This document shows positions 1-24,752 of a stretch of DNA of 24,752 nucleotides, in pieces. Both the position numbers and the translations under genes were made by a program. The stretch spans positions 1-24,752 of the IMG/VR virus record IMGVR_UViG_3300014720_000177; one strand, given 5' to 3'. The notes beneath the pieces were generated by a model. It had not been told where the DNA came from. It worked only from the letters and a program-made list of their open reading frames with translations, and did no database searches. How positions within the stretch are numbered: the stretch's first letter is position 1; every line of letters starts with the position of its first letter. This stretch comes from a virus.

Positions 1-1
1 A

Positions 2-2350
2 GCCACACAAAAGTTAGTAGCAGATTTTGACAAAGAGTTAGAAGATACTTTATCTAAGTTTGATATCTTTGAAGGCCGTAAGGTGCTAGATGAATTATCT
101 CCACCCGGACCATTAACACAAGCGGAAATACGTAAAGATGTTAATCGTAAAGCGATCGATGTTGCTAAATACGTAATGATACTTGATCCTGCTTTTCGTC
201 CCAGACAAGGTCAAAAGATTAGTGATGCAGTCAAAGATATATTTATGACAACGGACAAAATTGATGACGTTGTTTTAGATGCGGCACTAAAAAAGGCAAA
301 CATAAGCCCAACCGAATTTGCACAAGCCACTCGTACTACAGTGGCTGATGCAGCCAGCATTATGCAAGGATATTCTGCCCTAGCACGTACACTAAAACGT
401 GTTGCAGAACTTGATCCTGAAGCAGAAAAGATTATTAAAGATATGTACGGCAAAGATCAAGATGTAACCTCTGCCATGGGATATCTAATGAATGGTATTA
501 GAAGGCTAGAGCGAGAATCAAAGGCTTTAGTTGTATCCAGTATTGCAACTACCACACGTAACATGATGGGCACTACCATGGGTATGACATGGGATGCTGC
601 CTCACGTCTGTTAGAAGGCACCTTATACACAACAGGTAAAGTATTAAAAGGTGCAGCAACAGGAACATACGAAAGAGGCGATCTTACAAAAGGATTGCAG
701 ACTACTATTCGTGATGCTTTTGGTACACTTACCTACCTTACTAATGCAGGAATTACTGCTGAAGTAACTGAAAAGATTTTAGCAGACAACCCACGTATTA
801 AGCAGCAGTTATTCTCTGCCTTGCAAGAAACAGGCAATGCCCAGTTATCTGCTGTATCTCGTATGGCTAACACTTTTAACGTAGCACAGGATGCTTTGTT
901 TAGACGTGCAGCATTTACTGCTAGTGTAGAAAGACAGTTACGTGCTATCGGTTTTGACATGTACAAGATCATTGCCGATGGTAAACAGATTCCTGCTGAT
1001 GTAATTAAAAATGCAGCAGACGATGCATTGAAAGCTACCTTCTCGTATATGCCAAAGCCACATAAGGCAGGGCAGGTAACTGTAGAAGCCAAGGCAGAAG
1101 GTCTTGCTAACCAGTTTGTAAGATTCTTTGAAGGTCTGCCGGGAGGAAGTTTGGTTGTAACATTCCCACGGTTCATGACGAACGCCATGTCCTTTCAATA
1201 CCGCTATAGTCCCATTGGTGCTACCTCTGGTGTAGGCGATATGATGAAAGCCAGTATGTTGTTTAGTAAAGATCCTGCACGTGCTGAGAGAATGATGCGG
1301 GAAGGCGTTGGTAAGTTCTCACGTGGTGCTGTTGGCACTGCCATTATGTACGCTGCTTACAAGTACCGTTTAGAGAATCAGAATACAGAATGGTTTAATG
1401 TTCAAGGCGATGATGGTTCTACTGTAGACACACGTGCAATATTTCCAATCGGCCCGTATCTAGCTATTGGAGATTTCCTTGCCAAGATGAAACTAGGCAA
1501 AGAGGATGAAGCTAAGGTATCTGAGATGGTATCTACTATCGTTGGCATGAAGTTACCTGCTGGAGCACAAGCAACCTTTTTAGATTCTCTACCTGAGTTG
1601 ATTGCAACTACTGAAGGCAAAGAAGGTGAGAAGTTAAAAACAGCCATAGGCAAAATAATTGGTGACTTTGCTGGCAGATTTGTACAGCCCGGACAGCCAG
1701 TGTTTGCTTATTTAGATATGTTTGACAGAGAAGCTCAGGTAGTGCGTGATCCCAATGTAATTACTGGCGATGACATTGTCACCGAAGCAGCAATGAACAG
1801 AATCAAAGGCAAGCTGCCAGCACTTAAAGAAGAGTTGCCTGAAGCTAAAAGATACTTACGTAGAGAAACACCCATGCGTGGTGGAGAGTTCTTTAACGTG
1901 TTATCAGGTGTGCGTGTAACGCCACGTGTTAACAAGATAGAAGAACAGTTTAAGAAGCTTAGCTTAGATCCCTATACATTCTATGGATCATCTGGAGATA
2001 AGGTCTATGACCGTGCTGTTATAGAGAATTCAATCCCCTATGTAGAACGTCTTGTAGGAAACTTTATTGAGTCGGAAAGATTTAATAAGATGACACCGAC
2101 TCAGCAAAAGATTGCACTTTCTGAAAACATGAGCATGGCATTGGATATTGGTAGGCAGTTAACACAGGGAAGGATGACTATTTCTGATCGTGAACGTGTT
2201 GATAAATTGACCTTTAACAAGTTGCCACAGAGAGAACGTAAGGCTATTAACGAGTTGTATGCCGAAGATAATAACGGGCGTACGATGGACGAAGATAAAG
2301 CATACAACCAAGTTTACAAGTATCAAGCACGTATATCTGGATTCAGATAA
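2..2350 (+). CDS. Large virion-type protein, 5'-truncated by the window edge
   Basis: The frame is open from base 2 to the TAA at 2348-2350 (782 visible residues), so the gene begins upstream of the window. A GTG at 83 is only an internal codon. The protein is largely helical. It contains small-residue-rich, possibly membrane-associating stretches around the segments SSIATTTRNMMGTTMG and FFEGLPGGSLVVTFPRF, and a basic, charged C-terminus. Very large proteins of this look in marine podoviruses are usually internal virion or 'large polyvalent' proteins injected with the DNA. I see no catalytic motif and assign only a structural/ejection-protein type by inference. It is the only + strand gene here and probably ends a late structural block lying to the left. 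Confidence 0.7.
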   Translation, partial: ATQKLVADFDKELEDTLSKFDIFEGRKVLDELSPPGPLTQAEIRKDVNRKAIDVAKYVMILDPAFRPRQGQKISDAVKDIFMTTDKIDDVVLDAALKKANISPTEFAQATRTTVADAASIMQGYSALARTLKRVAELDPEAEKIIKDMYGKDQDVTSAMGYLMNGIRRLERESKALVVSSIATTTRNMMGTTMGMTWDAASRLLEGTLYTTGKVLKGAATGTYERGDLTKGLQTTIRDAFGTLTYLTNAGITAEVTEKILADNPRIKQQLFSALQETGNAQLSAVSRMANTFNVAQDALFRRAAFTASVERQLRAIGFDMYKIIADGKQIPADVIKNAADDALKATFSYMPKPHKAGQVTVEAKAEGLANQFVRFFEGLPGGSLVVTFPRFMTNAMSFQYRYSPIGATSGVGDMMKASMLFSKDPARAERMMREGVGKFSRGAVGTAIMYAAYKYRLENQNTEWFNVQGDDGSTVDTRAIFPIGPYLAIGDFLAKMKLGKEDEAKVSEMVSTIVGMKLPAGAQATFLDSLPELIATTEGKEGEKLKTAIGKIIGDFAGRFVQPGQPVFAYLDMFDREAQVVRDPNVITGDDIVTEAAMNRIKGKLPALKEELPEAKRYLRRETPMRGGEFFNVLSGVRVTPRVNKIEEQFKKLSLDPYTFYGSSGDKVYDRAVIENSIPYVERLVGNFIESERFNKMTPTQQKIALSENMSMALDIGRQLTQGRMTISDRERVDKLTFNKLPQRERKAINELYAEDNNGRTMDEDKAYNQVYKYQARISGFR

Positions 2351-2375
2351 AAAACAGGGGGCACTAAGCCCCCTG
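2349..2375 (-). terminator. Rho-independent terminator closing the leftward array
   Basis: An 8-bp GC-rich stem (CAGGGGGC / GCCCCCTG) with loop ACTAA lies at 2355-2375. Read on the - strand it is followed by six T residues (2354-2349), the classic intrinsic terminator arrangement. It sits just past the 3' end of the - strand tRNA and also just after the stop of the + strand virion gene. It therefore separates two convergent transcription units. In the + direction there is no T run. Confidence 0.8.
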
Positions 2376-2381
2376 ATAGTT

Positions 2382-2457
2382 TGGTGCTGACAGTAGGACT
2401 TGAACCCACGACCTACTGATTACAAATCAGTTGCTCTACCAATTGAGCTATGTCAGC
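2382..2457 (-). tRNA. tRNA-Thr (anticodon UGU), CCA encoded
   Basis: On the - strand a full cloverleaf can be drawn. The acceptor stem is GCTGACA/TGTCAGC, with a D arm (GCTC..GAGC), anticodon stem ACTGA/TCAGT and loop TTTGTAA giving anticodon TGT. The T arm is GTGGG-TTCAAGT-CCTAC, followed by discriminator A and an encoded CCA. The anticodon reads ACA threonine codons. It lies between the RNR gene cluster and the terminator, so it should be transcribed at the end of that operon. A complete tRNA with CCA argues for a working phage tRNA rather than an attachment-site fragment. Confidence 0.93.
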
Positions 2458-2463
2458 TACAAC

Positions 2464-2631
2464 TTAAATGCGCTGAATGCTGTATCCCAGATGGGTATAG
2501 CCACGGTCAGAGTTGTGTCCTTTGCTACGAATCAAACGCTTCAGCAAAGTACGTGCTGCTTCGTATGATTTAAATGACACACGAAAAGATTTGATTTTAA
2601 GTTTACGACCATTGAGTTTGACTACGTACAT
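2464..2631 (-). CDS. Small basic protein, unknown function (55 aa)
   Basis: A 55-residue frame starts at ATG 2631 with a strong Shine-Dalgarno sequence (AAGGAG, about 6 nt upstream) and ends with TAA at 2464-2466, just before the tRNA. The protein begins MYVVKLNGRKLKIKSF, is rich in Lys/Arg, and has an 'SYEAARTLLKRLIR' helix typical of short phage DNA- or RNA-associated proteins. Its start signal overlaps the stop of the upstream gene at 2633, so the two are translationally coupled. I do not recognise a family. Confidence 0.75.
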   Translation of the reverse strand: MYVVKLNGRKLKIKSFRVSFKSYEAARTLLKRLIRSKGHNSDRGYTHLGYSIQRI

Positions 2632-2632
2632 A

Positions 2633-2815
2633 CTAACTCCTTCTTTCTAAGTTCTCAAAATAGGCAGCATTGAATCCTCGCTGCCACTCTTTGCCCTGAA
2701 CAGTATCGGGCTTGTATGGATTTCCAAGCCACCCTTTCTTGAATGCAAACTTACCTTTGTCAAACTGAATAGACAGAGGTGCTGTACGTTCTTTCTTGAT
2801 GTGTTGAGTATCCAT
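2633..2815 (-). CDS. Small protein resembling ribosome modulation factor / CrpP (60 aa)
   Basis: The ATG at 2815 (MDTQHIKKER) gives 60 residues and leaves the RNR gene (ending at 2826) without overlap; a longer reading would run into RNR. The C-terminal half contains GWLGNPYKPDTVQGKEWQRG followed by FNAAY. This matches the RMF/CrpP-type pattern as I remember it: a (C/N)PY followed about ten residues later by W-x-x-G-(F/Y/W). RMF dimerises ribosomes in stationary phase, and phage and plasmid relatives exist. The assignment rests on this short motif only. The gene is downstream of RNR and coupled to the 55-aa gene after it. Confidence 0.6.
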   Translation of the reverse strand: MDTQHIKKERTAPLSIQFDKGKFAFKKGWLGNPYKPDTVQGKEWQRGFNAAYFENLERRS

Positions 2816-2825
2816 ACGGTCCCTA

Positions 2826-4715
2826 TTATATCTCACAGGTAGAACCAGTGCAAGCAAGTGTCTGCACACCTTCGACATTATCGTCATGCTCAACCAAGAC
2901 ATCCCAGTGAATGTCCTTCGGCATCTTAGCTAACAAAGTTTCATAATCCTCTTTGGAGCACTCTTCATATGGAGCCTGTCGATACGTGCCACCATCGTAA
3001 GGCAAGAAGGATACCCCACTGATCTCATCGAAGTTTCTCCACACCCAAGCACCCACATCCATCCACTCCTCTTCCTTGACAGAGATAGTGACAGAAGGTT
3101 TGTGCTCACACCAATGCCGTTGATACATTAGCCACAGATCTAAATGCTGCACTGCATCTAGATCCTCACGGGTACGAGCGTGGTCTGGTGATTTCATTGG
3201 GAATGAAAACACTACGGTGCTCTCAGGACGCATGACACAGTCTTCTGCAGGTACTCCAGCCTCTATAAGAAACGCCGTAAGAGGATCTTTTTTATCTCCC
3301 CTAACCCTACGAATATAATAATCACTATGTCGAGTATGAATACCAGAGGCAGAATCAACAAGTTGGCTAACAGTGCCACTAGGTTTGATGCAAGTAATAG
3401 CAGTAGACTGAGGGATTCCCAGATTTGCTGCAAAGTCCATGTTGGTGCTAACGGCGACTTGGCGTAGCTGTTCAAGATTCTTCTTAGTGCTGTCACAGAT
3501 TGTACCCATCCATTCGTTATCAAGAATACCAATTAATGATACACCCAACAGACGCTCTTCTTCAGTGTTCTTCTGCCATATCTTGCGTAGATACGGGAAG
3601 TGTGTAAGTGTAGATTGGAACGTGCCAAGTATGGTAGCAATACGCACCTTGCGTGACAAGGATTCCAGTGTGTCTTCTTCACGTACTACTACTTCTGTGA
3701 GGTTACAAAATTGATATGGCCTTAATATAATTTCCGAGCAGGGATTAGTTCCAAAGTCATAGTCACTGTCCCGTCTGCCATTCTTCTTTGCTTGAGTCTT
3801 ACTTGCGTCCCTAGAGAAGATGCCTCGTTCTCCAGAATGACTGTTGTAAAGGCTTGTCCATTCTGCAAGAAACTGTCCAATATCTGGTTTAGCGTTGTAA
3901 GTTGCTGAGTTGTTAGCCAAAGCCCGTTGCCCGTTATGTGTCCACCAGTCTCCAGTTTTTGCATGGCGCATCCTATCATCTTCTAAATCTGACAAGCTGA
4001 TCATTGCCGATCTACGCACCCCACCCACAACAACAACTTCCCCGATCTTACAGAGAATATCATGGCATTCAATTGATGTAAGTTTCCTACCAATTGCTGA
4101 TCTGAACTTGGCAATAGTAAACTTAAATAATTCATCCAGAGGCGCAGGCCCAGAAGCTCTCCCCCCAAAAGTTTTAAGTCTTGCTCCGGCTGGGCGGATC
4201 TTGCTAAGGTCATACTTTGCCACCTCCCCAGAGTATAGTAGAGCGATGAGTTGACGTAATGCTTTAGCCCAGCCTTCTTTGGAATCCGCAACAGAAATAA
4301 CAGTCTCAGAATCAAACAACTGGTCCGGCACTTCAGGTAGCTGATCGACATATCTGTGCTCCACAGAGAATCCTACACCCGTACCACACAAGAGAATATA
4401 CATTGCCTCATCAAAGGCTTTTGGGTCATCTATGGGCAGATAGGAGCAGTTGTACCCTGCGGTATTGTCTCTGTCCAAAGCCTTGCCAGCGGTCATTATA
4501 GCCCTCATAGAAGGCATTACTTCTAGGTTGATGATTGTATCTCTTAGCTCTTTGTATAAATCATCTGTCACAGTGTAGTTAAACTTCTCCCGTAGATGTT
4601 TAACTATGAATGTTGTGTAACGATTGACAGTCTCCTCCCAGTGCTCTCTTCGTTTCATGTCAGAAAGATAGCGTGAGTACCGTGATTTGGCTATGTAAGT
4701 TGAATAGGGGGTCAT
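2826..4715 (-). CDS. Class II (adenosylcobalamin-dependent) ribonucleoside-triphosphate reductase
   Basis: It reduces ribonucleotides to deoxyribonucleotides using a B12-generated thiyl radical, supplying dNTPs for phage replication. Counting from ATG 4715, the conserved residues of the monomeric RTPR family are present: Cys90 in GYNCSYLP, the NPCSE active-site motif (Cys326, Glu328), the partner Cys337, a KPSGT loop near 445, and the C-terminal redox pair CTGSTC (Cys622/Cys627). At 629 aa it is shorter than the roughly 740-aa Lactobacillus enzyme. I chose ATG 4715 because GGAG lies 6-7 nt upstream; a longer start at 4751 would begin inside the terminator. No separate activase or second subunit is seen, consistent with class II. 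Confidence 0.93.
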   Translation of the reverse strand: MTPYSTYIAKSRYSRYLSDMKRREHWEETVNRYTTFIVKHLREKFNYTVTDDLYKELRDTIINLEVMPSMRAIMTAGKALDRDNTAGYNCSYLPIDDPKAFDEAMYILLCGTGVGFSVEHRYVDQLPEVPDQLFDSETVISVADSKEGWAKALRQLIALLYSGEVAKYDLSKIRPAGARLKTFGGRASGPAPLDELFKFTIAKFRSAIGRKLTSIECHDILCKIGEVVVVGGVRRSAMISLSDLEDDRMRHAKTGDWWTHNGQRALANNSATYNAKPDIGQFLAEWTSLYNSHSGERGIFSRDASKTQAKKNGRRDSDYDFGTNPCSEIILRPYQFCNLTEVVVREEDTLESLSRKVRIATILGTFQSTLTHFPYLRKIWQKNTEEERLLGVSLIGILDNEWMGTICDSTKKNLEQLRQVAVSTNMDFAANLGIPQSTAITCIKPSGTVSQLVDSASGIHTRHSDYYIRRVRGDKKDPLTAFLIEAGVPAEDCVMRPESTVVFSFPMKSPDHARTREDLDAVQHLDLWLMYQRHWCEHKPSVTISVKEEEWMDVGAWVWRNFDEISGVSFLPYDGGTYRQAPYEECSKEDYETLLAKMPKDIHWDVLVEHDDNVEGVQTLACTGSTCEI

Positions 4716-4736
4716 TAAATCTCCAGAATTATAATG

Positions 4737-4767
4737 AAAAAAATAGGGCACTTTCGGATGAGTGCCC
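4737..4767 (-). terminator. Rho-independent terminator upstream of the RNR gene
   Basis: The 7-bp stem GGGCACT/AGTGCCC (4746-4752 with 4761-4767) has an 8-nt loop and is followed on the - strand by TA and then seven T residues (4743-4737). It lies between the stop of the upstream gene (4822) and the RNR start (4715). It would stop transcripts arriving from the replication genes, or attenuate ones starting just upstream. Confidence 0.8.
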
Positions 4768-4779
4768 CGGGATCATATA

Positions 4780-4807
4780 GTTATACGGATTGACCTCCTA
4801 ATAGCAA
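4780..4807 (-). promoter_or_regulatory. Possible sigma70-type promoter before the RNR terminator
   Basis: On the - strand TTGCTA (4807-4802) and TATAAC (4785-4780) are separated by 16 nt, matching the -35 (4 of 6) and -10 (5 of 6) consensus. Start of transcription would fall near 4773, immediately before the terminator hairpin at 4746-4767. An AGGAGG lies inside the spacer with no suitable start codon after it. The match is modest and could be chance in an AT-rich gap. Confidence 0.35.
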
Positions 4808-4821
4808 GAACTTTTTTATTA

Positions 4822-5016
4822 CTAAACACTGTCCCTTTTTAACAAGAGGGTTTCTACGTACGCCATTGCCTCTTGTTCGCACAAGAAACACTTAACGTGT
4901 CCTTCGTACCGTGTTGCATGATATGACACTACAACTATTTGATCAAATGCCTGAGATACTTTAACAATCCAGTCTCCCTTTCTAATAGCATTAATGCTTA
5001 CCAGTCGAACTATCAT
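4822..5016 (-). CDS. Small hypothetical protein (64 aa)
   Basis: I do not recognise this protein. The ATG at 5016 overlaps the end of the upstream gene by 26 nt. A longer reading (from 5085) would merely be the shadow of that gene. No good Shine-Dalgarno sequence precedes it, so translation probably depends on coupling. The product (MIVRLVSINAIRKGDWIVKV...) is predicted to be mainly beta-strand with a C-terminal helix, FLCEQEAMAYVETLLLK. The form recalls short phage proteins that begin with a strand-strand-helix unit. It is the last gene before the RNR terminator. Confidence 0.55.
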   Translation of the reverse strand: MIVRLVSINAIRKGDWIVKVSQAFDQIVVVSYHATRYEGHVKCFLCEQEAMAYVETLLLKRDSV

Positions 5017-5257
5017 TAGAGTGAAGCTGTTGTAATGCTTCTGAACCTTCGATGATCTCTTGCAAACGCTGTGCTTTCTCAGCACAAATTTCGTCTACTG
5101 TTTCCTGCACACCGGGGTATCCCTCTTTTTCAAGGAAGCTGGCAAAGCGTTGCAGCACCTCGGGCCAACTGCAATCGCTGTCCATTTGAAAATCATAGGA
5201 TAGTCTCGTGCCATCATCAAAAGATACAACCCAACTGTAATGTTTTAAATTAAGCAT
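4991..5257 (-). CDS. Small hypothetical protein (88 aa)
   Basis: The start is ATG 5257 (MLNLKHYSWVVSFDDGTRLS), supported by AGAGGT about 6 nt upstream; upstream in-frame ATGs lie inside the preceding gene. The N-terminal third looks like beta strands and the remainder is helical and acidic (EVLQRFASFLEKEG, then ETVDEICAEKAQRLQEIIEG). No family recognised. It overlaps both neighbours by a few bases, indicating one polycistronic message with the ClpP-like gene. Confidence 0.65.
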   Translation of the reverse strand: MLNLKHYSWVVSFDDGTRLSYDFQMDSDCSWPEVLQRFASFLEKEGYPGVQETVDEICAEKAQRLQEIIEGSEALQQLHSNDSSTGKH

Positions 5258-5456
5258 TGGAACCTCTGTTTCTAATCTCATGTGCGATGTACTCACGCAC
5301 ACTGTAAGAAGGCATTGAGTGTGGCTCCCCCAAACCAGTTACTTCAGCAAGTTTAGCACAACACTCTCGCTCTTCTTCCACCGCACGTTTAACTTCTGCA
5401 TCAATGATGCTGCGTAGATGTTGCATGGTAATTAAAAAGTCTTGACTATAGAACAT
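5250..5456 (-). CDS. Small helical protein of a common phage type (68 aa)
   Basis: The frame starts at ATG 5456, overlapping the ClpP-like stop by 11 nt. An internal ATG at 5426 would also give a sensible product. The segment EVKRAVEEERECCAKLAE followed by a C-terminal SVREYIAHEIRNRG matches a pattern often seen in phage hypothetical proteins: a charged helix with a Cys, then a short helix ending in I-R-x-R-G. No function is known to me. No clear Shine-Dalgarno sequence is present, so coupling to the upstream gene is likely. Confidence 0.65.
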   Translation of the reverse strand: MFYSQDFLITMQHLRSIIDAEVKRAVEEERECCAKLAEVTGLGEPHSMPSYSVREYIAHEIRNRGSNA

Positions 5457-6036
5457 GATCTGCCGCTTTCAATTCAATTAACTCATCTGGCGTTAACCAC
5501 ACGTCACTGGGTGGCAAAAGCTTACGCCGTATTGTTGATGCATCTAATCCCGTGTTGTCTCTTAAAAGATTAATCATTCTTTGATTAGTGTACTCTGCTG
5601 ATTTCATGTACGACTTTATGTCATGGTGCTTACCATCAACACAGTCAGAAAACTGATGGGACATTGTGTTGGCATTCTTGCCTATAAAGCGAAGTCCTTT
5701 TGTGCCACTTGAAAATATTAAGAAAGCTGCAGACATGACATTGCCAACACCAACAGTACGGATATTGTGCTTGGTGTAACGCATTATGTCGATGAGGCAG
5801 AATGCGTCATCTAAATAACCGCCCATAGAATTGACATACATTGTCAGCGTATGGTGACTGGGTTTATTATTTTCAAATATCAACCAGCGAATAGCGGCAT
5901 CAACAGAATCAGAATCAATCACGCCACTGAGTACATACGAATTAGAATCCAGTATGCCACGATCAATGACATCTGCTGCACCTAACCCTGCGTACGGATC
6001 TGTTTGTTCTTCTATATCCTGTTTTATATTTAGCAT
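5446..6036 (-). CDS. ClpP-like serine protease
   Basis: This 196-aa protein matches the ClpP/crotonase fold of caseinolytic proteases. It has YVNSMGGYLDDA (the equivalent of INSPGG), a nucleophile Ser102 in GNVMSAAFL, His127 in NTMSHQF, and Asp178 in PPSDVWLTPDE followed by the usual ELIELKAADHVL end. The whole Ser-His-Asp triad is therefore present and the length is near the ClpP norm of about 200 aa. In tailed phages ClpP-type enzymes often act as prohead proteases, but this gene is among replication genes with no head genes nearby. It may instead remodel host proteolysis. No Clp ATPase gene is in the window. The start overlaps the upstream stop. Confidence 0.88.
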   Translation of the reverse strand: MLNIKQDIEEQTDPYAGLGAADVIDRGILDSNSYVLSGVIDSDSVDAAIRWLIFENNKPSHHTLTMYVNSMGGYLDDAFCLIDIMRYTKHNIRTVGVGNVMSAAFLIFSSGTKGLRFIGKNANTMSHQFSDCVDGKHHDIKSYMKSAEYTNQRMINLLRDNTGLDASTIRRKLLPPSDVWLTPDELIELKAADHVL

Positions 6037-6464
6037 GGTACCGTAACGTACAAAAGAGTATTGATTGGCACTTGATAAAACATTTCTCCACTATACACGT
6101 ATTTGTTTGGAACCTCAACTAACGGTGAATCCAACAGAGCTTGAGTGCCACAAACAAATGCGTGAGTTTGTTCTTTATTTATAACTAAAAACACACACGG
6201 CATATCCAGTTCAGTAAATTTCTTTTTACGTGCTGGTATTTGCAATGTATCGTATGGAAAAGTGGGTCCAGACCACACCCGCTTAATCTCAACCTCTGAG
6301 TAAAACACTTCCCACCCCGTATTTACAATAAGATCTGCGCCGTAGCGGTCTGGATTATCCTCTACTCTGTAACCAAAACTACCCCAATACTTTTTACCTG
6401 CCGCTCTAGCAAGTGTGTCATTCTCTTGGTGTAAGTCTTTACTAAACTTTTTCTTTGCTGTCAT
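6030..6464 (-). CDS. PD-(D/E)XK nuclease-like protein
   Basis: The 144-aa product starts at ATG 6464, overlapping the previous TGA (ATGA). Residues GADLIV (Asp44) followed by YSEVEIKRVW (Glu59-x-Lys61) fit the D...ExK core of the PD-(D/E)XK fold, preceded by a helix and the GYRVEDNPDRY segment. Such small proteins include resolvases, Vsr-like and restriction-type nucleases. The exact reaction cannot be told. Its place among exonuclease, endonuclease I and polymerase genes fits DNA processing. The nuclease call rests on motif spacing only. Confidence 0.6.
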   Translation of the reverse strand: MTAKKKFSKDLHQENDTLARAAGKKYWGSFGYRVEDNPDRYGADLIVNTGWEVFYSEVEIKRVWSGPTFPYDTLQIPARKKKFTELDMPCVFLVINKEQTHAFVCGTQALLDSPLVEVPNKYVYSGEMFYQVPINTLLYVTVPC

Positions 6465-6634
6465 GCGCAATCTATTTCTACCTTGGTTGCACCAACAAGA
6501 TCCGCATTTATATCGTACATGGCATCCGTTACTGCCTCTTGTATAACTTCAATTAAATATTCTGTATTGGTATATGCTGTCGGCATATTGTCCTCATCAA
6601 ACTCGACATAGAATTTAACTTCTGCTGTAACCAT
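6461..6634 (-). CDS. Small acidic protein (57 aa), unknown
   Basis: This frame runs from ATG 6634 to TGA 6461-6463. AAGAGG lies 6 nt upstream of the start, and the stop overlaps the next start as ATGA, so it is very likely a real gene. The product (MVTAEVKFYVEFDEDNMPTA...) is strongly acidic. It has an N-terminal strand followed by a helix, EYLIEVIQEAVTDAMYD, and a final strand. No family recognised. Confidence 0.72.
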   Translation of the reverse strand: MVTAEVKFYVEFDEDNMPTAYTNTEYLIEVIQEAVTDAMYDINADLVGATKVEIDCA

Positions 6635-6643
6635 GCCAGCCTC

Positions 6644-7000
6644 TTACCAATTGGTACCTTCTGTTTTCTCAAGAAGCTCAGTCATCTTCTCAAGATACCA
6701 CTTAGCTTTACGTGCATCCTGAATGGGTTTGCCCTTGTGCCACATTCTGATTACGTACTTCAGCACATTGCCGTGACAGTAGTTAATGGTTTCGTATGGG
6801 CCTAATGTGTCTAGGATTACATCGATAGTTTCGTACTTACCAAAGTTGTAATGGGCTGGCTTTTGTACTTCATCCAAACCCTCTTTGTTCTGTTCTTCAT
6901 AGTTTCTATTGGCAGCAGAACTCCACTCTGATGGAGAAGCGTCATCGATAGATGTTCCCTGTGTCTGACGAATGATGTCGCCCAGTGTCTTTGCTTTCAT
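6644..7000 (-). CDS. DUF3310 family protein (relative of T7 gp1.7 domain)
   Basis: The C-terminal half carries the DUF3310 signature: KPAHYNFGKYETIDVI, then LGPYETINYCHGNVLKYVIR, then GKPIQDARKAKWYLEKM. DUF3310 occurs in many phages and forms part of T7 gp1.7, which has been reported to have nucleotide kinase activity; whether this protein has that activity is not shown. The N-terminal 45 residues are variable. I chose ATG 7000 because it overlaps the preceding TGA (ATGA) and has AAAGGA upstream. The product is 118 aa. Confidence 0.85.
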   Translation of the reverse strand: MKAKTLGDIIRQTQGTSIDDASPSEWSSAANRNYEEQNKEGLDEVQKPAHYNFGKYETIDVILDTLGPYETINYCHGNVLKYVIRMWHKGKPIQDARKAKWYLEKMTELLEKTEGTNW

Positions 7001-7317
7001 GCTGTTCCTTTTGTCTTGGTCCACTGGTCTAGTTGCACTACATTGTCAGGGGTCAAAGACTCTGCTTGATCATTCTCATCACGAAGCTTTGCCATGTAAA
7101 CAGACACACGATTAGCAAAGGTTGAATCAGAGTTCATTAACTGGAAGCAGGCAACAAGCCCATTGACCATGTACAAAAGATCTTCAGCAGACTCGGCAGA
7201 TAGATCCGGCGATGGCATAGCAACAATATTTAAATTAACAGTGCCATCCCATTTACCTTCTTGCAAATTGGGGCGCACTACTAGTGCGATGTCATTGTCA
7301 TTGAGAGGTGCAATCAT
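6997..7317 (-). CDS. Hypothetical protein (106 aa)
   Basis: The start is ATG 7317 (MIAPLNDNDIALVVRPNLQ), with GAAGGA about 7 nt upstream. The longer reading to 7521 would lie antiparallel in logic to endonuclease I and is a shadow. The protein has an N-terminal strand region (WDGTVNLNIVAMP) and a central helix, AEDLLYMVNGLVACFQLMNS, then a polar tail. It overlaps the endonuclease I stop by 20 nt and is ATGA-coupled to DUF3310. I do not recognise a domain. Confidence 0.75.
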   Translation of the reverse strand: MIAPLNDNDIALVVRPNLQEGKWDGTVNLNIVAMPSPDLSAESAEDLLYMVNGLVACFQLMNSDSTFANRVSVYMAKLRDENDQAESLTPDNVVQLDQWTKTKGTA

Positions 7318-7774
7318 CTGTCTTCCTTCTATGTGGATAGTTGATAAGTTCAGGGTAAAATATTTTACTATGTGTTTTCTCTTTAAGCCATGCTTCAGGT
7401 ATTTCTTTATCGGCATAGATAAATCCGTGCTTGGTACACCAATCCCCGTAAGTTGTCTTTGATATTTTTGATAACCTACGTTTACTACTTTCAAATACAA
7501 ATCTAATCTCAAGATTCGCATGTTGTTTTTTTACCAGTAAATGTTTACGCCTATCTTCGGCAGTAAACAATCCTTTGGTTTCAATAATGATTCCATTCTC
7601 AAGTATAAAGTCTGGTGTGTACTTTCTGTACTTAAGGTCTTCCCATTCGACTTTAACTTTTTCATAAATAAATTTAATGCCAAGTTCCTTGAGTTGGTTT
7701 TGTATCTTAACCTCAAGTCCGCTTCTGTACCCATGCTTCTTGGCAGCATAGAATTGTTTTTTATTAAAGGTCAC
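7298..7774 (-). CDS. T7 endonuclease I-like Holliday junction resolvase
   Basis: It cleaves four-way and branched DNA, resolving recombination intermediates and helping to degrade host DNA. The catalytic set of phage T7 gp3 is visible in register: RSGLE (Glu21), YTPDF (Asp55), then IIIETKG (Glu65 and Lys67). In T7 the residues are Glu20, Asp55, Glu65 and Lys67. The 158-aa length is near that of T7 (149 aa). It begins with GTG at 7774 shortly after the exonuclease stop. It is encoded next to exonuclease and polymerase, as in T7-like replication modules. Confidence 0.93.
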   Translation of the reverse strand: MTFNKKQFYAAKKHGYRSGLEVKIQNQLKELGIKFIYEKVKVEWEDLKYRKYTPDFILENGIIIETKGLFTAEDRRKHLLVKKQHANLEIRFVFESSKRRLSKISKTTYGDWCTKHGFIYADKEIPEAWLKEKTHSKIFYPELINYPHRRKTDDCTSQ

Positions 7775-7782
7775 GAAGCTCT

Positions 7783-8631
7783 TTAATCTTTTTTGATCTC
7801 GACATATGAGACCATCGGCGGATGTTCTGCCCTGCTGACCAATGATGGTCTTTCTTCAAGGCTATCCCAACACGCATACCTGTAGGAACACCATCCACAT
7901 TCTTTGTCCAGCACAAGGTTGCCCGTAGGTTTGCCTCTATAAGTCTCTTCAACAGGTGCGTAACAACGGGTGAATTTATTCTCTTGTAAAGCAGATGCTT
8001 TCTCACCAATCTTCTGTACTTCCGTATCAACATCAAGTCCTGTCGCCGGTACATACTTAAACTCTCCCTTTGCCTTGTTGATAACCCACCATCCCCCAAC
8101 CTTCACGTCCATGGCTTTAGCATAGCCTGCAAGCTGTGCTACATAACCAAAGGAATCGTTAGATGCAAGCGTATCATAATCAACAAACTTATTACGGTAA
8201 GACCAATCACTAGCAGACTTAATATCGTCTACTGCTCCGTCTATTGATAGATCGGGTGTGCCTTGCACCTCGTGCCCATTCACCTTCAGTGTGACTTTCT
8301 CACCATTGAAATATACAACACCTGCTTCTGTGAGCAGACCTTTGAATACAGCTTCCACAATATCACCAATCATCATATTCATCAGGAAGTTTGATGACAT
8401 TGTGGTTGCTTCTTCAGGACGATTCTTTTCAAACCACAACTGGCAGTACGGTCTACCAGCGTTTGACATACGTAATGAAAACTCTCTAGACTTCTTATCA
8501 ACAAACTGCCGAACCAAGGCAGCACGTACATCGTCAGTGATCTGATTGATAGTCTTCTCACTGACAGAAGCTTTGCCAGTGCGTACTTCTTCGATATACT
8601 GGTGTACCTTTAATTCGGCAGGGTGTTGCAT
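7783..8631 (-). CDS. Cas4/RecB-like PD-(D/E)XK exonuclease with probable Fe-S cluster
   Basis: The 282-aa product shows the RecB-family nuclease core: GTPDLSIDG (Asp127), VDDIKSA (Asp136-x-Lys138) and QLAGYAKA (Gln166). One early cysteine (Cys63, in RPYCQLWF) and a C-terminal Cys245-x2-Cys248-x5-Cys254 group match the four-cysteine 4Fe-4S arrangement of Cas4/AddB nucleases. It probably replaces T7 gp6 exonuclease in end resection and host DNA breakdown. The start ATG overlaps the stop of the upstream gene by one base (TAATG). Function is inferred from motifs. Confidence 0.85.
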   Translation of the reverse strand: MQHPAELKVHQYIEEVRTGKASVSEKTINQITDDVRAALVRQFVDKKSREFSLRMSNAGRPYCQLWFEKNRPEEATTMSSNFLMNMMIGDIVEAVFKGLLTEAGVVYFNGEKVTLKVNGHEVQGTPDLSIDGAVDDIKSASDWSYRNKFVDYDTLASNDSFGYVAQLAGYAKAMDVKVGGWWVINKAKGEFKYVPATGLDVDTEVQKIGEKASALQENKFTRCYAPVEETYRGKPTGNLVLDKECGWCSYRYACWDSLEERPSLVSRAEHPPMVSYVEIKKD

Positions 8632-9518
8632 TAAGCTGCGTCCTTTATCTCGACATCAACAAACTCATCCACTAACTCTTCATCTACATCACCAGCACCA
8701 TTGTCACGTGCTTCATTAAACTGCTTGATAATGTAGTCATTGTAGTTATCAATCCACTGATTGAAGTCAGCGAATGTCTTTTGATCTGCATCTACCAAAG
8801 GAATGGCAGAGCTAAGATCAAGAGAAGCAAGAGGTAGGAAATAAGATTCCCCATTGGGAAGTCCCTTTTCTTCTGTATCTAAAGTAATCCAATGCTGGGG
8901 CAGTAGGCGATTCTGCTTAGCCATCTGTGTAATAGGGGCACCCATAGTCTTAAAGGCATCCTTATTATCGACTTCCCAAATGAAAGGCAACAGCAGGTCT
9001 TCTTGCTCTTCGCCTTGTGCATTTAAGACAGACTTCATTTCTACCGTACCAAACAGGACACGAACCCGTTTGATGGATTTAATCAGGGATTGCATATCGG
9101 AAGGCAGAGACTTGTAGTCTTCAATCCAACCACTTGGCTTACCACAATTAAATCCACCTTCATTATCCCGAAGGTCAGACTTCAGGTCAAGGGCCATAAT
9201 GGTTTTAACAAACCGATTCTTATCTCCCTCTTTGATGAACCGCTTGTACATGAACCGCTGATTGAACAGCCGAATGCGTACGCTGTTTGAAAACAGTGTG
9301 GCTTTCTCCGGGATGTCCAACTTGTACATGCCAGCAGGCACAACTTCTACCTTACGCTTCTTGCCTTTAACTTCGTCTTCACCCATCACGCCGGAGTGAT
9401 CGATACGTAGGCGTGGCAGGATAGATGACTTCTCTTTTGATTGATCTGCCTGCATACCCATTGCTGCAGCAAGAGCACTAAAGTTTGATTCATTATTTAC
9501 TAACGCTAGTTGTGACAT
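8631..9518 (-). CDS. Probable ssDNA-binding / replication accessory protein
   Basis: The start ATG 9518 is preceded by AAAGGT. The 295-aa protein has a low-complexity N-terminus and a central region rich in basic and aromatic residues (RLFNQRFMYKRFIKEGDKNRF). It ends in a very acidic tail (DVDEELVDEFVDVE), the arrangement used by T7 gp2.5 and other SSBs to contact polymerase and helicase. Its position between the polymerase and exonuclease genes matches gp2.5-type genes. I see no definite OB-fold signature, so the SSB call is an inference from context and the tail. Confidence 0.5.
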   Translation of the reverse strand: MSQLALVNNESNFSALAAAMGMQADQSKEKSSILPRLRIDHSGVMGEDEVKGKKRKVEVVPAGMYKLDIPEKATLFSNSVRIRLFNQRFMYKRFIKEGDKNRFVKTIMALDLKSDLRDNEGGFNCGKPSGWIEDYKSLPSDMQSLIKSIKRVRVLFGTVEMKSVLNAQGEEQEDLLLPFIWEVDNKDAFKTMGAPITQMAKQNRLLPQHWITLDTEEKGLPNGESYFLPLASLDLSSAIPLVDADQKTFADFNQWIDNYNDYIIKQFNEARDNGAGDVDEELVDEFVDVEIKDAA

Positions 9519-9533
9519 ATATTTACCTTTCTA

Positions 9534-11579
9534 TTAAGCAGCTTTCTGATCTAACCAATTTAAACCTAACTTAGCTTCAAGCAACAACGGCACATTCATT
9601 TCAATGTTCCATCGTTTCTTAATCAGGTTGTGTATCTCATTTTGTACACTCTCAATAATGAGAAGCACTTCCTTTTCTTCGTCAGGGTGAACGTCTATCA
9701 CGATTGAATCGTGTACTGAATTTACCACCACTGAATGCATCCCGTCAAGCTTATTATAAATCTCCACAAGGACCAAGGGTACGATGTCTGCAGTGGCAAA
9801 ACCCTGCACCGGATAGTTCTTAATGGCTGTGAAGTTTGTTACTGTACCGTCCCTCCTGCGCTGGACATTCGGGAATGAATACTCCCTGCCACTGGGGATC
9901 TTGACCATCCTGTATCCCAGTGCCTGTTTAGCCAAGACCTTATGCCACGCAGCTACCCCTTTATATTTTTCCATGAAGTGCTGATAGTAGGCTGCTTCTG
10001 CTGGGGTTCTGCCGTATCCAGTGGCTCCGTAGAGAGGCGCAAAAGTATGCGCCTTAGCTTCCTGCCTAGACGTTGTCTGCCCAGCGTCCGTAATAATCTT
10101 CGCCGTATATGAGTGTACATCGAATCCTTCCGTTACCTCTTTCATAGCCACAGGATCTTGAGACAGGAAGGCAGCTACCCTAAATTCTAACTGGGCAAAA
10201 TCTGCCTCCATAACCTTGCCCTTATTAAACCTAGACACAAACACTCGCTTAACTGGAAACGTACCACTACGTGGCATGTTCTGCATGTTTGGATTACTGC
10301 CACTGAATCTGCCAGTGGCTGTGATGTGCTGGTTCAATCTAACATGAAGCATACCATCTAACTTCTTAAATGTTAGAATGCCATCTACAAAGTTAGATAG
10401 ATAACTATCTAAGGCAGACAGTCGCTTAACACTACTAAGAAACTCTTCGGCAACTGTCATTCCTTTGGACTTTGCCACTCGCTCCAAAATCTCAAGGTTC
10501 TCTTTGGCAGTGGCAAAACCATTAGCACTCGCCCACTTGACCCCGGGTGCCGTGAACCTAAGACCAGCCATGTCTTTAGTTGCTTTAAATAAATAGCCTT
10601 GGCCTCCGCAAGTACCACACTTAGTAGCTTTCTTGAAGTCGGTTCCATCTTTTTTCTTCTTGTGTTTACTACCAGCCCCGTCACAATCCGGGCACTTCTC
10701 TGCCTTGGTCTTATACACCGTAGTGAAGTGCTGCTTTACAGCATTTTTAAAGTCGGCATCTGTCATATTAGGTGTGACTGCAGCAGCCCATTTGTTTTTG
10801 TCCTTGGGTTTACGGCTATAGATGACCCATGACAATTGCTCTGGACTATTCAGATTGATAGGAGTATCTCCCATCAGATCCGATACCATCTTCTGTAATC
10901 TATTTTCTATTGCATATTTTTCTGATTCAAACTCCGCCTTTACAGAGGACAATTGATCAGTGTCTATCCTAAATCCTGTGCAATAGATACGTGCTAGGAC
11001 GTAGCAGACTTCATTAGTAAGTTCAATTGTCGATTGTAAACCCGCATCCTTCGCTGTCTGCAGGCGAGCATGTAGTGCCTGATATACTCCCTCGGTGGCT
11101 CCAATATCGTGCTGTAAATATTCCGACAGTTCAGCGTGTGGTATGTCCCTTGTAGAAACATTGTTCTTGAAGTATGTGTCCAAGGTAGTTTGTTTTTGCA
11201 CGTCACACTTATATCTTTCAGCTACAGCACTAAGGTTTAATGGCATCTTGTTACCACGTTGCATTACGTACTCTGCCAGCATGGTATCAAACACTTTGCC
11301 CTTGTAATTAAATCCTGACTCCCACAGCCAAGGCAAATCGTGGGCTAGGTTGTGACCTACCAGCACATCAGCAGAGTCAAGGTAGTCTTGTATTACGTCC
11401 CTGCCGTTCTTTGTTGGTGATACATCTGCATGATCAAAGGTTGCAATGTACGTATCTTCATCACCAACAAACTTACACCCAATCATAACCAAACTATTAC
11501 CAGTCTCAAACGGGTCTAAGTGTTTCTTACCGTCCCGATTAGTGATGGTGTTTTCTACATCAAGTATTAGAACTTGCAT
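9534..11579 (-). CDS. Family A DNA polymerase with 3'-5' exonuclease and DnaJ-type zinc insert
   Basis: This is the replicative phage polymerase (681 aa). The exonuclease motifs are LDVEN (Asp7, Glu9), VGHNLAHDLPW (Asn77/Asp81) and YLQHD (Tyr154/Asp158). Polymerase motif A is VMEADFAQLEFR (Asp460), motif B is RQEAKAHTFAPLYG (Arg505, Lys509, Phe513, Tyr517), and motif C is VHDS (His623-Asp624). Between the domains, CPDCDGAG (296-303) and CGTCGGQG (321-328) form two DnaJ central-domain motifs. I recall this fusion from HMO-2011-type marine phages. The residue aligned to E. coli Pol I Phe762 is Phe513. No 5'-3' exonuclease domain is present, as in T7. The start overlaps the preceding gene by 20 nt. 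Confidence 0.95.
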   Translation of the reverse strand: MQVLILDVENTITNRDGKKHLDPFETGNSLVMIGCKFVGDEDTYIATFDHADVSPTKNGRDVIQDYLDSADVLVGHNLAHDLPWLWESGFNYKGKVFDTMLAEYVMQRGNKMPLNLSAVAERYKCDVQKQTTLDTYFKNNVSTRDIPHAELSEYLQHDIGATEGVYQALHARLQTAKDAGLQSTIELTNEVCYVLARIYCTGFRIDTDQLSSVKAEFESEKYAIENRLQKMVSDLMGDTPINLNSPEQLSWVIYSRKPKDKNKWAAAVTPNMTDADFKNAVKQHFTTVYKTKAEKCPDCDGAGSKHKKKKDGTDFKKATKCGTCGGQGYLFKATKDMAGLRFTAPGVKWASANGFATAKENLEILERVAKSKGMTVAEEFLSSVKRLSALDSYLSNFVDGILTFKKLDGMLHVRLNQHITATGRFSGSNPNMQNMPRSGTFPVKRVFVSRFNKGKVMEADFAQLEFRVAAFLSQDPVAMKEVTEGFDVHSYTAKIITDAGQTTSRQEAKAHTFAPLYGATGYGRTPAEAAYYQHFMEKYKGVAAWHKVLAKQALGYRMVKIPSGREYSFPNVQRRRDGTVTNFTAIKNYPVQGFATADIVPLVLVEIYNKLDGMHSVVVNSVHDSIVIDVHPDEEKEVLLIIESVQNEIHNLIKKRWNIEMNVPLLLEAKLGLNWLDQKAA

Positions 11580-11814
11580 CGTTATTATTCCATTGTTCCA
11601 TTAGTTCAGTTAGACCAGCTACAAGATATTCTGCTTCTGAATAATCCATACAAATGTAATTATCTTGATGTGATGATATCCAAGACGGAAACTTTGCAAT
11701 GAATCCATTGCCCGTGTCTTTAATCTTGCATAACAATTTATTTTCCTGTGTGTATCCCGGGCCGGATAATATTTTTACTCTTCCTTTTGACACAGTTATT
11801 TTTACGTCTGTCAT
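11560..11814 (-). CDS. Small hypothetical protein between polymerase and helicase (84 aa)
   Basis: ATG 11814 overlaps the helicase stop (ATGA) and the 3' end overlaps the polymerase start, so this gene is locked into the replication operon. The product starts with short strands (MTDVKITVSKGRVKILSGPG) and ends in an acidic helix and Asn-rich tail (YLVAGLTELMEQWNNND). I recognise no domain. By position it could be a small replisome accessory factor, but nothing in the sequence shows that. Confidence 0.75.
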   Translation of the reverse strand: MTDVKITVSKGRVKILSGPGYTQENKLLCKIKDTGNGFIAKFPSWISSHQDNYICMDYSEAEYLVAGLTELMEQWNNNDASSNT

Positions 11815-13040
11815 GATGAGTACACTCCTGTCCTGTAATCAAACTCACAGTTAACAATCCTATGCACACCCGTGATTTTGTTTTTGACAATATTCAGATA
11901 CCGCATGCCATCGTCTTCAGTCTGATCATTCAGTGGTGGGTTACGTGCTACCAATATCATAAGGTCAGACTCACCAGCAAGTCCAGTCTTACTGCCTTCG
12001 ATCATAGCTTGGGATAAAACAATCTTGCCTTCGGCTTCAGCACTTAGCTGTGTGCAGTACACTACCAAGCAGCCGTACATCTTACCAAGGTTACGTGCGT
12101 AGATTGCGTTAGCCTTCAGTGCCTCTGCACTATTGGATGCAGATCCTACTATAGCATCCTCCACAAACTTACTGCCAATGTCCAGTACGAGAATGTCAGG
12201 CTGATGCTTTTTGATTACGCCTTCTGCCCATGACATTGTTCTGCCTGTTGCATCCACAAACTTTAGGTTATCTCTTATCGGATCATAAAACCTATGTGCT
12301 TGGGTTTTATCCTCAGATATCTGATGCATGGTCATTCCAGTACTGGCAGTTAGATATCTGCTGGCTACTCGCTCTGGCTTTTCCTCATTGCATAGTATGA
12401 GTATACGTGCTCCTTGTGCCGCCCATCCATTAGGTGCAGCACACAGGCTGGCGTGGAACGAGGACTTACCGACATTGGATCTTGCACCGATGACGAAGAG
12501 CATTCCGCTGTCGAGTCCGGCAACGGAGTGGTGCAAGGTTGGGATATTAAACTGCCACTTTGTATTGGTGCTGGCACGTTCGATAAGGTTGTCAATGGAG
12601 TTGTCGACATAGTTAATCCTTATGGATGGTGTGAAGTCATCCTGATAGTTGTTGATTAGATTACGTAGTGGTTCAAGACTTGTCTTATCCCCATTAACAA
12701 AATCAAAACCAAGGTTAGCAACTTCCTGACCCACCACTTGCCTGAACAGATTGCTGAGTACATCTTGTGCTACATCCGGGCTAAGTGTTTCTGCCTTCTC
12801 CATCAAGTGGAAGGTCATGCCGTAGGAATGTTTTTGTGCTGTAGTTAGTGTGGGATTTGATGCAAAGAATAAAGCTTTTATTTCGTCCAGTGTCAGGTCT
12901 TTGTCATACTGCTCCATTGCACTGTCAATGGTTTGCTTGATCTTACGGAAGTCTTTACCGAATAATTTCTCAGGGCACTTTGATCGTGCCTCCTGATAGA
13001 ACTCTTTATTCAGCAGGCTTTTAAGTAGTGCTAGTTCCAT
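11811..13040 (-). CDS. DnaB-like replicative helicase (RecA fold)
   Basis: The 409-aa protein unwinds duplex DNA ahead of the polymerase. Visible are Walker A GARSNVGKSS (185-194), the paired acidic residues CNEE (Glu219/220), Walker B DILVLD (Asp287), sensor Gln331 in YCTQLSAEAEG, and the C-terminal LNIVKNKITG segment typical of DnaB/gp4 helicases. The roughly 160-residue N-terminal part is helical and, unlike T7 gp4, contains no primase; that is a separate gene just upstream. The start overlaps the primase stop by 10 nt. Confidence 0.92.
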   Translation of the reverse strand: MELALLKSLLNKEFYQEARSKCPEKLFGKDFRKIKQTIDSAMEQYDKDLTLDEIKALFFASNPTLTTAQKHSYGMTFHLMEKAETLSPDVAQDVLSNLFRQVVGQEVANLGFDFVNGDKTSLEPLRNLINNYQDDFTPSIRINYVDNSIDNLIERASTNTKWQFNIPTLHHSVAGLDSGMLFVIGARSNVGKSSFHASLCAAPNGWAAQGARILILCNEEKPERVASRYLTASTGMTMHQISEDKTQAHRFYDPIRDNLKFVDATGRTMSWAEGVIKKHQPDILVLDIGSKFVEDAIVGSASNSAEALKANAIYARNLGKMYGCLVVYCTQLSAEAEGKIVLSQAMIEGSKTGLAGESDLMILVARNPPLNDQTEDDGMRYLNIVKNKITGVHRIVNCEFDYRTGVYSS

Positions 13041-13828
13041 GTGCTGTCTACCGTTTCAATTACGTGTTTGAGTTGAGTGACATCGTCTTCCTCCCTGTAT
13101 TTTAAATCATCATGCAGGGGGAATGCAACAGCTTTGACACCATTGGACTTAAGCTCTCGGGTTATGGTGATTGTACTTTTCCTAGCGTCAGGATCTAAGG
13201 CCACAATAACCGAAGCATACCTGTGCAATAGTCCCACGTGTTCTGTAAGTAATGTCGTACCAAGTAAAGCAAAGCCTGTCCCTCCCAAAGTCTCTACAAC
13301 TGCAGCCGATACTGCGTCTTCTACAATCACGGCAACTGGCCCAGTGCCAGTGATGTACGCTGTCCGTGCCTCGCCATAGCGTAACCATTTTGGCTGTGCA
13401 TTGACAATGCTACGTCCGATAGCGTCCACGATTACACCATCGTGCATGATTGGGAATACGATCCGTTGCTCTGCAACATCGTACCGTAGGCCAAGGTGCT
13501 CGTGATCTATGCCGTACTTATCTGCATACGGTTTGGTGTAGATGCTGTCATACACTACCTGCTGTGGCATTACAAAAGGCGCAGGTGCCTTAGCATTTCT
13601 AAACCCATTGTTAAGGAAGTATTGTTTAATGTCATCAACAGTGAGGCCAATACGGACAGCCCCACTGATGTTGCAGCTATTAGAGTAGCAATTATAAAGT
13701 AATGTCCCATTGTCATTGCTTACCGTAAATGTTTTATCTCTCTTGCACACAGGGCAACTGCCCCTGTGCGTCATGCCTAATGGAAGATTTAACTCTTCAA
13801 TCTTCTGAATTAGATTTCTTTTATTCAT
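13031..13828 (-). CDS. DNA primase (zinc finger plus Toprim)
   Basis: The 265-aa protein would make RNA primers for lagging-strand synthesis. Counting from ATG 13828, a zinc-binding set Cys25-x2-Cys28 and Cys47-x4-Cys52 (CPVC ... CYSNSC) recognises template. The Toprim domain shows VIVEDAVSA (Glu170) and VALDPDA (Asp212, Asp214). A longer start at 13879 would place the N-terminus inside a terminator-like hairpin, so the 13828 start is preferred, although no clear Shine-Dalgarno sequence precedes it. The primase and helicase genes are split but adjacent and overlapping, unlike fused T7 gp4. Confidence 0.9.
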   Translation of the reverse strand: MNKRNLIQKIEELNLPLGMTHRGSCPVCKRDKTFTVSNDNGTLLYNCYSNSCNISGAVRIGLTVDDIKQYFLNNGFRNAKAPAPFVMPQQVVYDSIYTKPYADKYGIDHEHLGLRYDVAEQRIVFPIMHDGVIVDAIGRSIVNAQPKWLRYGEARTAYITGTGPVAVIVEDAVSAAVVETLGGTGFALLGTTLLTEHVGLLHRYASVIVALDPDARKSTITITRELKSNGVKAVAFPLHDDLKYREEDDVTQLKHVIETVDSTWN

Positions 13829-13842
13829 GTGTGTGCGCAGGT

Positions 13843-13887
13843 AAAAAATCCCTGCACATGTCACGTAAGTTACAGACATGGCAGGGA
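13843..13887 (-). terminator. Terminator or attenuator hairpin just before the primase gene
   Basis: On the - strand the stem TCCCTGC/GCAGGGA, continued after a one-base bulge by CATGTC/GACATG, encloses a 12-nt loop and runs straight into TTTTTT (13848-13843). It is only 15 nt from the primase start, so it could end the upstream transcript or tune read-through into the replication genes. Confidence 0.7.
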
Positions 13888-13896
13888 CTATATTCT

Positions 13897-13918
13897 CCTC
13901 CGGTTTTTAAAACGGAGG
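13897..13918 (-). other. Second hairpin following the 82-aa gene
   Basis: The stem CCTCCG/CGGAGG (6 bp) encloses an AT-only-type loop of TTTTAAAA plus two bases. It lies 6 nt after the stop of the gene at 13925 and just upstream of the terminator hairpin at 13843-13887. On the - strand its 3' arm leads into GGAGGAG. It may protect the 3' end or act together with the next hairpin. Confidence 0.55.
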
Positions 13919-13924
13919 CAACAA

Positions 13925-14173
13925 TCATGCTTTGATAAAGTGACGAAGCAGGTTATTGTTCTTAATCCAGTTTTCAACGTCCCAGTTTACTGGGTTTGTA
14001 GCTGCACTTACAAACATCAGCATCATGTCATTAAGTTCTTTGACAGTCATATCGGGCTGCGGTTTGTATTGATACTTAAATCCGTCCACAAAAAATGTGA
14101 TATCCCCAATGGGAAGTTTCAATGTGGTTGGCTGTGCCTTTGTTGTTGCTTCTTCTTTTACATCTTCAGTCAT
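13925..14173 (-). CDS. Small hypothetical protein (82 aa)
   Basis: ATG 14173 has AAAGGA about 8 nt upstream, close behind the integrase stop. The product has a polar, Thr/Glu-rich start, then LPIGDITFFVDGFKYQYKP (strands) and a helix, VKELNDMMLMFVSAAT, ending in a Trp-rich and basic helix (WDVENWIKNNNLLRHF). No family recognised. A product encoded next to an integrase could be a directionality or DNA-binding factor, but nothing here shows a DNA-binding motif. Confidence 0.7.
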   Translation of the reverse strand: MTEDVKEEATTKAQPTTLKLPIGDITFFVDGFKYQYKPQPDMTVKELNDMMLMFVSAATNPVNWDVENWIKNNNLLRHFIKA

Positions 14174-14184
14174 GGTTTTTCCTT

Positions 14185-15135
14185 TTAGGTTAAAGGTTCA
14201 CCAGCATATACCTCACCCCCGGTGCGCCTTGGCAGTAGGCTATCATGGTTCTGACGGGCTGTCAATGCAACCCTAGCACCTGTAAGGGTATTCTTTATGT
14301 ACGGTTTGAGACTGGCGGGGGAGGCATGTCCAGTGACCATCATGATGTTGGTCAGGGGAACCCCAGCATCGACCATCTCAGTCGTGCCAGTACGGCGCAT
14401 GTCCATGAGCCACAGATCCGAGGGCAGTCCTGCTGCCTGCATGATCTCCCTGCCCACAGTGCTGAATTCAATCTTGCCGTAGTACCTCGGTGTGTACACA
14501 AGATTGCCACAGTACGGTGCGACATACGGCTGGTTACCCACTTCTTCCTTCTGTTGCTTAAGCATTGCCAGTAGATCATCCGATATCGGTAGCTCTACCC
14601 TGCTCCTACGTTTGGATTGCTCTAGGTACAATACCCCACTATCTAAGTCAAGATTCTCCCACTTCAGAGTACGCATATCGCCCAGCCTTTGGCACCATTC
14701 AAAGGACATTTGTATTATCAGTCCGATAGAGCGCCATTTAAATTGGCTATAAGCGGTTTGTAAGAAGAGGTTGATATCCCCCCTAGTCCACACTACTTTG
14801 CGGGGCTTGTAGGGCTTTTTAGATAGGTTCCTGAAGGGATTTGAGTCAGCATATCCCCTTTGGATTGCGTAGTTAAAGAACTTACTGGCTACAGCTTGAG
14901 TGTGGTTAGCGAAAGAGATACCCCGTTCTGCCCACTGATCGTATGCCTTCTGTGCCTTTGGGGTATTGAGTGTGCCAAAATACATCAGCCCTATCCGTGC
15001 ACGATCCACCACGGTATCAAGGATAGTATTCAGGCAGTACTTGTAGTCGTACTGGGTACGAGGACCAAGCCTTTTAAAGTCTAGTGATTGGTAGTATTCA
15101 TCCAGTACGGTAGCTATCTTATTTCTTTTGCTCAC
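14185..15135 (-). CDS. Tyrosine recombinase / phage integrase
   Basis: This 316-aa protein would insert or excise phage DNA at att sites by a tyrosine-linked intermediate. The N-terminal SAM-like arm-binding region spans about 1-105. The catalytic domain shows Arg150 (WCQRLGDMRTLKW), Lys175 (QSKRRS), Arg247 (LMDMRRTGTTEM), His270 (VTGHAS) and the nucleophile Tyr279 (LKPYIKN). The residue normally His in HxxR is Met244, which varies in phage integrases. It begins with GTG at 15135. No candidate attP core could be identified. It suggests this T7-like phage can, or once could, form lysogens. Confidence 0.92.
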   Translation of the reverse strand: MSKRNKIATVLDEYYQSLDFKRLGPRTQYDYKYCLNTILDTVVDRARIGLMYFGTLNTPKAQKAYDQWAERGISFANHTQAVASKFFNYAIQRGYADSNPFRNLSKKPYKPRKVVWTRGDINLFLQTAYSQFKWRSIGLIIQMSFEWCQRLGDMRTLKWENLDLDSGVLYLEQSKRRSRVELPISDDLLAMLKQQKEEVGNQPYVAPYCGNLVYTPRYYGKIEFSTVGREIMQAAGLPSDLWLMDMRRTGTTEMVDAGVPLTNIMMVTGHASPASLKPYIKNTLTGARVALTARQNHDSLLPRRTGGEVYAGEPLT

Positions 15136-15137
15136 GA

Positions 15138-15422
15138 TTATTCGTCATCTGAATAGTAAAAACTTTCATCAAACGTAAAGGGTTCACCCGCAGCAATACA
15201 CTTGATGAATCGCTTATAGTCTGACGGGATCATGTAGTACTCAAGCAAGCACTTGATTGCTCTCATTCTTTCGCTAAGAGTTAGTGTGTCTTCAAGTTCG
15301 TATTCATCTTGAAGCAATTCTTTTAAGTGCTTACTGTATTCCTGAAGCAGAATCATGATTGCAATTACGTCTGCTCTTTCCGAATCAAGATCAAGCTCTG
15401 TGATTACATGTACCTTTTTCAT
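15138..15422 (-). CDS. Acidic helical protein (94 aa), unknown
   Basis: ATG 15422 is preceded by a clear AGGAG 7 nt upstream. The product is largely alpha-helical (ADVIAIMILLQEYSKHLKEL, then LSERMRAIKCLLEYYMI) with an acidic end, FDESFYYSDDE. It is the gene directly before the integrase with only two bases between. I recognise no family. Confidence 0.7.
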   Translation of the reverse strand: MKKVHVITELDLDSERADVIAIMILLQEYSKHLKELLQDEYELEDTLTLSERMRAIKCLLEYYMIPSDYKRFIKCIAAGEPFTFDESFYYSDDE

Positions 15423-15431
15423 AACAATCTC

Positions 15432-15578
15432 CTATCTAGTAGCCATTAAATATAAACCCACGTTGGAGAATGCATACCCTGCATAGACCACCATCATGGG
15501 CATGTTGCCTTTCATGCCTTGCTCTACGGATATGTACGCATAGATTAATCCGGTTAGAATAATCAACCAAGAACTCAA
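15432..15578 (-). CDS. Tiny membrane protein with two hydrophobic segments (48 aa)
   Basis: Reading from TTG 15578, which overlaps the stop of the upstream gene (TTGA), gives 48 residues ending at TAG 15432-15434. Segment SSWLIILTGLIYAYISVEQG is followed by a short polar turn (MKGNM) and MMVVYAGYAFSNVGLYLMA, predicting two transmembrane helices. The YAGYAF-NxGL style of the second helix is familiar from small phage membrane proteins, which supports this frame over the 66-residue alternative in another frame. Function unknown; a host-membrane role is possible. Confidence 0.65.
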   Translation of the reverse strand: MSSWLIILTGLIYAYISVEQGMKGNMPMMVVYAGYAFSNVGLYLMATR

Positions 15579-15784
15579 AGCTTGTTTTCTTTCTTCCAGT
15601 ACTTACGGTTCTGTTCACCAATCCACAGACCAGCACATACTGCCTCTAGTTCTTGCGATGGTGGGTTAGACTTCAAGGCATAGTGCATGCCCACCTTGAA
15701 TCCTTCTGCATGAGCACGATCTATTTGGCTATCGACAAGTACCCAAAGCACTCCGACTGCACATAGTATGGCAATGATCTTCAT
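15575..15784 (-). CDS. Small protein with N-terminal hydrophobic anchor (69 aa)
   Basis: ATG 15784 overlaps the previous TGA (ATGA) and has AAGGAGAA upstream. The first 17 residues (MKIIAILCAVGVLWVLV) form a membrane anchor or signal, followed by a soluble part, FKVGMHYALKSNPPSQELEA, with a Cys-Ala-Gly-Leu-Trp motif, and a Lys-rich tail. Proteins of this general form recur in phage early regions, without known function to me. Confidence 0.72.
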   Translation of the reverse strand: MKIIAILCAVGVLWVLVDSQIDRAHAEGFKVGMHYALKSNPPSQELEAVCAGLWIGEQNRKYWKKENKL

Positions 15785-16152
15785 GTGTTCTTCTCCTTAA
15801 GTTTCGCTTCGATGGCTTTGGCAAAGTCAAACTCATCTTCAAAATCCATAGCTTTATAAATGTCGACTTCAGTCAAGCCAACCCATTCATGTTTATGTTT
15901 TACCGTTTCATCGACACGTCCTTGGCTCATGCTTACGGCATCGACATACAAACCCAGCCGCTCATTCTCAGCCACCATCCTGTCTAGTGCCTCGTGCGCT
16001 AGTGCTTGGCGTAGTGCTTCCATTCTTTCTCTCAGCATCTTGTTTCGTGGTTCACTAATATCCCAACCCCATGCTTCAAGGACTTCTTCTGCCGCCAGCC
16101 GCAGGCTGTCGTTACCACCGTGCTCCGCACGGGCTTTGCGTAAGTCAGTCAT
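15781..16152 (-). CDS. Helical hypothetical protein (123 aa)
   Basis: ATG 16152 overlaps the upstream stop (ATGA). The product has a predicted long helical bundle with leucine repeats (RLAAEEVLEAWGWDI, then MLRERMEALRQALAHEALDRM). A C-terminal unit, HEWVGLTEVDIYKAMDFEDE, ends in a helix, FAKAIEAKLKEKN. The W-x-x-L-T-x-x-(D/E)-I unit is common in phage hypothetical proteins. No enzyme motif seen. Confidence 0.72.
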   Translation of the reverse strand: MTDLRKARAEHGGNDSLRLAAEEVLEAWGWDISEPRNKMLRERMEALRQALAHEALDRMVAENERLGLYVDAVSMSQGRVDETVKHKHEWVGLTEVDIYKAMDFEDEFDFAKAIEAKLKEKNT

Positions 16153-16355
16153 TCTTCTTTCTCCAACATATAATTTAAAAACTCAACCTCCTCCTGCAGC
16201 CTACGTAATTCTTTAGCTGCTTCCTTACAATACTGCTCAGGCCAAGGGGCACCACACCCACATTCAAATGCAGCCCATGCGTGGCATGTGCACCCCTCTC
16301 CCGATGACTCTAACAAATTTGCTAGACGTAAAGCATTAGGAAGTATCTTTTCCAT
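16149..16355 (-). CDS. Small cysteine-containing helical protein (68 aa)
   Basis: It starts at ATG 16355, within the end of the upstream gene (20-nt overlap), with AGAAAG upstream. The central stretch CTCHAWAAFECGCGAPWPEQYC holds five cysteines and a histidine and may bind metal. The C-terminus is a helix, EAAKELRRLQEEVEFLNYML, that could coil. Function unknown. Confidence 0.65.
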   Translation of the reverse strand: MEKILPNALRLANLLESSGEGCTCHAWAAFECGCGAPWPEQYCKEAAKELRRLQEEVEFLNYMLEKEE

Positions 16356-16584
16356 TTTGTGCTTTCTGTTGGTTATGAAAGTTAATTAACTCAATGTTCT
16401 GTTTAATCAACAGTTCATTGGCTACCTGCAATTCATACTCCAGCCTATCATTACGAGCACGTACAAGATTGATCTCTGTCTCCAGCATAGACACTACGTT
16501 GTGGTGATACTCCAGTGTCTCTTGCACAGTCTTGAATGTGCTCTCTACATCCACGTCATACGGAACCCCACTGACTTTGACCAT
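16336..16584 (-). CDS. Coiled-coil-type small protein (82 aa)
   Basis: ATG 16584 has GGAGAAG 4-5 nt upstream. Almost the entire product after residue 15 is one long amphipathic helix (FKTVQETLEYHHNVVSMLET then INLVRARNDRLEYELQVANE) with heptad-like hydrophobics. It probably forms an oligomer. No named family; it sits in the early small-gene run. Confidence 0.68.
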   Translation of the reverse strand: MVKVSGVPYDVDVESTFKTVQETLEYHHNVVSMLETEINLVRARNDRLEYELQVANELLIKQNIELINFHNQQKAQNGKDTS

Positions 16585-16596
16585 GTCTTCTCCGAT

Positions 16597-17088
16597 CTAA
16601 TCTAGTTTGATTTTACGAAGTAAAGTTTTAAGACTCTCTTTTACTTCTTTTACAGAGGGAGAATAGTCAAGATCATCACACTCCTCCCACACATCCAGAT
16701 ACTTAACAAGCTTTTCTGCAATGCGTAACGCTTCACGCTCTGCTACCCAAGCGCCTGTGTTATTCTTTGCTGCCTTACAGCCTAGCCGGAGTGCTTCAAG
16801 AAACATGGCTTGAAAAAGAGTTTGCATGTCTTCTTTTGTGCCATCGATTGCGAGTGTAGTAGACCCGTCTTCATGCTCAGTGATTTCTCTTACAGTAAAG
16901 CTGCCCCTAAACTCTTCATCAGATCTTGCTTCTCCTGCTTCAGTACTTTCTTGTTGTAAGCTATCACAAGCTTCCTCTCCATCTCTGTCTTGAAAGGACT
17001 GTTCCATCGTTCGATACTCATCCCCGAAGGATGTCTCATCACTTTGTGGTTTTCTATCTTTTTCATTTGCATTTCTCCAGTCGTACAT
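16597..17088 (-). CDS. Hypothetical protein with acidic N-terminus (163 aa)
   Basis: ATG 17088 is preceded by GGAGAT. Residues 1-62 are acidic, Ser/Gln-rich and probably disordered. From FTVREITEHEDGSTTLAI on, the protein becomes strand-like, then helical (MQTLFQAMFLEALRLGCKAA and ALRIAEKLVKYLDVW). The FTVRE...DGS...L segment looks like an ordinary phage domain start. The first 198 bp are overlapped in another frame by a second plausible gene (16890-17066), so the true start of this gene could be different, and the two possibilities cannot be separated here. Confidence 0.62.
   Translation of the reverse strand: MYDWRNANEKDRKPQSDETSFGDEYRTMEQSFQDRDGEEACDSLQQESTEAGEARSDEEFRGSFTVREITEHEDGSTTLAIDGTKEDMQTLFQAMFLEALRLGCKAAKNNTGAWVAEREALRIAEKLVKYLDVWEECDDLDYSPSVKEVKESLKTLLRKIKLD
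16890..17066 (-). CDS. Overlapping frame: small basic protein (58 aa)
   Basis: On the same strand but in another frame, ATG 17066 has GGAG 8 nt upstream and gives 58 residues (MKKIENHKVMRHPSGMSIER... ending DLMKSLGAALL). The product is basic and helical (FKTEMERKLVIAYNKKVLKQ), quite unlike the acidic product of the frame it overlaps. Either this is a nested gene, or one of the two frames is spurious in this stretch. The good ribosome-binding site favours a real gene. Confidence 0.48.
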   Translation of the reverse strand: MKKIENHKVMRHPSGMSIERWNSPFKTEMERKLVIAYNKKVLKQEKQDLMKSLGAALL

Positions 17089-17107
17089 GTTGATCTCCAG
17101 TTAAAAG

Positions 17108-17151
17108 GTGGGTACTCGCTGCGTCTGACGAGCCGCTGTATAGCAACCCAC
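17108..17151 (-). other. Branched hairpin in the gap after the DUF932 gene
   Basis: Stem GTGGGT/ACCCAC (17146-17151 with 17108-17113) encloses two smaller stems, GCT/AGC and CTCG/CGAG, giving a three-way-junction shape; on the - strand it is followed by CTTTTAA. It could be an imperfect terminator for the DUF932 gene or a leader structure for the next one. No tRNA identity fits. Confidence 0.4.
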
Positions 17152-17184
17152 AATCAGCATCCGCTTTCCCCATGAAACATTATA

Positions 17185-18090
17185 CTACGCAGCCATCTCA
17201 ATGATGTCCATACGGGCAAGGTTACGGAAGGCATCACCGTGGATGATTGAGTCTACCTCTTGCTCCATACGGATACGCTTACGCTCTACCTCTGTGCCTT
17301 CACGCAGTGCTTCAACGTGGGTGGACAGGTGGGTGAGTACGTTGTACACACGGTACGCATTGTTGCCAATGCTGCTGTAGTTATCGTAGATACCGACAGT
17401 CTGCTCAAGGAACTTGTTGTTCACCTTAGTGCCTGTCCTTGTGGTGTAGATAGCCACATGGTCACGGAAGAAATCGATAGCGGCCTGACGATCCACTGCA
17501 ATCTGACGCATGGCTTTCATCATCGATGCCTCACGCTCAAGACGCTCAGGGAAGTGTGCTGCTACCTTACCTACGATAGCTGCGTCATTGAACGTGGTGT
17601 GCTTTTGCACAATCGATAGGTTCTCCTTGACCGACATCATGCCATTGAGGCAAGCAAGACGGTAGATCATGGCCCGTACATCACGGCGTACTGACTGGTC
17701 ATGTGAATCACGGACAGTCATACGCATCTGTGCTGCTTCGCCAAGCTGCTTCTCAAAGTCGTAATTCTTCAGGATGATGTCGGCAGACATGGCTGCACCA
17801 CTACTCAGTGCATTGAACTTGACTTGGATGTGTGACGTATCCAGCCCAGCTACTTGCAATCCTTCACGCAGATTTTCCCACATACGGTTGAAATTCTGTG
17901 GGTTGTGGACAGTCTTGCCATCACCAATGACAGTGTCTGTCAGTGGGTTGATGACCCAGTACTTGCCCGGTACTTCACGTCCATTACGTACCTGCTTCTC
18001 ACGTACTGGATCGAAGTTTAGTTCTGCTGGTAACTCGGGCAGACCGTTGTAGGTGTTGAAGCTGGATGCGTCTTTGATGAATGCAATCAT
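17185..18090 (-). CDS. DUF932 family protein
   Basis: The 301-aa product starts at ATG 18090, with AAGGAG 9 nt upstream. The features recall DUF932 (phage/plasmid-like) proteins: KYWVINPLTDTVIGDGKTVH near 43-62, then the CLNGMM segment after a predicted strand/helix, and a long C-terminal helical half (ERLEREASMMKAMRQIA... NNAYRVYNVLTHLSTHVEAL). The role of DUF932 is unknown; some members occur beside recombination genes. It is the largest gene in this early region. Confidence 0.7.
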   Translation of the reverse strand: MIAFIKDASSFNTYNGLPELPAELNFDPVREKQVRNGREVPGKYWVINPLTDTVIGDGKTVHNPQNFNRMWENLREGLQVAGLDTSHIQVKFNALSSGAAMSADIILKNYDFEKQLGEAAQMRMTVRDSHDQSVRRDVRAMIYRLACLNGMMSVKENLSIVQKHTTFNDAAIVGKVAAHFPERLEREASMMKAMRQIAVDRQAAIDFFRDHVAIYTTRTGTKVNNKFLEQTVGIYDNYSSIGNNAYRVYNVLTHLSTHVEALREGTEVERKRIRMEQEVDSIIHGDAFRNLARMDIIEMAA

Positions 18091-18104
18091 GGTATTGCTC
18101 CTTA

Positions 18105-18506
18105 TTAAAGTGTCGAATAGTTGATGATTGGTTTGTGCCAGTTAACGTAATACTTGTGCATCTTTGGTTTGACAGGGTCGGTGTACTCACACATGACATT
18201 CAGGTTCATGTCGTTACCTAAGTAATCACAGAACTTGTACGGCGGGTGTTGGTAACTTTCCCAAGAGATCAGGTACGAATCATCCACCTGACATGGACGA
18301 GCATGCCACTTGGCAATGCTTGTGGTTACAGAATCTTCGGTAAAACCCAGTGCCTTGAAGGGATCGTCTGTCTGAAATGCCATTGAAATTTCATGCACTT
18401 TGTTTCCGTACACTTGGATGTTGCTGTGTACCCAGCCATGATCCGTAGTAATATCTTCAGGCGCACCGTAATGATTGCGTGGTCTTACGGGGTTTGGCTG
18501 ACGCAT
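18105..18506 (-). CDS. Hypothetical protein (133 aa)
   Basis: ATG 18506 has AAAGGA 6 nt upstream. The product is rich in aromatic, His and Pro residues (RPRNHYGAPEDITTDHGWVH, then SWESYQHPPYKFCDYLG and KMHKYYVNWHKPIINY), suggesting a mainly beta protein. It is followed 14 nt later by the DUF932 gene with its own strong ribosome site, and could work with it. No family recognised. Confidence 0.7.
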   Translation of the reverse strand: MRQPNPVRPRNHYGAPEDITTDHGWVHSNIQVYGNKVHEISMAFQTDDPFKALGFTEDSVTTSIAKWHARPCQVDDSYLISWESYQHPPYKFCDYLGNDMNLNVMCEYTDPVKPKMHKYYVNWHKPIINYSTL

Positions 18507-18639
18507 GTGATCCTTTCGGTTTGGGTCGGTTGACTATCCAGTATCTTTTCCATAGCTCACCATGTCGGATAATCTTATCCACGGAAAGTTTATTTTGCCT
18601 ACAAAACCACACTGCGTCAAGATATCTAGTGAACTTCAT
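18457..18639 (-). CDS. Small basic protein (60 aa)
   Basis: ATG 18639 overlaps the upstream stop (ATGA) and has GAGGAG upstream. The product starts MKFTRYLDAVWFCRQNKLSV, and its first 40 residues look like a helix-turn-helix-sized unit (DAVWFCRQNKLSVDKIIRHG). A basic tail (PKPKGSHASAKPRK) follows. DNA or RNA binding is possible, but this is inference. The 3' end overlaps the next gene by 50 nt. Confidence 0.62.
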   Translation of the reverse strand: MKFTRYLDAVWFCRQNKLSVDKIIRHGELWKRYWIVNRPKPKGSHASAKPRKTTQSLRCA

Positions 18640-18818
18640 ACCATCTCCTCGTGCATTACATATGCAGGATTGCCAGTGATGCGGCGATAGTACTGTGCCT
18701 CTTTATCTGCCGCTTTTCTAGTAGGGAAAACACCTAGAAGGGTATTGTTGTGATTGAATACCCGCCATAAATAGTCGGGATTTTTAAGGATTACTTCTAA
18801 CTCCCACTTCCTGTACAT
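18636..18818 (-). CDS. Small strand-helix protein (60 aa), member of a local paralogous pair
   Basis: ATG 18818 has GGAGGT 6 nt upstream. The segment LWRVFNHNNTLLGVFPTRKA followed by ADKEAQYYRR has the same plan as VWLVFNGYGDTVICKTRKQA in the gene at 19548-19787: W-x-V-F-N, strand, then T-R-K and an acidic helix. It is probably a duplicated early gene of unknown role. Confidence 0.7.
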   Translation of the reverse strand: MYRKWELEVILKNPDYLWRVFNHNNTLLGVFPTRKAADKEAQYYRRITGNPAYVMHEEMV

Positions 18819-18829
18819 AAGTACCTCCG

Positions 18830-19177
18830 TTAGATAAAAACCCTACGGTCAGCTAGGAAATTAACCTTCGGTGCATAGCGAATGACTTCATCCGGGTTGT
18901 CCTTCTTTACAAAGGTGGTGTACTTGTACGGGTTGTACGTCACCTGTGTAGTACCGAAAAAGTCTTCACCTACCATGAGCTTACCCACTACACCAGCATG
19001 GACATTCTTTCTTTGCTCACGGATGACACGCTCCCTGCCAGCCCTTGATACTTTGAATGTGGCATCTTCCAATGCCAGCCCTGAGACACGGGCAATGACC
19101 TTGCCTTTGCTCGTACCCTCCATAGCTTTGACTGACCACTTGCCTTTGTGTAGATTCCAGTATACGAATACTCGCAT
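18830..19177 (-). CDS. Conserved-type phage hypothetical protein (115 aa)
   Basis: ATG 19177 has AAGGAG 7-8 nt upstream; the longer reading extends into tiny upstream genes without a ribosome site. The product MRVFVYWNLHKGKWSVKAME ... LALEDATFKVSRAGRERVIR ... KNVHAGVVGKLM resembles a recurring phage protein type (first-strand VYWNLHK, then ATFKVS-x-AGR-x-R and NVHAGVVG). I know no function. The order of strands and the basic central helix suggest a compact alpha/beta domain. Confidence 0.75.
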   Translation of the reverse strand: MRVFVYWNLHKGKWSVKAMEGTSKGKVIARVSGLALEDATFKVSRAGRERVIREQRKNVHAGVVGKLMVGEDFFGTTQVTYNPYKYTTFVKKDNPDEVIRYAPKVNFLADRRVFI

Positions 19178-19208
19178 GTCACTCTCCTTTGTCTTCCAAG
19201 TACGATGT

Positions 19209-19289
19209 CTATAAGGCATAGACTGCAACCAGTAGCATGTAGAAAACAAACCACGCTACGTCCTGTGCATTAATATGTAGTGGGTTCAT
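19209..19289 (-). CDS. Micro-membrane peptide (26 aa)
   Basis: The frame runs from ATG 19289 to TAG 19209-19211 and starts inside the stop of the upstream 27-aa gene (ATGA). The peptide MNPLHINAQDVAWFVFYMLL ending VAVYAL has a short polar start and a single hydrophobic helix. The sequential ATGA linking to an upstream membrane peptide supports translation, although a frame this short cannot be judged by length. Confidence 0.45.
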   Translation of the reverse strand: MNPLHINAQDVAWFVFYMLLVAVYAL

Positions 19290-19369
19290 ATCAGGAATGC
19301 TGCTACAAGTATGATGTACAGTAGTGCCCACACTGCGATTGCAATCACTGTGTATTTAATCAGTTCCAT
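19286..19369 (-). CDS. Micro-membrane peptide (27 aa)
   Basis: ATG 19369 follows directly after the TGA of the upstream 54-aa gene. The peptide MELIKYTVIAIAVWALLYII plus LVAAFLI is one hydrophobic helix after a charged start, ending at TGA 19286-19288, which overlaps the next ATG. It probably relies on reinitiation of ribosomes. No homologue recognised. Confidence 0.48.
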   Translation of the reverse strand: MELIKYTVIAIAVWALLYIILVAAFLI

Positions 19370-19370
19370 G

Positions 19371-19535
19371 TCAGTCCAATCCGTAGTGTTGAATGGTAGC
19401 CCTCCACTCCCCACTCAGGTGCTGGTAGACAGCACCAAGGTGTGGCTGTTGGTACGGGTGTAATTCTTTTATCTTCTGCTCAGCTTTGTTACGTGCCTCC
19501 TGTTCTGTTTTGCCTGTGCATATTACGTAATACAT
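19371..19535 (-). CDS. Small hypothetical protein (54 aa)
   Basis: ATG 19535 has AAGGAG 9 nt upstream and TGA at 19371-19373. The product is a strand (MYYVICTGKT), a helix (EQEARNKAEQKIKELHP) and a second short strand-rich part (GEWRATIQHYGLD). This resembles other strand-helix early proteins here. It heads the ATGA-linked chain of two micro-peptides. Confidence 0.65.
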   Translation of the reverse strand: MYYVICTGKTEQEARNKAEQKIKELHPYQQPHLGAVYQHLSGEWRATIQHYGLD

Positions 19536-19547
19536 AGTGTGTGCTCC

Positions 19548-19787
19548 TTAGAAATACGATACGTTGTTGCGAATTATTCTCATTTGCGCCATGGATTCAA
19601 TGCGATCCTTGGCTGCTTTGACTGTGTCACATTTCATAATCAAGCAGATGTATCGCTTGGCACTGTCACCGAAAAAGAAAGAGCGATAGGTGTCGATGTC
19701 TTCAGCTTCAGACTCTGCTTGCTTACGTGTCTTGCATATGACTGTGTCGCCGTAGCCATTAAATACTAACCACACTGGATTGGACAT
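19548..19787 (-). CDS. Small strand-helix protein (79 aa), paralogue of the 18636-18818 product
   Basis: Two close ATGs (19793, 19787) follow AAGGAG. The second (MSNPVWLVFNGYGDT) has the better 7-nt spacing. Sequence VWLVFNGYGDTVICKTRKQA then ESEAEDIDTYR parallels the 60-aa product at 18636-18818. A second strand-helix unit (RYICLIMKCDTVKAAKDRIE) follows, so the protein may contain two copies of the fold. Function unknown. Confidence 0.7.
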   Translation of the reverse strand: MSNPVWLVFNGYGDTVICKTRKQAESEAEDIDTYRSFFFGDSAKRYICLIMKCDTVKAAKDRIESMAQMRIIRNNVSYF

Positions 19788-19971
19788 TGGCATTCTCCTT
19801 CTCAGTCAAAGACTGAAAGATGTTGTTGAATATCTCGTTGGAACATGCACCACCTTCCCGGTAAGAGCAACCAATGTGTCCATGCTTACACGGGCTTGAG
19901 CCTTGGCATATCTTCATGGATTGGAATGTGACCCATGCTTTGCTGTCGTATACGTCATCGTCTGTGACCAT
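19759..19971 (-). CDS. Small cysteine-rich protein (70 aa)
   Basis: ATG 19971 has GGAGG 7 nt upstream. The central part, MKICQGSSPCKHGHIGCSYR followed by EGGACSNE, has four Cys and two His, probably a zinc-binding knuckle. The C-terminus is polar and helical. The 3' end overlaps the next gene by about 29 nt. No family recognised. Confidence 0.65.
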   Translation of the reverse strand: MVTDDDVYDSKAWVTFQSMKICQGSSPCKHGHIGCSYREGGACSNEIFNNIFQSLTEKENANVQSSVVSI

Positions 19972-19983
19972 GTGTGCCTCCGA

Positions 19984-20325
19984 TTAAGAACCGAGTAAGA
20001 GTTCTAACACCCGGACATTCTGTCCTTTGACTTCGACATCCTTGCCGGTATCCAAGATGCCTTCAAAGAAGATGTGATGATCATCCTTGGTAGCTTTCCT
20101 TTGCTGTTTGGATACACCAAACAGTTTTCTGTAGGTAGGATTGATCAGTACCTTTGACTGAAAGTCACGGCTGTCTTCACCTCCGAAGAATTCAGAGCTA
20201 CCTGCTTTGACAATGCAAGTACCATAGAATGCAATGGCTGTCTGCTTGATGTAATACCCACCATGCTCGTACTTACCCTTCATGTGGTCAGGTGTGGCCT
20301 TGGTTGCACATACGGAATAGATCAT
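19984..20325 (-). CDS. Hypothetical protein (113 aa)
   Basis: ATG 20325 overlaps the upstream stop (ATGA). The protein looks mixed alpha/beta: MIYSVCATKATPDHM, YYIKQTAIAFYGTCIVKAG and a basic middle (YRKLFGVSKQQRKATKDDHH). It ends in a strand-rich part, VEVKGQNVRVLELLLG. I cannot name a family. Confidence 0.68.
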   Translation of the reverse strand: MIYSVCATKATPDHMKGKYEHGGYYIKQTAIAFYGTCIVKAGSSEFFGGEDSRDFQSKVLINPTYRKLFGVSKQQRKATKDDHHIFFEGILDTGKDVEVKGQNVRVLELLLGS

Positions 20326-20597
20326 TTTAATTCTTCTAAAATGGTGTATTTAGACTGCGCTTCTGCTTCCTCTAGTGCTATTTCTTGCTCTCGTTTAATC
20401 CCATCCTCGTGCCTGAGATCGTCTGATTCGACAATCTTAAACCTATAGGTACGATACCCACGCTCCATTACCCGATCCCAATCGTATGTAATGTCTTTTC
20501 CATAAACCAATCCAAACTTTTCATTTAACAATTCAAAAATTTCAAGAAGGGTAATAGTCCTATCTGTTTGATAGTTCTCTGTTAATATCTTTTTCAT
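20322..20597 (-). CDS. Hypothetical protein (91 aa)
   Basis: ATG 20597 overlaps the upstream stop (ATGA), and the stop overlaps the next ATG. The protein has an N-terminal helical part, ITLLEIFELLNEKFGLVYG, then a Tyr/Arg strand (GYRTYRFKIVESDD) and a charged helix (IKREQEIALEEAEAQSKY). The layout suggests a small regulatory or adaptor protein; no function can be read. Confidence 0.68.
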   Translation of the reverse strand: MKKILTENYQTDRTITLLEIFELLNEKFGLVYGKDITYDWDRVMERGYRTYRFKIVESDDLRHEDGIKREQEIALEEAEAQSKYTILEELK

Positions 20598-20830
20598 TTT
20601 GATGTCCCCTCAGTGTCTAACTTTTTACCTGTAAAATTTTCCCACGATTCACGATTCACAGCTATCCATACCACATCATCAAAGACTTGCATTACCTCTG
20701 CATCTTCAAGCATGTCATATGCGTCACTGATTTTTTCAAAGTCTGTCTTGGTCTGCTTTTGATTACGTGCTGCCGCATCGAAAGCTGACCAATCGTCATC
20801 CCCTATGGGAAAGAATTCATCAAGGCTCAC
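20594..20830 (-). CDS. Acidic hypothetical protein (78 aa)
   Basis: It begins with GTG at 20830, overlapping the upstream TGA (GTGA), and its stop overlaps the next ATG. The product is acidic (SLDEFFPIGDDDWSAFDAAA, then AYDMLEDAEVMQVFDDVVWI). It probably binds a basic protein or competes for nucleic acid sites, as small acidic phage proteins can; that is inference. The coupling at both ends supports it being a real gene. Confidence 0.65.
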   Translation of the reverse strand: MSLDEFFPIGDDDWSAFDAAARNQKQTKTDFEKISDAYDMLEDAEVMQVFDDVVWIAVNRESWENFTGKKLDTEGTSK

Positions 20831-21243
20831 TCGTCATCCTCCTTGTTGTCATAGTCATCCGAGCCATAGTCACGGGTGTTGATTTTGTAATCACCAAAGC
20901 GCATGACACCTTCATGCCCTGTGCATTCTGTGTTCCGATAAAATGTCACCCGTTTACTGCCGAAAGGAATACCGACTGCCAGTTTTACTGGAGTCAGGCC
21001 AATCAGCCCTGCATCTACAGGGTACTCATTGTCGTGCTGATCAAGGTATACACCATCACCATAGGCTGTACCGAAAGCAAGCACATTGAACCCATCCACA
21101 GTGCCAATAGGTTTGTCCATGAAGAAACCCGATGAATGCAACAGGGCATCCCATAAATCATCCGGTACTGCATAGCAGGGATCACCTAGCCAGTACTCAC
21201 CAGCAGGTACAATTACTTTGTGTGTCGTGTCTACGATTTTCAT
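20827..21243 (-). CDS. Conserved-type phage hypothetical protein (138 aa)
   Basis: ATG 21243 has AAGGAG 9 nt upstream. The protein shows GEYWLGDPCYAVPDDLW, then a GTAYGDGVYLDQHDNEY segment and VDAGLIGLTPVKLA. This combination recurs in uncharacterised phage and bacterial proteins. The pattern suggests a small beta-rich domain with possible metal or ligand binding through Asp/Cys; I do not know its role. An 18-bp repeat of this region ends 22 nt upstream of the start. Confidence 0.72.
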   Translation of the reverse strand: MKIVDTTHKVIVPAGEYWLGDPCYAVPDDLWDALLHSSGFFMDKPIGTVDGFNVLAFGTAYGDGVYLDQHDNEYPVDAGLIGLTPVKLAVGIPFGSKRVTFYRNTECTGHEGVMRFGDYKINTRDYGSDDYDNKEDDE

Positions 21244-21418
21244 AATGAATACTCCTTGTGGTTACTGTCGAACATTCGTCACTAGAAAAGGGTGCTCCCC
21301 CATTGTCGTGGTAACTATAGCTTTCGCCTTCCATCCACTCGTCACAATGGGGGTTGTCGCATTGCCAGCGCCAGTTAGGTTTGACTGCATCTTTCGATGT
21401 GGTAGGCTCTCCACCCAT
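21197..21418 (-). CDS. Possible small zinc-finger-like protein (73 aa)
   Basis: The frame starts at ATG 21418 without a clear ribosome-binding site and overlaps the start of the next gene by 47 nt. The stretch WRWQCDNPHCDEWMEGESYS followed by APFSSDECSTV gives Cys-x4-Cys and further Cys residues like a zinc ribbon. The C-terminus runs into the next gene and looks less natural. A competing 54-aa frame (ATG 21426, stop 21262-21264) has a better ribosome site but a less protein-like sequence. Confidence 0.42.
   Translation of the reverse strand: MGGEPTTSKDAVKPNWRWQCDNPHCDEWMEGESYSYHDNGGAPFSSDECSTVTTRSIHYENRRHDTQSNCTCW
21266..21283. repeat. 18-bp near-palindrome, copy 1 (upstream of 21243 start)
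   Basis: TGTCGAACATTCGTCACT. It is one of five copies of TGTCGAANNTTCGTCACT in 21.2-24.6 kb. It ends 22 nt before the ATG at 21243, where a ribosome site lies between. It is palindromic except for one mismatched pair, so it could be an operator for a dimeric regulator or a leader hairpin. Confidence 0.7.
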
Positions 21419-21459
21419 GTCACCATGGCAGGCCTTCTACCAGAACCACCCGTGGATTA

Positions 21460-21579
21460 TCAGTCCACTTCTTTCATGCGGGTCACACTAGTCGGGGATG
21501 AGCCGACACGCTCTGCATACTCCGTGATTACCACGAAGCGTAATAAAATTACCACGAAGCACAATATGAAAATTCCCAC
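21460..21579 (-). CDS. Candidate micro-membrane protein (39 aa)
   Basis: Reading from GTG 21579 inside the end of the upstream gene to TGA 21460-21462 gives MGIFILCFVVILLRFVVITE followed by YAERVGSSPTSVTRMKEVD: one hydrophobic helix and a polar cytosolic tail. No good ribosome site is visible, so expression is uncertain. A 13-bp direct repeat encodes two copies of FVV in the helix. Confidence 0.4.
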   Translation of the reverse strand: MGIFILCFVVILLRFVVITEYAERVGSSPTSVTRMKEVD

Positions 21580-22028
21580 TGCTTGAATTCATCTTCGGGC
21601 ATTTCAAGAATGGCAGTCAGACGTTTGTCTGTATCTTCAAGATCCACCCAGTACCCCTCGTCATACTCGACACTACCGAAGAAGCATCCACTCTGTGTGG
21701 GCAACAGATCATCTGCCTTACTGGTGTTAGCCAGTACTTCCCGAACAGTATCCCGAAGCTTGACCATGTCATTCCTACTTACGTAGTAAGAGCCACAGTC
21801 ATCCACACCATCCTGTACATTCTGTACAAACCAGTTGTGGATAGCATTAGCCTTACGCCAGTACATGGCTTCGCATTCCACTGATTCCGGGAACTGAGAA
21901 GAGAATGCCTTCGGCACTGGCACTTCCTTCAGTGCCACTGAAAACTTAGATGGCTTGTCAAAATCAGAGCCATCAAAGCGGGATACATAGTGTGCCCTAC
22001 GTGCTTTCAGATACATATCTAAACCCAT
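21549..22028 (-). CDS. Conserved 'MGLDMYL' family phage protein (159 aa)
   Basis: ATG 22028 has GGAGGT 7 nt upstream. The start MGLDMYLKARR together with EAMYWRKANAIHNWFVQNVQ, DGVDDCGSYYVSRNDM and LLPTQSGCFFGSVEYDEGYW marks a recurring family of uncharacterised phage and bacterial proteins that I have seen with this opening. The function is unknown; the many Tyr/Trp and Asp residues suggest a compact binding domain. It is expressed within the leftward early run. Confidence 0.78.
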   Translation of the reverse strand: MGLDMYLKARRAHYVSRFDGSDFDKPSKFSVALKEVPVPKAFSSQFPESVECEAMYWRKANAIHNWFVQNVQDGVDDCGSYYVSRNDMVKLRDTVREVLANTSKADDLLPTQSGCFFGSVEYDEGYWVDLEDTDKRLTAILEMPEDEFKQWEFSYCASW

Positions 22029-22052
22029 GGTAGACCTCCAATTAAATAATAT

Positions 22053-22790
22053 TTAAATTGCCATCAGCGGTATGAAACGATTCTTTAATGTGCCATGCAC
22101 AACGATTGCAGGACTAGCTTTGGCAGTGTCGATGCCACCGTCACATGCTCTGCACTCAGTGCATAGCTTACGTTTGCCAGCTTCCTCACTGGCAGGACAG
22201 GCAAATTCTTTGGCAAGCAAGGGCTGATTAGCCAGCCGTACCCTGAAGGTACGGTATCCGAAAGACTGAGCTTGAAAGTGCTCATCCCCAGTGTCTACAC
22301 TTGCCATACACAGACGCATGATCCGTACGTCAGTCGAAGACTTGTGCCATTGATGGGTGTAGCCTGTCCAGCCTTTGGCAAATTCCAGCAGGGTTTGCCA
22401 CACTTCAAAAGGTACAGCGGCAGGGTCACCGTAAGTGCCAAGTCTAACTGTACGGTCTACGCAAGCCATAGATGCGGCACTAAGGCTTTCAGGGTACTGT
22501 CCAGCCCAGTACGACTTAGTCACTACAGTGACACCTTGGCCTAGGTTGACATAGCAAGATCCACCTTTGCCCCTACGGTGTTTGCAATCACCACACACTG
22601 CCTCATCCTCCAGTGCCTTGGCATTGTAGACAGGGGTCATGTTGTTGTCAGGCAGGATATACGTCTGCACCATGTTGCCTGTCTTGCGATTGCTAGACTT
22701 TGTAATTGCAATCACGACAATGGGTTTGCCATTGATAAGGGAAGGGCCACGGTAGATGACATAGCCTGTAGGCTTTTTAGACTTGGGCAT
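22053..22790 (-). CDS. Cysteine-rich conserved-type phage protein (245 aa)
   Basis: ATG 22790 has AAAGGAAA upstream. Cysteines cluster in CGDCKHRRGKGGSCYVNLGQ (near residues 66-85) and in FACPASEEAGKRKLCTECRA with CDGG (near 197-220), suggesting two zinc or Fe-S sites. The stretch LGTYGDPAAVPFEVWQTLLE and AKGWTGYTHQWHK is characteristic of a widespread uncharacterised phage family. The role is unknown. A copy of the 18-bp repeat ends 21 nt upstream of the start, inside the preceding gene. Confidence 0.75.
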   Translation of the reverse strand: MPKSKKPTGYVIYRGPSLINGKPIVVIAITKSSNRKTGNMVQTYILPDNNMTPVYNAKALEDEAVCGDCKHRRGKGGSCYVNLGQGVTVVTKSYWAGQYPESLSAASMACVDRTVRLGTYGDPAAVPFEVWQTLLEFAKGWTGYTHQWHKSSTDVRIMRLCMASVDTGDEHFQAQSFGYRTFRVRLANQPLLAKEFACPASEEAGKRKLCTECRACDGGIDTAKASPAIVVHGTLKNRFIPLMAI

Positions 22791-22801
22791 GATCTTTCCT
22801 T

Positions 22802-23020
22802 TCAGGAAGTTAGTGACGAAGCTTCGACAGTAGAATTGACTTGTGCATCAAGCTTCTCCGAAGCTGCTTGCACCACTTGCACAAGGGTTTTAAGCTCTGA
22901 AATCAGACCAAAAGCAGATTGCAAGCTTTCGTTAGCCTCTTCCATGCGGTCTGCATTCATCATGAGTACCATGTATTGAAGCTTGAATTCCAGTGCCTTG
23001 ATATTTTTTGCAATGTCCAT
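22802..23020 (-). CDS. Helical coiled-coil-type protein (72 aa)
   Basis: ATG 23020 has AAAGGA 6-7 nt upstream; a longer reading to 23065 would run into a hairpin. The product is one long helix, MDIAKNIKALEFKLQYMVLM then ANESLQSAFGLISELKTLVQ and AASEKLDAQ, so it is probably oligomeric. Its last codons include the 18-bp repeat (VEASSLTS). It is preceded by hairpin A1 (23042-23093). Confidence 0.7.
   Translation of the reverse strand: MDIAKNIKALEFKLQYMVLMMNADRMEEANESLQSAFGLISELKTLVQVVQAASEKLDAQVNSTVEASSLTS
22812..22829. repeat. 18-bp near-palindrome, copy 2 (upstream of 22790 start)
   Basis: On the + strand AGTGACGAAGCTTCGACA. It overlaps the last codons of the helical gene at 22802 and ends 21 nt before ATG 22790. 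The flank on the leftward side is CTAAC, as at copy 3. Confidence 0.7.
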
Positions 23021-23041
23021 TTCGGTTCCTTTCCTATACAC

Positions 23042-23093
23042 GGTTATTATTTTTATCCCTTTCACTTCGTTACAAGGGTAAAAATATATAACC
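23042..23093 (-). repeat. Hairpin A1 of the duplicated hairpin module
   Basis: Arms GGTTAT/ATAACC, ATTTTTA/TAAAAAT and CCCTT/AAGGG stack into one long AT-rich hairpin, 21 nt upstream of the ATG at 23020. The same layout, ATTTTTA...CCC...GGG...TAAAAAT, occurs at B1 (24251-24344). It would lie in the mRNA leader of the 22802-23020 gene. It could be a cruciform operator or an RNA leader element. Confidence 0.7.
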
Positions 23094-23120
23094 TATATGT
23101 GAGTGCATGTTTTATCTTTT

Positions 23121-23155
23121 GCAAAGTAAATGCCATATTCATGGCATGACTTTGC
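23121..23155 (-). repeat. Hairpin A2 of the duplicated hairpin module
   Basis: Stem GCAAAGT-aa-ATGCCAT / ATGGCAT-g-ACTTTGC (14 bp) around the loop ATTC. It lies 8 nt after the stop of the gene at 23164 and 28 nt before A1. B2 at 24385-24426 has a parallel sequence (GCAAATAC, ATGCCAAC and their complements). There is no T run, so it is not a simple terminator. Confidence 0.72.
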
Positions 23156-23163
23156 TCTTTTGA

Positions 23164-23379
23164 TCACGTGACGATCCTTTCCAATTGTTCAAGGGATACT
23201 GTTTCGACAGTGGAAATGGCTTGATTTTCAAAGCCATAGCCCAGTGCATCGATATGCTGTAAGACTTTGCGAGTGAGTATGGATGACCCTGCAATGCTGG
23301 CGAATGCCTTGGCACGATTGCATACAGGATAGACTTTGATTGTGCCGTAAACACCACGCAATTGAATTGTGATTTTCAT
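23164..23379 (-). CDS. Small hypothetical protein (71 aa)
   Basis: ATG 23379 has GGAGGT 9 nt upstream. The product (MKITIQLRGVYGTIKVYPVC, then RAKAFASIAGSSILTRKVLQ) is a strand-strand start with a helical middle that ends in a variable acidic tail. The early strand-helix style is shared with other small genes here. A repeat copy lies 22 nt upstream and hairpin A2 follows its stop. Confidence 0.7.
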   Translation of the reverse strand: MKITIQLRGVYGTIKVYPVCNRAKAFASIAGSSILTRKVLQHIDALGYGFENQAISTVETVSLEQLERIVT

Positions 23380-23401
23380 GATTCAAACCTCCGGTTTGGT
23401 T

Positions 23402-23419
23402 AGTGACGAACATTCGACA
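23402..23419. repeat. 18-bp near-palindrome, copy 3 (upstream of 23379 start)
   Basis: AGTGACGAACATTCGACA on the + strand, non-coding, ending 22 nt before ATG 23379. With flanking CT it forms a 20-bp dyad with one mismatch. This is the copy most clearly in a leader or operator position. Confidence 0.72.
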
Positions 23420-23430
23420 CTAAACCCTAG

Positions 23431-23545
23431 TGCCAAGGGCAAAGCATTAGCCTTGGATAATGCACATCATGCACTATCCATGACCGCCTGACACTTAGGG
23501 ATATCCCTAGGTATCAGGCAAGCAAGGAACAAAGGCTTAGCCTTT
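23431..23545 (-). other. Chain of alternative hairpins between two early genes
   Basis: The gap between the gene starting at 23379 and the stop of the 23537 gene carries CCAAGG/CCTTGG (23433-23456), GCATTA/TAATGC (23444-23463), GGATA(a)TGCA/TGCA(c)TATCC (23455-23479), GCCTGA...TAGGGATATCCCTA...TCAGGC (23486-23519) and AAAGGC/GCCTTT (23531-23545). The first three share bases, so they exclude each other. The last overlaps the stop codon of the 230-aa gene. No gene is seen. Confidence 0.65.
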
Positions 23546-24229
23546 GATGAGTACTGCAATCACCTTGGCAAGGTCAAGACCTTGCTGTGTAGCGATTAGC
23601 TTGATGGATGCGGCAAACGATTCTTCAGAATCGACATCAAGGGTTGCTGACTCAGTGACTACGTCACTTTCTTGTGTCGAAGCTTCGTCACTGTCGATGA
23701 CTTCGTCATCTCCGCCTTCCTCGGTCTTGCCTTTGGCAATCCCTGTGGACTCTGTTTTCTTGGACTTGGCTATCTTCTGGCGAAGATAAGCGGCACTGGC
23801 TGAAGAGATATCCATCTCTTTGGTGAAGGTTTGGACTTCAGTCCAATTCTCGGCAAGCCACATGGCATCGGAACGATCTTGGCGAGACATTTTTGACAAT
23901 GGGGTTGTTTTGATCAATTGCCCGAAATCCTTGTCGGATTTTCCTGTGATTGATCGCAATTCAATTAAAAGAATGCCGATTTCACGAAGCTTGCCGAGAA
24001 TATTTTTCTTCTGGCGCAGGATTCCAACATATGAAGAAGCGGCATGATCAATTGCATCGCCAAAGGTATGACCCTCAGTGCCATAGGGTCGACTCATTAA
24101 TTCTGCGTACTGGGCTTTGCCCTGTGTATGAGAATTCAAAGCTTTCGGCGAGACTTTCACACTTTCGGCAACCTTAGAGACTTTGGGGGTTGCAATGGGA
24201 GAAACTTTAGCGATGGCATTCGATTTCAT
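23537..24229 (-). CDS. Hypothetical protein with helical core (230 aa)
   Basis: ATG 24229 has AAGGAAA 8 nt upstream. The N-terminus is basic and Ser/Lys-rich (SPIATPKVSKVAESVKVSPK). The middle holds a helical domain, ILGKLREIGILLIELRSITG, then a DKDFGQLIKTTPLSKMSRQD and SDAMWLAENW segment. This recalls the general layout of small phage proteins with a 'GxFGxWL... AxWxAE' core, but I cannot place it in a family. Residues about 165-200 are acidic and disordered. It is the first gene of the leftward array in the window, after the palindrome-rich control region, so it may be among the earliest made. Confidence 0.7.
   Translation of the reverse strand: MKSNAIAKVSPIATPKVSKVAESVKVSPKALNSHTQGKAQYAELMSRPYGTEGHTFGDAIDHAASSYVGILRQKKNILGKLREIGILLIELRSITGKSDKDFGQLIKTTPLSKMSRQDRSDAMWLAENWTEVQTFTKEMDISSASAAYLRQKIAKSKKTESTGIAKGKTEEGGDDEVIDSDEASTQESDVVTESATLDVDSEESFAASIKLIATQQGLDLAKVIAVLIKG
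23675..23692. repeat. 18-bp near-palindrome, copy 4 (inside the 23537-24229 gene)
   Basis: TGTCGAAGCTTCGTCACT lies within codons for DEAST of the 230-aa protein. A second palindrome, AGTGACTACGTCACT, lies 6 bp to its left (23654-23668). An operator-like site in coding sequence is possible, or it is a chance copy of the repeat. Confidence 0.6.
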
Positions 24230-24243
24230 GGCAATTTCCTTTT

Positions 24244-24349
24244 CAAAGTTTTGGTTTATCTTTTTACAAACAAGAGGATTATTTTTATTCCCCTCTCACT
24301 AAAGTGGAGGGGTAAAAATATATCCTCTGTAAAAAGTAAACCAAGTTTG
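24244..24349. repeat. Hairpin B1: large near-perfect inverted repeat
   Basis: Successive arms pair around the loop AA at 24301-24302: CACT/AGTG, CCCCTC/GAGGGG, ATTTTTA/TAAAAAT, AGAGGAT/ATCCTCT, CTTTTTAC/GTAAAAAG, TTGGTTTA/TAAACCAA and outer CAAA/TTTG. That is about 46 bp in each arm with only small bulges. The core matches A1. It lies 15 nt upstream of ATG 24229, so it would be the leader of that mRNA or a cruciform in the DNA. Confidence 0.75.
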
Positions 24350-24384
24350 GCGAATCGGTTTTGGTTTGGCCTCCCGTATGAATA

Positions 24385-24426
24385 GCAAATACTAATGCCA
24401 ACGTCTTTTTGTTGGCATGTATTTGC
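24385..24426. repeat. Hairpin B2 of the duplicated hairpin module
   Basis: Stem GCAAATAC-ta-ATGCCAAC / GTTGGCAT-GTATTTGC (16 bp, one 2-nt bulge) around the loop GTCTTTTT. Related to A2 at 23121-23155. Confidence 0.72.
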
Positions 24427-24441
24427 CGCACACACGCATAG

Positions 24442-24478
24442 AAAATCATTACAACTGCTACATCGTTGGAATGATTTT
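24442..24478. other. Additional hairpin in the control region
   Basis: AAAATCATT(a)CAAC / GTTG(g)AATGATTTT: 13 paired bases around a 9-nt loop. It lies between B2 and repeat copy 5. Confidence 0.6.
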
Positions 24479-24513
24479 TGCCAACACGGGAAATGTCGCA
24501 TCGCAAAATCTAC

Positions 24514-24531
24514 TGTCGAATGTTCGTCACT
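24514..24531. repeat. 18-bp near-palindrome, copy 5 (right control region)
   Basis: TGTCGAATGTTCGTCACT, non-coding, at the left edge of the palindrome cluster 24533-24688 and about 285 nt upstream of the gene starting at 24229. It is the rightmost copy in the window. Confidence 0.7.
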
Positions 24532-24532
24532 T

Positions 24533-24547
24533 CGATGCTCTGCATCG
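24533..24547. other. Perfect palindrome CGATGC-TCT-GCATCG
   Basis: A 6-3-6 perfect inverted repeat right after repeat copy 5 (24514-24531). Part of a row of operator-like dyads. Confidence 0.55.
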
Positions 24548-24557
24548 GGAATGAAGA

Positions 24558-24572
24558 TGAGAACCGTTCTCA
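24558..24572. promoter_or_regulatory. Palindrome TGAGAACCGTTCTCA (copy 1)
   Basis: A 6-3-6 perfect dyad. Its near-twin at 24620-24634 differs by one centre base, and both are followed by TTTAC on the right. Twin operator-like sites 62 bp apart, about six helical turns, are typical of a cooperatively bound repressor or activator; this is inference. Confidence 0.55.
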
Positions 24573-24594
24573 TTTACACTGAAAAGTTTGATAA

Positions 24595-24610
24595 TGTCGG
24601 TACACCGACA
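24595..24610. promoter_or_regulatory. Palindrome TGTCGGT-AC-ACCGACA
   Basis: A 7-2-7 perfect dyad lying between the twin TGAGAA palindromes. It begins TGTCG like the 18-bp repeat, but the interior differs. Confidence 0.5.
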
Positions 24611-24619
24611 GGGTGGTGT

Positions 24620-24634
24620 TGAGAATCGTTCTCA
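24620..24634. promoter_or_regulatory. Palindrome TGAGAATCGTTCTCA (copy 2)
   Basis: Near-identical to 24558-24572, with shared flank TTTAC. The 7-1-7 look resembles a Fur box only loosely. Confidence 0.55.
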
Positions 24635-24669
24635 TTTACGGCATAGTCGCTTTCACTTTTTGGGTCTTT

Positions 24670-24688
24670 AACTGATAAACTATCAGTT
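24670..24688. promoter_or_regulatory. Palindrome AACTGATA-AAC-TATCAGTT
   Basis: A perfect 8-3-8 dyad, the longest of the short palindromes at the right end. The arms contain CTGATA/TATCAG. Operator-like by form alone; its regulator is unknown. Confidence 0.55.
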
Positions 24689-24752
24689 ATTCACCCGCTC
24701 TAACCCATTGATTTTGCAGGACATTTCCTGAGCCACACTTGCATAATGCTTG

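Follow-up and report, generated by a model that had tools for sequence, protein, structure and literature searches.

The window, by which we mean the whole stretch of DNA analyzed, makes up an entire IMG/VR record (24,752 bases) that was grouped with the HMO-2011-type podoviruses because of its replication genes and that, on this sequence evidence, is a 24.8-kb fragment of such a phage. Its DNA polymerase is 62% identical to that of Puniceispirillum phage HMO-2011 and 55 to 59% identical to those of Roseobacter phages CRP-1, CRP-345, and CRP-2, and the order of the integrase, primase, helicase, polymerase, and ribonucleotide reductase genes is common to the window and the HMO-2011-type phages. 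These phages are described as a dominant, broadly distributed marine viral group (PMC9038755). Two leftward genes, each preceded by a pair of hairpins (modules A and B), lie in a region judged to be early from a gene order like that of HMO-2011 and CRP-1. The module region had zero nucleotide matches in 50,697 phage records, and tblastn searches of the same records with the protein encoded downstream of module B likewise returned none.

Module A lies upstream of a 72-amino-acid (aa) open reading frame (ORF; positions 22802 to 23020, minus strand), to which no family was assigned, and module B lies upstream of a 230-aa ORF (23537 to 24229, minus strand), the first gene of the early region, which matches neither Pfam nor PHROG. 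The start codons proposed for both genes in an earlier, sequence-only reading of this DNA, at 23020 and 24229, are real: they are accompanied by the Shine-Dalgarno (SD) sequences GAAAGG and AAGGA, respectively, and the ATGs lie 11 to 14 nucleotides (nt) from the hairpin base, which the SD of the 72-aa ORF overlaps. Homologues of the 230-aa protein are encoded on eight IMG/VR contigs (L001 to L007 among them), and the first early gene differs between phage subgroups. Positions 22053 to 22790 encode a 245-aa protein that belongs to PHROG 2554, a family of unknown function; phages of Caulobacter, mycobacteria, Klebsiella, and Roseobacter encode relatives. In the nearest relative, L128 (231 to 430), an A-type hairpin is located directly 5′ of the homologue of the 245-aa gene, whereas in the window (22790 to 23102) the 72-aa gene intervenes between the two; by this comparison, the 72-aa gene looks like a gene gained within the leader. 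An operator-like palindrome lies inside its 3′ end.

All four hairpins described by the sequence-only reading are present where it placed them. Each was folded on the leftward (minus) strand, and z-scores were calculated against 200 dinucleotide shuffles per hairpin. In module A, hairpin 1, a short-type hairpin in the leader of the 72-aa gene (23032 to 23102), folds with an energy of −21.2 kcal/mol (z-score, −3.8; folded segment, 23030 to 23110) and hairpin 2 (23121 to 23155) with −17.2 kcal/mol (z-score, −4.9; 23118 to 23158). In module B, the long-type hairpin 1 in the leader of the 230-aa gene (24251 to 24344), which has an outer stem and a 5-nt bulge on its 3′ side, reaches −43.3 kcal/mol (z-score, −9.1; 24245 to 24360), and hairpin 2 (24385 to 24426) reaches −22.1 kcal/mol (z-score, −7.8; 24383 to 24428). 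None of the 200 shuffles folded as well as any of the four hairpins. Because both strands fold nearly equally well, folding alone cannot separate RNA from DNA.

The two modules have the same order and a common core (ATTTTTA/TAAAAAT around CCC/GGG), with 73% identity over 40 nt, and the paired differences between their arms that had been named before are all present. Such identity would suit hairpins that arose by chance or by a recent duplication, in which pairing is kept by identity alone, the latter being an objection that the sequence-only reading raised against itself. This explanation is refuted by z-scores as low as −9.1, by dozens of independent copies in other phages, and by the finding that A and B are each closer to their orthologues (88 to 91%) than to each other (69%). 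Hairpin A is 100% identical to its counterpart in L009, 91% in L122, and 89% in L118, and hairpin B is 88% identical to the L001 copy. By these comparisons, A and B are old paralogues; L118, L122, and L112 each possess two hairpins, a long one at the first gene and then a short one, and this arrangement therefore predates these lineages.

Distribution of hairpin 1 and covariation of its arms

The same hairpin lies directly upstream of the 230-aa homologue, on the same strand, in L001, L002, L003, L005, L006, and L007, where both arms are altered in concert. Further copies were identified by pattern scans for the core and with two covariance models: R1, built from seven members, recovered both window copies plus others, and R2 was a broad model used at a cutoff of E ≤ 0.01. 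Hairpin 1 of module B (model core, 24275 to 24328) scored 93.8 bits with R1 and 51.3 bits with R2, and that of module A (model core, 23041 to 23094) scored 47.2 bits with R2. Among the loci searched, R2 returned 82 matches, of which 78 are on the sense strand; pairing is kept as the stems change, the outcome for which the earlier reading had looked to covariance models of related phages. As a family, hairpin 1 is real and far larger than first described.

Each phage with hairpin 1 has between one and four copies. These phages comprise dozens of IMG/VR contigs and the isolates HMO-2011 (one copy at 54,081 to 54,155, 8 nt upstream of phage1322_74, and another that spans the record origin), CRP-1 (two copies), and CRP-345 (two copies). 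HTVC033P gave a single weak hit, with R1 only. The model searches found no hairpin 1 match in CRP-2, CRP-207, CRP-3, and phiM6, and the hairpin is therefore not essential to the HMO-2011-type group. A related polymerase is encoded by most of the larger, HMO-2011-size contigs that bear hairpin 1. Beyond the HMO-2011 type, the hairpin occurs in several copies in L138-type contigs, which are without the related polymerase, and it is also found in L156, which carries an SU10-like portal. The exact 18-mer CTTGAACTTTAGTGAAAG is present in 45 viral contigs, compared to approximately 1 occurrence expected, by our own estimate, in the sequence scanned, and in all but one of these contigs it tops a strong hairpin, with stems that differ.

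Among 84,980 prokaryote genomes scanned, there was one doubtful match (L177), which, together with L115, L095/L096, L113, L121, and L174, was set aside as an apparent chance match to the pattern; the L115 record still scores with R2, but its hit is a hairpin that pairs perfectly and lacks the conserved apex. No Rfam 15 family reached its gathering threshold; below threshold, the bare hairpin matched microRNA precursors (33.7 bits, versus a cutoff of 70), and there was one U6 match in the window and its relatives. Hairpins and promoters are unmentioned in the papers on HMO-2011-type phages that were checked. Taken as an RNA, hairpin 1 would constitute a new family, absent from Rfam, of a known general kind, the structured phage mRNA leader.

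Plain MAFFT alignment of the long hairpins misaligned the arms and was replaced by alignment of a subset and then by an apex-centered alignment. In the 69 distinct rows fitted to the covariance model, covariation was 0.437, compared to 0.171 in shuffles (0/500 of which reached the observed value) and at most 0.211 when the partners were slid, and 14/15 pairs were altered on both sides. The MAFFT alignment of 26 diverse members (A3) gave 0.374, compared to 0.166 when shuffled and at most 0.205 when slid. The objection that relatives might lack covariation thus fails for hairpin 1. Compensatory change had been read as selection on structure in both hairpins; this is supported for hairpin 1, in which such change is massive among relatives, but not for hairpin 2, whose arms are mostly conserved in sequence.

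The stems of hairpin 1 are rewritten with pairing retained, for example from CCCC/GGGG to CACAC/GUGUG, UAGUUC/GAACUA, or GUAC/GUAC, and the apex consensus YUUGAAC-N3/4-AGUGAAR is kept. One stem pair near the apex is C-G, A-U, or U-A and another is C-G, U-A, or G-C, with no unpaired case of either. Within the 3′ GUGA, the U, G, and A are present in 28/28 clusters and the first G in 27/28; on the 5′ side of the apex, the U preceding GA is present in 28/28 clusters and the G in 23/28. UUGAAC opposite GUGAAA would form a tandem G-A internal loop, likely sheared. The window B copy and that of L001 deviate from the consensus, with CUCCAC opposite GUGAGAG. Conservation of this kind suggests that the apex is also read by some factor.

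Hairpin 2, the sigma-54-type box, and other palindromes

Hairpin 2 of module A is an inverted repeat on the minus strand, GCAAAGTCATGCCAT/ATGGCATTTACTTTGC, and the same element is found in L009, L118, L122, and L112; the palindrome occurs in another form 5′ of hairpin 1 in the group of L006, L007, L108, L110, and L119. Seven of the nine pairs tested are invariant, and two are altered on both sides. A palindrome of this kind can also acquire apparent compensatory changes when a DNA-binding dimer recognizes its two half-sites. Hairpin 2 is missing before most hairpin 1 copies, and other subgroups have different conserved upstream elements. Given its conserved arms, its frequent absence, and a sigma-54-like box, the evidence does not support hairpin 2 as an RNA structure under the same selection as hairpin 1. 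The proposed two-hairpin module is therefore better described as a leader hairpin preceded by a palindrome of promoter/operator type, hairpin 2 of module A being probably a DNA element of this type.

The 3′ arm of the module A palindrome contains the sigma-54-type −24/−12 box TGGCATTTACTTTGC (23121 to 23135, minus strand), which fits TGGCAY-N5-TTGC with GG-N10-GC and is the only sequence in the window, both strands included, to match strictly (0.20 expected). A box starts 33 to 40 nt upstream of hairpin 1 in 10 of 58 distinct hairpins, which are not all independent (L118 and L122 are close relatives), compared to approximately 0.1 expected in 200-nt upstream regions from the frequency of the box in the loci; G016 provides an additional example, identified by eye. 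Several of the boxes, namely, those in L111, L118, L122, L005, and first-gene copies, lie outside any palindrome. Transcripts that began 26 nt past the T of TGGCA would have their predicted starts 7 to 14 nt before hairpin 1 (near 23109 for module A), and at this distance the hairpin would sit at the 5′ end of the mRNA.

Module A hairpin 2 thus matches sigma-54 (RpoN) promoters in motif and spacing, and its distance to the leader hairpin is conserved in relatives, whereas the inverted repeat of module B hairpin 2 (minus strand) has a GG-GC spacing of 11 rather than 10, fails the canonical pattern, and would be a poor box. A sigma-54 activator (PF00158) was not found in seven phage records, all of them partial; a host activator, which is possible, would then be needed. 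If the boxes are true promoters, some of these phages would make their early transcription depend on an alternative sigma factor of the host, and sigma-54-type early promoters in one subclade would represent a rare phage strategy.

Other elements were observed upstream of hairpin 1. A marine subgroup (HMO-2011, L107, L100, and L143) has a conserved element, CTGCAAYCAC..GCGAAACGGCA..GCAGA.GAT, approximately 50 nt before the first-gene hairpin, and L006, L007, L108, L110, L119, and L120 have a conserved TTGAC(A/G)GCC or similar sequence approximately 14 to 16 nt before hairpin 1. Were the latter read as a −35 box, the transcript start would fall within the 5′ arm. A promoter within the hairpin, with TTGAAC as its −35 box, was dropped as a candidate because the −10 is inconsistent and B and L001 are without TTGAAC.

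A near-palindrome, AGTGWCGAA..TTCGWCACT, is present in four copies (22812 to 22832, 23402 to 23422, 23674 to 23692, and 24511 to 24531), of which three are intergenic or at gene ends and one is inside the 230-aa ORF. Counterparts in related phages, such as GTCCGACAGCGGAC in HMO-2011 and GTCCAACGTTGGAC in CRP-1, show complete or near-complete identity among the copies of one phage, differ between phages, and are often located between hairpin 1 and the SD. By their sequence, palindromes of this type are operator-like DNA elements; on the same pattern of within-phage identity and between-phage difference, they were rejected as further RNA hairpins. Near the right end of the record, two copies of TGAGAAYCGTTCTCATTTAC (24558 to 24577 and 24620 to 24639), a palindrome resembling a Fur-type box, lie 62 nt apart.

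Hairpin 1 at the ribosome-binding sites of early genes

An SD and an ATG are located within 75 nt downstream of 50/55 distinct hairpins. The SD overlaps the stem in 22 of these 50, starts no more than 15 nt away in 11, and lies 18 to 44 nt downstream in 17; the last group weakens SD occlusion as a universal mechanism. Copies before second or third genes often begin 0 to 11 nt after the preceding stop codon and so need no separate promoter. Several phages have one copy per cistron, which, with the proximity to preceding stop codons, favors a local effect on each gene. The genes that follow hairpin 1 are mostly unrelated among themselves, which marks hairpin 1 as a cis element general to early cistrons rather than the autoregulatory site of one gene. 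The stem is followed by the A/G-rich SD sequence and no U-tract, unlike an intrinsic terminator, and the sole features returned by a terminator scan were inner stems of hairpin 2, which have a weak tail.

G-U pairs are rare in either orientation (sense, 1.5% of pairs; antisense, 1.2%), and the isolated mismatches, three G-U and four A-C, give no sign of a G-U preference; in a terminator-like control set the preference is also weak (31 G-U versus 21 A-C). Because G-U pairs are rare and show no strand bias, pairing reveals neither the strand under selection nor whether selection acts on RNA or DNA. Their scarcity could reflect strict Watson-Crick selection, template-switch correction of quasi-palindromes, or a DNA-level role. 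Under the last of these, hairpin 1 would be an operator, cruciform, or single-strand hairpin used in promoter recognition, replication, or recombination, its arms kept by DNA pairing or template-switch correction. The almost purely Watson-Crick arms and the unbiased G-U and A-C mismatches speak for such an element, as do wholesale A/T swaps in both arms between the close relatives L118 and L122. We nevertheless consider it unlikely: the unpaired GA/GA of the apex and the 3′ bulges are kept and not corrected away, the position of the hairpin tracks ribosome-binding sites on the coding strand, and its stems differ among copies within one genome, in which operator palindromes are identical or nearly so. 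Short of proof, RNA is favored by the link to ribosome-binding sites and by the retention of an apex and bulges that are unpaired.

We regard it as probable, with modest confidence, that hairpin 1 is a cis-acting structured leader or intercistronic RNA that controls the processing of, and ribosome access to, early-gene mRNA. What the sequences show is a real, conserved family with covarying arms, its position and orientation, and its spacing from the ribosome-binding site; we infer that it is transcribed, acts as RNA, and is cleaved or bound by a protein. In this reading, a conserved apex stands atop a long stem of Watson-Crick pairs, the lower end of which abuts or covers the SD; a cut by a host RNase III-type enzyme, or a protein binding the apex, would open or stabilize the message, and expression of the next gene would be set through processing of the mRNA and access for ribosomes. 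For module A, the promoter would reside in the palindrome (hairpin 2), and the transcript would start just ahead of hairpin 1. RNase III is a natural candidate because the stem is long: the predicted stems have 14 to 44 pairs, mostly 20 to 44, and thus provide the duplex of approximately two turns, in a leader or intercistronic spacer, that is expected of an RNase III site.

The nearest functional analogues would be the lambda N leader and the early sites of T7. The T7 early region contains long imperfect RNase III hairpins in leaders and intercistronic spacers, several per genome and near ribosome-binding sites, and hairpin 1 resembles them in placement, in copy number, and in proximity to ribosome-binding sites. 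We know of no common apex of the hairpin 1 kind among the T7 sites and, to our knowledge, HMO-2011-type phages have no T7-type RNA polymerase. The leader of lambda N has an RNase III hairpin just 5′ of the SD, where it gates translation of this first early gene; hairpin 1 likewise immediately precedes the SD but is repeated before several unrelated early genes, and no nut-like boxA/boxB was identified for it. The promoters of the N4 virion RNA polymerase are also hairpins repeated 5′ of early genes on the coding strand. Their stems are GC-rich and 5 to 7 bp long, with a 3-nt loop and transcription starting just past the hairpin, whereas hairpin 1 has 14 or more pairs and stands immediately before or over the SD, and in most copies there is little room for a transcription start between the two. 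We know of no N4-type virion polymerase in HMO-2011-type phages.

Hairpin 1 could instead be an antitermination RNA that, like put of HK022, binds the elongating host RNA polymerase and allows it to read through terminators of the early operon. The put RNA is likewise a structured early leader, near the early promoter, and hairpin 1, with its conserved apex, is located where the early region begins, just past putative promoters in many relatives. This role is improbable, since put comprises two adjacent stem-loops and hairpin 1 is a single long one, present in multiple copies, one per cistron, each tied to and abutting one ribosome-binding site, where overlap with the SD is frequent. We give a similarly low chance to hairpin 1 being bound by an RNA-binding protein of the phage that would later repress early translation: the near-invariant GUGA opposite a mostly conserved UGAA resembles a recognition site and overlap with the SD would serve repression, but no candidate protein was found, and the first early gene, without a family match, varies by subgroup.

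Compared with control of mRNA processing or ribosome access at individual genes, a broader proposal is more tentative and, in our judgment, somewhat short of an even chance. In it, hairpin 1 would be a new and widespread family of RNA leaders, in HMO-2011-type phages and at least one other lineage, through which a host or phage factor recognizing the near-invariant UGAA/GUGA apex switches early translation or processing, with sigma-54-type early promoters in one subclade. As a conserved, countable, and easily searched element, hairpin 1 offers a first handle on early regulation in HMO-2011-type phages, a specific motif that can be tested, and a way to mark the first early genes of metagenomic contigs.

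In L107 (approximately 3165 to 3310), and also in L091, L100, L145, L146, L155, and L173, one of the hairpins is followed by a gene for a small basic protein (MRIKPINPVAKALAQ...KKGKGSYNRKK). It matches Pfam ArfA (alternative ribosome rescue factor) with an E value of 4.5e-5, just under the cutoff, and is a possible phage ribosome-rescue protein.
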